This document shows, one piece after another, positions 1 to 64,000 of a stretch of 64,000 nucleotides of DNA (the stretch's first letter is position 1; each line of letters starts with the position of its first letter). The notes beneath the pieces were generated by a model. The model was not told the origin of the DNA and did no database searches. It saw only the letters and a list, made by a program, of their open reading frames with translations. The stretch spans positions 1 through 64,000 of the forward strand of contig CAISCU010000010.1 of NCBI GenBank assembly GCA_903883965.1, written 5' to 3'. This DNA is from an uncultured Bacteroidota bacterium (lineage in GTDB: Bacteria; Bacteroidota; Bacteroidia; UKL13-3). The position numbers were made by a program, and so were the translations under genes.

Positions 1-42
1 CTGTCAGCATTTACATTTTAAGCCGATTGGCGCGGGTCTTGC

Positions 43-66
43 CCTGATGAAGCTTTGCTTATCAGG
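43..66. repeat. Imperfect palindrome (CCTGAT..ATCAGG)
   Basis: The arms CCTGAT and ATCAGG flank a partly self-complementary centre (GAAGC/GCTT). The element closely resembles the palindrome at 74-96, so the two are probably copies of one family. No T-tract follows on either strand, so a terminator is unlikely. Confidence 0.55.
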
Positions 67-73
67 ATTACTC

Positions 74-96
74 CCTGACGAAACTAGTTTGTCAGG
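74..96. repeat. Near-perfect 23-base palindrome
   Basis: The sequence reads CCTGACgAAACTAGTTTgTCAGG, which differs from its own reverse complement at one symmetric pair. It shares its outer arms with the palindrome 30 bases to the left. Its role is unknown; it could be a REP-like unit or a protein binding site. Confidence 0.6.
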
Positions 97-171
97 ATAA
101 TAATTTTGGGTACCTTTTTTGTCAAGAAAAAAGTGAGAATCAAACAAATACTCACAAGCGACCATTCACGG

Positions 172-201
172 AAGAATTATCTCAAATACAATTAGGCTTC
201 G
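172..201. repeat. Direct repeat copy 1 (30 bases)
   Basis: It matches 286-315 at 27 of 30 positions (start AAGAATTAT, end AGGCTTCG). A CTCC-TAA-CGGAG hairpin follows about 15 bases downstream. It is probably part of a larger, degenerate dispersed repeat. Confidence 0.6.
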
Positions 202-261
202 CTTTTTATATGACACTCCTAACGGAGCGTTATGGCCTTTGGTTGTTTTTTAATCATATTT

Positions 262-276
262 AACTCCTACGGAGTT
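262..276. repeat. AACTCCTACGGAGTT hairpin (REP-like)
   Basis: This is a perfect inverted repeat of AACTCC and GGAGTT around TAC. A related but imperfect unit, CTCCTAACGGAG, lies at 216-227. A third relative, GCTAACGGAGCGTAAGC, lies at about 387-403. From memory, hairpins of this type recur between genes in many Bacteroidota; I have not checked this by search. Confidence 0.55.
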
Positions 277-285
277 GATTCAGAA

Positions 286-315
286 AAGAATTATTTAAAA
301 TACAATAAGGCTTCG
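286..315. repeat. Direct repeat copy 2 (30 bases)
   Basis: This is the second copy of the 172-201 repeat, offset by 114 bases, with mismatches at repeat positions 10, 12 and 22. Each copy lies beside a CTCC/GGAG hairpin, so the repeating unit may be longer than 30 bases. Confidence 0.6.
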
Positions 316-415
316 ACTGCCGCTCAACCACCTGATCAAACAAATTAGTCTAGGACTGCGGCTCAGTCGTCCGATTCAACATGTTTGCTAACGGAGCGTA
401 AGCTAATCCTTGCAA

Positions 416-928
416 CTATTGAGCTTCTAACTTAAAATCACCTTTTATATGTTTCAGTTTTCGAGGGGTTGCAACATCAGTTAAATTTGGTACTTCAAGG
501 GTCAACTCAAAATGCCAAGTATTTGGATTTAGTTTATATCCTTTAATCGTACCCTTTTTAATTTCAATAGGTCCAGCATCTTTGCAATAACATGATTTGA
601 GGTAGATAAAGGCATGTTTTGTTTTGGATATTTTTTGCTTGATTTTATTTTTAGAGGTTGGGGTCAATTCAAAAACAACTGTTTCTGCAAATTCATCATC
701 AGCAATTTCTGGTAAATCGGCGGCATTATAAGTATATTGGAAAACCCAATTATTGCCTTTTAAAACTTGATAAGGTTGAAGTTGGCCTTGTTTTTCTTGC
801 AGTTTTATGGTTTTTTTTTGCTTCCAATATGAAATAGTACTTGCTGGTTTAATAGTCAGTTCTTGTGCTAATAACAACTGACCAAAGCAGCCAAAAAAAA
901 ATAAAATGAGGAGGGGTAATCTATACAT
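416..928 (-). CDS. Hypothetical secreted protein
   Basis: The product has 170 residues and a clear N-terminal signal peptide: a hydrophobic run rich in L and F ending at LLAQ, about residue 22. The mature part is polar and lysine-rich, probably mostly beta structure, with a CYC motif near residue 113. I recognise no family and assign no function. Its start lies 55 bases from that of nth on the other strand, so the two promoters share that gap. It reads toward the repeat-rich left end, and no convincing terminator follows. Confidence 0.6.
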   Translation of the reverse strand: MYRLPLLILFFFGCFGQLLLAQELTIKPASTISYWKQKKTIKLQEKQGQLQPYQVLKGNNWVFQYTYNAADLPEIADDEFAETVVFELTPTSKNKIKQKISKTKHAFIYLKSCYCKDAGPIEIKKGTIKGYKLNPNTWHFELTLEVPNLTDVATPRKLKHIKGDFKLEAQ

Positions 929-983
929 CTGTTTGCATATTATATTGTTGGCAAGTTAGTAGAATGAAATTAATTTTGAAGCT

Positions 984-1622
984 ATGAAAATCAAGGAAAG
1001 GTATGAGCAGGTCATCCACTATTTTTTAGAGAACCAGCCAGAAGCACAAACAGAACTCAATTATACCAATCCTTTTCAATTATTGGTAGCGGTAATTTTA
1101 TCGGCTCAATGCACAGATAAAAGAGTTAACATAGTAACCCCTGCTATCTTCAAAGATTTTCCTACCCCAGAAAAATTGGCTCAAACAACTTTTGATGATT
1201 TGTTTCCATATATACGAAGCATTAGTTATCCGAATAACAAAACCAAACACCTAATTGGAATGGCTAATTTATTGGTGAATGAATTCAATTCTGAAGTGCC
1301 TAGCCAAATCAACGATTTGATTAAACTGCCAGGTGTTGGCAGAAAAACAGCCAATGTAATTGTTAGTGTAGTGTTTGACCAACCTGCAATGGCTGTAGAT
1401 ACGCATGTATTTAGGGTAAGCAACAGAATTGGCCTAACCAAAAATGCCAAAACACCTTTAGCCGTAGAACAACAATTGGTAAAGTACATTCCTACAGAAT
1501 ACATAGCAATGGCTCACCATTGGCTCATTTTACATGGCAGGTATGTTTGCATGGCCAGACAACCTAAATGTGAAACATGTGGCATTACAAACCATTGTAA
1601 TTATTTTAAGAAAAATCAGTAG
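984..1622 (+). CDS. nth: Endonuclease III (DNA glycosylase/AP lyase)
   Basis: This enzyme removes oxidised pyrimidines from DNA and nicks the abasic site by beta-elimination in base excision repair. The 212-residue length is typical. The helix-hairpin-helix motif LPGVGRKTANV contains the expected catalytic lysine (K121). The catalytic aspartate is in AVDTHVFR (D139). A C-terminal [4Fe-4S] motif C-x6-C-x2-C-x5-C uses Cys189, 196, 199 and 205. All key residues of the E. coli family are present. It appears monocistronic, and its stop lies 3 bases from the stop of the convergent membrane-protein gene. Confidence 0.97.
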   Translation: MKIKERYEQVIHYFLENQPEAQTELNYTNPFQLLVAVILSAQCTDKRVNIVTPAIFKDFPTPEKLAQTTFDDLFPYIRSISYPNNKTKHLIGMANLLVNEFNSEVPSQINDLIKLPGVGRKTANVIVSVVFDQPAMAVDTHVFRVSNRIGLTKNAKTPLAVEQQLVKYIPTEYIAMAHHWLILHGRYVCMARQPKCETCGITNHCNYFKKNQ

Positions 1623-1625
1623 GTT

Positions 1626-2513
1626 TTATTTCAACCTCAATGCCGCTATTTTTTGAGGAGATTGCGCTCCAATTTGTTTGCTTAACAGCAGGGTCATTCC
1701 ATCGGCACCCATTTGGAGTTGATTGGGTCTGTTTGTAAATGATTTTCGGTACACAAGCATCCCTCTTTGATCAATCACCCATAGTTCTGCCATTGCATCT
1801 ATTGTGCTATGAATAATTAGCAAACACAAATAAGGAACTTTACTTTGTATGCAATATATGGCACTTGGATTACTATAAACCATGGCATATTGGAATGGAA
1901 ATCCGTTTGCAACCAATTGAAATTTCAATTGTTTACCTGATGCAAAAATGCCTATGCTATCGTTCATTTCTGCAGGAATAGCAGGGGTGTATACCTGATT
2001 AGGGATACTTTCTAGTTCTTCAAAATTAAGTTCATTGATTGATTGCGATTGAGTTTGTTTGTAAGTAGGCCCAAATGCGTATGTCAGCATTTCAGAATAG
2101 GGCTTTATCAAAAACAAATACAAAAATAAGGGTAGTAAAAGTAACAAACTGGTATGAATGAGTTTGAGCTGGAATTCAGGTGCTATTTTTGAAGCGATCA
2201 CTTGTATAAGATACCCCATCAATGCACCGCATAAAGCGCACAAAAAAGCAAATGGCACTAGCCAATACAATCCCAGGAAAAATGAATCTCGGAGGTAAAA
2301 GAAATTGGCAACAGCATTCATACCTACAAATGCGATGCAGCCAATTAAATAAAAGAACAATGCGTAAACTGAAATGGCATATTGTTGAAAACTCGATTTT
2401 CGAATGAATTTACTTTTCAATCCAAAGTAAAGAAATAGAAAGGAAATGGCCGCAATACCAATGGCAATAGGGTCTGTTCTGAATAGCAATTCTTGTAGGA
2501 GTTTCAGTTGCAT
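1626..2513 (-). CDS. Hypothetical four-helix membrane protein
   Basis: The 295-residue product has four probable membrane helices (roughly 15-31, 46-70, 77-107 and 116-136) followed by a soluble domain of about 155 residues. I recognise no family. Its ATG follows the stop of the upstream gene with no gap (TAA then ATG), so the two are probably translationally coupled. The layout of four helices plus a soluble domain mirrors that upstream protein (2514-3557), suggesting a pair working at the same membrane. It is the last gene of a three-gene unit that starts with a DPP4-type peptidase. Confidence 0.6.
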   Translation of the reverse strand: MQLKLLQELLFRTDPIAIGIAAISFLFLYFGLKSKFIRKSSFQQYAISVYALFFYLIGCIAFVGMNAVANFFYLRDSFFLGLYWLVPFAFLCALCGALMGYLIQVIASKIAPEFQLKLIHTSLLLLLPLFLYLFLIKPYSEMLTYAFGPTYKQTQSQSINELNFEELESIPNQVYTPAIPAEMNDSIGIFASGKQLKFQLVANGFPFQYAMVYSNPSAIYCIQSKVPYLCLLIIHSTIDAMAELWVIDQRGMLVYRKSFTNRPNQLQMGADGMTLLLSKQIGAQSPQKIAALRLK

Positions 2514-3557
2514 TTAATTCAATGATTTTACAAAATCGTTTCTCAATAAATAAGTATCTGTAGACGTTTGCCAGCAGCCCCAACGTTTGTATTGAATTTG
2601 TTCAAATTGAAATGGCACAGATTTTTTGTTCTGTAAATGATTCACCTGAATTTGAAGCAACGGCCATGGGGTATTACCCGAACTGCCGCACCTGCCAATC
2701 AACTGTCCTTTTGTAATTGAATTGCCCAGTTGTATGCCATTAAATGATTTGTCTAAATGAGAAAGCTTCACCAAAAAACCATCATTAGTTAGAATCGTCA
2801 ATTGGTTTCCATTGGGATTTAATGTATCGAGCGGATGCAACACTGATTGGTTGTCTAAAGTATCAAGTATGGCAACTACTTTTCCAGAAACGGGAGCAAA
2901 TACAGCATCTCTAAATCCAAATAGGTCTGTTAATGCCAGTCCACCCTGATTAAAAAACAAACCCTCCTCATTGGTTTTGATTAAATCTATGGCGTAACAT
3001 TCTGTTGAATCTATTCCGTGCACATTGGTGGTAATACTAGCACCACCATGCATCACCCTCCAAGTTCCTTTTACAGGAAAACCAATTGTGGCTGTTTTAT
3101 CAGATTGTGGTAAAGCCCAAACTCGTTCTGCCAATAGTGCAGAAAGACCAAAGCCTAAAAACCAGAAAATACTCAATAAAAAAAATAAAATGCGTTTAAT
3201 AAAATCAGTTTTTAATTTAGCGGAGTAGGTTAAACAGAGTATCATTTCCTGTGTAGCTATCGCCAACCATAAAAATACAAATAATTGGTTCAGCCATTCA
3301 TGTACAAAAATTCTGAAAGTAGAAACAAACAAAAACAAATGAGGAATGGCAATCCAAATACAAATTTGAGCCAATAAAAATACCATTTTTAATGAAAGTA
3401 CAAAACTGCCCGCATGTTCTTTCCAAAGCCAATTTCGGGTTGATCTACTTTTAAGAACCAAATAGGTTCTGATTGCTAAAATAAACAATAAAATGCCATT
3501 TAAAATGAGCAATCCATTCTCATAAGAAGATTGGTAGGCCAATAAACTTTGTTCCAT
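2514..3557 (-). CDS. Membrane protein with degenerate M23/LytM-like domain
   Basis: The 347-residue product has four probable membrane helices (about 12-32, 50-72, 90-112, 121-143) and then an extracytoplasmic domain. That domain follows the peptidase M23 pattern: YAIDL at 188-192, FAPVSGKVVAI, KLSHLD and KGQLIGRCGSSGNT. M23 peptidases cut peptidoglycan cross-bridges using zinc held by an early H/D pair and the H-x-H near the end. Here the H-x-H position (about 300-302) reads L-L-Q, so zinc binding and catalysis are probably lost. It may act as a binding or regulatory domain. The start overlaps the peptidase stop by one base (TAATG). Confidence 0.65.
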   Translation of the reverse strand: MEQSLLAYQSSYENGLLILNGILLFILAIRTYLVLKSRSTRNWLWKEHAGSFVLSLKMVFLLAQICIWIAIPHLFLFVSTFRIFVHEWLNQLFVFLWLAIATQEMILCLTYSAKLKTDFIKRILFFLLSIFWFLGFGLSALLAERVWALPQSDKTATIGFPVKGTWRVMHGGASITTNVHGIDSTECYAIDLIKTNEEGLFFNQGGLALTDLFGFRDAVFAPVSGKVVAILDTLDNQSVLHPLDTLNPNGNQLTILTNDGFLVKLSHLDKSFNGIQLGNSITKGQLIGRCGSSGNTPWPLLQIQVNHLQNKKSVPFQFEQIQYKRWGCWQTSTDTYLLRNDFVKSLN

Positions 3558-5797
3558 TATTTACCTAAATTCTCTTTGAAATACTGGGTAATTTTTTTCA
3601 TTAAATGCACACGGTCATTGCCCAAAACATTGTGAAAATGACCTGGATATACAAAGTAATCTAACAACACCCCATCCTCTACACATTTTTTTACAAATTG
3701 TAGGCTGTGTTGCCAAAGTACCACATCGTCTGAGCTACCATGAATCATTAATAATTTACCCTTTAAATTTTGGGTATAACCTAACAAATCGGCTTGTTTG
3801 TAGCCTTCTGGGTTTTCTTGAGGTTGGTCCATGTAACGCTCAGTGTACATGATTTCGTAGTAACGCCAATCAATAACAGGGCCACCAGCAACTCCAACTT
3901 TAAAGATATCAGGAGTTTTTAACATTAAACTGGTACTCATGAAACCACCAAAACTCCACCCAAAAACTCCCATTTTATTGGCATCTACATAGGGTTTTGA
4001 CTTTAAAAATTGAATGCCAGCTAATTGGTCTGCTAATTCTAATTTTCCCAGGTTTCTGTGTATGGCATTTTCAAAATTCAAACCTCTGTTCAATGAACCC
4101 CTGTTATCTAAACTAAATGTGATATAACCTTGTTGCGCCATATAATACAACCACATGTCTGACTGACCCAACCAACTATTAGAAACCAATTGTACATGTG
4201 GACCTCCATATACATATACAATCACAGGATACTTTTTAGTTGAATCGAACTGTGGAGGTAAAATCATCCTGCAATTTAATTTTACCAATTGGTCTGTTGA
4301 GGCAATGCTAAACGTTTTGATTTCACATTTTTTGTAATCTTTTAAAGGATTAGAGGCATTTAAAATTGTTGCCAATTCTTTGCCATTGGTTTGGTGCAAG
4401 ACAATTCTACGTGGGGTATTGATATTGCTGTATTGGTCTATAGCATAAGTACCCTTGCTGTTTACTAATGCTTGGTGTACGCCTGGGTTTCCATTGATAA
4501 CCAAAGAATGAGCATTTTTTAAATCCAATACATAATTCAATTTATGCATGCCTTGATCTGTGAATGCAGAATAAAACAACTGCTCCCCATTTTCGCTGAA
4601 ACCTAAAATTTCAGTCACAGCAAAATTTCCTTTGGTAAGCTGTTTGATTAGGTCTCCTTTTTTACTGTATAAATACAAATGGTTAAATCCATCTCTTTCG
4701 CTCATCCATATAAAATTACCTGTATTGTTTTTGGTAAAAAGCATCGGCTTTTCAGGCTCAACATATTTGTCGTGTTTTTCTGTAAACAATACTTTAATAA
4801 ATGCACCTGTTCTGGCATCGTATTGTTTTAAGTTCATTTCGTTTTGAGCCCTGTTCACATGGGCAATGTAAATATATTCATCATTTGGGCTCCAGGCAAT
4901 ATTGGTTAAATACTGTTCTGCTGGTAAACCTGTTTGCAATTCAACGGTTTTTTTATTTTGAATATCGTAAACCAACACTTTTACCTCATGACTTTTATTA
5001 CCAGCCATAGGGTATTTAAATGTTGTGAAATCGCCAGGTTTGCTTAGATTTTGATGGTTGGTATCTAATCCATCAAAATTCATGGTTTTGTATTCGGTAA
5101 CCATGGCCTCGTTCATTTGATAGAAAGCGAGTTGTTTGCCTGTATTCGAGAAAAATGTGCCCTTGTTAATTCCAAATTCATTTCTGTGAACAGCTGTACC
5201 ATAATGTAGGGTAGGAGAGCCATCAGATGTAATTAATTCTCGTTTGTCAGCTTCTGTATTGTTGAGCTGTTTGTTGGCAATTTTTCCTTGGTGTAACCAC
5301 AATTGATTTTTATAAGTATAAGCCAAGTTTTGAGAACCGGGCTCATAATCTAAATTTTCGGCATCGGCAGGAGCTTTTGCCAATAGTTCACAGGTATTTT
5401 CTGCAATGTTAAACTGATAAATGGCATTGTTTACTTGAAACCTCAACGCATTTGCATGAACAACCGTTAAAACCGGAAACCTACTCAAATCTTTGGCTTG
5501 ACTGTTCAAGTTTTTAAAAGCAAAGTTGAAAGTTTTTATACTCAAAAAAGTATCCGTAAGTTGGGTCAAAGCATCTTGCTTAACCAATGCTTCAAGGTTG
5601 TTTTGTTTGCTCACATAAATAAATTGGTCTGTACCAGGAATCCATTGCAATTGGTTTAATTTCTCTGGAGCCAATGCAGTTCTTTGTTTCAAAACTGCAT
5701 CTTCTATACTCAGCAATTTGTCTTGGGCACTTGCTTGAATACCAAAGGTTAAAATAGCTATAACCAAGACCAGTTTAAAATTTACAAGTTTGTTCAT
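3557..5797 (-). CDS. Dipeptidyl peptidase IV family serine peptidase (S9B)
   Basis: This is a secreted or periplasmic exopeptidase that releases N-terminal dipeptides, typically X-Pro. It has an N-terminal beta-propeller (DPP4_N) and a C-terminal alpha/beta-hydrolase domain. The nucleophile motif is GWSFGGF (Ser about 615). The Asp is in GSSDDVV and the His in PGHFHNV near the C-terminus. An in-frame ATG exists at 5869, but 5797 is preferred because translation from there begins with a clean signal peptide (MNKLVNF...ASAQ). The protein is about 746 residues, typical of the family. It heads a unit with the two membrane proteins downstream. Confidence 0.9.
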   Translation of the reverse strand: MNKLVNFKLVLVIAILTFGIQASAQDKLLSIEDAVLKQRTALAPEKLNQLQWIPGTDQFIYVSKQNNLEALVKQDALTQLTDTFLSIKTFNFAFKNLNSQAKDLSRFPVLTVVHANALRFQVNNAIYQFNIAENTCELLAKAPADAENLDYEPGSQNLAYTYKNQLWLHQGKIANKQLNNTEADKRELITSDGSPTLHYGTAVHRNEFGINKGTFFSNTGKQLAFYQMNEAMVTEYKTMNFDGLDTNHQNLSKPGDFTTFKYPMAGNKSHEVKVLVYDIQNKKTVELQTGLPAEQYLTNIAWSPNDEYIYIAHVNRAQNEMNLKQYDARTGAFIKVLFTEKHDKYVEPEKPMLFTKNNTGNFIWMSERDGFNHLYLYSKKGDLIKQLTKGNFAVTEILGFSENGEQLFYSAFTDQGMHKLNYVLDLKNAHSLVINGNPGVHQALVNSKGTYAIDQYSNINTPRRIVLHQTNGKELATILNASNPLKDYKKCEIKTFSIASTDQLVKLNCRMILPPQFDSTKKYPVIVYVYGGPHVQLVSNSWLGQSDMWLYYMAQQGYITFSLDNRGSLNRGLNFENAIHRNLGKLELADQLAGIQFLKSKPYVDANKMGVFGWSFGGFMSTSLMLKTPDIFKVGVAGGPVIDWRYYEIMYTERYMDQPQENPEGYKQADLLGYTQNLKGKLLMIHGSSDDVVLWQHSLQFVKKCVEDGVLLDYFVYPGHFHNVLGNDRVHLMKKITQYFKENLGK

Positions 5798-5889
5798 AAT
5801 TGGGAAGCTTTCTAATTTTTTCCAAAATACAGCAATTTCCTGCATACAAAACCCACAATTTGTACCCAATTTAGTAGCTATTTTTTTTG

Positions 5890-5920
5890 TTTGAGTATGC
5901 TGAAGGAATGCTTATTTTTG
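5890..5920 (+). promoter_or_regulatory. Candidate Bacteroidota promoter of ffh
   Basis: TTTG at 5890-5893 and TATTTTTG at 5913-5920 are separated by 19 bases. This matches the Bacteroidota consensus TTTG-N19-TAnnTTTG recognised by the primary sigma factor. Transcription would start about 6-8 bases downstream, leaving a leader of roughly 13 bases before the ffh ATG at 5941. Confidence 0.6.
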
Positions 5921-5940
5921 CCATTCAATTTCTAAAATAA

Positions 5941-7269
5941 ATGTTCGAAAATTTAAGCAGTAGGTTAGACAGAGCTTTTAAAGTTCTTAAAGGACAAGGT
6001 AAAATAAGTGAAATCAATGTAGCTGAGACCGTTAAGGAAATCAGAAAAGCACTCATTGATGCCGATGTGAATTTTAAAATTGCCAAACAATTTACCGATA
6101 CAGTTAAAGAAAAAGCATTGGGTGCCAATGTGTTAACAAGTGTTACGCCTGGGCAGTTGATGGTAAAAATTGTCAGTGATGAACTAACTGCATTATTAGG
6201 TGGTACTACTGAAGAAATCAATTTAAACGGTAGCCCGAGCATTATTTTAATGGCTGGTTTGCAAGGATCAGGTAAAACTACCCACAGTGCCAAACTTGCT
6301 AACTATTTAACCAAAAAAGGTAAAACCGTCATGTTAGCTGCCTGTGATGTATACAGACCAGCTGCAATTGCGCAATTAAAAGTTTTAGGTGAACAATTGA
6401 ATGTGCCTGTTTATGCCAACGAAAACAGTAAAAATCCTGTTGATATTGCCAAAGAAGCCTTAAAAGCTGCTAAAGATGCTGGGTCAAAGGTTTTAATCAT
6501 AGATACTGCAGGCCGTTTGAGTATCGATGAAGAAATGATGAAAGAAATTGGCGACATCAAGCAAGCCATTCAGCCACAAGAAATTTTATTTGTTGTGGAT
6601 GCCATGACTGGTCAAGATGCTGTCAATACTGCAAAAGCTTTCAACGATGTATTAGACTTTACAGGAGTTATTTTAACCAAATTAGATGGTGATACCAGGG
6701 GTGGAGCCGCTTTGTCAATTAAATCGGTTGTAAACAAGCCTATCAAGTTTATGGGTATGGGTGAAAAAATGGAAGCACTTGATGTTTTCCATCCAGACCG
6801 TATGGCTCAGAGAATTTTGGGAATGGGTGATATTGTGAGTTTGGTAGAAAAGGCCCAATCGGTATTTGACGAACAAGAAGCTGAAAAACTCCAAAAGAAA
6901 TTATTAAAAGACCAGTTTACTTTTGAAGATTTCTATACCCAAATTCAGCAAATCAAGAAAATGGGTAACCTCAAAGATTTAATGGGTATGATACCTGGTG
7001 TTGGAAAATCTATCAAAGATTTAGACATCAGTGACGATGCGTTCAAGGGCATTGAAGCCATTATCAATTCAATGACTCCAACCGAAAGAAAGAACCCCGA
7101 TTTGATCAATGGCTCAAGAAGAAAAAGAATTGCAACCGGAAGTGGTACCGATATTCAGCAGGTAAACCAATTGCTCAAACAATTTGATGAAATGCGTAAA
7201 ATGATGAAAAGCATTGGCAAATTGCAAGGAGCAGGAAGAAGCCTCAGAGGTATGCCTTTTGCAAAATAA
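5941..7269 (+). CDS. ffh: Signal recognition particle protein Ffh (SRP54)
   Basis: This GTPase binds signal sequences of nascent membrane and secreted proteins and, with SRP RNA and FtsY, targets ribosomes to the membrane. At 442 residues it shows all three domains. The N domain is about 1-90. The G domain has GLQGSGKT at 106-113, DTAGR, and TKLDGDTRGG. The methionine-rich M domain has MIPGVGK, SRRKRIATGSGT and FDEMRKMMK near the end. Its stop lies 4 bases from the stop of convergent sppA. Confidence 0.97.
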   Translation: MFENLSSRLDRAFKVLKGQGKISEINVAETVKEIRKALIDADVNFKIAKQFTDTVKEKALGANVLTSVTPGQLMVKIVSDELTALLGGTTEEINLNGSPSIILMAGLQGSGKTTHSAKLANYLTKKGKTVMLAACDVYRPAAIAQLKVLGEQLNVPVYANENSKNPVDIAKEALKAAKDAGSKVLIIDTAGRLSIDEEMMKEIGDIKQAIQPQEILFVVDAMTGQDAVNTAKAFNDVLDFTGVILTKLDGDTRGGAALSIKSVVNKPIKFMGMGEKMEALDVFHPDRMAQRILGMGDIVSLVEKAQSVFDEQEAEKLQKKLLKDQFTFEDFYTQIQQIKKMGNLKDLMGMIPGVGKSIKDLDISDDAFKGIEAIINSMTPTERKNPDLINGSRRKRIATGSGTDIQQVNQLLKQFDEMRKMMKSIGKLQGAGRSLRGMPFAK

Positions 7270-7270
7270 A

Positions 7271-7290
7271 CCCTTAGTGAATACTGAGGG
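7271..7290. terminator. Hairpin at the ffh/sppA convergent junction
   Basis: CCCTTAGT and ACTGAGGG form an 8-base-pair stem (one G-T pair) with a GAAT loop. The stem starts one base after the ffh stop and contains the sppA stop. On the minus strand it is followed by TTTATTTT, so it could terminate sppA; the plus side lacks a good T-tract. Confidence 0.4.
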
Positions 7291-9043
7291 TATAATCCAT
7301 TCTAGTTTGAATGCCTTGGTACTTACATTGCTTCTTTATGGCATTGAACCATTCGTATTGCGCGCCCAATTGTTGCTTTAAGAAATAAGCTTCTGCTTCG
7401 CTGCTGAAACTTTCAAACAATTGTTCAATAGGCTCTTTTAAACCTGGTAATTGAATGGTTCTGTACTCTGATAAATTGGCTTTTTGAGCAGCCACCTCTA
7501 TGGCTCTGTCTAAGCCACCCAATTCGTCTACCAAACCTATTTTTAAAGCATCTTTGCCACTCCAAACCCGTCCTTGGGCAATGGAATCAACTTTATCTTG
7601 ACTCAGTTTTCGGCCTTGTGCAACCTTTTGAATAAAATCAGTATAAATTAAATCTACTCCGTTTTGAACAATTTGTTTTTCAGAAGGGTTTAAAGGTCTG
7701 TTGGGCATTCCCAAATCGGCATATTCACCAAACTTTACGGTTTCTACATGAATACCCAACTTGTTTTCTAATAAGTTTTGTGCATTCAGCAATAGACCAA
7801 AAACACCTATTGAACCTGTAATGGTATTGGGTTGTGCAATGATCCAATTGGCTGGAGCTGCCAAATAGTAACCACCACTAGCAGCCACACTTCCCATCGA
7901 AACAACAACAGGTTTTGATTTTTTTACCAATTCAATTTCTCTCCACATAACATCCGAAGCAAGGGCACTTCCTCCAGGTGAGTTAATCCTTAAAACCAAA
8001 GCCTTTATATTGTTGTCTTTTCTGATTCTTTTGAGTTGCTCACAAATGCTAACAGATCCAATATTACCATCATTGCTTTTACCCGATACAATTTCTCCAT
8101 TGCAATACAAAACCGCTATTTGGTCAGTAGTTGCAGCCTGTTTTACATTGGTGTTTTTATATTTGTTTGAGCTTATAAAATGAGGGTCCTGATCTTTGGG
8201 CAATTGGCAAAGTTGCTGCAATTCTGCTTTTACTTGGTCTTCATACAAAATGCCATCAATCATTCCTAGATCTACTGCTTGTTTGGTTTGTTGAATTTTT
8301 AATTCATTGATAACCGCATGTACAAATGCTTTATCCTTTTTACGGTCTTTGGCAATTTGTTCAACAAAATGATGGTACAATGATCCCAAATAGCTTTCAA
8401 TTTGAGCCCTGTTTTCATTGCTCATTTTATTGGCAATAAAAGGTTCGCCTGCCGATTTAAACTTACCATGTCTGATGAGTTGTGGTTCCAATCCAATTTT
8501 ATCTAATGCATCTTTTAAATACACCACTTCAGACGCCAATCCGTTTAAAACCAATGTTCCGTTGGGGTTCATATATATTTTATCGGCAGTTGATGCCAAA
8601 TAATAGCCATATTCATCCATCATTTCGGCATAGGCTACCACAAATTTTTGTTGCTTTTTAAATGCAAATAATGCTTTACGTATTTCTTCTACAGTTGCAA
8701 AGCTTTGACTGTTTAAGTCTAAATCTAAATAGATGCCTTTGATATGCTCATCAACAGCAGCATCATTGATGGTTTTTACAATATCTTGTAAGCCCATTTC
8801 TTTACCAAATCCAGGCATGCCAAACATGCTAAAATCTATGCTTCCTTTATTACCTCTTTCAGGAATGGTATAATTGATTTTCAAATGAAGGATACTGTTT
8901 TCAGGTACTTGAATCGTTTCGGCTTCTTCGCTTACCCCACTTGTTAAAGCCCCAACAGCCCCTATTAGCAAGAAAAATCCTACAACACCTGCCAATAAAA
9001 AACCAAACATGCTGGCCAATGTAAATTTAAAAAATTGTTTCAT
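7274..9043 (-). CDS. sppA: Signal peptide peptidase SppA (67K type, S49)
   Basis: This membrane-anchored serine peptidase degrades signal peptides released after protein export. The 589-residue length fits the long duplicated SppA type. One N-terminal helix (about 8-30) anchors it. The catalytic lysine is in HGKFKSAGEPF in the first repeat. The nucleophile serine is in GSVAASGGYY in the second repeat, preceded by NSPGGSALAS. Both members of the Ser/Lys dyad are therefore present. It is convergent with ffh and has no close co-directional partner. Confidence 0.94.
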   Translation of the reverse strand: MKQFFKFTLASMFGFLLAGVVGFFLLIGAVGALTSGVSEEAETIQVPENSILHLKINYTIPERGNKGSIDFSMFGMPGFGKEMGLQDIVKTINDAAVDEHIKGIYLDLDLNSQSFATVEEIRKALFAFKKQQKFVVAYAEMMDEYGYYLASTADKIYMNPNGTLVLNGLASEVVYLKDALDKIGLEPQLIRHGKFKSAGEPFIANKMSNENRAQIESYLGSLYHHFVEQIAKDRKKDKAFVHAVINELKIQQTKQAVDLGMIDGILYEDQVKAELQQLCQLPKDQDPHFISSNKYKNTNVKQAATTDQIAVLYCNGEIVSGKSNDGNIGSVSICEQLKRIRKDNNIKALVLRINSPGGSALASDVMWREIELVKKSKPVVVSMGSVAASGGYYLAAPANWIIAQPNTITGSIGVFGLLLNAQNLLENKLGIHVETVKFGEYADLGMPNRPLNPSEKQIVQNGVDLIYTDFIQKVAQGRKLSQDKVDSIAQGRVWSGKDALKIGLVDELGGLDRAIEVAAQKANLSEYRTIQLPGLKEPIEQLFESFSSEAEAYFLKQQLGAQYEWFNAIKKQCKYQGIQTRMDYTLSIH

Positions 9044-9123
9044 TGTGTTAGAATTGGCTGTAAATATACAATGGAAAGCAGATTGCCCTGTTATTTTTTG
9101 CTTTCAGTTCAAATAGTTTGGCT

Positions 9124-9131
9124 TATTTTTG
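9124..9131 (+). promoter_or_regulatory. Candidate -7 element of purB
   Basis: TATTTTTG matches the Bacteroidota -7 consensus TAnnTTTG and is 16 bases before the purB ATG. The upstream TTTG (9097-9100) is 23 bases away, longer than the usual spacer, so only the -7 box is convincing. Confidence 0.4.
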
Positions 9132-9147
9132 CGTTTTATTTAATAAA

Positions 9148-10500
9148 ATGAGCAATTCAAATTCTGAACTTTATGCGATTAGTCCGGTAGACGGCAGGTA
9201 CAACAAACTCACTAAAAACTTAAGTAATTATTTCAGTGAGTTTGGCTTAATCAAATACAGGGTTCAAATTGAAGTAGGCTATTTTATAGCGCTGTGTAAA
9301 TTGCCTTTGCCTCAATTGGCTCAGTTTGATCTGAAAAAAATGGAACAGCCACTCCAAAACCTGTATCTGAATTTCAGTGAATCTGATGCATTAAGAATCA
9401 AAGAAATTGAAAAAACAACCAATCACGATGTAAAAGCCGTTGAGTATTTTTTAAAAGAGGCTTTTGAAAAATTAAACATCAGTGAGGCTGCAGAGTTCAT
9501 TCATTTTGGATTGACCTCTCAAGACATCAACAATACTGCCATACCTTTAAGTCTAAAAATGGCATTTGAGCAAGAAATGTTACCTATCATGGAGCAAGTA
9601 TTGCAAAAAATAACCAGTCAATCTGAAGATTGGGCAAAAATACCAATGTTGGCTAAAACACATGGCCAGCCTGCATCCCCAACACTTTTAGGTAAAGAAT
9701 GGAAAGTATTTGTTGAAAGACTTGAACTTCAATTAAAAGCTTTAAAACAAGTGCCATTTTCAGCAAAATTTGGAGGCGCAACCGGAAATTTCAATGCCCA
9801 TCATGTGGCCTATCCAAGCATCAATTGGGTAACATTTGCCAATGAATTTGTAAACAATACCTTAAACCTCAGTCGCTCTCAATACACCACACAAATAGAA
9901 CATTACGACCACTTGGCCGCATTCTGCCATGCCAATATGCGCATCAATACCATCTTGTTGGATTTTTGTAAAGATGTCTGGCAATATGTTTCAATGGAAT
10001 ATTTCAAACAACAACTCAAAGCGGGAGAAGTGGGTTCAAGTGCCATGCCTCATAAAGTTAATCCAATTGATTTTGAAAATGCAGAAGGTAATTTAGGCAT
10101 TGCAAATGCCCTATTTGCGCATTTGGCCGATAAACTACCAATATCTCGTTTGCAACGCGATTTAACAGACAGTACTGTTTTAAGAAATGTAGGAGTTCCA
10201 TTGGCACATCAACTCATTGCCATGCAATCTATTTTAAAAGGCTTGAATAAGTTGTTATTGAATGAAAACAAATTGCATACAGATTTGGAACAAAATTGGG
10301 CTGTTGTTGCAGAAGCCATTCAAACCATTTTAAGAAGAGAAGGCTACGAAAAACCATACGAAGCCTTAAAAGCGCTTACCAGAACCAACGAACACATAGG
10401 TCCAGAGCAAATTAAAAATTTTATCCATACCTTGCAGGTAAGTGAGCAAGTAAAATTGGAATTGTTACAAATTACTCCTCATAATTATACAGGCATTTAA
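9148..10500 (+). CDS. purB: Adenylosuccinate lyase
   Basis: PurB cleaves SAICAR and adenylosuccinate, releasing fumarate, at two steps of purine synthesis. The fumarase/aspartase superfamily signature is GSSAMPHKVNP. Other family blocks are SPVDGRY near the N-terminus, TSQDINNTA and KTHGQPASPT. The ATG at 9148 is chosen over an in-frame ATG at 9118 because the protein then begins MSNSNSELYAISPVDGRY, the usual PurB start, and the -7 box lies between the two codons. The result is 450 residues, normal length. The next gene starts one base after its stop. Confidence 0.95.
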   Translation: MSNSNSELYAISPVDGRYNKLTKNLSNYFSEFGLIKYRVQIEVGYFIALCKLPLPQLAQFDLKKMEQPLQNLYLNFSESDALRIKEIEKTTNHDVKAVEYFLKEAFEKLNISEAAEFIHFGLTSQDINNTAIPLSLKMAFEQEMLPIMEQVLQKITSQSEDWAKIPMLAKTHGQPASPTLLGKEWKVFVERLELQLKALKQVPFSAKFGGATGNFNAHHVAYPSINWVTFANEFVNNTLNLSRSQYTTQIEHYDHLAAFCHANMRINTILLDFCKDVWQYVSMEYFKQQLKAGEVGSSAMPHKVNPIDFENAEGNLGIANALFAHLADKLPISRLQRDLTDSTVLRNVGVPLAHQLIAMQSILKGLNKLLLNENKLHTDLEQNWAVVAEAIQTILRREGYEKPYEALKALTRTNEHIGPEQIKNFIHTLQVSEQVKLELLQITPHNYTGI

Positions 10501-10501
10501 A

Positions 10502-11047
10502 ATGAAAAAGGTTCTCTTTGGAATTGTTGGAATGATTGGGTTGTTTTTGGCTTGTAACGAGCCAATTGCACACATAGAATTGCATGCAGACAGTACCAAA
10601 ATTACAAGAACTTTTAGGTATAAACCTACAGGTGGATCAATTCCAAGTTTAAACGCCGAGGTAATTGATTATACCCTTGCCAACCCCTATCAAAGTAAAA
10701 GACAATTATTCAGGGACAGTACCATTTGCATGAGTTGGGACCAAGCTGGTTTTCCGAATGCCAAGAGGTTTATCAAGTTCTTTGAACATTTTCAATGGGA
10801 TGTAATGGACCGCAACAAAGAAAGAATAGCGGGTGTAGTTGCATTTCCTATTCCCGGTTACCCTAGTAGAGCAGATTTTATCAGAGATTTTGACCTCATA
10901 TTTGGGCCTGAATTTGTGGAACAAATTTTACATCAAAATCCCATGGAAATATACAGAAATAAATCTGGAGCCATGATTGGAAATGATGGTCAGTTGTGGT
11001 TTCAAATCAGAGCTGGACAATATAAAATAGTGAGAGTGAATCCTTAA
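10502..11047 (+). CDS. Hypothetical lipoprotein
   Basis: The 181-residue product has a short signal sequence ending in FLAC (Cys18), a plausible though not perfect lipobox, so it is probably a lipoprotein. The rest resembles no family I know; it contains motifs such as YKPTGGSIPS and a moderately acidic middle. It begins one base after the purB stop, so it is almost certainly on the purB transcript. Nothing in it suggests a role in purine synthesis. Confidence 0.6.
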   Translation: MKKVLFGIVGMIGLFLACNEPIAHIELHADSTKITRTFRYKPTGGSIPSLNAEVIDYTLANPYQSKRQLFRDSTICMSWDQAGFPNAKRFIKFFEHFQWDVMDRNKERIAGVVAFPIPGYPSRADFIRDFDLIFGPEFVEQILHQNPMEIYRNKSGAMIGNDGQLWFQIRAGQYKIVRVNP

Positions 11048-11065
11048 TTCATTTCAATATCTTTT

Positions 11066-11103
11066 AAAAAGCAGGCTTAAAATCTTGTTATTGTTTGCTT
11101 TTT
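11066..11103 (+). terminator. Possible terminator after the purB-lipoprotein unit
   Basis: AAAAAGCA and TGCTTTTT can pair over a loop of 22 bases. The T-run is the stem arm itself, so the signal is weak. The same bases could carry the rpsP promoter elements (TTGTTTGC, then CATTTTTG). Confidence 0.3.
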
Positions 11104-11171
11104 ATCTTAAAAGTTTGCATTTTTGCGACCCCTAATGGAACTGGAGACCATTGGGTTAAAACAAAAAACAT

Positions 11172-11750
11172 ATGTCAGTAAAAATCAGGTTACAGCGTCA
11201 AGGACGCTCTAAAGCACCTTTTTACCACGTAGTGGTGGCGGATTCACGTGCTCCGAGGGATGGTAAATTTATCGAGAAGATTGGTTCATACCTTCCTCAA
11301 ACTCAACCGGCAACGATTGATCTAGATGTAGATCGTGCGGTTTATTGGTTACAAAACGGCGCTCAGCCTACAGACACTTGTCGTGCAATCCTTTCTTACA
11401 AAGGTGCCATGATGAAAAGACACTTAAGTCTTGGTGTTGCTAAAGGTGCTATTACTCAAGAACAAGCTGATGCAAAATTTGCAGCTTGGGAAAACGAGAA
11501 AATTACAAAAATTGAACAACACAAAACCCGTGTTAGTTCAGGTGCAAAAGACAAATTGGCTGCTAAATTAGCTGATGAAACTAAAGCAAGTGCCGCAAGA
11601 GCAGAGAAAATTGCTGCTAAAATTGCTGCTGCAAACGCTGAAGCGCAAGCTGCTGAAGTAACTGCTGAAGAAACTCCAGCAATGGAATCAGCAGAAGAAG
11701 CACCAGCAGCTGAAACTACAGTTGAATCAACTGAAGCACCTGCTGAATAA
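11172..11750 (+). CDS. rpsP: 30S ribosomal protein bS16 with long C-terminal tail
   Basis: bS16 is a small-subunit protein needed for 30S assembly. The first 80 or so residues are canonical ([26 protein letters not shown] begins the domain in two adjoining blocks; also KIGSYLPQ). The total is 192 residues against 80-90 in E. coli. The extra part, from about residue 100, is very rich in Ala, Glu and Lys and low in complexity, and is probably helical or disordered. Longer bS16 proteins are known in Bacteroidota. It starts a block with rimM, 11 bases downstream. Confidence 0.96.
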
Positions 11751-11761
11751 TTCAAATTCAT

Positions 11762-12271
11762 TTGAAAACCATCAACAGAAAAGATTTTGATCTAGTTGGA
11801 ACGGTTCTCAAAACGCATGGAAATTTTGGAGCAATTAAAATTCAATTGCTTCAAAAAGAAAAAATAACTGAATGGGCTTTTCTCGAAATTCGAGAAAAGC
11901 CCGTTCCGTTTTATATAGCTGAGCTAAAGCAGAGCAATCCAACTGAATGGATTGTGCAACTCAAGGGCATAGATACCGTTGATAAAGCCATTGAATTGAT
12001 TGGCTTACCTTTTTTGTTGCCTAGGAAAAAAGGGCTACGCAGGCAAAAAGAAATCTCTGACCAATTAATTGGTTTCGAAATCATTGATACCAAACATGGT
12101 TTGATTGGTAAGGTAGAAGAAGTAATTGAAATGCCCATGCAGGTATTGTTAAAAACTACTTACAATGGCAACGAATGTTTAATTCCAGCAGTTGAGCCAA
12201 TTGTGCTTGGCCTAGATGAAGAAGAGCAAATCATAGAAGTAGATTTACCTGAAGGTATTCTGAGTTTATAA
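11762..12271 (+). CDS. rimM: Ribosome maturation factor RimM
   Basis: RimM binds the 30S head through uS19 and aids 16S rRNA processing. The 169-residue length is standard. An N-terminal RimM barrel (LVGTVLKTHGNFGAIKI) precedes a PRC-barrel domain (LIGFEIIDTKHGLIGKV). The start is a TTG at 11762, 11 bases after the rpsP stop; no in-frame ATG would keep the conserved N-terminus. It is co-directional with rpsP and followed tail-to-tail, with no gap, by the opposite-strand gene at 12272. Confidence 0.93.
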   Translation: MKTINRKDFDLVGTVLKTHGNFGAIKIQLLQKEKITEWAFLEIREKPVPFYIAELKQSNPTEWIVQLKGIDTVDKAIELIGLPFLLPRKKGLRRQKEISDQLIGFEIIDTKHGLIGKVEEVIEMPMQVLLKTTYNGNECLIPAVEPIVLGLDEEEQIIEVDLPEGILSL

Positions 12272-12907
12272 TTACCACATGTCAATGTCTTCCCAGTTAT
12301 AAGGACTTGCTATACAAATGCCTATAAAAACAGTTTGTGGCAAGTTGTCGTAACCTACATTTAAAATGAGCCTACTGGTAATAGGTAAAAAAATACCTGC
12401 TCCAAAATTCAAGGCAAAACCAGTTTCTTTGTCATTTACAATCCAAGCCTTTGCGGTTGGATCTCCATAGGCATTTACTTCATCTAATTTACGAATTCTT
12501 GTCATGCCTAAACCTGCATAAAAAGGTATTTTTTTAGTGATTGATTTTACATAATTAAAATTGACACTGTAAACATATTGTGTTGCTTTATTTCCAGAAA
12601 GCCAAGCGTTTTTTTGAGCATTGTCAAATGCTATTTCGCTTAGGTTCATTTTTTTTATATCTAGTATTGCTTGAACGCCCACTCGCCAGCTGATACCAAA
12701 ACCATGCCTGCGGTAATTGACATGGTTACCGCCAGCCATTAACTCAGCAGATGGCAAAACACCCAATCCCAACGCATTGTAATTAACAGCCTTGCCTTTA
12801 TCGGTAGTAGTTGCCAATAGTGGCACATTTAAATGAGACTTAGATTGACTCCATATAAACTGAGGCAAAACTAAAAATACCAATAGCTTTAAAATCTTCA
12901 TGATCAA
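12272..12907 (-). CDS. Probable outer-membrane beta-barrel protein
   Basis: The 211-residue product has a signal peptide (LKLLVFLVLPQFIWSQ) and a body of alternating hydrophobic and polar residues with glycine-aromatic strand ends (FYAGLGMTRI, LNFGAGIFLP, LILNVGYDN). This is the pattern of a small outer-membrane barrel; no exact family is recognised. An alternative start two codons in (MKILK) is equally likely. It sits on the minus strand between rimM and trmD, splitting a block that is contiguous in many bacteria. Confidence 0.6.
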   Translation of the reverse strand: MIMKILKLLVFLVLPQFIWSQSKSHLNVPLLATTTDKGKAVNYNALGLGVLPSAELMAGGNHVNYRRHGFGISWRVGVQAILDIKKMNLSEIAFDNAQKNAWLSGNKATQYVYSVNFNYVKSITKKIPFYAGLGMTRIRKLDEVNAYGDPTAKAWIVNDKETGFALNFGAGIFLPITSRLILNVGYDNLPQTVFIGICIASPYNWEDIDMW

Positions 12908-12966
12908 ATCTATTTAAAAATAGCAAAATTTAGCAGGCTTGCTTTATTTTTTTGTAAATTGCAGCC

Positions 12967-13677
12967 ATGCGAATCGACATACTCACGCTATTTCCTGAAA
13001 TTTTTCAAGGCCCTTTGAGTGAATCAATTCTCAAACGCGCAATGGCTCAAGAAATTGTTCAAATAGCATTGCACAATATCAGAGACCATTCAGAAAATAA
13101 ACACAAAAAAGTAGACGACTACCCTTTTGGTGGAGGTGCAGGAATGGTCATGGGCATACAACCCATAGATACCTGTTTAGAAGCTATTCAACAATATGGG
13201 CCCATAGACGAAGTGATATACATGAGCCCAGATGGAGAGCCATTTACCCAAAAAATAGCAAACCAGTTGTCGGGAAAAAAACATTTGGTGTTTTTATGTG
13301 GGCATTACAAAGGGGTAGATGAGAGAGTAAGAACCCATTTGGTAACCAGAGAACTTTCTTTAGGCGATTTTGTATTAACAGGAGGGGAGTTGCCTGCAGC
13401 AGTAATGGTTGATGCCATAGTGAGGCTCATTCCAGGTGTATTGGGAGATGAAACTTCTGCCTTGAGCGATTCTTTTCAAGATGATTTAATTAGTCCTCCA
13501 GTTTATACCCGTCCTGCAAATTATAAAGGATGGCCTGTACCAGATGTACTATTATCAGGACACCAAGCTAAAATAGATGAATGGCGCCACGAACAGAGCT
13601 TAGAACGCACAAAAGAACGCCGTCCGAATTTGTTAAAGGAGGATTTATCCACGCTCAAAAAGGGAAATAAAAAATAA
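12967..13677 (+). CDS. trmD: tRNA (guanine-N1)-methyltransferase TrmD
   Basis: TrmD methylates G37 next to the anticodon, using S-adenosylmethionine bound in a trefoil knot, and so prevents frameshifting. The 236-residue protein has [11 protein letters not shown] at the start. The motifs [22 protein letters not shown] and [12 protein letters not shown] contain the knot and the catalytic Asp/Glu residues. The usual partners rimM and rpsP lie upstream, and rplS lies 77 bases downstream with its own promoter-like sequence. Confidence 0.96.
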
Positions 13678-13691
13678 TTTATAAAAAGGTG

Positions 13692-13721
13692 TTTGATTTT
13701 AATGTTTAATGCTTATTTTCG
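13692..13721 (+). promoter_or_regulatory. Candidate promoter of rplS
   Basis: TTTG at 13692-13695, an 18-base spacer and TATTTTCG at 13714-13721 fit the Bacteroidota promoter pattern with one mismatch in the -7 box. The rplS ATG is 33 bases further on, so rplS could be transcribed separately from trmD. Confidence 0.5.
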
Positions 13722-13754
13722 CAGTCCTAAATTTAGAACAAAGACACTAGAATC

Positions 13755-14102
13755 ATGGACGCGATAAAATTTGTTGAACAAGAGTTTACCCAAGAAAAAA
13801 ACTTCCCAGCTTTCAGAGCTGGTGACACTGTTAATGTACATTACAAAATTCGTGAGGGTAACAAAGAGCGTATTCAGCAGTACCAAGGTATTGTTTTGCA
13901 ACGCAGAAACGCTGGTTTGAATGAAACCATTACCGTACGTAAAATTTCTAACGGAATTGGCGTAGAGCGTATTTTCCCTTTATATAGCTTAAACATCGAC
14001 AAAATCGAACTGGTCGGTCGTGGTAAAGTGCGTAGAGCGCGTTTGTTCTATTTACGTGCAGCCAAAGGCAAAAAAGCTAAAGTTAAAGAAAGAAGAGGGT
14101 AA
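13755..14102 (+). CDS. rplS: 50S ribosomal protein bL19
   Basis: bL19 lies at the 30S-50S interface. The product has 115 residues, the usual length. Family blocks include [22 protein letters not shown] and ERIFPLYS, with the basic C-terminal segment [12 protein letters not shown] strong terminator hairpin follows 21 bases after the stop, which ends the rpsP-to-rplS block. Confidence 0.97.
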
Positions 14103-14123
14103 GATAAAATAACTGAAGCAAAC

Positions 14124-14165
14124 AGCCCCGGTTCACAATTGATGAGTCGGGGCTTTTGTTTTCTT
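14124..14165 (+). terminator. Rho-independent terminator after rplS
   Basis: AGCCCCG (14124-14130) pairs with CGGGGCT (14148-14154), followed by TTTGTTTTCTTTTTT. The strong GC stem and T-rich tail make this a convincing terminator. Confidence 0.8.
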
Positions 14166-14197
14166 TTTTACAATCAAACATATAAAATTCAATTACA

Positions 14198-16891
14198 ATG
14201 AGTCATCAACCAATACCTACAGAAGCTGCAAAATTCAATCCAGCTACTTTTGAAGACAAATGGTACCAATATTGGATAAAAAACGATTTTTTTAAGTCAG
14301 TTCCTGACGATAGAGAGCCCTTTACAATGGTTATTCCACCACCCAATGTAACAGGAGTATTACACATGGGTCACATGTTAAACAATACCATTCAGGATGT
14401 GTTAATTCGCAGAGCCAGAATGCAAGGTAAAAATGCGTGTTGGGTTCCAGGAACAGACCATGCGTCTATTGCAACCGAAGCCAAAGTGGTACAGTTACTC
14501 AGAGAAAAAGGTATTAAAAAATCAGACTTAAGCAGAACCGAATTTTTAGCACATGCTTGGGAATGGAAAGACAAGTATGGAGGTATTATCTTAGAACAAC
14601 TCAAGAAATTAGGTGCAAGTTGTGATTGGAGCCGAACCCGTTTTACCATGGAGGAAAAGCTGAGCAATGCTGTAACAGAGGTATTTATTGATTTATACGA
14701 AAAAGGACTTATTTACAGAGAACTTCGCATGGTCAACTGGGATCCTCAAGGCAAAACAGCATTGAGTGATGAAGAAGTCATCTACAAAGAAGTAGTTTCT
14801 AAATTGTATTTCTTAAAATACCCCATTGTTGCAGGTTCATCAACCAAGGCCACTCATGAAAATGCTTGGAACAAAGACTATATTGTAATTGCTACTACAA
14901 GGCCTGAAACCATTTTGGCTGATACCGCTATTGCTGTAAACCCCAATGATGAACGCTACGCGCATTTAGTAGGTGCAAAAGTAAAGGTGCCTTTTACCAA
15001 CAGAGAGGTGTATGTAATAGCAGATGAATATGTAGCCGTTGACTTTGGAACTGGATGTTTAAAAGTAACACCAGCCCATGATAAAAATGATTACGAATTG
15101 GGAAAAAAATACCAATTGGCAGTGATTGATATTTTAACAGAAGAAGGTTTTTTAAATGATTTGGCTGCTGACCAAAGGTATATTGGTAAAGACAGATTTG
15201 CTGTTCGCAAGCAAATTGCTATTGATTTAGAAGAGGCTGGTTACATAGAGAAAATAGAAGAATACAAGAACCAGGTTGGAACCAGTGAAAGAACTGGAGC
15301 TGTGATTGAACCAAGATTAACGCTTCAATGGTGGGTGAACATGAAGAAATTTATGGAGAAAAATCCACAGGTATTGGATGCGGTAATGAACGATGAAATT
15401 CAATTTCATCCGGCCAATCTAAAAAATACTTACAGACATTGGATAGAAAACATCAAAGACTGGTGTATTTCTAGACAATTGTGGTGGGGACAACAAATAC
15501 CAGCTTGGTATGATGAAAGTGGTAAACTATTGGTTGTAGCCAAAGACAAAGCAACTGCATTGGCAAAATTGGGTCCAGATTACAATGGCATTTTAACCCA
15601 AGATGAAGATGTATTAGATACCTGGTTCAGTTCTTGGTTGTGGCCTATTTCTGTATTTGATGGATTTGAAGATCCAAAGAATAAAGATATTGGATATTAT
15701 TTCCCAACCAACGACTTAGTGACTGCACCAGAAATCATGTTTTTTTGGGTTGCCAGAATGATCATGGCAGGTTATGAATGGAGAGGCGAAAAACCATTTA
15801 AGAATGTTTATTTCACGGGTATTGTTAGAGACAAGCAACGCCGTAAAATGAGTAAGAGTTTGGGTAATTCACCTGATCCTCTTGATTTAATTGCCCAATA
15901 CGGAGCAGATGGCGTGCGCATGGGTATGTTGTTGTGTTCTCCAGCAGGAAATGATATTTTATTTGATGAAGGTTTGGTTGAGCAAGGTAGAAATTTTGGA
16001 AACAAAATTTGGAATGCTTTCAAATTGGTAAAATCATGGGAAGTATTGCCAGATGCCCAATTTGCTGAAGAAATCTTAAAAAGCAACCAAAATAGTTCTG
16101 CCTGGTTTACACACAGGTTCAATGAAGTATTAGCTGAAATTGAAACCAAGTTCAATGAATACAAATTGAGCGAGGTATTGATGTTGGTTTACAAACTCAT
16201 TTGGGATGATTTCTGTGCTTGGTACTTAGAAATGATCAAACCTGCCTACCAACAACCCATTAACGAAACTACCTACCAACAAACCATTGCTAGTTTTGAA
16301 GAATTGCTCAAATTGTTGCATCCGTTTATGCCTTTTGTAAGTGAAGAAATTTGGCAACAACTCTATACCAGAGCAGCAAACGAGAGCATTTGTTTGGCCA
16401 GCTATCCGGTGCCTACAAATGTAAATAAAGTAGACATGGCAGTGGTTTTTGAAACCATTACAGCTATTAGGAATTTAAGAAATTCAAAAGGTTTGAGCCC
16501 TAAAGAATTGCTAAATGTTACAGTAAAAGCTGCTAACGAACAAGTGTATGCAAACCATGAATTTTTAATTAAAAAAATGGCCAATATTGGACAAATGACA
16601 TTTGACCAACAGGCCAATGCATCTGGTAATTTGGTTTCATTACCTGTCAGTACAGACGAAATTTTGGTAGCATTGGATCTGCAAATAGACATCGTTGCTG
16701 AAAAAACAAGAATAGAGCAAGAAATTGACTATTTACAAGGTTTCATGAAATCTGTAGATGCCAAATTGAGCAACGAAAAATTTGTCAGCAATGCCAAGCC
16801 TGAATTGGTTGAAAAAGAAAGACAGAAAAAACAAGATGCCATTCAAAAAATTCAGGTATTGGAACAGAGTTTAAAGGCCTTGGCTAGCTAA
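14198..16891 (+). CDS. valS: Valyl-tRNA synthetase
   Basis: This class Ia synthetase charges tRNA-Val and edits mischarged threonine. The 897-residue length is typical. The HIGH-type motif is in PPPNVTGVLHMGHML. The editing (CP1) domain has ATTRPETILADTA. The KMSKS motif is in RRKMSKSLGNSPDPLDL. A C-terminal coiled-coil tail (RIEQEIDYLQGF to LEQSLKALA) is characteristic of ValRS. A hairpin terminator follows. Confidence 0.97.
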   Translation: MSHQPIPTEAAKFNPATFEDKWYQYWIKNDFFKSVPDDREPFTMVIPPPNVTGVLHMGHMLNNTIQDVLIRRARMQGKNACWVPGTDHASIATEAKVVQLLREKGIKKSDLSRTEFLAHAWEWKDKYGGIILEQLKKLGASCDWSRTRFTMEEKLSNAVTEVFIDLYEKGLIYRELRMVNWDPQGKTALSDEEVIYKEVVSKLYFLKYPIVAGSSTKATHENAWNKDYIVIATTRPETILADTAIAVNPNDERYAHLVGAKVKVPFTNREVYVIADEYVAVDFGTGCLKVTPAHDKNDYELGKKYQLAVIDILTEEGFLNDLAADQRYIGKDRFAVRKQIAIDLEEAGYIEKIEEYKNQVGTSERTGAVIEPRLTLQWWVNMKKFMEKNPQVLDAVMNDEIQFHPANLKNTYRHWIENIKDWCISRQLWWGQQIPAWYDESGKLLVVAKDKATALAKLGPDYNGILTQDEDVLDTWFSSWLWPISVFDGFEDPKNKDIGYYFPTNDLVTAPEIMFFWVARMIMAGYEWRGEKPFKNVYFTGIVRDKQRRKMSKSLGNSPDPLDLIAQYGADGVRMGMLLCSPAGNDILFDEGLVEQGRNFGNKIWNAFKLVKSWEVLPDAQFAEEILKSNQNSSAWFTHRFNEVLAEIETKFNEYKLSEVLMLVYKLIWDDFCAWYLEMIKPAYQQPINETTYQQTIASFEELLKLLHPFMPFVSEEIWQQLYTRAANESICLASYPVPTNVNKVDMAVVFETITAIRNLRNSKGLSPKELLNVTVKAANEQVYANHEFLIKKMANIGQMTFDQQANASGNLVSLPVSTDEILVALDLQIDIVAEKTRIEQEIDYLQGFMKSVDAKLSNEKFVSNAKPELVEKERQKKQDAIQKIQVLEQSLKALAS

Positions 16892-16942
16892 TGTATTCCA
16901 ATTCCAACAATCGTTAAATTCATCCACAAACTTGTGAATAAG

Positions 16943-16978
16943 ATAGGAGTCAAATTTCATTGGCTCCTATTATTTTTA
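16943..16978 (+). terminator. Terminator after valS
   Basis: ATAGGAG (16943-16949) pairs with CTCCTAT (16964-16970), followed by TATTTTTA. The 7-base-pair stem is about 50 bases past the valS stop. Confidence 0.55.
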
Positions 16979-16997
16979 CATTGATAATAGCACTAAA

Positions 16998-18881
16998 ATG
17001 GCAGCAGACGAAACAGTTAAATATGATGAGAGTAGCATTCGGTCTTTAGATTGGAGAGAACATATCCGTTTAAGGCCTGGTATGTACATTGGTAAATTGG
17101 GCGATGGCAGCTCAATGGATGATGGTATTTATATTTTATTGAAAGAAGTCATAGACAATTGTATTGATGAATTTGTCATGGGAAATGGCAAACAAATTGA
17201 TATCAAATTGAGTGAAAATAAAGTTTCTATTAGAGATTATGGCCGTGGCATTCCACTAGGAAAAGTCATTGAATGTGTATCTCAAATCAATACTGGAGGT
17301 AAATATGATTCAGCAGCATTTAAAAAATCGGTTGGTTTAAATGGAGTTGGAACAAAAGCCGTTAACGCATTATCGGCTTCGTTTAGGGTTCAATCTTACC
17401 GTGATGGTAAAACCAAAGCAGCAAGTTTTGAAAAAGGTCAATTGGTTAATGATTACCCTTTAGAAAATACCATTGAACCCAATGGAACTTTGGTTACTTT
17501 TATTGCCGATGACAGTATATTCAAGCATTTCAGGTATATCAATGAATACATTGAAAACATGATTTGGAATTATGTTTACCTCAATGCAGGTTTAATTATT
17601 TGGTTCAACGATCAAAAGTTCTTGTCAAAAGATGGACTATTGGATTTGTTAAAAAGAAAAACCAATGAAGAAGCACTCAGGTATCCAATTATCCATTTAA
17701 AAGGGGAAGACATTGAAGTAGCTTTAACACATGAAAACCAATACGGTGAAGAATATTATTCTTTTGTGAATGGTCAGCATACCACACAAGGCGGAACCCA
17801 TTTGAATGCTTTCAGAGAAGCTTTTGCCAAAACGGTAAGAGAGTTTTATAAAAAGGATTTTGATTTAGCCGATATCAGAGCCAGCATCATTGCAGCAGTG
17901 AGTATACGTGTTCAAGAACCTGTTTTTGAAAGTCAAACCAAAACCAAATTGGGTTCAACCAATATGGCCCCAACAGACTCACCTACTGTAAAACAGTTTG
18001 TCATTGATTTTTTAAAGAAATCCTTAGACGATTTTTTACACAAACATCCTGAAACTGCCGATGCCTTGCAAAGAAGGATATTGCAAAGTGAAAGAGAGCG
18101 CAAAGAAATGGCAGGCATTAAAAAACTAGCCAATGAAAGAGCCAAAAAAGCCAATTTACACAATAAGAAACTCAGAGATTGCAGGTTTCATTTAAACGAG
18201 AGCAAAGATGACCGCAAGTACGAAACCACTCTGTTTATTACAGAAGGAGACAGTGCTAGTGGATCTATTACCAAATCACGCCAAGTAGAAACTCAAGCAG
18301 TTTTTAGTTTAAGAGGAAAGCCATTGAATTGCTATGGTTTAACTAAAAAAGTGGTGTATGAAAATGAAGAGTTTAATTTGTTACAACATGCACTCAATAT
18401 TGAAGAAAGCATTGAAGATTTAAGATACAACCGCATAGTCATTGCAACAGATGCAGATGTGGATGGCATGCACATTCGCTTGCTGTTGCTGACATTCTTT
18501 TTGCAGTTTTTCCCTGATCTGGTAAAAAACAACCATTTGTTTATTTTGGAAACTCCTTTGTTTAGAGTAAGAAACAAACAAAAAACAATTTATTGTTACA
18601 ACGACCAAGAAAGACAAGCAGCCATTACTGAATTAGGCATCAAAGCAGAAATTACCCGATTCAAAGGATTGGGCGAAATTTCTCCTGAAGAGTTTGGCTT
18701 ATTTATTGGAGAAGAAATGCGCTTGCAACCAGTTGTATTAATGAATGACCAGCCTATTCAGAAATTATTAGAATATTACATGGGAAAAAACACCATGGAC
18801 AGACAAAACTTTATCATAGACAATTTGCGCATCGAAAAAGACATGGTTTATGATTTAGAAGTAGAAGAAGATTTAGTATAA
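16998..18881 (+). CDS. parE: Type IIA DNA topoisomerase subunit B (topoisomerase IV ParE-like)
   Basis: This is the ATPase subunit of a type IIA topoisomerase. The GHKL ATPase domain has [18 protein letters not shown] and [12 protein letters not shown]. The TOPRIM domain has [10 protein letters not shown] and [12 protein letters not shown], and RFKGLGE lies near the C-terminus. At 627 residues it has no inserted domain, and the N-terminal segment [18 protein letters not shown] suggests ParE rather than GyrB of Bacteroidota. The parC gene that often follows parE is not adjacent. GyrB remains a less likely alternative. Confidence 0.85.
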
Positions 18882-18899
18882 ACACCTAACACAACTCAT

Positions 18900-20108
18900 T
18901 TGAAATTTCATCTCAATTTAATCAAAGCTGTTAACAGCGCCATCTATCAGATTTTTGAAGAATCTAAATATGCTGACAAAGTATTGGAAAGATTGTTAAA
19001 GTCTGACAACAGATGGGGGGCAAGAGACCGCGCATTCATTGCTGAAAATACCTATGAAATGGTTAGGTTTTGGCGCCTCATTACCACTTGTGCAGCATTA
19101 GAAAACCACGAGTTGAATGAACCCAATTTGTTTACTTTATTTGGAACTTGGCAAGTTGTAAAAGGTGTAAGAATTCCCGATTGGCAAGAGTTTAGAAACG
19201 TTGATCCTAAAAAAATAGAACATACCTACAACCAACTTAAAACCAAAAGAAAATTCATTTATTCTTTCCCTGATTGGATGGACGAAATGGGTGTAAAAGA
19301 GTTAGGCAAGCAATGGAACAAAGAAGCCGAAGCTTTAAACGATACAGCACCAGTTGTTATTAGGGTAAATTTATTAAAGACTACCAAAGACCAATTGGCT
19401 GCTAGCTTGGCTGCTAGAGAAATTAAAACGCATGTCATTGAAGGTTGTAAAGACGGATTGCGATTAGACCAAAGACAAAATTTATTCATTACTCCTGAAT
19501 TCAAAGAAGGTTTGTTTGAAGTACAAGATGCATCGTCTCAATTGGTAGTGCCATTTTTACAAATAGAACCAGGAATGCGTGTCATAGATGCCTGTGCAGG
19601 AGCTGGAGGTAAAACACTTCACATGGCAGCTGTAATGGGTAACAAAGGCCGCATTATATCAATGGATACAGAGCAATGGAAGTTGGACGAAATGAAAAAG
19701 CGTGGTAGAAGAGCAGGAGTGAGCAATGTAGAACCCCGTTTAATTGAAGGACCCAAAACCATTAAGAAATTAGCAGACAGTGCAGACCGTTTGTTGTTAG
19801 ATGTGCCCTGTTCAGGTATGGGTGTGCTCAAACGCAATCCAGATGCCAAATGGAAATTAGATGCTGGTTTCATTGAACGCTTACACCATACCCAACAAGA
19901 AATTGTTACCAATTACGCCTCGATGGTGAAAATTGGAGGCAAAATGGTATATGCAACCTGCAGTATTTTTCCGAGTGAAAACGAACAACAGGTACAAACA
20001 TTTTTAGCTAAAAATACCAATTTTGAATTGGAAGAAATGAAAACCATTTTGCCTTCTGAAAGTGGTTTTGATGGCTTTTTTATGGCCAGAATGAAAAGGA
20101 TTCAATAA
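18900..20108 (+). CDS. RsmB/NOP2-family RNA m5C methyltransferase
   Basis: This is an S-adenosylmethionine-dependent cytosine-C5 methyltransferase, probably for 16S rRNA. The N-terminal third resembles the NusB-like RsmB domain. The catalytic domain has the SAM loop DACAGAGGKTLH, the motif IV cysteine in VPCSGMG and the second conserved cysteine in YATCSIFPSE. The start is a TTG at 18900, 18 bases after the parE stop; the sequence is in frame from there with no early ATG. The exact target base cannot be read from sequence, so I give no gene symbol. Confidence 0.88.
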   Translation: MKFHLNLIKAVNSAIYQIFEESKYADKVLERLLKSDNRWGARDRAFIAENTYEMVRFWRLITTCAALENHELNEPNLFTLFGTWQVVKGVRIPDWQEFRNVDPKKIEHTYNQLKTKRKFIYSFPDWMDEMGVKELGKQWNKEAEALNDTAPVVIRVNLLKTTKDQLAASLAAREIKTHVIEGCKDGLRLDQRQNLFITPEFKEGLFEVQDASSQLVVPFLQIEPGMRVIDACAGAGGKTLHMAAVMGNKGRIISMDTEQWKLDEMKKRGRRAGVSNVEPRLIEGPKTIKKLADSADRLLLDVPCSGMGVLKRNPDAKWKLDAGFIERLHHTQQEIVTNYASMVKIGGKMVYATCSIFPSENEQQVQTFLAKNTNFELEEMKTILPSESGFDGFFMARMKRIQ

Positions 20109-20112
20109 GAGT

Positions 20113-22596
20113 TTATACAGGGTCAACATCAATGCTCACCCATACAGATTTGTAGTGTGGATGTTTGTTGAGTTGTTGAATGTGAAATAAAATGCCTTGT
20201 TTTAAATAACCCAATTGTTTGTCTTCTTTGTCAATTTTTAGCAGAATTTCACGGATATAATAGTTTCTGATTTTAGAAACAAATGGTGCCTCAGGGCCGA
20301 GTATTTGTTCTTTAAACAATGGACTTAGCAATTGTTTGAGTTGCCATGAAGCTTCTTTGGCTATTTTTAAATCTTTGTGTTTGATAGAAAGTTTAATGAT
20401 TCTTTTTTCTGGGGGATACCCAAATTTTTTACGCTCCAATAAATCGAAATTGTACAAACCTTTGTAGTCTGATTGTAAAATAAATTGAATTACTGGGTGT
20501 GAAGGGTTGGCAGTTTGAACAATTACTTTTCCTTGTTTGTGTTTTCTACCGGCTCTACCCGAAACCTGAGCAATCAGTTGGAAGGCGCGTTCATGGGCTC
20601 TGAAATCAGGGAAAAATAGCAGTTGGTCGGCATTAACAACTCCCACCAATGATACTTTTTCAAAGTCCAAACCTTTACTGAGCATTTGTGTGCCAATTAA
20701 AATATCTGCAGCATGCGACTCAAAATCTTGAATGATTTTTTCGTGTCCATGTTTGGTTCTGGTGGTATCAAAATCTAAACGGGCAATTCTGGCTGCTGGA
20801 AACAAAATACCAATTTCATCTTCCAGTTTTTCGGTGCCAAAGCCTTTTAAATTTAAAAAACTTGAGTGGCATGCATGGCAATTAGAAGGGTATTGAATTT
20901 GATAGCCACAATAATGACAACTCAAAGATTGGTTGTATTTGTGATAAGTGAGACTGATATCGCAATTGATACACTTTGGAATCCATTTACAGGTTTCACA
21001 TTCTAAAATAGGGGCATAACCCCTGCGGTTTTGAAACAAAATGATTTGCTCTTGGTTATTGAGAGCCGTTTGAATGGCATTCACCAAAGTGCTTGAGAAA
21101 TAATTGCCAACAATTGTTTTAGTTCTGTTTTCTTCTGCAAGGTTTGCCAATACCATTTCGGGTTGAGGAATTTCTCCAAACCTTTGATGCATTTCTACCA
21201 ATCCGTATTTGCCATTGAGTGCATTGGTATAACTTTCTATAGATGGAGTTGCAGAACCTAACAATACTTTTGCACCCATCATTTTGGCTAACATAATGGC
21301 CGATTCTCTTGCATGGTACCTGGGTGCAGGATCTTGTTGTTTGTAGGAGCTTTCGTGCTCTTCGTCAACAATGACCAAGCCCAATGCATGAAAGGGCAAA
21401 AACAAAGCAGACCTTGCACCTATAATGAGTTGAACTTCTTGTTTGTTTACTTTGTTCCAGATTTCAACCCTCTCGGCATCACTGAATTTGCTATGAAAAG
21501 CCATACAAGTGTTGCCAAAATATTTTTTGAGTCTTTGAATGATTTGAGCCGTCAAGGCAATTTCAGGCAGTAACATCAATACTTGTTTGCCTGCCTTTAT
21601 TTGCGCTTCAATTAATTTCACATAAACATGTGTTTTACCACTCGAAGTAATGCCGTGTAACAATACCACATCTTTTTCTTGGTAAAAGGTTTCAATGTTA
21701 TTGAATGCAGCCGTTTGAATGTCGTTTAAACTGAATTCTTGAGGTGGTAATGCTTCCAATTGAATGCGGTCAATGGTTAGCTGATAAGATTCTAGGTAAC
21801 CATTTTTAATCAATGTTTGAATAGATGAATCGCTGACTCCTGTTTTTTCTAAAATGGTTTTTTTAGGAATATGAGGCATTTGTTGCTGCAATTGAAAGCA
21901 ACACATCAAAACAGCCAACTGCTTTTCTTTTTTCTCTAACAAAGTAAAAACTTCCTGAAGCGCATGTTCTGAAGCTAAATGAGCTGCAAAACGCAAACAA
22001 GTGATTTTTTTTTCTTTGTATTTGTCTGCTAAGTTTTCTTTTAAAACGATGGCATTTTTACTCACCAAACTTTTTAAATAGGGTAAGGTGTTTTTTAGTT
22101 GAAGAATGGCCTCAATATCCTGAATGCGGAGTTCTTTTCTCAGATGTAAAGCCTCTATAATTAAGTATTCTCGGTCGTCTAATTCTATACTTTGTTCCTC
22201 AAAATCTTCGGCTAAACAAACAGTGGTTTCACTTTCTAATTTTAATGCTGCAGGTAAAGCCAATTGCATGACATCGCCTAAATGAGCGCAATAATAGCTC
22301 GCAATCCATTCCCAAAATTTAAGTTGATCTGTACCTAATATGGGTGCATCATCAATGAAAGATAAAATGTATTTGGCTTCATAACCAACAGGTGGCTTGT
22401 GGTGAACCAACTGTATAATTCCGGAATACACTTTTTTTGCACCAAACTGAACGGCAACGCGCATGCCTGGTTGAACTGTTTTTTCAAATTCTAGTGGAAT
22501 GCGATAGGTATAGGTTCTTTGTAAATGTAAAGGCAGCACAACATCTGCAAATGTTGCCAAAGCTTCATCAGAATGGAATGCCAAGTCATCAGTCAC
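20113..22596 (-). CDS. priA: Primosomal replication protein N' (PriA helicase)
   Basis: PriA restarts stalled replication forks by binding D-loops and loading the replisome. The 827-residue protein has the N-terminal DNA-binding domain (VVLPLHLQRTYTYRIP) and Walker A GITSSGKTHVY. The Walker B box is VDEEHESSYKQQ. A two-zinc cysteine array contains C-x2-C motifs (CETC, CINC, CHYC, CHAC). The helicase C-terminal part has GTQMLSKGLDF and QVSGRAGR. It is the last gene of a nine-gene minus-strand run. Confidence 0.96.
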   Translation of the reverse strand: MTDDLAFHSDEALATFADVVLPLHLQRTYTYRIPLEFEKTVQPGMRVAVQFGAKKVYSGIIQLVHHKPPVGYEAKYILSFIDDAPILGTDQLKFWEWIASYYCAHLGDVMQLALPAALKLESETTVCLAEDFEEQSIELDDREYLIIEALHLRKELRIQDIEAILQLKNTLPYLKSLVSKNAIVLKENLADKYKEKKITCLRFAAHLASEHALQEVFTLLEKKEKQLAVLMCCFQLQQQMPHIPKKTILEKTGVSDSSIQTLIKNGYLESYQLTIDRIQLEALPPQEFSLNDIQTAAFNNIETFYQEKDVVLLHGITSSGKTHVYVKLIEAQIKAGKQVLMLLPEIALTAQIIQRLKKYFGNTCMAFHSKFSDAERVEIWNKVNKQEVQLIIGARSALFLPFHALGLVIVDEEHESSYKQQDPAPRYHARESAIMLAKMMGAKVLLGSATPSIESYTNALNGKYGLVEMHQRFGEIPQPEMVLANLAEENRTKTIVGNYFSSTLVNAIQTALNNQEQIILFQNRRGYAPILECETCKWIPKCINCDISLTYHKYNQSLSCHYCGYQIQYPSNCHACHSSFLNLKGFGTEKLEDEIGILFPAARIARLDFDTTRTKHGHEKIIQDFESHAADILIGTQMLSKGLDFEKVSLVGVVNADQLLFFPDFRAHERAFQLIAQVSGRAGRKHKQGKVIVQTANPSHPVIQFILQSDYKGLYNFDLLERKKFGYPPEKRIIKLSIKHKDLKIAKEASWQLKQLLSPLFKEQILGPEAPFVSKIRNYYIREILLKIDKEDKQLGYLKQGILFHIQQLNKHPHYKSVWVSIDVDPV

Positions 22597-22606
22597 CGCA
22601 ATCGAA

Positions 22607-23212
22607 TTAAGGAATTTGCATGTATTTATGAGTCTGTAAACTAACTTGCCAATTGGGATGTGCTTTTACAAAATCTACAACCATAGGTAGCATTTTTTCT
22701 TGCTGGTCCCATTCTGGTTGTAAATACAATTTACAAGTTGGTTTTGCTTGTTTTGCAAACTGCTGAGCCCATTCAAAATCAGACTTGTTAAATACAATTA
22801 TTTTTAATTCATCGGCAACAGCAATTACTTCTGCTAAAGCCGGTTTGAATTTTTTGGGTGACAAACAGATCCAATTCCAGAGTCCACTCAATGGTGAAGA
22901 TCCAGATGTTTCTATATGGGTTCTTAATCCATTCTCATTCAAAGCCTGGCAGAGCTCATCTAATTGGTGCAAAAGTGGTTCTCCTCCAGTAATAACAACT
23001 ATTTTTGCTGGAGTAAGTGAGATGGCTTTTAACAATTCATCAATGCGCATTTGAGGGTGATTGGTGGCATCCCAACTTTCTTTGACATCACACCAAACAC
23101 AACCCACATCACAACCCCCCAATCGAATGAAATAGGCAGCCTGACCGGTAAAATTTCCTTCACCCTGTAAGGTATAGAAATGTTCCATTACTGGATATTG
23201 TTTTTGGTTCAT
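22607..23212 (-). CDS. queE: 7-carboxy-7-deazaguanine synthase QueE
   Basis: This radical-SAM enzyme rearranges 6-carboxytetrahydropterin to 7-carboxy-7-deazaguanine in queuosine synthesis. The 201-residue protein has FYTLQGEGNFTG near the start and a C-x3-C-x2-C cluster motif (CDVGCVWC), as expected for radical SAM. GGEPLLH is the usual second motif. The start overlaps the upstream gene's stop by four bases (ATGA), so the two are co-translated. No other queuosine gene lies nearby. Confidence 0.93.
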   Translation of the reverse strand: MNQKQYPVMEHFYTLQGEGNFTGQAAYFIRLGGCDVGCVWCDVKESWDATNHPQMRIDELLKAISLTPAKIVVITGGEPLLHQLDELCQALNENGLRTHIETSGSSPLSGLWNWICLSPKKFKPALAEVIAVADELKIIVFNKSDFEWAQQFAKQAKPTCKLYLQPEWDQQEKMLPMVVDFVKAHPNWQVSLQTHKYMQIP

Positions 23213-23757
23213 TGCTTGCGTAAACTTTTTAAATAATGAACCATGTGTAAACCCAATTCAAACAAAGAATGGCTTGAACCATCAATTAAAATTTCATTGA
23301 ATGTATCTGCACCTTCAAATTTTGCTCCTATTCGGTAGCTGGCATTGCTATAGGAAGACAAAGCCAACAAGGGTAAGCTGTATGCGGTATAAAGATTGAT
23401 CAAAAGGTCGTATTCTTCATTGATAAAACCACTGAGTTTTATTTTATCAGGTAGGTTAAAAAAATTGAGGTACTCTTTCCAAAAAAATTGAGAACTGATG
23501 TGAAATTTTTTTTGGTAGGGGAGGTTTTTTTCGTTCACAAAGCCCATCATCATTACCTTTTTCCCTTGGTCTCTCAGAAAAGCTGCAAAATGTGCAACTT
23601 CTTCTTCTTGTTGTTTATTGCTGGCATCGTACAAAATTGCAACCGATTGCATTCGAGCAAAATCAGGCATTACACGCATAGCAACGCGTTTGGTAAACGA
23701 TTTGTTTAAAATCAATTTGCCAATTTCGGTTTTAATATTTTCGAGCAATTGCATCAA
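23209..23757 (-). CDS. Conserved hypothetical protein (resembles DUF6913)
   Basis: The 182-residue product is cytoplasmic by appearance, with no signal peptide. It has a segment SVAILYDASNKQQEEEV and a later one INLYTAYSLPLLALSSYS. From memory it resembles the Bacteroidota family DUF6913, of unknown function, but I could not check this. It sits 17 bases after ligA and overlaps queE by four bases. A second Met codon follows the first, so either could be the start. Confidence 0.6.
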   Translation of the reverse strand: MMQLLENIKTEIGKLILNKSFTKRVAMRVMPDFARMQSVAILYDASNKQQEEEVAHFAAFLRDQGKKVMMMGFVNEKNLPYQKKFHISSQFFWKEYLNFFNLPDKIKLSGFINEEYDLLINLYTAYSLPLLALSSYSNASYRIGAKFEGADTFNEILIDGSSHSLFELGLHMVHYLKSLRKQ

Positions 23758-23774
23758 TACGAAAATAAGTAAAT

Positions 23775-27580
<3,806 letters not shown>

Positions 27581-27585
27581 TTCTA

Positions 27586-28860
27586 TTAATACCCGAAATA
27601 AGGGTAGCAGAATCCAAATTTAATCCAAATTTCCCAAACTTGTTGCGTCAATAACATCACAAGGGTATAGCCTATTAAAACACTATGAAATACTTTTATA
27701 CCAATGCTTCCTGTTTTAAAATCTATTTTTAATTTTTGACTATATAGTGGTACCAATAATGCAGCGCTCAGCCCAACAAAAATTGAAAAATGTTTATTGG
27801 TAAATGCATGGATATAAGCGTGCTGACTCATAACAAAACCCCAAGCCGCAGCCGATACAAAAAACACCACCGCCAATTGAAAAAGCTTGTTGTGTTGTTT
27901 GCGAACGGTTTTGTAAAAAAGCAACCACAAACAAAGTATGGTCCAACCGGGTAACAAATAAAAGCGTTCCATGCCATTGAACCATCCAAATGCTATTTCG
28001 GGGAAGTTTTTCCAGGTATATTCTTTTTCCTTGATATAGCCAATTGTTTCGGCTCCCGAAGACCTGAAACTAAATGCATGAATAAAATCTTGTAAAGCAG
28101 CATCTGCACTTCCAAAATAATGCATGTTTTGTAAAAAGTGAAGTCCCAATCCAAATACAAGCGCCAGAAAAGCCAAAATGGTTTCTTTGTTTAAAATACC
28201 TTGTTTGTAAACAATAGAAAAGCCCAATGTTGCCATTCCTAAAAAAACGGGTTGTTCAAAACTGATGTTTACTTCAATAACCATGATCAATAACATCCAA
28301 AACAAATAGGCAATCGGTTTCTGATTGCCTTCATGGTATTTGTACAACAGGTAAACATATATCCATTTGAAACATTCTCCGTACAAATGCTGGTGTAAAT
28401 TATCGGCCCAATTGATATAATAACTGCCCAGCCACAAAACACTTGATCCTATGAACGCAGCTGTTGTTTCTTGAGTCAAAGTAAAGAGCAATTTGTAAAT
28501 AAAAAAGAAGAAAAAAACAGCCAATAAAATTGGAAAAATACGCAGCAACCTTTCGTCTATTGAATTAAAAATAGTGGCATATACTCCTGCCAAAATATTT
28601 GGAATAGCTGGGTAATGTGTATAAATAAGAGCAGGTGAATTGCTTGCAGGATAGTAGTTATGCATGGGCAAAAAACTGGTTTTTAAAAAACCAGAATCTA
28701 AAAAAAACTTTGCCGAAGAAAGGGTGTTGATATCGCTAAATGCATCTCCCAATATGGCACTTCTTGCCCTGCCTTCTGTGTATACTGAAACCCGAACGGC
28801 TCTTAACACAACCAATAGCATACAGAAAGCAAAAATAAAATAGGTGAGTTGCTTAGTCAT
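27586..28860 (-). CDS. Polytopic membrane protein, probable GT39/GT83-like glycosyltransferase
   Basis: The 424-residue protein has about ten hydrophobic helices and an acidic residue pair in the first loop (GDAFSDIN). This is the layout of lipid-linked sugar transferases of the ArnT/PMT superfamily. The donor and acceptor are unknown. Its first eight bases overlap the 3' end of the GT9 gene, and the remB-like gene follows five bases after its stop, suggesting a surface-glycan unit. Confidence 0.6.
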   Translation of the reverse strand: MTKQLTYFIFAFCMLLVVLRAVRVSVYTEGRARSAILGDAFSDINTLSSAKFFLDSGFLKTSFLPMHNYYPASNSPALIYTHYPAIPNILAGVYATIFNSIDERLLRIFPILLAVFFFFFIYKLLFTLTQETTAAFIGSSVLWLGSYYINWADNLHQHLYGECFKWIYVYLLYKYHEGNQKPIAYLFWMLLIMVIEVNISFEQPVFLGMATLGFSIVYKQGILNKETILAFLALVFGLGLHFLQNMHYFGSADAALQDFIHAFSFRSSGAETIGYIKEKEYTWKNFPEIAFGWFNGMERFYLLPGWTILCLWLLFYKTVRKQHNKLFQLAVVFFVSAAAWGFVMSQHAYIHAFTNKHFSIFVGLSAALLVPLYSQKLKIDFKTGSIGIKVFHSVLIGYTLVMLLTQQVWEIWIKFGFCYPYFGY

Positions 28861-30010
28861 GTAAAATTGAATTTAAAAATAAATCGAGTTCCTGCTTGAT
28901 GAATTCAGTTGAAAAATCTTTCATACAGGTATTGTTGCCCTTACATGGTACAATATCAGTTAGGTGAATACAAGGTGAGCAGGCTTTGTTCAAATAAACA
29001 AAATGCTGTTTGTTTTGATTGCTCTTTTTGATTCTTTGAATGGGGTTAATGGGTCCCCAAAAACTTAAAATGGGGAGTCCTAGTTTACTTGCAATGTGTA
29101 AAGGTGCACTGTCAATGGTAATCATGGCAATGCATTCAAATTTTAACAGCGTGTAATAGGCTTTGAAACTATATTTACCTGCTATATTTTGGGTTCTTTG
29201 TTTTGCTGTTTCCGATAACAGTTGAATCAATTGCTCATTTTCATTTGCATCAGAAGGCGCTCCAGTAAGCAATACATTATAAGGGTAGTTTGCAATTAAA
29301 TGTTCTATCATATGTATCAATTGCACCGATTCTAACTTGCGTAAATTGCCACCCAATTCACTGCAAGTATTGTTAATAGCAATTGCATGTTTGTGCAAAA
29401 CAGATTTAGGTTCTTCTAATTGAATTTGATAGGGTATTGCTTCTGTAACGCCCATAGCCTGAACCAACGATAAATAATTATCTTGAACCGGAACAAATTG
29501 GTTGAAATAAATATTGTGTGTATTGAGGTAATTTCTGAAGTTGACTTTGTTTAATTGAAAACCAAACCGGTTAATTGCAGTTGTCCAGGCACTAAAAAGG
29601 GTAGTGAGCACTGAATAAACCTCTAGGTCTATCACCCATAGTTTTTTTAATTTCCAAGATCTAAACAACAATTTAATTCCCGAACCAACCAGCTGAAATA
29701 GGTTACTATCATTGTGAACCCAAATGGCATCAAAAAAATGCAAAGGTTCAATACCAGCAGCAACTCCTTTGCCGCACATGAGTATGATTTTTGTATTTGG
29801 ATACTTTTTTTTCAGGGCATTTAAACTATCCATTGCCATTAACACACTGCCTAGTCCGAGCATTTTAATTACTAAAATGTGTTCTGGATGTTTATTTAAT
29901 TGGTGGTTTCTTTTAACTAAAATTCCAATTCCTCTTACAATCAGCACATTCACAGAAACCAATGCTCTGCCAATTACGCCATCTATCCATTGTTTGTATT
30001 TGAGGTTCAT
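28853..30010 (-). CDS. GT9 family (ADP-heptose:LPS heptosyltransferase-like)
   Basis: The 385-residue protein has the N-terminal motif ILVIKMLGLGSVLMA and the C-terminal nucleotide-sugar motif DSAPLHIASKLGLPILSFWG, both typical of GT9. A run of three close cysteines (CSPCIHL and CKGNNTC) lies near the C-terminus and is unusual for E. coli WaaC/WaaF, though seen in some Bacteroidota members. The sugar transferred cannot be read from sequence. It overlaps the membrane glycosyltransferase by eight bases. Confidence 0.8.
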   Translation of the reverse strand: MNLKYKQWIDGVIGRALVSVNVLIVRGIGILVKRNHQLNKHPEHILVIKMLGLGSVLMAMDSLNALKKKYPNTKIILMCGKGVAAGIEPLHFFDAIWVHNDSNLFQLVGSGIKLLFRSWKLKKLWVIDLEVYSVLTTLFSAWTTAINRFGFQLNKVNFRNYLNTHNIYFNQFVPVQDNYLSLVQAMGVTEAIPYQIQLEEPKSVLHKHAIAINNTCSELGGNLRKLESVQLIHMIEHLIANYPYNVLLTGAPSDANENEQLIQLLSETAKQRTQNIAGKYSFKAYYTLLKFECIAMITIDSAPLHIASKLGLPILSFWGPINPIQRIKKSNQNKQHFVYLNKACSPCIHLTDIVPCKGNNTCMKDFSTEFIKQELDLFLNSILHD

Positions 30011-30062
30011 TCATTACAATTATAACAAATTAAAACTGAATGAATAAAAGCCTGAACACAAT

Positions 30063-30788
30063 TTAAATGGAATCGTATTTTTCTAATTGTTTCAAAAAAA
30101 CTGCAAAATCTTTTGGATAAGCTGCTTGAAGTTGATAGACTTTCTCGTTCAATGTAAAATCAAGTTCATAAGCATGTAAAGCAACTCTTTTCATCATGGG
30201 TTCTTCATTTTCCCATTTGCTTTCTTTAAATTTTGCTTTGAATTGAGACAAATATGGAATTTTACCACCATACAATGTATCGGCTACCAATGGAAAATTT
30301 TGGGCTGCCAAATGGATGCGAATTTGGTGCAACCTTCCGGTATGTGGTTTACAAGCCAATAAGCTAAAATGTCTGTACAATTGAAGGGTACTGACATTGG
30401 TTAACGAGGGCTTTCCTGTTTTCATATCAACTTTTGCAACCCCTTTGGCTGTTTGTGAAAGGGGCAGTTTAATGTCAATATTGTCTACCTGTAATTGTCC
30501 GTTTACCACGGCATGGTATGTTTTTGTAATGCCTCTTTTTTCAAACAACATGGCCATGTCTCTGTAAACTACTTCGTTTTTAGCAATGACCATTATGCCA
30601 CTTGTTTCTTTGTCTAGTCGGTGGCACAGTTGTAAGTTTTCGTCGTGTTTTTTGGCTTGTCTGATAATAGAAAACACATCGCCATGTCTATCGTCTAGCG
30701 AAGAATAATGGGCTGGTTTATTGATAAACAGCAACTGTTCATCTTCATATATAATTAAATCCTTGAATGGAATGACTTTGGGTTGCAT
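30063..30788 (-). CDS. RluA-family pseudouridine synthase
   Basis: This enzyme isomerises uridine to pseudouridine in rRNA or tRNA. The 241-residue protein carries CHRLDKETSGIMVIAKN with the catalytic aspartate in HRLDKxTSG. It also has KTYHAVVNGQ and KPHTGRLHQIRIHLA. There is no N-terminal S4 domain, which resembles the short RluA/RluC-like and YhcT-like proteins. It begins two bases after the uvrA stop. Confidence 0.88.
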   Translation of the reverse strand: MQPKVIPFKDLIIYEDEQLLFINKPAHYSSLDDRHGDVFSIIRQAKKHDENLQLCHRLDKETSGIMVIAKNEVVYRDMAMLFEKRGITKTYHAVVNGQLQVDNIDIKLPLSQTAKGVAKVDMKTGKPSLTNVSTLQLYRHFSLLACKPHTGRLHQIRIHLAAQNFPLVADTLYGGKIPYLSQFKAKFKESKWENEEPMMKRVALHAYELDFTLNEKVYQLQAAYPKDFAVFLKQLEKYDSI

Positions 30789-30790
30789 GT

Positions 30791-33631
30791 TTATTGGAGC
30801 TTTTCTTTTAAGTAATGAGCCGTATAACTTTTTTCTATTTTAATCAATTCTTCTGGTGTGCCTTCAAATATAATTTCTCCACCATTTTCACCTGCTTCTG
30901 GTCCTAAATCAATTACGTAATCGGCACATTTAATAACATCTAAATTGTGTTCTATTACCAAAATACTGTGTCCTTGAGCTATCAAAGCATCAAATGATTT
31001 CAAGAGTTTTTTGATGTCGTTGAAATGCAATCCTGTGGTAGGTTCATCAAATATAAACAGGATTTGATCAGTGTGTTTGCCTTTGCCTAAATAACTGGCC
31101 AGTTTTACCCTTTGAGATTCGCCACCGCTCAAGGTATTGCTACTTTGACCCAATTGCACATAACCCAATCCAACATCTTGTAGTGGTTTGAGTTTGTTCG
31201 CAATACTTGGTTCACTGGCAAAAAAATCTATGGCTTCATCAACGCTCAAATGCAGCACATCGCTGATATGTTTGTCTTCAAATTTAACATCTAAAATTTC
31301 TTCCTTAAATCGGGCGCCTTTGCATGACTCACAAGTTAAATGAATGTCAGCCATAAATTGCATTTCTATGGTTACTTCTCCTTCTCCCTGACAGGTTTCG
31401 CAGCGGCCTCCATCAACGTTGAAACTGAAATGCTGTGGTTTGTATGCCCTGCCTTTACTAATGGCTTGGTTTGCATACAATTCTCTAATGGCATCGTAAG
31501 CTTTGATATAAGTTATTGGGTTAGATCTGCTCGATTTTCCAATGGGGTTTTGGTCTACAAATTCAACTTGTTTGATGCTTTTTATATTGCCCTCTATGGT
31601 TTCAAACTGCCCAGTTTTTTCATTGGCATAATTGCCCAAGTGTTTTTGAATGGCAGGATAGAGTATACCCTTTACCAAGGTGCTTTTGCCACTGCCTGAA
31701 ACCCCTGTAATGACTGTTAATGTATGTAAAGGAAAACCAACTTTAATGCCTTTTAAATTGTGTTGTCTTGCTCCTTTTACGGTAATAAAATCGGTTGCTT
31801 TTCTTCTTTTAGCAGGCACTTCTATGCGTTCCATGCCAGCAAGGTATTTTCCGGTTAAACTTTCTGTTGAATGTGCCAACTGTTTTAGGGTGCCAGCAGC
31901 AACCAAATGGCCACCATGTAATCCAGCCATTGGACCAATGTCAATGATATGGTCTGCCTGTTCCATTACATCTTGGTCGTGTTCTACCACAACAACTGTA
32001 TTGCCAATATCTCTTAAGGTTTTTAATACTCCTATTAACTGTTCAGTATCTCTGCTATGTAATCCAATACTGGGTTCGTCTAAAATATAAGTAGAACCAA
32101 CCAAGCTACTTCCCAATGATGTAGCTAAATTAATTCTTTGGGTTTCACCACCGCTTAAGGTATTTGATAACCTATTTAAAGATAAATAGCCCAAGCCCAC
32201 TTGTTTCAAAAACTGCAATCGGTTTACAATTTCTACCAACATGCGTTTGGCAATGGCAGCTGCACTGTTTTCAAATTCGAGTGTGCTAAAATAACCATGC
32301 GCTTGGTCAATGGTTAGGAGTAAAATGGCACTCAATGACTTGTATTCGCTAGGAGAACTCACCATTTCATTGCTGCTTTTTAAGCGCACATAATTTGCAT
32401 CTTTGCGCAATCTAGTTCCTTTACAATCTGGGCAAGAGGTTTTGCCTCTGTACCTAGCTAACATTACTCTGTATTGTATTTTATAGGTTTGCCTTTCTAA
32501 TTCTTTAAAAAATCCATCAATTCCTTCCCAATTGGCATCTCCTTGCCACAAAAACGTTTTTTGCGATTCGTTCAATTCATAATAAGGTTTGTGAATTGGG
32601 AACTTAACTTTACTACTTGCTTTTAAAAAATGGGTTTTCCATTCACTCATTTTTTCACCTTTCCAAGGCACAATGGCATCGTCAAAAATTGATTTTGATT
32701 TGTCGGGTATAACCAAGTCTTCGTCAATGCCTACAACACTTCCAAATCCTTCACAAGTTTTACAGGCTCCGTAGGGATTGTTAAACGAGAAAAAATTGAC
32801 TGAAGGTTCTTCAAATACCAATCCATCTAGTTCAAAACGGTTATTAAATTCTAAAAAAACAGATGCGTTTTCATCTATTTGCTGAACCAAACAATTGCCT
32901 TGTCCTTCATAAAATGCAGTTTGAATGCTATCAGCTATGCGGTTTTGCAATTCATCTAAATCACTTTTATCAATGGCAAAACGATCTACAACCAATGCCG
33001 TTAGCGGCTGCTGTTTTTTTGACTTCTTATTGTCAAAAATTTTTAATTCTAAGATGCTTTCTATGTCTTGAATTTCGTTATCGTAAAACAGCCTGCTAAA
33101 TCCATTTTGAATGTAAATCTCCAATTGTTTTTTTGCATTTTCTAAGTTTAAAACAATTGGTGCCATAACAATGACTCTATTGTTTTCGGGCATGGCAAAA
33201 ATGGCATCTACCACATCTTGCACCCGATGTCTTTTAACTATTTGCCAACTTATGGGGGAGTAGGTAGTACCAACTCTTGCAAACAAAAGCTTTAAATAAT
33301 CGTAGATTTCAGTTGAAGTAGCTATGGTTGATCTGGGGTTTCGGGTGTTAACTTTTTGTTCAATGGCAATAGAAGGGGAGAGGCCATGAATAAAATCAAC
33401 CTCTGGTTTGTTCATTTTGCCTAAAAATTGCCTGGCATATGCAGATAGACTTTCTACGTAACGGCGCTGTCCTTCTGCAAACAAGGTATCGAAAACCAAA
33501 CTTGATTTTCCGCTTCCAGAGACCCCCGTAACAACAGTCAATTGGTTTCTTGGAATTTGAACATCAATGTTCTTTAAATTGTGCATGCGCGCACCTTTTA
33601 TGAAAATATCTTGTTGGTTTTTTGATGACAT
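30791..33631 (-). CDS. uvrA: Excinuclease ABC subunit A
   Basis: UvrA is the damage-recognition ATPase of nucleotide excision repair. The 946-residue protein has two Walker A boxes (TGVSGSGKSSL, TGVSGSGKSTL) and two ABC signatures (LSGGETQRINLA, LSGGESQRVKLA). Zinc-binding cysteine pairs include CETCQGEGEV and CESCKGARF. It is the first gene of the long minus-strand run. Its ATG is only 16 bases from that of the divergent gene at 33648. Confidence 0.98.
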   Translation of the reverse strand: MSSKNQQDIFIKGARMHNLKNIDVQIPRNQLTVVTGVSGSGKSSLVFDTLFAEGQRRYVESLSAYARQFLGKMNKPEVDFIHGLSPSIAIEQKVNTRNPRSTIATSTEIYDYLKLLFARVGTTYSPISWQIVKRHRVQDVVDAIFAMPENNRVIVMAPIVLNLENAKKQLEIYIQNGFSRLFYDNEIQDIESILELKIFDNKKSKKQQPLTALVVDRFAIDKSDLDELQNRIADSIQTAFYEGQGNCLVQQIDENASVFLEFNNRFELDGLVFEEPSVNFFSFNNPYGACKTCEGFGSVVGIDEDLVIPDKSKSIFDDAIVPWKGEKMSEWKTHFLKASSKVKFPIHKPYYELNESQKTFLWQGDANWEGIDGFFKELERQTYKIQYRVMLARYRGKTSCPDCKGTRLRKDANYVRLKSSNEMVSSPSEYKSLSAILLLTIDQAHGYFSTLEFENSAAAIAKRMLVEIVNRLQFLKQVGLGYLSLNRLSNTLSGGETQRINLATSLGSSLVGSTYILDEPSIGLHSRDTEQLIGVLKTLRDIGNTVVVVEHDQDVMEQADHIIDIGPMAGLHGGHLVAAGTLKQLAHSTESLTGKYLAGMERIEVPAKRRKATDFITVKGARQHNLKGIKVGFPLHTLTVITGVSGSGKSTLVKGILYPAIQKHLGNYANEKTGQFETIEGNIKSIKQVEFVDQNPIGKSSRSNPITYIKAYDAIRELYANQAISKGRAYKPQHFSFNVDGGRCETCQGEGEVTIEMQFMADIHLTCESCKGARFKEEILDVKFEDKHISDVLHLSVDEAIDFFASEPSIANKLKPLQDVGLGYVQLGQSSNTLSGGESQRVKLASYLGKGKHTDQILFIFDEPTTGLHFNDIKKLLKSFDALIAQGHSILVIEHNLDVIKCADYVIDLGPEAGENGGEIIFEGTPEELIKIEKSYTAHYLKEKLQ

Positions 33632-33647
33632 TGTTTAAATTTCCAAA

Positions 33648-34400
33648 ATGTATATGTGCAATTGTAATACAAGTTTACAAAAATCCTTTTTGCTTATTGT
33701 TGTTTGTCTCTGCTTTCTGATAAATAAATCAGTCAAAGCCCAACAATTAAGTGTAAATGGCGGTTTGTCAGTTCCAATTTCTAATTATGGTAAAACTGAT
33801 TTCCCACTGTTTGAAAATGGCTTTGCTCAAACAGGTTCATTTGCCTCTATGCAGTATGAGCAATCTTTTCGTAAAATGATGGGCGTTTTTGCTGCAGTCA
33901 ATTACAATTACAATTCAGTCAATCAAGTTGATTTTACCAAATTGGTAAAAGTTGGCAACAAAGACCTCACAAATATAACGTCAATTTCAAGTTGGTCTCA
34001 ATTGAGTTTAATGGGAGGTTTGAAATTTTCAAAAGCCAATGCTGGATATGCTTTGTTCTCAAAAATTGGAATAGGTATGAGTTGGATGAATAGTCCTGGA
34101 AACAATTTAATTCTCAATGACTCTGTAATGTTAAAATGGAATGCTTCTTCTGTTGTCAAAGAAATTTTTAGTGCAGGTATTGGTTTTACCATTCCATTAA
34201 ACGAAAGCATTTCATTCCAAATGAACGGAGATGTATTGTTTGCTTTCCCTGATTTTGGGATCATTAAAATCACAGATGTAACAGGGTCATCAGCCACCAA
34301 TACCAATTCTTCGTTGATTGTTCCATTCAGTACCATCCAAATTGGTACAGGACTTATTTTTAATTTAGACCCTTCCAAAAAAGTTAGTAATTTAAAATAA
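33648..34400 (+). CDS. Probable outer-membrane beta-barrel protein
   Basis: The 250-residue product has a signal peptide (FLLIVVCLCFLINKSVKAQ). The rest has glycine-rich alternating strands (LSVNGGLSVPISNYG, FSKIGIGMSWMN, IGTGLIFNL) in the manner of the small porin-like proteins of Bacteroidota. No specific family is recognised. With uvrA only 16 bases away on the other strand, its promoter must lie inside the uvrA coding sequence. Confidence 0.6.
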   Translation: MYMCNCNTSLQKSFLLIVVCLCFLINKSVKAQQLSVNGGLSVPISNYGKTDFPLFENGFAQTGSFASMQYEQSFRKMMGVFAAVNYNYNSVNQVDFTKLVKVGNKDLTNITSISSWSQLSLMGGLKFSKANAGYALFSKIGIGMSWMNSPGNNLILNDSVMLKWNASSVVKEIFSAGIGFTIPLNESISFQMNGDVLFAFPDFGIIKITDVTGSSATNTNSSLIVPFSTIQIGTGLIFNLDPSKKVSNLK

Positions 34401-34498
34401 AGCGTTATATTCGTTTAACATCCAACTAAAAAATACAGCAAGCTTATCGACAAAAATCTACACTAATTTTTATTGTTTAACCTTTTAAACTTACTGCC

Positions 34499-35083
34499 AT
34501 GAATATGCAGAAAATTAGTGACAATGATTTGGTAAAGCTGTTTCAACAAGACAACAACGCTGCTTTAGAAGAATTAATTAAACGTCACAAAAAGAGTATT
34601 TTTACCGCCATTTATTTGTTGGTTAAAAACCGTTCACTTGCTGAAGACATTTTTCAGGAAAGTTTCATTAAAATGATTCATACACTCAGAAATGGGAATT
34701 ACAATGAGGAAGGCAAATTTGTAGCTTGGGCAGTTCGAGTTGCTAGAAACTTGACCATTGATTATTTGAGAAAAATAAACAAAGATGTAACCATTACCGA
34801 TAGCCAAGGAAATGATTTGTTTTCGTATTTGGTAATTGCCGAAACACAAAACAAAGAAGACAAAATCATTCAATACCAAACAGAACAGCAAATCAAACAA
34901 TTGGTGCTCAACTTACCTGAAGATCAAAAGCAAGTAGTTGTTTTAAGGCATTGGGCCAATTTAAGTTTCAAAGAAATTGCAGCACATACTGGAGTAAGTG
35001 TCAATACAGCCTTAGGTAGAATGAGGTATGCTTTGGCCAATATTAGAAAACAATTGGCTGAAAGTAAAATGTATATTGAATAA
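34499..35083 (+). CDS. ECF-type RNA polymerase sigma factor
   Basis: The 194-residue protein has sigma region 2 (KNRSLAEDIFQESFIKMI) and region 4 (LPEDQKQVVVLRHW, then FKEIAAHTGVSVNTALGRMRYAL, a helix-turn-helix). There is no region 1.1 or 3, as expected of the extracytoplasmic-function class. It is followed 56 bases later by a small gene that may encode its partner. The target promoters cannot be deduced. Confidence 0.92.
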   Translation: MNMQKISDNDLVKLFQQDNNAALEELIKRHKKSIFTAIYLLVKNRSLAEDIFQESFIKMIHTLRNGNYNEEGKFVAWAVRVARNLTIDYLRKINKDVTITDSQGNDLFSYLVIAETQNKEDKIIQYQTEQQIKQLVLNLPEDQKQVVVLRHWANLSFKEIAAHTGVSVNTALGRMRYALANIRKQLAESKMYIE

Positions 35084-35139
35084 AGCATTCAAATAATAAA
35101 ATGCAATGAAGCTTCGTTAGTGTATTGTAAGCAAAGCGT

Positions 35140-35394
35140 ATGACAAAACACTACACAACAACCGACCTTTTATTGTATTATTATGGTGAATTAGACCAAG
35201 CTTTTACAAGTGACTTGGCCTTACAATTGCTCAAACAACCGCTCTTATTGGAACAATATAATTTGTTGATACAAGAAATTTCTTGCCTCAATATAGTGAG
35301 TGAGAGCCCATCTGAAACCAGTATTGAACTTATAATGGCCTATGCCAATTCTAAAAAGTTAAATGCTTCGCTTATTGAATCTTTACCCCAGTAG
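35140..35394 (+). CDS. Small hypothetical protein beside the ECF sigma factor
   Basis: The 84-residue soluble protein is rich in Leu and acidic residues (YYYGELDQAFTSDLALQLL and SETSIELIMAYANSKK). It lacks a membrane helix and the H-x3-C-x2-C zinc motif of classical anti-sigma domains. Its position suggests a regulator of the sigma factor, which is inference only. Its last 23 bases overlap the convergent DUF4920 gene. Confidence 0.55.
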   Translation: MTKHYTTTDLLLYYYGELDQAFTSDLALQLLKQPLLLEQYNLLIQEISCLNIVSESPSETSIELIMAYANSKKLNASLIESLPQ

Positions 35395-35767
35395 CGATTA
35401 GTTTATAACTGTAATTGGCACCGGGTTCCATTGCCTGAATGATTCCTTTAGCTTGAACCGATTTGTGTTCAATATCAAAAGGTACAATGAAACTTTTGTT
35501 TTTATTTTCTATTAAAATAGGTTTGCCATTTGGGTTTTCAATGCTCAACCAACAGCCTTCTCCTTTACAATATTTTCCAATTTGGCCACAAACAATGATG
35601 GCTGTGCTGTCTGCAAGGTTTAAATTGTCATTGATATTTACAGCTTCAATGCATGAATCGGCAGAAAAAATCTCTCCAAAATAGCCGTTTTGAGGCAGTC
35701 CTTTTCTTTTGTTTGGAGTGCAAGCAAAACTCAAAATGATAAATATACCGATATGGATTTTTTTCAT
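35372..35767 (-). CDS. DUF4920-type lipoprotein
   Basis: The 131-residue product begins with a signal ending in LSFAC (Cys16), a plausible lipobox. The body has VCGQIGKYCKGEGCWLSI, the C/C/GCW pattern of the DUF4920 family, an OB-like fold of unknown function. Family members are often longer (about 150-170). The two cysteines could form a disulfide or bind a metal. It overlaps the small plus-strand gene by 23 bases tail-to-tail. Confidence 0.75.
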   Translation of the reverse strand: MKKIHIGIFIILSFACTPNKRKGLPQNGYFGEIFSADSCIEAVNINDNLNLADSTAIIVCGQIGKYCKGEGCWLSIENPNGKPILIENKNKSFIVPFDIEHKSVQAKGIIQAMEPGANYSYKLIATGVKIQ

Positions 35768-35784
35768 AGTATTGAAATTAAAAA

Positions 35785-35809
35785 ATAAAAGTCGCCTAAG
35801 CGACTTTTA
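35785..35809 (-). terminator. Terminator of the S46 peptidase gene
   Basis: AAAAGTCGC and GCGACTTTT form a perfect 9-base-pair stem with the loop CTAA. On the minus strand the stem is followed by TATTTTTTAATT. It lies 19 bases after the stop of the gene at 35828. Confidence 0.75.
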
Positions 35810-35827
35810 TTGAAGTTATTTTTTGAG

Positions 35828-37984
35828 TTATTTAGATCTCACCAAGGTCATCTCATCAACGATATGCTTTGCTTCTCCTAATTTGTCAATTAAAAACAAG
35901 ACATAACGAATGTCAACATTGATGGTTCTTTTGAATTTTTCATCAAAAACAATGTCGCCACTCATGGCTTCCCAGTTGCCATCAAAAGCCAATCCAATTA
36001 AGTTGCCTTCTCCGTCAATTACTGGGCTACCACTGTTACCACCAGTAATGTCATTATTGGTAATAAATGCTACTGGCATTTGACCATTGTCCATTTTGTA
36101 GTCGCCATAATCTTTGAATTTGTGTAGTGTCAATAATTTTTGAGGCACCTGGAATTCAAAGTTTGTTGGATCGTATTTTTCAATGACACCATCTAATGTG
36201 GTGTAGTAGTCATAATGAATGGCATCTTTAGGGTCATAACCTTGAACGGTACCATAAGTTAAACGCAAAGATGAATTGGCATCAGGATAAAAAGTTTTAT
36301 TTGGGTATAACAATTGTAAACCTTTCACATAGGCTCTGCTTTCAGGTGCAATGGCTGCTACAAAAGCATCAACTTTGGGTTTATAGTTATTTAAATAATT
36401 GTCATAGAAAGCTTCAACCATTTCATAGCAAGGGTCGGCTGATAATTTTTTATAGGAAGGATTTTTACAGAAATCAGCCATTTTCTCTTTAGAACCAAAA
36501 ATACTTTTGCTGTATAATTTTTGTGCAAAGTTTTGACATTTTTCTAAGGTAGTTTTGCCTTTAGAACGCATGATTTTATTCATGAAGGATGGGTGTTGGT
36601 CTTCAGGAATGTCATTGTAGTATTGCTCTAAAATTTGAGCTAAAATCTTTTCATCTGCACTGGCAAAGAAAGAACCATAAGCATCTTCAGTTGATGCAAT
36701 GGCTGCTTTTAAAGCTTTTTCAATTTGATCTTTGTCTTTATTTTCTTTAGAAGCTTTTACATAAGGGTAAAATGAACTTGCCGCAGCATTTGCAGTAACA
36801 CCAAGTATACCTTCACTCAAATAAGTTCTTTGTAAGGCATAAGGCTTGTAGGCATTATATGCTTTTTCAATGTTTGGCAATACATTCGCGTAGTCTTTAT
36901 TTTGAAGAGCAAACTTGTAGAAATCTAATTCTAAATCCTTTTTGTATTCTACTACTTTTAATCTTTTTAATTGCTCAGTCTGACCAATAAAATATTTCCA
37001 ATAATTTGCTACACTGGCATAATCAGCAGAGAGTAACAAGCGGTCACTCACACTTTTATCCATCACTTCTTTCCAAGCTTGTAACCTAATAGCTCTCAAT
37101 TTTACAATGGTAGGGTTCACTTTTTCTACAGCCAATTCAATGCCTTGAGAAAATTCATACCTATTTGTTCTGCCAGGGAACCCCATAATCATGGCATAAT
37201 CTCCAGGTTTAATGCCTTTCATGCTTACAGGTAAATGGTGTTTTGGTTTGTAAGGAATATTATTGGTTGAATAAGCAGCTGGTTTATTGTCTTTACTTGC
37301 ATAAATTCTGAACATGCTAAAATCTCCGGTATGTCTAGGCCACATCCAATTATCAGGGTCGCCACCAAATTTACCGACCGATTGTGGAGGTGTTCCCACC
37401 AAACGGATGTCTGTAAATTTTTCAAATACAAATAAATAGTAAGCATTTCCTTTGAACATTTCTCTCACTTGGGCTTCGTAATGAGTGCCTTTGGTAGTTT
37501 CTGCAATGATTTTTTTGTATAATTTCTGCAAAGAATCGGGCCTGTTTTTTTCTTCTACTCCTGCAAGCATAGGAATGATTCTATCGCTTACATCTTCAAT
37601 GCGTTGAACAATAGAAACCCACATTCCAGGCTTGGCTCTTTCTTCACCTTTGTTTTTAGCCCAAAAACCATTGTCTAAGATATTGTCTTCTTTGGTTGAT
37701 AATGAGGCAATGGCATCGTAACCACAATGGTGGTTAGTTAATACCAATCCTTCACCGGAAATAATTTCACCAGTACAGCCTCCATTGAACCAAACGATGG
37801 CATCTTTTAAAGAGTTGTGGTTGACATCGTACAATTGTTCTGCAGTTAATTTAAGCCCTTTGGCTTTCATTTGCTCATAATTGTAATTTTTTAAAAGAGA
37901 TGGGATCCACATGCCTTCATCGGCTTTTGCAAAATTCCCTGCAAACATGCTTATAACAAGCAGATAAGCAATCAGTTTTTTCAT
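35828..37984 (-). CDS. S46 family dipeptidyl peptidase (DPP7/DPP11-like)
   Basis: This periplasmic serine exopeptidase releases dipeptides from oligopeptides. The 718-residue length is typical. A signal peptide ends near residue 20. The catalytic His is H85 in TNHHCGYD, the same number as in Porphyromonas enzymes. The nucleophile is in GGNSGSPVID. The later segment reads FDGNWEAMSGD; Gly at the specificity position points to DPP7-like preference for hydrophobic P1 rather than the Arg of DPP11 (acidic P1). That reading is from memory. Confidence 0.92.
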   Translation of the reverse strand: MKKLIAYLLVISMFAGNFAKADEGMWIPSLLKNYNYEQMKAKGLKLTAEQLYDVNHNSLKDAIVWFNGGCTGEIISGEGLVLTNHHCGYDAIASLSTKEDNILDNGFWAKNKGEERAKPGMWVSIVQRIEDVSDRIIPMLAGVEEKNRPDSLQKLYKKIIAETTKGTHYEAQVREMFKGNAYYLFVFEKFTDIRLVGTPPQSVGKFGGDPDNWMWPRHTGDFSMFRIYASKDNKPAAYSTNNIPYKPKHHLPVSMKGIKPGDYAMIMGFPGRTNRYEFSQGIELAVEKVNPTIVKLRAIRLQAWKEVMDKSVSDRLLLSADYASVANYWKYFIGQTEQLKRLKVVEYKKDLELDFYKFALQNKDYANVLPNIEKAYNAYKPYALQRTYLSEGILGVTANAAASSFYPYVKASKENKDKDQIEKALKAAIASTEDAYGSFFASADEKILAQILEQYYNDIPEDQHPSFMNKIMRSKGKTTLEKCQNFAQKLYSKSIFGSKEKMADFCKNPSYKKLSADPCYEMVEAFYDNYLNNYKPKVDAFVAAIAPESRAYVKGLQLLYPNKTFYPDANSSLRLTYGTVQGYDPKDAIHYDYYTTLDGVIEKYDPTNFEFQVPQKLLTLHKFKDYGDYKMDNGQMPVAFITNNDITGGNSGSPVIDGEGNLIGLAFDGNWEAMSGDIVFDEKFKRTINVDIRYVLFLIDKLGEAKHIVDEMTLVRSK

Positions 37985-38137
37985 ATGTAAATAGTTAATT
38001 TAGTGGAGCGAAAGTAATATATTTTAGTTTTTTGATAGCTTTTTTTTATGCTTAAATATAACAGCTAATTATTTCCTGATAAAAAATTAACCTTGACTTA
38101 TAAAGTTTGAATCTTATAATTGTCGCAACAAAGGGTT

Positions 38138-39541
38138 ATGTTTGGATTAGAAACACATTTAGCAATCATTCTGATTACGTGCCTATTGGCAGCTGTTGTA
38201 TTTGAATTTATCAATGGATTTCATGATACCGCAAATGCAGTAGCTACTGTAATTTACACCAACTCATTAAAACCTCAGTTTGCGGTTGTGTGGAGTGGTA
38301 TTTGGAATGCAATTGGCGTATTTGCTGGAGGTATTGCTGTTGCAATGGGAATTACCCATTTGTTGCCGCTTGAATTACTCTTAAACGCAGATGTTTATCA
38401 GAACATTGCATTGATTGCATCTTTATTATTAACAGCTATCATATGGAATTTTGCAACATGGTTTGTGGGTATTCCAAGCTCAAGTTCACATACTTTAATT
38501 GGTTCTATCATAGGGGTAGGTATGGCATACTCTTTATTTGTAGATCAGAGCGGACAAGTATTTATAAATTGGGCTAAGGCTAAAGAAATTGGTTTGAGCT
38601 TGTTTTTATCTCCTCTTTTGGGTTTTAGTTTAGCAATCTTGCTCATGTTTATCATGCGACAAAGTATCAAAGCAAAATTTATTTTTAAGGCCCCTAATTC
38701 CAATAATCCGCCCCCTTTCTGGATTCGTCTAATCTTGTTATTGACATGCACAGGTGTTAGTTTCTCTCATGGTTCAAACGACGGACAAAAAGGAGTAGGG
38801 CTTGTCATGCTTATTTTAATTTCAATTGTTCCAGGCTATTTTACCTTAGACCTTACCAGAAAGCCTTATGAATTGAAAGAACACATTGGTCAATTCAATG
38901 CCATTGTTTCAAAAATTGATACCAATGAATTGGTTGCAACTGAACAATTGGAACTGAAAAAAATTAAGAATGAATTGGCTCAATTTGAAATGAACATCCA
39001 ATCTATACAGACTTTTGATCAGATGTCCAATGCTCAAAAATTTGAAGTTAGGTCTGATTTGGTTAAAATTGGACAAGGTGTTCAGAGTTTAATCAAAAGT
39101 AAAAACCTCAATTTAAGTATCATTCAAAAAGAAGAATTATTAAAAGAGACCACTAAAATCAAATCTATTACAGAATATGCGCCAAATTGGGTTATACTAA
39201 TGGTTTCTCTCAGTTTGGGGTTAGGTACATTGGTAGGCTGGAAACGTATTGTAACAACCATTGGGGAGAAAATTGGCAAGCAACACCTTTCTTATGCTCA
39301 AGGTGCCAGTGCAGAATTGGTAGCTGCCTCTACAATAGGTTTTTCGACTTGGCTTGGATTACCAGTAAGTACTACACATGTATTATCTTCAGGTATTGCC
39401 GGTAGTATGGTTGCAAGCAAAGGGGTTAAAAACCTCCAGCCTAAAACCATTAAAATGATTGCATTGGCATGGATACTGACTTTGCCTGTAAGTATTGTTT
39501 TATCTGGGTTGTTATTTTTGCTTTTTAGAGCAATTATTTAG
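38138..39541 (+). CDS. Inorganic phosphate transporter, PiT family
   Basis: This membrane permease takes up phosphate with a cation. It is about 467 residues long. The two PHO4 halves carry FEFINGFHDTANAVAT near the N-terminus and LGLPVSTTHVLSSGIAG near the C-terminus. A charged cytoplasmic stretch (about 245-345) lies between. An earlier TTG start at 38120 is possible, but the ATG at 38138 opens directly onto the first helix. No phoU or DUF47 partner is adjacent. It overlaps the convergent gene by eight bases. Confidence 0.93.
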   Translation: MFGLETHLAIILITCLLAAVVFEFINGFHDTANAVATVIYTNSLKPQFAVVWSGIWNAIGVFAGGIAVAMGITHLLPLELLLNADVYQNIALIASLLLTAIIWNFATWFVGIPSSSSHTLIGSIIGVGMAYSLFVDQSGQVFINWAKAKEIGLSLFLSPLLGFSLAILLMFIMRQSIKAKFIFKAPNSNNPPPFWIRLILLLTCTGVSFSHGSNDGQKGVGLVMLILISIVPGYFTLDLTRKPYELKEHIGQFNAIVSKIDTNELVATEQLELKKIKNELAQFEMNIQSIQTFDQMSNAQKFEVRSDLVKIGQGVQSLIKSKNLNLSIIQKEELLKETTKIKSITEYAPNWVILMVSLSLGLGTLVGWKRIVTTIGEKIGKQHLSYAQGASAELVAASTIGFSTWLGLPVSTTHVLSSGIAGSMVASKGVKNLQPKTIKMIALAWILTLPVSIVLSGLLFLLFRAII

Positions 39542-40733
39542 TTGTTTTAGCAGCATTGATCCAAATAAATGCTTCGTTGAATTTACATTGATTCAAGTAG
39601 TTGTTCTGATAACCCTTGTTATTGGGTTTACTGCCAATTAGATATTCTGACCCAACCAAACTCATCCTGTTTGACATTTCAGATGGGTTAAATACACCTT
39701 TATTTTTAGCCAACCCATCAACCAACAAAAGTGCTTGATCAAAACCTGCAACGGCATATTCATCAGGTTCTTTGTTATAAATTTCTTTGAACAATTCAAT
39801 GCAATTGCTGCCAATTTTGGAGTCTGTGGCTAAAAAGTATGGGCTCAGTAGGGTTACATCTAAGTGTTTCCATAAAGGGTAATTAATGGCATTGTATTCG
39901 AGCCATTTTTTATTTCCAATCACATGCACATCAATAAATTGGGTGGTGTCTGCAAGCAATTTTAAGGTACTGTTTACTTGAAACTCATTTTCAGAATCAA
40001 TCCAAACCAAATTGGTTTTATTGAGGTTGTAGTAGTTCTTGTAATTGCTATTTTTATCAATATCTAAGCATTGAATATTAAAACTAGGGTATTCTGCTTT
40101 TATTTTATTGAGTCTGTTAGATATGATTTTATCATTTTTTCCTTTTCCTGAAAATACCACTAAGTTGATATCAGTATTTCCAGCTTGGTACAATTGTTTC
40201 AGATAAATATCTGCATACGATTCCAAGTCGGGGTTCATACAAACCAAATAGGGATCTTCTATTTTTGATTTGGTTAAAGTTAACAATGGGCTAATATGGT
40301 ATATATGTGCCTCACTGCTAAATTTTTTCATGATTTGCTGACCTGCTGCTACCACCGGACCAATAATTAAATTGGCATTTAACACCTCATTTTTTTTGAG
40401 CAATTGTTTAAAGTATACAGTATCGTTTTTTGTGTCGAATACATGTACAATCAGGTTGATTCCATTTTTAGACATACTGTCCAAACCCATTTTTAAACCT
40501 TCAAAATAGGAGCGACAAGCATTGCCCAATGCAGATTTTGGGCTGAGTTCGTCCGTGAATATTTCTTTACTACAAAAGGGCATTAGCACCGCTATATGTA
40601 GCGTGTCTTTTGTGTAGGTGTTGTTTTGTGCTGTTAAGTTTGTAAACTGTAAAAACAAACAAAATAAACTACAGACAACTCGTGTCAATTTATTCCCATT
40701 CAATGGTTGCAGGCGGTTTAGAGCTGATATCAT
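39534..40733 (-). CDS. Type 1 periplasmic-binding-protein-like receptor
   Basis: The product is a secreted protein with the branched-chain amino-acid receptor fold ([46 protein letters not shown]). A signal peptide ([18 protein letters not shown]) precedes it. In other Bacteroidota such domains sit behind LysM domains next to guaA; no LysM is visible here. The ATG at 40733 lies inside guaA (44-base overlap). A TTG at 40688, one base after the guaA stop, would give a tidier signal peptide and may be the true start. Confidence 0.65.
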
Positions 40734-42216
40734 AGACTACTCGGTTTATTCCTTTTACTTCATTGATAATGCGATTGGCTACTAAACTCAAAAAGTCATG
40801 AGGCAAATGACAAAAATCTGCAGTCATTCCGTCAACAGAAGTTACTGCTCTCAAACAAATGACATGTTCGTAAGTTCTTTCATCACCCATTACCCCAACT
40901 GATTGTACTGGCAAGAAAATGGCACCTGCTTGCCAAACCTGAGGGTATAAGTTTTTTGCTTTGAGTTCACTGATAAAAATGGCATCTGCTTCTTGAAGAA
41001 TTTGCACTTTTTCTATGCTTACATCACCTAAAATACGAATGGCCAAACCTGGTCCTGGAAAAGGATGTCTGTTTAAAATAATTTCATCTATTCCCAAAGC
41101 ATGTCCCACATTTCGCACTTCGTCTTTGAACAACATTCTAAGAGGTTCAACAATTTTAAGCTTCATTTTTTCAGGCAAGCCACCTACATTGTGATGAGAT
41201 TTAATGGTAGCTGAAGGCCCTTTTACACTCACACTTTCTATGACATCAGGGTAGATGGTTCCTTGAGCCAACCATTGAATGCCTTCAAGTTTGTTAGCTT
41301 CTTCTTCAAAAACTTCTATAAAAACCCTGCCAATAGTTTTTCTTTTTTGCTCCGGATCACTGATTCCTTTTAGTTCATTTAAGAAACGAGCTTTGGCATC
41401 AACCCCAATGACGTGTAAGCCCATTTCATTGTATGCCTCTAACACTTGTTCAAACTCATCTTTTCTGAGTAACCCATTGTCAATAAAAATACCAATCAAT
41501 TGTTTATCGATGGCTTTTTTGAGTAAAATGGCAGCAACGGAAGAATCAACTCCTCCAGACAATCCAATGATTACTTTATCGGTACCAATTTTATCTTGTA
41601 TTTCTTGGGTTGCAGCTACAATAAAATGATCTGGATTCCAGTTTTGTTTTAAACCTGCAATTTTACTGATGAAATTAAACAACAATTTTTTACCATCAGT
41701 ACTATGTGTTACTTCAGGGTGAAATTGAATACCATATGTTGGTTCGCCATTTATTTTAAATGCGGCATTTTCAACAGAACTGGTACTTGCAATGGTTTCA
41801 AATCCTTGAGGAATTTCTTTGATGGTATCTCCATGGCTCATCCAAACCTGAGAATTTAAAGATATGCCTTCAAATAAAACCGCATCATTTACCATACTCA
41901 AATTGGCTCTTCCGTATTCTCTAATTTTGGAGGGTACTACAAAACCACCATTTGCATGAGCTAAATATTGGGCTCCATAACACACACCCAAAAGGGGTAA
42001 TTTGCCTCTGTACATACTTAAATCTATGGCAGGTAAAAGCCCATCGCTTACACTATAAGGACTCCCGCTTAAAATCACAGCTTTGGTTTGTTGGTCCAGA
42101 GATGGTAAGTTTGTGCAAGGATGTATTTCAGAATAAACGTTTAATTCTCTTAATCTTCTGGCAATAAGTTGCGTATATTGAGAACCGAAATCAATGATGA
42201 GTACTTTTTCTTCCAT
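40690..42216 (-). CDS. guaA: GMP synthase (glutamine-hydrolysing)
   Basis: GuaA converts XMP to GMP using ammonia from glutamine. The 508-residue protein has the class I amidotransferase domain with Cys in LLGVCYGAQ and His in [11 protein letters not shown]. The ATP-pyrophosphatase loop is [14 protein letters not shown]-terminal dimerisation domain ends PPATIEWE, the usual GuaA terminus. It is divergent from mnmH across 48 bases. Confidence 0.97.
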
Positions 42217-42264
42217 AATATGTCTGCAAATTTCAACAAATTTTTTTAGTATCCTAAATTAATC

Positions 42265-43275
42265 ATGAGAACGCTTCATCAAATTGATATTGAAACTTAT
42301 AGTAAAAGGACAGAACATGTGTGTTTGTTGGATGCCAGAAGCGAAGCTGAATTTTTACAAGGTCATATTCCGGGTGCTGTATCTTTTCCACTTCTCAATA
42401 ACCAGGAGCGAATTTTGGTTGGAACCTGTTACAAAACAAAAGGAAGCTTTGAAGCGGTGGTATTGGGCTATGAATTGGTGGCTCCAAAATTTGCCAAAAT
42501 GATTAAAAATGCCCACATGGCTTTTGGAAAGAACAAGCTCATTGTGCATTGTTGGAGAGGTGGACTACGCAGTCAAATATTGGGAAATTTATTATTGTCT
42601 GCTGGGTTTGATGTAACCATTATCAATGGAGGATACAAAGCATACAGAAATTTTGTACAAAGGGGTTTTGAAACTGAATTTCCTTTAAAAGTAATTGGAG
42701 GTTACACCGGAAGTGGTAAAACCGATATTTTATATGCTTTGCGTTTAAAAGGGCAACAAGTAATAGATTTAGAAGGATTGGCCAATCACAGAGGCTCAGC
42801 ATTTGGAGGCATTGGTAAAGGACTTCAGCCAACTCAAGAACAATTTGAGAACAATTTATTATCACTGCTATACTTGCAAAATAAAAATAAATGTATTTGG
42901 GTAGAAGATGAAAGCCGTTTAATTGGCAAAATTCAAATACCGGATGCTTTTTTTCAACAAATTAGAAAGGCTCCATTGTTTTTTATAGAAACAGCAGTAG
43001 AATCTCGCATACATACTATCATAGAAAATTACGCCAAATACAACACCAATGATTTGGTAAAAGCAACTCAACAAATTGCTAAAAAATTAGGTGATTTGAG
43101 AACTCGAATGGCAATTGAGGCACTACAAAACAATGACTACAATACCTGGGTGTCAGAGGTTTTGTTCTATTATGACAAAGCATATAACAATGGCTTACAG
43201 TCTAAGGTAAATTCGTCAAAAGTTCATATTTCTGGCGATAAACAAAATATAATCAGCCAGTTAATTGCCACTTAA
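42265..43275 (+). CDS. mnmH: tRNA 2-selenouridine synthase
   Basis: MnmH (SelU) replaces sulfur by selenium in 2-thiouridine at the wobble position of tRNAs for Lys, Glu and Gln, via a geranylated intermediate. The 336-residue protein has an N-terminal rhodanese domain with catalytic cysteine C96 in HCWRGGLRS (Cys97 in E. coli). The P-loop domain has GGYTGSGKT at 145-153. Function requires selenophosphate from SelD, which is not in the window. It lies 62 bases before kdnA, which has its own -7 box. Confidence 0.93.
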   Translation: MRTLHQIDIETYSKRTEHVCLLDARSEAEFLQGHIPGAVSFPLLNNQERILVGTCYKTKGSFEAVVLGYELVAPKFAKMIKNAHMAFGKNKLIVHCWRGGLRSQILGNLLLSAGFDVTIINGGYKAYRNFVQRGFETEFPLKVIGGYTGSGKTDILYALRLKGQQVIDLEGLANHRGSAFGGIGKGLQPTQEQFENNLLSLLYLQNKNKCIWVEDESRLIGKIQIPDAFFQQIRKAPLFFIETAVESRIHTIIENYAKYNTNDLVKATQQIAKKLGDLRTRMAIEALQNNDYNTWVSEVLFYYDKAYNNGLQSKVNSSKVHISGDKQNIISQLIAT

Positions 43276-43313
43276 ATACTTGTAATTACTCTTTTAAATG
43301 CTGTAATATTTCG

Positions 43314-43321
43314 TAAATTTG
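43314..43321 (+). promoter_or_regulatory. Candidate -7 element of the kdn/kds unit
   Basis: TAAATTTG matches the Bacteroidota -7 consensus TAnnTTTG exactly, 16 bases before the kdnA ATG. An upstream TTTG at the ideal distance is not clear (CTTTTAAATG is there instead). Confidence 0.45.
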
Positions 43322-43337
43322 CACAAATTTTTATTTT

Positions 43338-44534
43338 ATGGCAGGTAGCGAATTTTTTGGAGCAGAAGAGAAAAAAGAAATCAACGATGTTTTAGAAACA
43401 GGCATTTTGTTCAGATACAACCACGATGCCCAACGAAACAATATTTGGAAAGCTAAAGAATTTGAAAAGGAAGTTGCGAGTTTAGTTGGAGCTAAATATG
43501 CACATGCTGTTTCAAGTGGTTCAACTGCCGTTTCATGTGCTTTGGCTGCTGCAGGTATTGGAGCAGGAGATGAAGTAATCGTTCCACCTTTTACATATAT
43601 TGCTTCTGTTGAAGCGGTTATTTTTGCAGGGGCATTACCTGTTTTTGCTGAAATAGATGAAACACTTTGTTTGAGTGCTGCAGGAATTAAAAAGGCAATT
43701 ACTCCTAAAACCAAAGCTGTACTATTGGTGCACATGTGTGGTCAAATGGCCAATATGGATGAGATTATGCCTGTTATTCTAGAAAATAATTTGGTTTTGG
43801 TTGAAGATGCTGGCCAAGCAATGGCAGCAAGTTACAAAGGCGTTTCTACTGGTTTGTGGGGAACTACAGGCTGTTACAGTTTTGATTTTTTTAAAATTGC
43901 TACTGCAGGAGAAGGTGGAGTTATGGTAACCAATAGCGAAAAGGCATACCATTTAGCCGACAATTTTGCAGACCATGGTCATGACCACAAAGGCAATAAC
44001 AGAGGCATGGAAAACCATCCTGTTTTGGGATTCAACTACCGCATATCTGAATTACATGCCGCTATTGGTTTGGCTCAAACCAGAAGAGTTCCAGAAATAA
44101 AGAAACTCAACAACAGTCACAAAAATTTCATGATGGCTGAATTGGGTAAAATTAAAGGAGTTTCGTTTGCCTCAATTCCAGATAAGGATGGAGATTCTGC
44201 TACTTTCTTAAATATATTATTGCCTGATACTATTTTGGCTCAGAAAACTGTCAATGCATTCAATCAAAATGGCGTAACAGGTTTCAATTATTGGTATACC
44301 AATATGTACCATTTTATTAACCAATGGGACCATATCAAACAAGGTAGGGTTGCAGCAAAAACAAATGTACAATTATTGGGTGCACCTCAAGATTATGCAA
44401 ATCTTGAATTGCCTCAAACACAAGCAACCATTGGTCGTTTAATATCTTTTAGTATCAAAGCAACTTGGACTGAAGCAGAATTGAAAGCATTGGTAACCTC
44501 AATTGGTAATTCTATTCAATCCGTATTGAAATAA
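43338..44534 (+). CDS. kdnA: 8-amino-3,8-dideoxy-Kdo aminotransferase (KdnA)
   Basis: This DegT/DnrJ/EryC1-family PLP aminotransferase is predicted to transfer an amino group from glutamate to the C8 aldehyde of oxidised Kdo, giving 8-amino-Kdo (Kdo8N), as shown for KdnA of Shewanella. The 398-residue protein has the PLP lysine K186 in SFDFFKIATAGEGG and the cofactor aspartate in VEDAGQ (D157). The assignment rests mainly on its pairing with the KdnB-like gene 11 bases downstream and kdsA beyond. Alone, it could be another sugar aminotransferase. Confidence 0.85.
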   Translation: MAGSEFFGAEEKKEINDVLETGILFRYNHDAQRNNIWKAKEFEKEVASLVGAKYAHAVSSGSTAVSCALAAAGIGAGDEVIVPPFTYIASVEAVIFAGALPVFAEIDETLCLSAAGIKKAITPKTKAVLLVHMCGQMANMDEIMPVILENNLVLVEDAGQAMAASYKGVSTGLWGTTGCYSFDFFKIATAGEGGVMVTNSEKAYHLADNFADHGHDHKGNNRGMENHPVLGFNYRISELHAAIGLAQTRRVPEIKKLNNSHKNFMMAELGKIKGVSFASIPDKDGDSATFLNILLPDTILAQKTVNAFNQNGVTGFNYWYTNMYHFINQWDHIKQGRVAAKTNVQLLGAPQDYANLELPQTQATIGRLISFSIKATWTEAELKALVTSIGNSIQSVLK

Positions 44535-44545
44535 GTCATTATTGC

Positions 44546-45628
44546 ATGAGTCACAAGAATTTCAAAAGCATCGAAAAAACTGTATTTGGAAGAGGTAGCT
44601 TTTCTCAGTTACATGAAATTTTAGCTGAAAAACGTCACTTGAACAATGGAAACATGGTATTCATTGTTGATGCATTTTTCAAAGACAAACCTTTGGCTCA
44701 GCAATTGCCAGTTCAAGCTACAGATTTGGTTTATTTCATTGATGTAGATCCACATGAACCTACCACTGAACAAATAGACCAACTAAGAGACGAAATATTG
44801 TCCACAAGCGGATTACCAGCAGGTTTAATAGGAATTGGTGGAGGTAGTATCATGGATATAGCTAAGGCCACGGCTTTGATGTTAACCAACGAAGGGTCAT
44901 CGGTTCAATACCAAGGTTTGAATTTAATAAAAAAGCCGGGTGTTTACCATGTGGGTATTCCAACTATTTCTGGAACTGGAGCGGAGTGTAGCATGACAGC
45001 TGTTTTAACCGGGCCAGAAAAAAAATTAGGGCTCAAATGTGAATGGACCATTTTTGACCAAGTGATTTTAGATTCAGAATTAACGGCATCTGTTCCGGTT
45101 GACAAATGGTTTTATACGGGTATGGATACCTTTATTCATTGCATAGAAAGCCGTGATGGTATTTTAAACAATGCATACAGCATGGCTTACGGAGAACAAT
45201 CTCTTAAATTGTGCAGAGAAATTTATTTGGGAGAACAGGCTGGTCAATCACCAGAAAATGACGACAAATTAATGGTTGCTTCATTAATGGGTGGATTGAG
45301 TTTAACATATAGTGAAGTGGGTGTATGCCATGCCTTGAGTTATGGATTGAGTAAGATTTTTGGTGAAAAACATTGTTATGCCAACTGTTTGGCATTTCAA
45401 CACCTGTCCGATTTTTATCCCGATGGCGTAGAAGAATTTAAGCGCATGTTAGCCAAACACAACATTATATTGCCAACAGGTCTGAGCAAAAATTGGTCTG
45501 ACGAAGAAATTACAGCTATGGCACATGTAGCGTATAACCTCCATCACATGTGGAACCATGCCATTGGAACCAATTGGAAAGAAAAAATTGATATTAGATT
45601 TATTGAATCTTTATTTAGAAGAATGTAA
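44546..45628 (+). CDS. kdnB: 3-deoxy-manno-octulosonate 8-oxidase (KdnB)
   Basis: This group III iron-containing alcohol dehydrogenase family protein is predicted to oxidise the C8 hydroxyl of Kdo to an aldehyde for KdnA. The 360-residue protein has the nucleotide-binding GIGGGSIMD (GGGS 98-101) and ISGTGAECS. Metal ligands fit D194, H198, H262 and H276 (GMDTFIHC, VCHALS, EKHCYAN). It starts 11 bases after kdnA, and kdsA starts 12 bases after it, so the three genes form one transcript. Confidence 0.85.
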   Translation: MSHKNFKSIEKTVFGRGSFSQLHEILAEKRHLNNGNMVFIVDAFFKDKPLAQQLPVQATDLVYFIDVDPHEPTTEQIDQLRDEILSTSGLPAGLIGIGGGSIMDIAKATALMLTNEGSSVQYQGLNLIKKPGVYHVGIPTISGTGAECSMTAVLTGPEKKLGLKCEWTIFDQVILDSELTASVPVDKWFYTGMDTFIHCIESRDGILNNAYSMAYGEQSLKLCREIYLGEQAGQSPENDDKLMVASLMGGLSLTYSEVGVCHALSYGLSKIFGEKHCYANCLAFQHLSDFYPDGVEEFKRMLAKHNIILPTGLSKNWSDEEITAMAHVAYNLHHMWNHAIGTNWKEKIDIRFIESLFRRM

Positions 45629-45640
45629 TCAAACAAACAA

Positions 45641-46471
45641 ATGACAAAAATTGTAAAAGTTGGGAATATAGAATGTGGTTCAGACAAGTTGTTCTTAATC
45701 TCTGGGCCATGTGTAATTGAGGATGAATCTATCATGATGAAAACAGCAGAAATGCTCAAAGAAATTTCTCATAGATTAGATATTCAAGTTATTTATAAAT
45801 CATCTTTCCAAAAAGACAACCGCAGTAGTTTAAAATATTACGATGGTCCAGGTTTAGACAAAGGAGTAAAGTTACTGGCTAAAATAAGAGAACAATTTGG
45901 ATTCCCTATTTTAACAGATGTGCATTACCCTGAACAAGCAACAGCTGCTGGTGAAGTGGTTGATGTGATCCAAATTCCAGCTTATTTGTGTATGCAAAGT
46001 ACTTTAATGGTTGCTGCTGCAAAAACGGGTAAAGTAGTAAACATCAAACATGGTCAGTTTTTAGCACCTGAAAACATGAAACATCCGGTGGCTAAGTGTA
46101 TAGAATCAGGTAACGACCAAGTTATATTAACTGAAAGAGGTTTTACCTTTGGTTACAACGATTTAATTGTTGATCCGAGGAGTTTTTACCACCTTAGAAA
46201 CATAGGCTATCCAGTGGTTTTTGATGTAACTCATTGTGTTAGAAAATATGGTACACCTAGTGCAGACCCTAATGGAGGTGCCAGAGAATTTTTACCAGTT
46301 TTGAGTAGAGCAGGCGTTGCTGCAGGTATAGATGGTATTTTCATTGAAACCCATCCTGAACCTTCTAAAGCATTGTGTGATGCTGCTTCTCAGTTATGTA
46401 TTTATGACTTAGAAGAGTTCATGAAACCACTCATTGAAATACACCAAACAGAGGTTCGTTTTAGGAAATAA
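45641..46471 (+). CDS. kdsA: 3-deoxy-8-phosphooctulonate synthase (Kdo8P synthase)
   Basis: KdsA condenses arabinose 5-phosphate with phosphoenolpyruvate to form Kdo 8-phosphate. The 276-residue protein has KSSFQKDNRSSLKYYDGPG, GFPILTDVH, NIKHGQF and DVTHCVRKYG. The segment LISGPCVIED contains Cys24 where E. coli KdsA has Asn26, so this is the metal-dependent class (Aquifex type). A weak 5-base-pair hairpin with a T-run follows the stop (about 46479-46500). The next gene starts 78 bases later. Confidence 0.95.
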   Translation: MTKIVKVGNIECGSDKLFLISGPCVIEDESIMMKTAEMLKEISHRLDIQVIYKSSFQKDNRSSLKYYDGPGLDKGVKLLAKIREQFGFPILTDVHYPEQATAAGEVVDVIQIPAYLCMQSTLMVAAAKTGKVVNIKHGQFLAPENMKHPVAKCIESGNDQVILTERGFTFGYNDLIVDPRSFYHLRNIGYPVVFDVTHCVRKYGTPSADPNGGAREFLPVLSRAGVAAGIDGIFIETHPEPSKALCDAASQLCIYDLEEFMKPLIEIHQTEVRFRK

Positions 46472-46549
46472 ACTCAAGACTTGCCTTTTTCCAAGTTTTT
46501 GAATTCATAAATTTGGCTTATTATTGTGCGTTATTAGCAAGAATTAATT

Positions 46550-47563
46550 ATGGAATTATACTTAGACTCAGCCAATCTGAAAGAGATTGAAGAAGGTTTT
46601 AAATTGGGCTTTTTAAATGGCCTAACAACTACCCCTACATTTATGCAAAGGGAAGGCATTACCGATATAGATGGAATGATTGTAAAATTATCCAAAATGG
46701 TGCCTGTTCTTCAAATTGAGGCTTTGGGTGATACAGCAGAAGATGTATTAAAAGAAGCTGAAAGACAATTGGCTTTAGGCTTAGATCCAACTAAAACCGT
46801 ATTTAAAATTCCGGTATCTTTAGAAGGTGTAAGGGCATGTAAATTGTTACGTAACAAAGGCTATTTGGTAAACATTCATTTGGTGTATACATTACAACAA
46901 GCTTACATGGCCATGCATGCTGGTGCTACTTATGTTTGCCCATTGGTAGGCAGGTTACAAGACCAAGGACATGATGCTTTAGACTTAGTAGACCAAATTG
47001 TTTCAGCTGTAGACCATTATGGTTACGATACCAAAGTGATGTTTTCATCTGTAAGAACCATGGAGCATATCAGAAATGCTTTAAACTTAGGCGTTCATAC
47101 CATTACTGTTCCTTTAAAAATAATGAAACAGTTAACTGAAAACCATTTCACAACTGTGGGTACGGATCAATTTATTAGAGATACCCGTTTAATGACAGTT
47201 CGTGTGAAGGAAGTATTGAATGGCGTAAACCCTACAGTTGATGTGAATACCAATTTGTCTGATGCCATTATTAAAATGACAGAACATGGCTTTGGTGCCA
47301 TTACCATTACCCATGCAGATGGTTCTTTAAAAGGCGTATTTACGGACGGCGATTTACGCAGAAAAATACAAAACGATGGCCGCGATGTATTGGCAAAGAA
47401 AATGGGTGATTTTGAATATGGTACAGCCATTTCAATTGACTCAAATGCTTTGTTAAATGATGCAGCTGTGGTGTTCAAATCAACCAAAGTAGATACCATT
47501 TTGGTAACAGAAAACGGAAAGCCAGTAGGCATGTTAGACATTCAAGACTTAGAATCTTTATAG
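46550..47563 (+). CDS. Transaldolase/FSA-like barrel fused to a KdsD-type CBS pair
   Basis: The 337-residue protein joins two modules. Residues 1-215 form a class I aldolase barrel of the transaldolase/fructose-6-phosphate-aldolase family: MELYLDSANL with D6, Schiff-base lysine K86 in FKIPVSLEG, and PLVGRLQDQG. Two positions differ from E. coli FSA: T28 replaces Asn in TTNP, and E57 replaces Gln59, as in true transaldolases. Residues 218-337 are two CBS motifs including GVFTDGDLRR, closely like the CBS pair of KdsD. The SIS isomerase domain of KdsD is absent. Its place after kdsA suggests a role in arabinose-5-phosphate supply (inference). Confidence 0.8.
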   Translation: MELYLDSANLKEIEEGFKLGFLNGLTTTPTFMQREGITDIDGMIVKLSKMVPVLQIEALGDTAEDVLKEAERQLALGLDPTKTVFKIPVSLEGVRACKLLRNKGYLVNIHLVYTLQQAYMAMHAGATYVCPLVGRLQDQGHDALDLVDQIVSAVDHYGYDTKVMFSSVRTMEHIRNALNLGVHTITVPLKIMKQLTENHFTTVGTDQFIRDTRLMTVRVKEVLNGVNPTVDVNTNLSDAIIKMTEHGFGAITITHADGSLKGVFTDGDLRRKIQNDGRDVLAKKMGDFEYGTAISIDSNALLNDAAVVFKSTKVDTILVTENGKPVGMLDIQDLESL

Positions 47564-47577
47564 TAAAAAACACATAT

Positions 47578-47604
47578 AAAAGGAGGTTTAGGCCTCCTTT
47601 TTTT
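47578..47604 (+). terminator. Terminator after the transaldolase-CBS gene
   Basis: AAAGGAGG (47579-47586) pairs with CCTCCTTT (47593-47600) across a TTTAGG loop and runs into TTTT. It separates the kdnA-to-transaldolase unit from the kdsC-like gene 20 bases downstream, at least partly. Confidence 0.75.
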
Positions 47605-47623
47605 ATGATTTAATTCTGCTCAT

Positions 47624-48328
47624 ATGCAAACAATAGTTAGTGAATTTGAAGCCATTGGTGGTGTATTTGTTCAAAGACCAAGAGCCATTGTAGAAAAACT
47701 GAACCACATAAAAGCCTTTGTGTTTGACTGGGATGGTGTTTTTAACAATGCTACTAAAAACAGCAATAACAGCAGTAATTTCAATGAGGCAGATAGCATG
47801 GGTACCAATTTATTGAGGTATGCACACTATTACAAAAGCAATGAAATGCCCTTGGCTGCCATTATATCGGGCGAAAAAAATGAACAAGCCTTTTATTTTG
47901 CTCAAAGAGAGCATTTCCAATCGGCTTATTATAAAATAGCACATAAAATAGATGCTTTGCAGCATTTTTGCCAGGCCCATGAATTGGCCATGCATGAGGT
48001 TTGTTACATGTTTGATGATGTACTAGATTTGAGTATTGCATCGGCATGTGGCTTGAGAATTTTAATCAACAGAAAAGCCAATCCTTTGTTTAGAAATTAT
48101 GTGGTACAGAACAACCTTGCCGATTATGTAACTGGGCATGAAAGCGGAAATTTTGCAGTTAGAGAAGCCTGCGAAATGCTCATTGGCTTAGGCGGAAACT
48201 ATGATGCCCTAATGAAAGAACGCACAGCCTATCATGGCAATTACGCCAGTTATATTGCCCTAAGACAAAGCTTACCAACTCAATTTTTTACGGTAAGTGA
48301 GCAAGGCATAGCCCAAACTAATCCTTAA
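47624..48328 (+). CDS. Divergent KdsC-like HAD phosphatase
   Basis: This HAD-superfamily protein is predicted to remove the phosphate from Kdo 8-phosphate. The 234-residue product has the nucleophile motif FDWDGVF (D35, D37) and ISGEKN. CYMFDDVLD stands in place of the usual IGDD, and ADYVTGHESGNFAVREACE matches the KdsC C-terminal block. Where KdsC usually has RDGxG it reads FNEADSMG. These changes make the assignment less than certain. N- and C-terminal extensions bring it about 50 residues above the usual length. It meets the ABC-F stop tail-to-tail with no gap. Confidence 0.75.
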   Translation: MQTIVSEFEAIGGVFVQRPRAIVEKLNHIKAFVFDWDGVFNNATKNSNNSSNFNEADSMGTNLLRYAHYYKSNEMPLAAIISGEKNEQAFYFAQREHFQSAYYKIAHKIDALQHFCQAHELAMHEVCYMFDDVLDLSIASACGLRILINRKANPLFRNYVVQNNLADYVTGHESGNFAVREACEMLIGLGGNYDALMKERTAYHGNYASYIALRQSLPTQFFTVSEQGIAQTNP

Positions 48329-50221
48329 TTATTCGGTTAGTTCGAGCCAGCGCAATTCTTTTGAATCGAGTTTTTGTTTGACAGTTTCGTAATCGTTTGT
48401 AATGGCCAATAGGGTTTCGTGATCGGCAATGTTTTCTTGCAGCTTTTGCTCCAAAACAATTTTTTGCTGCTCCAATATGGCTATTTCTTCTGTCAATTGT
48501 TCCAGTTCTCTTTGCTCTTTGTAGCTGAGTTTCTTTTTGCTAGTTTGTACTTGAACTGGTTCACTCATTGGTGCAACTGCTGTTGTGTTTTTGCTATCAG
48601 TATCTTTGTTTTTATTACCCTCTAAATCGTTCAAGTATTCTTGGTAATTGCCATTGAATGATCTGATTTTACCGTTTCCTTCAAATACAAACAAAGAGTC
48701 AACCAAATTGTCCATAAAATAACGGTCATGCGTTACTATTAAAATACAACCATTGTAAGCAGCTAAAAAGTCTTCTAGTACATTTAAGGTATCAATGTCT
48801 AAATCATTGGTAGGTTCATCTAAAACCAAAAAGTTAGGCTGTTGCATTAAAATGGTTAACAAATACAACCTTCTTTTTTCGCCACCACTCAAAGAGCCAA
48901 CATAATTGTATTGCTTTTTGGCATCAAATAAAAATTGTTTCAATAAATTGGTAGCCGTCAGTTTAACCCCTTTGCCAACTTCAATGTATTCGGCAATATC
49001 TGTTATCACTTCTATAACTCTTTTGTCTTCTTTGAGTTGAATGCCTTGTTGGTTGTAGTAGCCAAATTTGACAGTATCTCCTTTAGATATTTTACCACCA
49101 TCGTATTTCTCTAATCCAAGCAGCATGTTTAAAAAAGTACTCTTGCCAACTCCATTTTGCCCAATAATACCAATGCGTTCGCCCGGAACAAATAAATGGG
49201 TAAAGTTCTCGCAAATGTGTAAGTCTCCGAATTGTTTGTGTAAATGATTGACCTCTAAAATTTTAGTGCCAAGCCTTTGCATTTGCATTTGAATCTCTAC
49301 TTGGCTATCATCTTTTTGGTAGGCAGCTTTTTCTTTTAATTCGTAATACGCATCAATTCGGCTTTTACTTTTGGTGGTTCTGGCTTTAGGTTGTTTGCGC
49401 ATCCATTCCAACTCTTTTCTGGCCAATTTACGGGCAGCATCAGCCTCTTTGGCTTGATAGGTTTCACGCATTTCCTTCTTTTCTAAAAAATACGCGTAGT
49501 TGCCCTTATATGTAAATAGTTGACCCTCGTCTATTTCAATAATTTCGTTGCAAATTTTGTCTAAGAAATAACGGTCGTGGGTAACCAACAAAAGGGTTAA
49601 ATCCAATGCCTGTAGCCATGCTTCGAGCCACTCAATCATTTGTAAATCTAAATGGTTGGTAGGTTCATCCATGATGACAAAATCGGGTTCTTGAATCAAA
49701 ACCTGAGCCAATGCTAACCTCTTCTTTTGGCCTCCACTCAAGCTATTTACTTGTTGTTCCAAGTGGTGGTGTAAATTCAACTTGGTTAAAATGGTTTGCA
49801 CTTTGTTTTCTAAATCCCAGGCTTGATGCAATTCCATGTCTTCCATTACTTTTTGCATTTCTTCATGAATTTGAACATTTTCGGGGTCATGTTCCATTCT
49901 TTCAGTTAAAAGCTCAAATGTGGCAATGGTTTTAAACTTTGGATGTTCTGTGTTGAAAATGGCTTCTAATACAGTGTGATTTGGGTTAAAAACAGGTTCT
50001 TGTTGGAGGTAAGTCCAAGTAATATTTTTGTCTATGATGACTTTTCCGTCATTGTCCGATTCTTCTTTTCCGGTTAAAATTTCTAATAAAGAACTTTTTC
50101 CGGTTCCATTTTTTGCAATCAATGCAATTCTTTCTCCTTTGGCAATGCTTAAATTTAAGTTTTTAAACAAGGTTCTTTCTCCGTATCTTCTGCAAAGATT
50201 TTCTGCTCTCAAATAAATCAT
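48329..50221 (-). CDS. ABC-F family ATPase (Uup-like)
   Basis: This is a soluble tandem ABC ATPase that acts on ribosomes, not a transporter. Two Walker A boxes (AKNGTGKSSL, GQNGVGKSTF) and two signatures (LSGGQKKRLALA, LSGGEKRRLYLL) are present. The linker between the domains is rich in charged residues, and a C-terminal coiled coil (about 560-630) resembles Uup. The start at 50221 (MIYLRAENLCRRYGE) is preferred over the ATG at 50275, since it begins at the first ABC strand. The protein is about 630 residues. It sits between the kdsC-like gene and kdsB, on the other strand. Confidence 0.92.
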   Translation of the reverse strand: MIYLRAENLCRRYGERTLFKNLNLSIAKGERIALIAKNGTGKSSLLEILTGKEESDNDGKVIIDKNITWTYLQQEPVFNPNHTVLEAIFNTEHPKFKTIATFELLTERMEHDPENVQIHEEMQKVMEDMELHQAWDLENKVQTILTKLNLHHHLEQQVNSLSGGQKKRLALAQVLIQEPDFVIMDEPTNHLDLQMIEWLEAWLQALDLTLLLVTHDRYFLDKICNEIIEIDEGQLFTYKGNYAYFLEKKEMRETYQAKEADAARKLARKELEWMRKQPKARTTKSKSRIDAYYELKEKAAYQKDDSQVEIQMQMQRLGTKILEVNHLHKQFGDLHICENFTHLFVPGERIGIIGQNGVGKSTFLNMLLGLEKYDGGKISKGDTVKFGYYNQQGIQLKEDKRVIEVITDIAEYIEVGKGVKLTATNLLKQFLFDAKKQYNYVGSLSGGEKRRLYLLTILMQQPNFLVLDEPTNDLDIDTLNVLEDFLAAYNGCILIVTHDRYFMDNLVDSLFVFEGNGKIRSFNGNYQEYLNDLEGNKNKDTDSKNTTAVAPMSEPVQVQTSKKKLSYKEQRELEQLTEEIAILEQQKIVLEQKLQENIADHETLLAITNDYETVKQKLDSKELRWLELTE

Positions 50222-50287
50222 GCGCAAGAATAAGATTTTACTTTGAAGTAGCAGGTATATTTTAGATAATCGCATAAAATATTCAAC

Positions 50288-51025
50288 ATGATACTAGGAA
50301 TTATACCAGCCAGATATGCCAGCACACGTTTTCCAGGAAAACCTTTGGCTATGATAGAAGGTAAAAGCATGATCAGAAGGGTGTATGAGCAAGCGTCTCA
50401 AGCTAAAACTATTGACAAATTGGTTGTTGCCACCGACGACGAACGCATAGCCGAACATGTTTTGTCATTTGGGGGTGAAGTGGTAATGACCAACGCTGAA
50501 CATCCTAGTGGAACTGACAGGTGTTATGAAGCCTTTAAAAAAGTTGCTGGAGATTTCAATTATGTCATCAATATTCAGGGAGATGAACCTTTTTTAGATC
50601 CCAAGCAAATAGATGAATTGGGCGCTGTTTGCAAAGGACAAACAGAATTGGCCACCCAAATGATTCGGGTAGACAACTCCGCTTTTTTGTTTGACCAAGG
50701 TGAAGTAAAAATAGTATTGAACCACGAAAACGAAGCACTATATTTTAGCCGCATGGTTATTCCATTTGTAAAAGGGAAACCAGAAGCTGAATGGCATTTA
50801 CACCACAATTATTTTAGGCATGTAGGCATGTATGCATACCGCAGAGATGTATTGCAAGCCATTACTAAATTGCCAGTTTCTGCCTTAGAAAAAGCAGAAA
50901 GCCTTGAACAATTGCGTTGGTTAGAAGCCGGCTTTAAAATTAAATGTGTAGAAACCCAATTCGATAGCCATTGCATAGATACTCCTGAAGACATAGAAAG
51001 GGTATTGCAATTGATGAGAGGATAG
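50288..51025 (+). CDS. kdsB: CMP-Kdo synthetase
   Basis: KdsB couples Kdo, or here probably 8-amino-Kdo, to CMP to make the activated donor for lipid A core assembly. The 245-residue protein has the N-terminal nucleotide motif GIIPARYASTRFPGKPL, then TDDERIAEHV, INIQGDEPFL and HVGMYAYRRD. In Shewanella the matching KdsB is specialised for the 8-amino sugar; sequence alone cannot show that here. It is divergent from the ABC-F gene across 66 bases and stops directly against fmt. Confidence 0.93.
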   Translation: MILGIIPARYASTRFPGKPLAMIEGKSMIRRVYEQASQAKTIDKLVVATDDERIAEHVLSFGGEVVMTNAEHPSGTDRCYEAFKKVAGDFNYVINIQGDEPFLDPKQIDELGAVCKGQTELATQMIRVDNSAFLFDQGEVKIVLNHENEALYFSRMVIPFVKGKPEAEWHLHHNYFRHVGMYAYRRDVLQAITKLPVSALEKAESLEQLRWLEAGFKIKCVETQFDSHCIDTPEDIERVLQLMRG

Positions 51026-51952
51026 TTAAGCATCCACCTGAGCTGGCAAATCATAGCCCCTTAGAAAGGCAGCAATAGCCATTCTTTTTTTAGAGGCAGG
51101 TTGTATTTCCAACAATTGAATTAGGCCATTTTTACAAGCAATATGAACATATGTTTTGCCATCACTCATCAGCGTGCCAGGCTGTATACTCGCGGTATCT
51201 GAAATTTTATAAGTGGCTGTAAATACCTTTACTGGATTGCCATCTAACACAAAATACGCTGCCGGATAAGGGCTCAAGCCCCTGATTCTATTATAAACTT
51301 GTTTAACATCTTGAGTAAAATCAAGCAAACAATCTGTTTTAAAAAGTTTGGGTGCCAATTGGTGGCTTCCTGCTCCTTGAGGAATACCCTTGGTTTGACC
51401 AGCGGCTATCATTTGAACAGATTCTATGACTGTTTGAGCACCCAATTCCATTAACTGGTCGTGCAATTCTCCTGCATTGGTTTCAGGTCCTATTGGATGG
51501 GTTTTACTCAATAAAATATCGCCAGTATCAATTTCGTGTTGTAAGAAAAAGGTACAAACTCCAGTTTGTGTTTCACCATTGATGATGGCCCAATTGATGG
51601 GTGCAGCTCCTCTGTAATTAGGCAATAGGGATGCGTGCAAATTCATGGTGCCTAATGAGGGCATTTGCCAAACTATTTCAGGTAACATTCTAAACGCAAT
51701 GACTATTTGCAAGTCGGCTTTGTAGGCAGCCAGTTCTGCTATAAACTCCGGGTCTTTTAATTTAGCTGGTTGCAATACCGGAATTTGGTTGGCTTCGGCA
51801 CATTTTTTTACCTCTGAACTTTGTAATTGCATACCCCTTCCAGCAGGTTTATCGGGTGCTGTAACAACGGCTACAATATTGCATTTGTTGTGAATTAAAG
51901 CTTGCAATGCATGTGCAGCAAATGTGGGAGTACCAAAAAATACAATTCTCAT
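51026..51952 (-). CDS. fmt: Methionyl-tRNA formyltransferase
   Basis: Fmt formylates initiator Met-tRNA using 10-formyl-tetrahydrofolate. The 308-residue protein starts MRIVFFGTPTFAAHAL and has the folate and catalytic blocks NLHASLLPNYRGAAPINWAI and EIDTGDIL. The C-terminal OB fold is present (from about 205). It lies 26 bases downstream of the Sua5-like gene and is probably cotranscribed with it. Confidence 0.95.
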   Translation of the reverse strand: MRIVFFGTPTFAAHALQALIHNKCNIVAVVTAPDKPAGRGMQLQSSEVKKCAEANQIPVLQPAKLKDPEFIAELAAYKADLQIVIAFRMLPEIVWQMPSLGTMNLHASLLPNYRGAAPINWAIINGETQTGVCTFFLQHEIDTGDILLSKTHPIGPETNAGELHDQLMELGAQTVIESVQMIAAGQTKGIPQGAGSHQLAPKLFKTDCLLDFTQDVKQVYNRIRGLSPYPAAYFVLDGNPVKVFTATYKISDTASIQPGTLMSDGKTYVHIACKNGLIQLLEIQPASKKRMAIAAFLRGYDLPAQVDA

Positions 51953-51978
51953 GAGGCAAATGTAAGTTCAAGTTTTGA

Positions 51979-52938
51979 TTAAAGCTGAATAGATGCCCTT
52001 TTTAATCGGTCGTTAATGGCCAGTCCGAGCCCATGTGCTGGAAAAATTTCGGCCAATAGGTATTTGAAATTTCTGGAATCGGCTAAGCGCATAGCCATAA
52101 ATAAATGTTGGGCTGCTTCGTCTAATGAACCCATTTCAGACAAAATGTATTGGTTTTCGGGTGGGATGTCTGGATGTAAATGTTGGAAACGGATACATCC
52201 CAATTGATGCATGTTTCCCAATTGATTGACTTCAAGATCAAGGTCTAACAATAAAGGTGTTTGCGGAGCGTAATGTCTGCTCAACAATCCTGGAGACTGC
52301 GGGTTTTCATTGTTTTGAATATGAGAAATAGACAATTCACAATCCAATACTTTTTCGATGCTTTCTTTTGCTAAACCTCCTAAGCGCAACAATTGTGGAT
52401 TGGTATTAGCAAATGAAACTATGCTTGATTCTAAACCAATATGGCAAGCGCCACCATCTAAAATATAGGGAATTTGTGTGCCAAATTGATCTGCTACATG
52501 TTGGGCTGTTGTTGGACTGATACAGCCAGATTTATTGGCACTTGGTGCAGCAAGCGGAAAGGGTAGCATAGACAACAATTCTAAACATACCGGGTGATTG
52601 GGAATGCGAACAGCTACAAATGCATGACCAGCTGTTACAATTTCAGGAATGGCATTACTAGTTGGTATGACAAAAGAAATGGGCCCCGGTGAAAAAGCAT
52701 TGGCCAGTTTGATGGCTTGTTCAGGTACTTTTAAGCCCCACTCTTGAAGCCTTTCAATGCTATTGGTATGTATAATCAAAGGATTAAACTGAGGCCTTCC
52801 TTTGGCTAAATAAATAGCTTGTACAGCTTTTTCATCAAGCGCATTAGCTGCCAACCCATATACAGTTTCAGTTGGGATGGCTACCAACTTACCCGCCTTG
52901 AGTAAGCTGGCGGCATAAGGCACATCAGCTCCAATCAT
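51979..52938 (-). CDS. L-threonylcarbamoyladenylate synthase (Sua5/YrdC)
   Basis: This enzyme makes threonylcarbamoyl-AMP from threonine, bicarbonate and ATP, the first step of t6A formation at position 37 of ANN-decoding tRNAs. The 319-residue length, with a C-terminal Sua5 domain after the YrdC domain, makes it the long Sua5 type rather than TsaC. Blocks are AIPTETVYGLAA, KGRPQFNPLI, PSANKSG and SPGLLSRHYAPQTPL. It starts 11 bases after the NtrC-type regulator. Confidence 0.93.
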   Translation of the reverse strand: MIGADVPYAASLLKAGKLVAIPTETVYGLAANALDEKAVQAIYLAKGRPQFNPLIIHTNSIERLQEWGLKVPEQAIKLANAFSPGPISFVIPTSNAIPEIVTAGHAFVAVRIPNHPVCLELLSMLPFPLAAPSANKSGCISPTTAQHVADQFGTQIPYILDGGACHIGLESSIVSFANTNPQLLRLGGLAKESIEKVLDCELSISHIQNNENPQSPGLLSRHYAPQTPLLLDLDLEVNQLGNMHQLGCIRFQHLHPDIPPENQYILSEMGSLDEAAQHLFMAMRLADSRNFKYLLAEIFPAHGLGLAINDRLKRASIQL

Positions 52939-52949
52939 CTTTCAAAAAC

Positions 52950-54314
52950 TTATTCGGTTTCGCCTCTGCGCAAACTGTATTTTTCAATTTTGTTGTACAA
53001 GTGACTGCGTTGAATGTCTATTTCTAATGCAGTTTTAGCCACATTCCATCCATTCTTTTTTAGTTTTTCTTCTATGAAAATGCGTTCTACATATTCTTTA
53101 AAATCTTGTAGGGTACTGAATCTTTCGTAGATTGATTTTTCTTCATCACGGGCATTGATTGGATTGGCAAATTTTTGAATGTCTTCAACAGTGATGCGTT
53201 GTTGACCCAATATAACCAATCGTTCTACAATGTTTCTGAGTTCTCGGATATTGCCACTGAAGTTCAATTTTTTTAATTCTTCGAGTGCTTGAGGTAAAAA
53301 TGCTTTTTTAGGGATGCCACTGTCTTCACATATCTCTTTGATAAACCTTTCTGCAATTAACGAAATGTCTTCGCGGCGTTCGCTCAATGAAGGCACATGA
53401 ATTAAAATGACACTCAAACGGTGGTACAAGTCCATTCTGAAATTGCCTTTTTCAATTTCTTTCAACAAGTTTTTATTGGTTGCAGCAATTACTCGTACAT
53501 CTACTTCAATGTCTTTTTCGCCACCTACACGTGTAATTTTATTCTCTTGCAAAGCACGTAATACTTTTGCCTGTGCCGAGAGGCTCATATCGCCCACTTC
53601 ATCTAAAAACAAAGTTGCTCCATGTGCCTGTTCAAATTTTCCAATGCGCTGTTTGATGGCCGACGTAAAAGCTCCTTTTTCATGACCAAACAATTCACTT
53701 TCTATTAATTCGGCAGGAATTGCTGCGCAGTTTACTTCAATTATAGGGTTTTTAGCACGGTTGCTTTTTTCATGAATCCATCGAGCCACTAGTTCTTTTC
53801 CTGTGCCGTTTTCGCCAGTAATTAATACCCTTGCATCTGTTGGAGCTACTTTTTCAATGGTATCCATGATATTGACAATAGCAGGTGTACTTCCAACTAT
53901 TTCACGGGTCTTGGTTACTTTGCGTCTGAGAACTTTGGTTTCTATGACCAAATCTTTTTTATCTACAGCATTTCTGAGTGTAATGAGCAGTTTGTTCAAG
54001 TCTGGTGGCTTAACTATGAAATCAAATGCACCTTTCTTACTGGCTTCAACAGCCATTTCCACATTGCCATGTCCGCTGATCATGATAAATGGGAGGTCTT
54101 CATCAATTTCTCTCGATTTTTCTAAAACGGTCATGCCGTCCATTTTAGGCATTTTTACATCGCACAAAACGGCGTCGTATTCTTCATTCTCTATCTTTTC
54201 TAAGCCTTCTTCCCCATTAGAGGCCTCATCAACTAAGTAACTTTCATATTCTAAAATCTCGCGAAGGGTATTGCGGATTGCTTTTTCGTCGTCTATAATT
54301 AAAATTTTTGCCAT
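52950..54314 (-). CDS. Sigma-54-dependent response regulator (NtrC family)
   Basis: The 454-residue protein has three domains. The receiver domain has phosphoacceptor D52 in CDVKMPKMDG. The AAA+ domain has Walker A GENGTGKE and the sigma-54 contact motif GAFTSA, followed by LFLDEVGDMS. The C-terminal Fis-type helix-turn-helix is NVAKTALEIDIQRSHLYNKI. No sensor kinase is adjacent, so it is an orphan here. It would activate sigma-54 promoters, with targets unknown. Confidence 0.95.
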   Translation of the reverse strand: MAKILIIDDEKAIRNTLREILEYESYLVDEASNGEEGLEKIENEEYDAVLCDVKMPKMDGMTVLEKSREIDEDLPFIMISGHGNVEMAVEASKKGAFDFIVKPPDLNKLLITLRNAVDKKDLVIETKVLRRKVTKTREIVGSTPAIVNIMDTIEKVAPTDARVLITGENGTGKELVARWIHEKSNRAKNPIIEVNCAAIPAELIESELFGHEKGAFTSAIKQRIGKFEQAHGATLFLDEVGDMSLSAQAKVLRALQENKITRVGGEKDIEVDVRVIAATNKNLLKEIEKGNFRMDLYHRLSVILIHVPSLSERREDISLIAERFIKEICEDSGIPKKAFLPQALEELKKLNFSGNIRELRNIVERLVILGQQRITVEDIQKFANPINARDEEKSIYERFSTLQDFKEYVERIFIEEKLKKNGWNVAKTALEIDIQRSHLYNKIEKYSLRRGETE

Positions 54315-54388
54315 AACAAATGCTGCTTAATGCTGTAAAAGTGACAAATTTTGTGGACATTTAAAACGCTGTTGATATTTGGTGAATT

Positions 54389-54425
54389 AAAAAGGGGGCA
54401 ATTTGTCATTTGACAAATTGCCCCC
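54389..54425 (-). terminator. Strong terminator of the metalloprotease gene
   Basis: A perfect 15-base-pair inverted repeat (from GGGGGCAATTTGTCA to its complement, 54394-54425, 2-base loop) is followed on the minus strand by TTTTTAA. It lies 20 bases after the protease stop. Confidence 0.85.
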
Positions 54426-54445
54426 CTTCAGAAATACCAGGTTAA

Positions 54446-57400
54446 TTAAGGCTTTACAATGCCAATAAAATTTGAATTGTTGTTGTCTAATACTACAAAA
54501 TCATTGCCATCAACAAAACCATCACCATTTACATCGGTTACCACATAACCCGATATGAAATTTGAATTGTCGTTGTCTAAATCTATAAAATCGTTGCCAT
54601 CAATGAAACCATCTTGGTTAATGTCTCCGCTGTATATTAAAAATACACCATTGCCATCATCTAATAAATTGTCTCCATAAGCTTGAGATGCAGCGCTTGT
54701 AAAATCGTAATTGCTAACCGATTGCATCAATACTGGATTTTTACTCCAGGTGCTGATTGCATTTTTATAATTGACAACTAAGTAATAAGCTTTATTTAAT
54801 ACAGTAGGAGGCAAAACCACATTGGCAATACCATTTGTGTTTACAATTACTTTGGTACTGTATACTGAGTTCAAATTGGTTCCATTTGGATCGTACAAAT
54901 CAAGTTGAACTGAATCGGTGATTGCTGTGTTTTGGGAGATTGCAGAATTGTTTAATACCGGTGTCATGGTTTGATTGCCCATGTACAATCCCTGAATAAA
55001 TACTTTTAAATTCAAAATAACATTGCAACCAATTTGCACATAAACACTGTCTATAATGGTAGATCCATTGATAGTTTTGGCTTCAATAAAATACCAACCA
55101 GTTGTTGTTGCATACAATGCGCCATTTACCAATGCATCTGGGTCATCTGGGTTGGCTGGCAATAAATAAGTTGTGCTCAATTGAGGCATTGGGGTATTCC
55201 ATTTTACAGCTACAAAACCATAACCAGGTTCAAGTAAAATGCTATCGGATTGACAAGTTTGTGCGGTATCGGGCAATACAATTGAAGTATAATATTTGGT
55301 TATTTTAAGTGGGGAAGAGTTGCTGCTGTAACAATTAGAAGTGCTTTTTACCTGAACACTATAGGTTCCGGCATCGGTTAATGTAATGCTAGAAAAAGTA
55401 TCTTGTTTAAACAATACATTGTCTTTGATCCAAGTGTATTGGGTTCCAGTAGGGTTGTTCAATTGAACCAAAGCAGTACATGTATTGCAAATAAAATTGC
55501 TGCCTGATACAAATGAGTAACTATTGCTTGGATTGGCATTTACAGTTACTTGTTGTGTTCTAGATGTGTCTGTACAGCCATACACAGATGTTAATATACA
55601 ACGGTATTTTCCTGAAGAATTGCTGATAAATGAATTGCCTGAACTTACAATTGAATTGGTATTGGTTTCAATCCATTTGTAATTGGCATTGGTTTGTGAA
55701 TTTACACTGATTGTAACAGCACTTCCTTGGCAAAAGGTGCTATCACCTGACAATTGAATAGCAGGTTTACCTTGAGAACCAATGGTTACATAAGCACTGT
55801 CAATTCCAATACAACCATTGCTTCCGCTAACTTGTATTTTGTACCAACCAGTTTGTGAGGCAGGAACTACAATTGAACCATTGTTATTAATGGTATTGGT
55901 GTTTTGCCAGCTCCCATTGTTTTTGTATTGTGCCGCAACAAAAGTAAATCCTGATTGGTAGGCCAGATTGCTTGTAGTTGCACAACTGAGCAAAGAATCT
56001 GCTCCATTGTTTACTTGGAATACACATGAACCAATGGTTTGAAAACTTCCGCTTAAAGGGCTTGTTTTATAAACATAATTGCCATTGGTACCATTGTATT
56101 CATATATGTCAACAGAATAACTGGTGTTTAAATTCAAGCCATTTACAGTAACTGTATTGCCTGTATCGTTGTATACAATATAATTGTAATTACCTGTAAT
56201 TTGCCCCATGCCATATACTGGTGACGACAAATAAGAAGTCAAATTTGTTGGAACAACTGCTGAGGATACTGTTTCTCTGACTATGACAAGTCTTTTTTTG
56301 CCATTGCCTATTGTCCAATTTAAAGTAGCATAGGTATTACCAATATTGCTGATTTGTAAATTACTTGAATTTACTGTTGGTTCAGAGATGGTGAATATAC
56401 GGGCATTGGGCCTACTGGTACTTCCAGAAGTTGTTACTGAAGTTCCTGAACAAACAGTAGCTATATTGTCGGCAGTATACCACCTAGAGGTTCCAGTTGG
56501 TAAACCTGTAGTTAGTGTGGTTAGTGTACTACTTGCAGTTCCAGCATTGTTGTTGTTAAAACAAACTTCAACTATAATATTAGATGTGCCATCCCAGTAA
56601 AAAGGCACATTGAGCGTGTGCATATTCCAGCCGGTTTTTGCAGTAACTGTTGAACTGTTAAGAACAGGGGTAAAACCTGTTTGCCATGCACTGGTTAAAT
56701 CGGTAACTGTTGAGTTTTTCATGCCAATGGTAAATGCCGATAAACTGCCACTTACCAATGTACTGACATTGAAACCAAATTGAGTAATCATACCAGCATT
56801 TAATCCCAAAGCTGTTAGTTCTGATGCCCTGTAAATGAGTTGGTGTTTGGCACCTCCAAAATAACTGCCATAAGGTGCAGGGTAAGTGGTACCAGTATTT
56901 GAACCTGTTCCTGTTCCCAAAGTAGCAAATAAGCCAGCTCCCGGATCATCAATGGTAAAATTGGTAGTGTTGATAGCAAAAAAGATATTGCTGATGGCTT
57001 CAATTTTAACCCGAGCAGTTTGTGAAGTTAAATCTGGAACTGTAATGGTTTCTGAGCCATCATTAATGGTACTATTGGCCAATACATATGGGAAAGTAAT
57101 TCCACCATCGGTTGATAGTGAAATTTTAACATTGGCACAATTGATAGGGCTCACATTGGTCGATGCCAAATTCCAGGTAATGGTTTGACTTGTTTTTTTA
57201 CCCCAGAAAGCTGGGTTACTTGTAATTGAAAAAGGACCTGTTGAAGCAACAGTTACAGTTACATTGTTGGGGTCGTAATACACACCACCACAATTGCTTC
57301 TGTTGTCTCTTACAGTTAATCTAAATGCTAAGGTTTGTGCAGCTGTAGATAATATTTCTCCAACCGGAACGGTATTGTTTAATAGTGCACTGTATTGGGG

Positions 57401-58918
57401 TATGGTTCTACTTGGACTGCTAGATGGGTTGTAAGTTCTGAATCTGGGTCCTGGGTTTGGAGGTGAATTGGGAGCCGTAGCTGTACCCAAATTCATTTGT
57501 TCCCAACAATAAGTCAGTGCATCGTTATCAGGGTCACTGGCTGTTCCAGTTAATGTAAAAGGAGTTCCAAATGGAATGGTAAATGCAATAGTACCTACAC
57601 TACAGGTTGGTAATTGGTTATTAGATGCAGAACTTACTGCGCAAGCAGAAGCAGAACCAGTTGTAATATTGGTAATGATTTCATCAAAATTGATGGTGTG
57701 AAAATAAGGATCACTGTGCAGTTGCAAATCTTGTCCAGTGCAAATTCCAGCATAGGCCATAATGGTACTTCCACTTCCAGGTTCATAAGCAGTTGTGGCA
57801 TTTCTATTAGATCCAGAGCAGCTACCTGTAGTACCATTGAATGTATGGTTTCCCCCAAATTGGTGTCCCATTTCATGTGCTACATAATCAATGTCAAATG
57901 CATCGTTCACAGGAGAAGAAGAACCCGTAACTCCTCCAGCTTTATTTGAATTACAAACCGAGGCCAAATAAGCTACACCACCACCACCAGTACTGAATAC
58001 ATGTCCAATATCGTAATTGGCGGAACCTATAATGGTATTTACATTGTTGATGTTTTCAGACAACATGGTTGAACCACTGGTATTGGTATAAGGGTCGGTA
58101 GATGTGGTATAAATTAAACTCGAAGTGTTTGATACCAAAGTCAAAGAAACACCTAATTCAGTTCTGTAAACACCAACAACTCGGTTTACAGTTGTAACCA
58201 TTGCTGATAAAGCCAAGGCTACAGTTCCTCCCTGAAAAGTACTGTATTCATAGGTAGCAGCCAATGCCAATCGGTAAGTTTTAAGCGTTAAACCATTGCT
58301 TCTGTTTTGAATGAGATTACCCGATGGGGTATTGTTAAAATTGGGAGCAATTGATTGGTTTTGATTGTTAGGTACTGTTTTGGTGTCAGTGGTTTTTAAA
58401 ACAGCTTCTTCAAAAAATTTAGCTTTGGCTTTCAAGTCTTTTTTGAAATAGCTAATGTAAAACTGGGTATTCCCATTTGCATACGGGTCTATAAAAACTG
58501 CTCCTTTAGGAGACAATACCATGGCATGAAAACCTTTTAAAGTAATATCTAAATGAACGCTTTCTGAAGGGTCGTTAATGCCTTGTCCTCTCCAGGTATC
58601 TATTTCAGGAAATTGTTTGGCAAGGTCTGGAGCCATAACTGAAGAATGGTAAACTTGAAACTGCTTTAAAGTGCCATCAGGCATAGGTATTTCTATGACA
58701 ATACCATTACGAGTACCGGTGTTTTCATCAGTTGCACTGTTTAATTGCTGTTTCATTGCAGCCAACTCTAACTCATAAACACTGTATTTTTCAGGAACAA
58801 TCCATCTGTCAGATGCATTGACACCTGTTGGTTCGTTCACCTTGTTCCAAAACAATGATTGTGCTTTTGACAATTGTACAAACAATAACATTGCAACAAA
58901 CAAAACTGCTTTTTTCAT
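54446..58918 (-). CDS. Large secreted metzincin protease with dockerin-like C-terminus
   Basis: The 1490-residue protein has a signal peptide, a propeptide-like region (to about 210) and a reprolysin-like M12B domain. The zinc motif HEMGHQFGGNH lies near residue 350, and the Met-turn TIMAYAGIC follows. Downstream are beta-sandwich modules: a fibronectin III-like domain (LQISNIGNTYATLNW) and Ig/PKD-like repeats. The last 60 residues hold two calcium-loop repeats (DINQDGFIDGNDF and DVNGDGFVDGNDF), each followed by NSNF, resembling dockerin. No type IX sorting signal of the usual form is visible. It is probably an extracellular protein-degrading enzyme. Its start is 108 bases from the rnpB 3' end. 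Confidence 0.85.
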   Translation of the reverse strand: MKKAVLFVAMLLFVQLSKAQSLFWNKVNEPTGVNASDRWIVPEKYSVYELELAAMKQQLNSATDENTGTRNGIVIEIPMPDGTLKQFQVYHSSVMAPDLAKQFPEIDTWRGQGINDPSESVHLDITLKGFHAMVLSPKGAVFIDPYANGNTQFYISYFKKDLKAKAKFFEEAVLKTTDTKTVPNNQNQSIAPNFNNTPSGNLIQNRSNGLTLKTYRLALAATYEYSTFQGGTVALALSAMVTTVNRVVGVYRTELGVSLTLVSNTSSLIYTTSTDPYTNTSGSTMLSENINNVNTIIGSANYDIGHVFSTGGGGVAYLASVCNSNKAGGVTGSSSPVNDAFDIDYVAHEMGHQFGGNHTFNGTTGSCSGSNRNATTAYEPGSGSTIMAYAGICTGQDLQLHSDPYFHTINFDEIITNITTGSASACAVSSASNNQLPTCSVGTIAFTIPFGTPFTLTGTASDPDNDALTYCWEQMNLGTATAPNSPPNPGPRFRTYNPSSSPSRTIPQYSALLNNTVPVGEILSTAAQTLAFRLTVRDNRSNCGGVYYDPNNVTVTVASTGPFSITSNPAFWGKKTSQTITWNLASTNVSPINCANVKISLSTDGGITFPYVLANSTINDGSETITVPDLTSQTARVKIEAISNIFFAINTTNFTIDDPGAGLFATLGTGTGSNTGTTYPAPYGSYFGGAKHQLIYRASELTALGLNAGMITQFGFNVSTLVSGSLSAFTIGMKNSTVTDLTSAWQTGFTPVLNSSTVTAKTGWNMHTLNVPFYWDGTSNIIVEVCFNNNNAGTASSTLTTLTTGLPTGTSRWYTADNIATVCSGTSVTTSGSTSRPNARIFTISEPTVNSSNLQISNIGNTYATLNWTIGNGKKRLVIVRETVSSAVVPTNLTSYLSSPVYGMGQITGNYNYIVYNDTGNTVTVNGLNLNTSYSVDIYEYNGTNGNYVYKTSPLSGSFQTIGSCVFQVNNGADSLLSCATTSNLAYQSGFTFVAAQYKNNGSWQNTNTINNNGSIVVPASQTGWYKIQVSGSNGCIGIDSAYVTIGSQGKPAIQLSGDSTFCQGSAVTISVNSQTNANYKWIETNTNSIVSSGNSFISNSSGKYRCILTSVYGCTDTSRTQQVTVNANPSNSYSFVSGSNFICNTCTALVQLNNPTGTQYTWIKDNVLFKQDTFSSITLTDAGTYSVQVKSTSNCYSSNSSPLKITKYYTSIVLPDTAQTCQSDSILLEPGYGFVAVKWNTPMPQLSTTYLLPANPDDPDALVNGALYATTTGWYFIEAKTINGSTIIDSVYVQIGCNVILNLKVFIQGLYMGNQTMTPVLNNSAISQNTAITDSVQLDLYDPNGTNLNSVYSTKVIVNTNGIANVVLPPTVLNKAYYLVVNYKNAISTWSKNPVLMQSVSNYDFTSAASQAYGDNLLDDGNGVFLIYSGDINQDGFIDGNDFIDLDNDNSNFISGYVVTDVNGDGFVDGNDFVVLDNNNSNFIGIVKP

Positions 58919-59003
58919 TTTCCTTTAGGTAATTATTGCAGCAAATTAAGAATTTTGGGAGGGATTAAAAATAAATTAAACGCACAGTTTTTGAACAAAA
59001 TAA

Positions 59004-59021
59004 AAGGAGCCGAAGCTCCTT
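59004..59021 (-). terminator. Terminator of rnpB
   Basis: AAGGAGC pairs with GCTCCTT around CGAA (minus-strand loop TTCG, a stable tetraloop). The minus strand continues TTATTTTG. It begins 5 bases after the end of the RNase P RNA P1 helix. Confidence 0.8.
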
Positions 59022-59025
59022 CTAC

Positions 59026-59402
59026 TACAAAATCATAAGCCGGGTTCTGTCATCAATTTACATTGATTGGTTATCATTTATCTAGGCTTTGAGTTGCCTC
59101 AAAGCTCATGCAGTCTACCCACTCCAATTCACTTTCCAAAGAAAGCATACAGGCGAGCAGCCTGACTATTGGAGCCTATTTGACCTTGCAACCCATAAGG
59201 TTTACCTTGCCAAAGCCATCACTGACTTTGCGGTGGGCTCTTACCCCGCCTTTTCACCCTTACCACCGAGTAAACTCAATGGCGGTTTGTTTTCTGCGGC
59301 ACTTTCTGTTCTCTGTTACGAGACCTGTCTGTTAGGCAGTATGGTGCTCTGTGTTGCCCGGACTTTCCTCTGAATTTTCATTCAGCGATAACCGATTTTG
59401 CA
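59026..59402 (-). ncRNA. rnpB: RNase P RNA, bacterial type A
   Basis: This is the catalytic RNA of RNase P, which trims tRNA 5' leaders. Read on the minus strand it contains GAGGAAAGTCCGGGC, an AACAGAGAACAG-like segment, AGTGCCGCAGAAAACAAACC, and the 3' hallmark ACAGAACCCGGCTTAT. P1 forms between TGCAAAATC at the 5' end and GATTTTGTA at the 3' end, which sets the limits at about 377 bases. A terminator follows. It begins 8 bases after the ppk stop, so it may be transcribed from a promoter within ppk. Confidence 0.95.
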
Positions 59403-59410
59403 CTACAAAA

Positions 59411-61498
59411 CTAAACAAATGGATGGTTTTCTTTTAAATATTCGTAAGTGGCCAATTGAGCCCGAATGGGTTTTGCCTCATTTGATTTGGAAACAAATCG
59501 GGTATCATTGATCCCGTCAATGATTCTGGCTTTTTGGTTATCGTCTAATTGCAATTGCAGAATGTCTAAAATGAAAGTTTTGTTCTTTTCATGGAATATA
59601 GGAAAAGCACATTCTATTCTATTAGATAAATTGCGAGTCATCCAATCGGCCGATGCCAAATACAGCTTTTTAGCCCCAGCATGGTGAAAATAATACACCC
59701 TTGCATGTTCTAAATAACCATCTATGATACTGATAATTCTAATATTACTTGAAATGCCATTGACCCCTGGAACCAAACAACAAATACCTCTCACAATTAA
59801 ATCTATTTGTACACCTGCTTCACTGGCTTGATATAGTTTTTTGATAATATCCCCATCAACCAATGAATTCATTTTAGCCAATATTTTGGCTTCTCTCCCT
59901 GCTGAGGCTTCTTTAATTTCAACATCAATTAAATCGAGAAACCTTTTTTTCATAAAATCAGGTGCAATTAATAAGTGTTTGAAGCCACTGTGTTTAATTT
60001 GTGAAAAGAGTGTTTCGCATAACAAACCCAATTCGTGGGTAATTTCTTTATTGGCAGTAAATAAGGCAAAATCGCTGTAAATTCTAGCAGTTTCACCATT
60101 GTAATTTCCTGTAGATAAATGGGCATATTTAACAATTCCATTTTTTTCTTTTCGGTGAATCAAACAAAATTTACAATGTACTTTCTGACCTTGTTTTCCA
60201 AAATATACCGTGGCACCTGCTTCTTGAAGTTTGGTAGTCCAATAAATATTGGATTCTTCATCAAATCGGGCTTGCAACTCCATCAATACAATTACCTTTT
60301 TGCCGTTTTGTATGGCATTGATCAAAGCATTTACCACATTGCTGTGTTTGGCAACCCTATACAGTGTTATTTGAATGCTGACAACATCAGGGTCAAGTGC
60401 CGCCTCACGGAGCATGCGAATGAGGTAGTCAAATGAATGGTAGGGGTGGTGCAATAAAATATCATCATGTGCAATGACATCAAACAAGGTTTTTGCTTTG
60501 TTTAAAACGGTTAAAGGCAAAGGAGGTAACTTTTGGGCATAATCCGCAGCTGATCCAACTTTTGGAAAGTCCATGAAGTCTTTGAAATTATGGTACCTGC
60601 CTCCTGGAATTAAATTGACATGTCTCAATGCCATTTTGTTGATTAAAAAATCAAGCATTTGTTTGGGCATTTTCTCGTCAAAAATAAATCGGGTAGGAGA
60701 GCCTTTAGAACGTTGTTTTAAGCTTTTTTGAATTTTATCTAACAAGCCAATGGTATAGCCTGTTTCATCTTGAGATAAGGTAAATTCTGCATCTCTGGTT
60801 AATTTAATAACATATGATTCAAATTGGTCGTATCCGAAAACCGAAAATATACCAGCTAAATTTGCGCGAATGGTATTTTCTAAGAGTACAATACTGGTAG
60901 CATTATCTGATTGAGGAATTAAGAAAAACCTTCCCAATACTGCAGTTGGTACTTCTATAATGGCATGTTTGACATTGCTTTTAGAATGAGAATGTCTCAT
61001 GCCAATAGCCAAATAAATACTCTTATCTTTTAACTGAGGTGCCTGCTTTAAATCATCTAATAATATAGGAAATAAATGGGGTAAAACTTGGTTTTGGAAA
61101 TAGGTATTAACTGCATTTTTTTCTGCTTCATTCAGTTCAAATTCTTCCTTGATAAAGATATTTTTCTTTGCCAATTCGGGTAAAATTTGAGTCTGGTAAA
61201 CATGGGTAAACCTATCTTGTAATGTTAAAACATGGCTTTGTATTTCTGCCAAAATAATATTTGGAGAAGATTGGTATTCACTGATTGGTTTTTTAGGATT
61301 GATTTTCTGAATTTTTAAAATATGAGCTACACGTACTCTAAAAAATTCATCCATATTGGAAGAAAAAATGGCTAGAAATTTAATTCTTTCCATTAAAGGA
61401 TTTTGACTGTTTTCTGCCTCTTGTAATACGCGTTCGTTGAAATGTAACCAACTTATTTCGCGGTCTTTAAATAGGAATCCTGATTTTTCTGTAATCAT
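59411..61498 (-). CDS. ppk1: Polyphosphate kinase 1
   Basis: PPK1 reversibly polymerises ATP gamma-phosphate into polyphosphate through a phosphohistidine. The 695-residue protein begins with the N domain (KDREISWLHFNERVL). It has the catalytic histidine in AHLSTGNYNGETARIYSDF and the second conserved histidine region LASADWMTRNLSNRIE. All four PPK1 domains fit the length. rnpB follows immediately on the same strand. No exopolyphosphatase gene is adjacent. Confidence 0.96.
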   Translation of the reverse strand: MITEKSGFLFKDREISWLHFNERVLQEAENSQNPLMERIKFLAIFSSNMDEFFRVRVAHILKIQKINPKKPISEYQSSPNIILAEIQSHVLTLQDRFTHVYQTQILPELAKKNIFIKEEFELNEAEKNAVNTYFQNQVLPHLFPILLDDLKQAPQLKDKSIYLAIGMRHSHSKSNVKHAIIEVPTAVLGRFFLIPQSDNATSIVLLENTIRANLAGIFSVFGYDQFESYVIKLTRDAEFTLSQDETGYTIGLLDKIQKSLKQRSKGSPTRFIFDEKMPKQMLDFLINKMALRHVNLIPGGRYHNFKDFMDFPKVGSAADYAQKLPPLPLTVLNKAKTLFDVIAHDDILLHHPYHSFDYLIRMLREAALDPDVVSIQITLYRVAKHSNVVNALINAIQNGKKVIVLMELQARFDEESNIYWTTKLQEAGATVYFGKQGQKVHCKFCLIHRKEKNGIVKYAHLSTGNYNGETARIYSDFALFTANKEITHELGLLCETLFSQIKHSGFKHLLIAPDFMKKRFLDLIDVEIKEASAGREAKILAKMNSLVDGDIIKKLYQASEAGVQIDLIVRGICCLVPGVNGISSNIRIISIIDGYLEHARVYYFHHAGAKKLYLASADWMTRNLSNRIECAFPIFHEKNKTFILDILQLQLDDNQKARIIDGINDTRFVSKSNEAKPIRAQLATYEYLKENHPFV

Positions 61499-61611
61499 AT
61501 TTATGCAAACAAAAGTACCTCATTTTTAGATTGATTCAATTGATTTAACAAAAAGATAATTTAAAAAACATTGATTTTAATTTGATTTATTTAATTTCAT
61601 AAAACCAAATT

Positions 61612-61908
61612 ATGAGACACTTTCTAGTAGAAATGTACATTCCTGAAATTGTAGATCAGGACTTCATGCGAATGATTCCTGCGCACAGGGCATACATTGA
61701 TGAATTAATAGCAGAAGGTAAAATTTTAACCTATGCTGTGAATGAAGAAAGAAGCAAAGGCTGGATCATATTTGAAGCCAAAGAAGCCGGTGATGTATTA
61801 GACATTGTACAACAATTTCCCATTCACCGGTTTCTGAGTTTTGAAATTCATGCGCTCATGGTACACGATGGAGAATCATACAGATTCCCAAGGTTACACC
61901 TCAACTAA
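61612..61908 (+). CDS. YciI-like protein
   Basis: The 98-residue protein begins MRHFLVEMYIPE and has MRMIPAHRAYIDELIAEGKIL and FPIHRFLSFEIH, matching the small dimeric ferredoxin-like barrel of YciI/muconolactone-isomerase-like proteins. The histidine in AHRAY is at the position of the conserved catalytic-type His of the family. The substrate is unknown. Its stop overlaps the convergent OsmC stop by four bases. Confidence 0.7.
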   Translation: MRHFLVEMYIPEIVDQDFMRMIPAHRAYIDELIAEGKILTYAVNEERSKGWIIFEAKEAGDVLDIVQQFPIHRFLSFEIHALMVHDGESYRFPRLHLN

Positions 61909-62324
61909 ATATAATCTATCCTAAATTCTATTGGGCAAACTTTGCTCAGCATGGCACTCACTCCACAGTATTTTTCTTTAGATAAATGTACTGCCTTGGC
62001 CACTTTATCTTGGTCTTCCAGTTTTACTTTTATTTGGTAAATCAATTCTATTTTTGAGTAAACCCTCGGATGTTCATCGGTTAAATCTGCCTTTGCCAAA
62101 AGGTTAAAGTCTGAAAATTCAACATGCATTTTTCTGAGCATTGAAACCACATCCATGCCGGTACAGCCACTCAGGGCGCTCAATAACAAAGCTTTTGGTT
62201 TAGGCCCATTGTTATGACCTCCTCCGGCTTCAACGGTATCTAAATGAATGATGTGATCATCAATCTCACTTGCAAATTCCATATCTGCAACCCATTTGGT
62301 TGCTACTTCATGTACTGTTGCCAT
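61905..62324 (-). CDS. OsmC/Ohr family protein
   Basis: The 139-residue protein has the two redox cysteines of the family, in LSGCTGMDVV and EKYCGVSAMLSK. Family members reduce organic hydroperoxides or act in thiol and sulfur chemistry; this one, with GCTGMD, is of the OsmC/YhfA-like subgroup. It is the third gene of an ArsR-DUF6132-OsmC unit, 11 bases after the DUF6132 gene. Confidence 0.85.
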   Translation of the reverse strand: MATVHEVATKWVADMEFASEIDDHIIHLDTVEAGGGHNNGPKPKALLLSALSGCTGMDVVSMLRKMHVEFSDFNLLAKADLTDEHPRVYSKIELIYQIKVKLEDQDKVAKAVHLSKEKYCGVSAMLSKVCPIEFRIDYI

Positions 62325-62335
62325 TTTTTATAAAT

Positions 62336-62530
62336 TTATTTTTGATTGTTTTGAATGCCTATAATAAAACCCATTGTGCAGCCATAAAGCGTGCTGTTAA
62401 CAGGGCTTGAAGTAATGGCACAGGTTCCACTACCACAGCCAATAAAATACCAATAAAGCCAACCAGCTAAGCCAAAAATTAGGCTCAAAGCCAAGCTCCT
62501 TTTGTTTGATTGATAGATGCGTTTAATCAT
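62336..62530 (-). CDS. Small membrane protein (DUF6132-like)
   Basis: The 64-residue protein has a basic N-terminus, one helix with GLAGWLYWYFIGC, the conserved SGTCAITSSPVNSTLYG segment, and a second short hydrophobic end. This is the pattern of DUF6132 (from memory), often near rhodanese and other sulfur genes. Two cysteines flank the G-S-G-T motif. Function is unknown. Confidence 0.7.
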   Translation of the reverse strand: MIKRIYQSNKRSLALSLIFGLAGWLYWYFIGCGSGTCAITSSPVNSTLYGCTMGFIIGIQNNQK

Positions 62531-62623
62531 GGTATATTTTTAACAAATTTCAAATTTATTGTTTGAATGTTTATGTTTTTAACAGGAGTTTTTTCTTTTT
62601 TAAAATCAGATTCATATCAGTTG

Positions 62624-62923
62624 CTATGCACCCATATTGCAATTACATTGGTCTATTAATTGTATAACCATACACAGTTGTTTTTCTTTTAAACTATAAA
62701 GTATACTGGTTCCTTCTTTTTGTGATTGTAATATGCCTTTTAGTTTCATGGCAATCAAATGGTGAGACATTAAGCTTTGTTCACAACCGGTTGCAGCACA
62801 AATTTCTCCAACACTGGCTTGGCCTTTTTTGTTTAAGTAATCAATAGCAGCCAAGCGGGTTGGGTGTGCAATGCTTTTTAAAATAAATGCAGCTTTTTCT
62901 AGTTGTTTACTTTGCTTGTTCAT
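62624..62923 (-). CDS. ArsR-family transcriptional repressor, cysteine-rich
   Basis: This is a 99-residue winged-helix repressor. The recognition region is VGEICAATGCEQSLMSHHLIAMKLKG. Cysteines occur at 42, 47, 84, 93 and 95, ending QCNCNMGA. This arrangement could sense a metal, arsenite or persulfide; the classical ELCVCDL arsenic site is not present. A perfect inverted repeat starts 12 bases upstream of its ATG and is its likely operator. DUF6132 and OsmC genes follow on the same strand. Confidence 0.88.
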   Translation of the reverse strand: MNKQSKQLEKAAFILKSIAHPTRLAAIDYLNKKGQASVGEICAATGCEQSLMSHHLIAMKLKGILQSQKEGTSILYSLKEKQLCMVIQLIDQCNCNMGA

Positions 62924-62934
62924 TACAAATACAA

Positions 62935-62958
62935 ATATATGAACATATATTCATATAT
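62935..62958. promoter_or_regulatory. Candidate ArsR operator
   Basis: ATATATGAA-CATATA-TTCATATAT is a perfect 9-base inverted repeat with a 6-base centre, the usual form of ArsR/SmtB operators. It is 12 bases from the arsR ATG and 35 bases from the divergent glycosyltransferase ATG, so binding could control both. Confidence 0.75.
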
Positions 62959-62992
62959 GCAAAATTGAATTTTAAATTCTTTTATTTGTGTG

Positions 62993-64000
62993 ATGCAGCC
63001 CCTCAAAATAGGATACGATGCCAAGCGGTATTTTCTGAATCAAACAGGATTGGGAAATTATGCCCGAACACTAATAGATGGATTGTCTCAACACAGCAGT
63101 TTTTTAGAATTACATTTGTATACTACCAAAATAGGAAATGGATTGAGTAAAAATCCTTCAACTGTTTTTGTTCACCAACCCCGTTCGCTATTTGGACGTT
63201 TATTTAAATCTAAGTGGCGTAACCAAGGCATGGTCAAAGATTTACTTGCAGATAACATAACCATTTATCATGGCTTGAGCAATGAACTGCCTTTGGGTAT
63301 AGAAAAAACAGCCATTAAAACAGTGGTGACCATTCATGATTTGATATTTTTAAAATATCCGGAATTGTACAAACCCATTGACAGAATGATTTACAATCAA
63401 AAAGTAGCATCAGCTGTTAAGAGAGCCAATAGGGTAGTTGCTTGTAGCAAACAAACTGCAAAAGATTTAACCCATTTTTATGGAGTTCCCTCTGAAAAAA
63501 TTTCGGTGATATACCAAGATTGTAATTCGGTTTTTAAAACTATGGTAAATGCCGAATTGCCTGTATTGGTTGCAAACAAATACCAGTTGACTGATTCTTA
63601 TATTTTAGCGGTGGGTACTATAGAAAAAAGGAAGAATCAACTCAACTTACTTATAGCATTTGAGCAGGCAAATCTTTTAAATACTCAATTGGTGTTTGTT
63701 GGTAAAAAAGCCGATTTATACCCTGAAATGGCAGCTTTTGTTCAAGAAAAACAACTGCATAATAAAGTTTTGTTTTTAGACAATGTGCCGCTTGCAGAAT
63801 TGCCTGCATTGTATCAAATGGCATCGGCTTTTGCATATGTGAGTTATGAAGAAGGTTTTGGAATTCCATTGGTAGAAGCCATGTGGAGTGGAGTTCCTAT
63901 ACTAACTGGAAATAAAAGCTGTTTACCAGAAATAGCAGGAGACGCAGCACTTTGTGTAGATCCTTTGAACATAGCTGAAATGTCAGAGGCACTTGTTTTT
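62993..64000 (+). CDS. GT4-family glycosyltransferase (partial, runs off the window)
   Basis: The reading frame is open from ATG 62993 to the last base, 336 codons with no stop. The N-terminal domain starts LKIGYDAKRYFLNQTGLGNYAR. The C-terminal domain has the GT4 signature EGFGIPLVEAMWSGVPI followed by PEIAGDAALCVDP. It probably adds a sugar to a surface polysaccharide; donor and acceptor are unknown. It is divergent from the arsR-type repressor and shares its promoter region. Confidence 0.88.
   Translation, partial: MQPLKIGYDAKRYFLNQTGLGNYARTLIDGLSQHSSFLELHLYTTKIGNGLSKNPSTVFVHQPRSLFGRLFKSKWRNQGMVKDLLADNITIYHGLSNELPLGIEKTAIKTVVTIHDLIFLKYPELYKPIDRMIYNQKVASAVKRANRVVACSKQTAKDLTHFYGVPSEKISVIYQDCNSVFKTMVNAELPVLVANKYQLTDSYILAVGTIEKRKNQLNLLIAFEQANLLNTQLVFVGKKADLYPEMAAFVQEKQLHNKVLFLDNVPLAELPALYQMASAFAYVSYEEGFGIPLVEAMWSGVPILTGNKSCLPEIAGDAALCVDPLNIAEMSEALVF

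What the first reader, a model, noticed from the sequence alone, without database searches (positions are those of the whole stretch)
46550..47563. Transaldolase/aldolase barrel fused to the CBS pair of KdsD, inside a Kdo8N gene cluster
Seen: the protein has an FSA/transaldolase barrel with Schiff-base lysine K86, then two CBS motifs with GVFTDGDLRR, very close to the CBS part of E. coli KdsD (GIFTDGDLRR). The SIS isomerase domain of KdsD is missing, and no separate kdsD is in the window although the other Kdo steps are. Known: FSA-type enzymes can join glycolaldehyde to glyceraldehyde 3-phosphate to give D-arabinose 5-phosphate, the substrate of KdsA. Inference: this fusion is a non-isomerase source of arabinose 5-phosphate, controlled by ligand binding to the CBS pair, and replaces KdsD in this lineage. 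I know of no description of such an enzyme.
Basis: partly seen in the sequence, partly recalled or inferred. Interest (0 to 1): 0.88.

Follow-up and report, generated by a model that had tools for sequence, protein, structure and literature searches.

The report
Aldolase-CBS protein replacing KdsD
Many Bacteroidota that make the endotoxin sugar Kdo lack the standard enzyme for its first step and carry instead a reshaped sugar-aldolase joined to a ligand-sensing module, which very probably makes the same starting compound (arabinose 5-phosphate) by different chemistry.

Summary
ORF 46550-47563 (337 aa) is a transaldolase/FSA-type barrel with lysine K86, joined to a CBS pair whose best profile match is the KpsF/KdsD family. 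It lies beside KdnA, KdnB, KdsA, a KdsC-like phosphatase and KdsB. The genome (scored 100% complete) has four SIS proteins (GlmS, GmhA, Pgi/Pmi, MurQ) and no KdsD/GutQ.

Across 247 Bacteroidia genomes, 175 have KdsA: 40 carry the fusion, 134 carry KdsD, none carries both, and one (80% complete) has neither. Both states occur within five families, so the replacement is recurrent.

All 107 fusion proteins compared share an active site that is neither transaldolase nor FSA. K86, D6, E57 and both arginines at the phosphate-binding positions are kept; donor-pocket and proton-transfer residues have changed (N28T, T110H, S130C, F132L). The partner KdsA is a separate clade with its own altered pocket.

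Best reading: a dedicated, probably feedback-controlled source of the KdsA acceptor, most likely arabinose 5-phosphate. The reaction is unproven: glycolaldehyde plus glyceraldehyde 3-phosphate, and conversion of ribose 5-phosphate, are both open. Kdo8N is not essential: KdnB was found in only 28 of 42 fusion genomes.

The parts
46550..47563 (+). Fusion protein (337 aa): transaldolase/FSA-type barrel (residues 1-~212) plus CBS pair (~215-335)
46805..46807 (+). Codon of K86, predicted Schiff-base lysine
   Evidence: K in 107/107 fusions; R or S in five divergent paralogues
46877..46879 (+). Codon of H110, replaces the catalytic-water threonine of FSA/transaldolase
   Evidence: role of Thr109 from PMC13259622
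47192..47554 (+). CBS pair, including GVFTDGDLRR (residues 262-271)
45641..46471 (+). KdsA of the fusion-linked clade (D59 Y115 M118 R201; E. coli positions 61, 117, 120, 205)
47624..48328 (+). KdsC-like HAD phosphatase with complete catalytic motifs
43338..44534 (+). KdnA-like aminotransferase (8-amino-Kdo branch)
   Evidence: function by resemblance
44546..45628 (+). KdnB-like iron alcohol dehydrogenase (8-amino-Kdo branch)
   Evidence: function by resemblance
50288..51025 (+). KdsB, CMP-Kdo synthetase

Best explanation
The protein is a functional replacement of KdsD: a transaldolase-fold enzyme that makes the acceptor for the neighbouring KdsA, most likely D-arabinose 5-phosphate (A5P), with its activity set by a ligand bound to the CBS pair. 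Shown here: exclusive alternation with KdsD among KdsA-bearing genomes, linkage to the Kdo genes, and a conserved but remodelled active site. Inferred: the product is A5P. Inferred: K86 forms a Schiff base with an aldehyde carbon (C1 of an aldose phosphate, or glycolaldehyde), because the positions that hold the dihydroxyacetone donor have changed while the lysine, D6 and the phosphate-binding arginines remain; A5P is fructose 6-phosphate without C1. Inferred: the reaction is either conversion of ribose 5-phosphate to A5P on the enzyme (retro-aldol/aldol or C2 proton transfer, my estimate 0.40) or aldol addition of glycolaldehyde to glyceraldehyde 3-phosphate (0.30); an enediol isomerase of ribulose 5-phosphate is less likely (0.10). 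Inferred: CMP-Kdo or CMP-Kdo8N is the CBS ligand, giving end-product feedback.
For: Class sample, 247 genomes: KdsA in 175; fusion in 40 of these, KdsD in 134, both in 0, neither in 1 that is 80% complete (Fisher p 8e-39, not corrected for kinship). Order sample, 64 genomes: 34 fusion, 21 KdsD, both 0; the five genomes of genus g143, which have neither, also lack KdsA. Both states occur in families f1, f3, f9, f55 and f83, so replacement happened repeatedly. Own genome: only GlmS, GmhA, Pgi/Pmi and MurQ carry SIS domains, and a normal transaldolase is encoded elsewhere, so the fusion is not the housekeeping enzyme. Linkage to the HAD, KdsA, KdnB, KdnA and KdsB in 57, 54, 44, 42 and 34 of 96 loci, with the Kdo transferase WaaA nearby in 15. 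Active site in 107/107 fusions: D6, T28, E57, K86, H110, C130, L132, R135, S167, R169; transaldolases have N28, T110, S130, F132. In FSA, Asp6/Asn28 contact the donor and Gln59/Thr109/Tyr131 hold the catalytic water (PMC13259622). The fold can make A5P: FsaA does so from glycolaldehyde and glyceraldehyde 3-phosphate, and TalB F178Y gives both A5P and ribose 5-phosphate (PMC9947464). Where the fusion persists without KdsA (family f53) the lysine is lost in all five.
Against: No biochemical data. The partner KdsA has changed pocket residues, which could mean a different acceptor. No conserved neighbour supplies glycolaldehyde. The proton-shuttle position (Tyr in FSA, Phe in transaldolases) is leucine, so catalysis must differ from both known types. 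The CBS ligand is inferred from resemblance only.
Confidence: 0.72

Rival explanations
1. The fusion and its KdsA form an alternative branch that does not pass through A5P: the fusion makes another aldose phosphate, and the altered KdsA condenses that with PEP.
For: The fusion-linked KdsA is a separate clade (support 100/99) with D61, Y117, M120, R205 in place of A61, F117, R120, Q205 in every fusion-linked copy examined. The phosphatase is also divergent.
Against: KdsB and WaaA are of ordinary families. KdsA key residues K60, N62, R63, S64, D95, H202, E239, D250 are kept, and the KdsC-type catalytic residues are intact. A loss of R120 with a gain of R205 can be a swap that keeps phosphate binding (inference).
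Confidence: 0.15
2. Free glycolaldehyde route exactly: an FSA-like aldolase joins glycolaldehyde to glyceraldehyde 3-phosphate.
For: FsaA makes A5P this way (PMC9947464, PMC6298115). Donor-pocket changes N28T and S130C fit a smaller donor.
Against: Needs a steady supply of a scarce reactive aldehyde; no conserved neighbour makes it. FSA's Tyr131/Gln59/Thr109 set is absent (Leu/Glu/His).
Confidence: 0.3
3. An extra regulated transaldolase or FSA of the pentose phosphate pathway that merely sits near Kdo genes.
For: Barrel family and phosphate-binding residues are those of transaldolases.
Against: A normal transaldolase is encoded elsewhere in the genome. Strict exclusion with KdsD and loss of transaldolase donor residues. 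Scores far below FSA/Tal equivalog cut-offs.
Confidence: 0.05
4. A5P comes from another protein and the fusion is only a sensor or regulator of KdsA.
For: Catalytically dead relatives exist in family f53; a CBS pair is present.
Against: K86, D6, E57 and the phosphate-binding arginines are invariant in 107 fusions. No other SIS isomerase fits in the own genome.
Confidence: 0.05

Closest known systems
Fructose-6-phosphate aldolase / short transaldolases (FsaA, TalC/MipB type, TIGR00875)
   Same: Barrel fold (Foldseek TM to target about 0.9), K86 = FSA K85, D6, S167, R135, and a Glu at the transaldolase position
   Different: CBS pair added; N28T, T110H, S130C, F/Y132L in all members; 159 bits against a 246-bit equivalog cut-off
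KdsD / GutQ / KpsF arabinose 5-phosphate isomerase (TIGR00393)
   Same: CBS pair with (I/V)FTDGDLRR; same genomic role beside KdsA
   Different: No SIS isomerase domain; only 27% identity in the CBS pair to E. coli KdsD; 59 bits against 204
KdnA/KdnB 8-amino-Kdo genes of Shewanella (from memory)
   Same: Aminotransferase and Fe-ADH pair beside Kdo genes
   Different: The Shewanella pathway is, as far as I recall, not known to use an aldolase-CBS protein; KdnB was not found in 14 of 42 fusion genomes here
TalB F178Y / FsaA used as arabinose 5-phosphate aldolase in synthetic pathways (PMC9947464, PMC6298115)
   Same: Same fold making A5P from glycolaldehyde and glyceraldehyde 3-phosphate
   Different: Engineered or promiscuous use, no CBS pair, different active-site set

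Membership tests
Fructose-6-phosphate aldolase (TIGR00875 equivalog) | Score above the curated cut-off | tested here: not met
   159.4 vs 245.95 bits
Fructose-6-phosphate aldolase | Tyr131 proton shuttle with Gln59 and Thr109 | tested here: not met
   L132, E57, H110 in 107/107
Transaldolase/FSA superfamily (PF00923) | TAL_FSA barrel above gathering score with Schiff-base lysine | tested here: met
   115.9 vs 27 bits; K86 invariant; fold match
Transaldolase (enzyme) | Conserved Asn28, Thr110, Ser130, Phe132 of the donor site | tested here: not met
   T, H, C, L in 107/107 fusions; N, T, S, F in 26/26 transaldolases compared
Transaldolase (enzyme) | Dihydroxyacetone transfer activity | not testable with these tools
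   -
KdsD/KpsF/GutQ isomerase (TIGR00393) | SIS domain | tested here: not met
   Profile matched only from position 153 on, the CBS part
KdsD/KpsF/GutQ isomerase | CBS pair with FTDGDLRR motif | tested here: met
   common ancestry of the CBS pair not resolved
[quoted passage not shown]
   40 of 41 class genomes with KdsA but no KdsD
KdsD-like function | A5P formed by the purified protein | not testable with these tools
   -

The most novel reading that the evidence does not exclude
A new natural enzyme activity on the transaldolase fold: a Schiff-base arabinose 5-phosphate synthase (from ribose 5-phosphate, or from glycolaldehyde and glyceraldehyde 3-phosphate), feedback-controlled through a CBS pair and coupled to a co-evolved KdsA. 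It would be a second natural route into Kdo, used by roughly a quarter of the KdsA-bearing Bacteroidia sampled here.
Probability: 0.6. Interest if true: 0.88.

Novelty: new variant of a known kind. Interest (0 to 1): 0.8.

Why it matters
Kdo synthesis is a near-universal step of Gram-negative envelope building and an antibacterial target. [quoted passage not shown] this family breaks that rule in a large part of Bacteroidia. It fills a pathway gap that annotation would miss, since the protein would be named a fructose-6-phosphate aldolase or a CBS-domain protein. It also offers a natural, possibly high-affinity arabinose 5-phosphate aldolase, which one synthetic-pathway paper names as a missing tool (PMC9947464). 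I found no description of it in the held literature, which does not cover most subscription journals.

Tried and rejected
1) The own genome appeared to hold a second, ordinary KdsA (C9) without KdsD, which would have been direct evidence that the fusion feeds a normal KdsA. That contig carries a second ParB only 39% identical to the one on C31 and 38-39% to those in kin, so it is probably contamination, and I dropped the argument. 2) Plain transaldolase: rejected because a normal one exists and donor residues differ. 3) KdsC (TIGR01670) as a second discriminator: uninformative, because it is widespread even without KdsA and present in some fusion genomes. 4) Origin of the CBS pair from Bacteroidota KdsD: the tree does not show it. 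5) A strict link to Kdo8N: rejected. 7) Coordinates of the predicted model were not available in the Python box, so pocket geometry was not measured. 8) A paper search for A5P-contact residues of KdsA gave no usable residue roles.

Full report
1. The thing itself. Window 46550-47563 (+) encodes 337 aa. Residues 3-201 match Pfam TAL_FSA (115.9 bits, cut-off 27) and the rest matches two CBS repeats. The best CBS profile is TIGR00393 KpsF/GutQ (58.9 bits against a 203.7 cut-off, so not a member), and the best solved CBS structures are those of arabinose 5-phosphate isomerases, 4o9k first. From memory, 4o9k was solved with CMP-Kdo; I could not check this. Identity to the E. coli KdsD CBS pair is 27% over 124 residues, so the shared GxFTDGDLRR motif is real but 'very close' is too strong. 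A tree of CBS pairs leaves the fusion pairs as their own group, not nested in Bacteroidota KdsD. An AlphaFold2 model from 45 relatives has mean pLDDT 90.6; its barrel matches transaldolases of Thermoplasma, Thermotoga and Bacillus (TM to target about 0.9).

2. Genome context. The neighbours are a KdnA-like aminotransferase, a KdnB-like iron alcohol dehydrogenase, KdsA, the fusion, a KdsC-like HAD phosphatase and, further on, KdsB. In 96 loci examined (80 from a named-genome scan, plus 16 chosen stretches, a few of them KdsD-type controls) the HAD recurs in 57, KdsA in 54, KdnB in 44, KdnA in 42 and KdsB in 34. A protein matching the Kdo transferase family (PF04413) lies upstream in 15. The HAD keeps the KdsC-type catalytic residues (D35, D37, K108, D131, D132, D135 in at least 98% of 57), so a phosphorylated product is expected.

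3. Is KdsD really missing? The genome is scored 100% complete with 0.23% contamination. Its SIS proteins are GlmS (two domains), GmhA (over equivalog cut-offs), a Pgi/Pmi and MurQ. A KdsD/GutQ profile finds only CBS pairs. An ordinary transaldolase is encoded on contig C47.

4. Distribution. In the order sample (64 genomes) the full-length fusion is in 34, KdsD over the cut-off in 21, and no genome has both. All five genomes of genus g143, which have neither, also lack a KdsA over the cut-off. In a wider class sample (247 genomes) KdsA is in 175; of these 40 have the fusion, 134 have KdsD, none has both, and one has neither (G506, 80% complete). The Fisher p of 8e-39 ignores kinship, but both states are found in families f1, f3, f9, f55 and f83, so the alternation arose several times. 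Two main-type fusion genomes lacked a KdsA match (one 67%, one 96% complete). [quoted passage not shown]

5. The active site. In 107 fusion proteins these are invariant: D6, T28, E57, K86, H110, C130, L132, R135, S167 and R169. In 26 ordinary Bacteroidota transaldolases the same columns read N28, T110, S130 and F132, with K, D, E, R, S and R shared. In FSA, Lys85 is the covalent catalyst, Tyr131 the proton shuttle, Gln59/Thr109/Tyr131 hold the catalytic water, and Asp6/Asn28 contact the donor (PMC13259622). The fusion therefore keeps the Schiff-base lysine and, by established knowledge of transaldolases, the phosphate-binding arginines, but has rebuilt the donor pocket and the proton-transfer set. 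That pattern fits a substrate with an aldehyde at the Schiff-base carbon: A5P is fructose 6-phosphate without C1. Five divergent relatives in family f53 (38-42% identity) lie in genomes without KdsA and have lost K86 (R or S). So the lysine is kept in the KdsA-linked proteins and lost in the five found without KdsA.

6. The partner. The KdsA next to the fusion belongs to its own clade (support 100/99), with D61, Y117, M120, R205, C249 and A251 (E. coli numbering), against A61, F117, R120, Q205, S249 and mostly G251 in genomes with KdsD. G457's fusion-contig copy, tagged D, belongs to the fusion clade. Fusion plus this KdsA, and KdsD plus ordinary KdsA, are thus two alternative sets. From memory R120 touches the phosphate of A5P, so either R205 takes its place or the acceptor differs. 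This is the main reason why I do not put the A5P claim above about 0.75.

7. Chemistry. FsaA makes A5P from glycolaldehyde and glyceraldehyde 3-phosphate, and TalB F178Y gives both A5P and ribose 5-phosphate (PMC9947464, PMC6298115). I favour the second slightly: it draws on a common metabolite, no glycolaldehyde-making gene is conserved nearby, and a Glu57/His110 pair is available for proton transfer (inference). An enediol isomerase cannot be excluded.

8. Verdict. The replacement of KdsD is well supported by comparative data. The product A5P is likely. The mechanism and the CBS control are hypotheses with simple tests. The branch to Kdo8N (KdnA/KdnB) is common but not required: KdnB was found in 28 of 42 fusion genomes and in 3 of the genomes with KdsD.

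Noticed in passing
window 45641-46471; L009-L012, L038-L117, L200-L216: The KdsA paired with the fusion is a distinct clade with a fixed set of changed pocket residues (D61, Y117, M120, R205 in E. coli numbering); I found no description of it.
   Followed up: partly
L165 (G000 contig C9): A 21 kb contig with an ordinary KdsA, ParA/ParB and an aconitase-like gene; its ParB is only 39% identical to the ParB on C31 and 38-39% to those in kin, so the contig is probably contamination of this assembly.
   Followed up: yes
L160:9888-10889, L161:9927-10937, L162:8977-9981, L163:9632-10651, L164:9874-10917: Divergent fusion relatives in family f53 without the Schiff-base lysine, in genomes without KdsA, next to an M61 peptidase gene: apparently non-catalytic, function unknown.
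   Followed up: partly
L191, L192, L180 and other class genomes: Some Bacteroidia have a short KdsD made of the SIS domain alone, in several cases directly beside KdsA, as an alternative way of losing the CBS pair.
   Followed up: no
window 47578-47606: A terminator-like hairpin with a T run lies between the fusion gene and the KdsC-like HAD gene, so they may be separate transcripts. Seen by eye.
   Followed up: no
L103: A contig labelled Azovibrio restrictus (Pseudomonadota) carries the whole Bacteroidota-type cluster, with the fusion at 78-79% identity; probably misbinned.
   Followed up: no
L039-L054, about 0.9 kb before the fusion: Fifteen loci carry a small exported protein without a Pfam match just upstream of the fusion (example L053:9220-9930).
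   Followed up: partly
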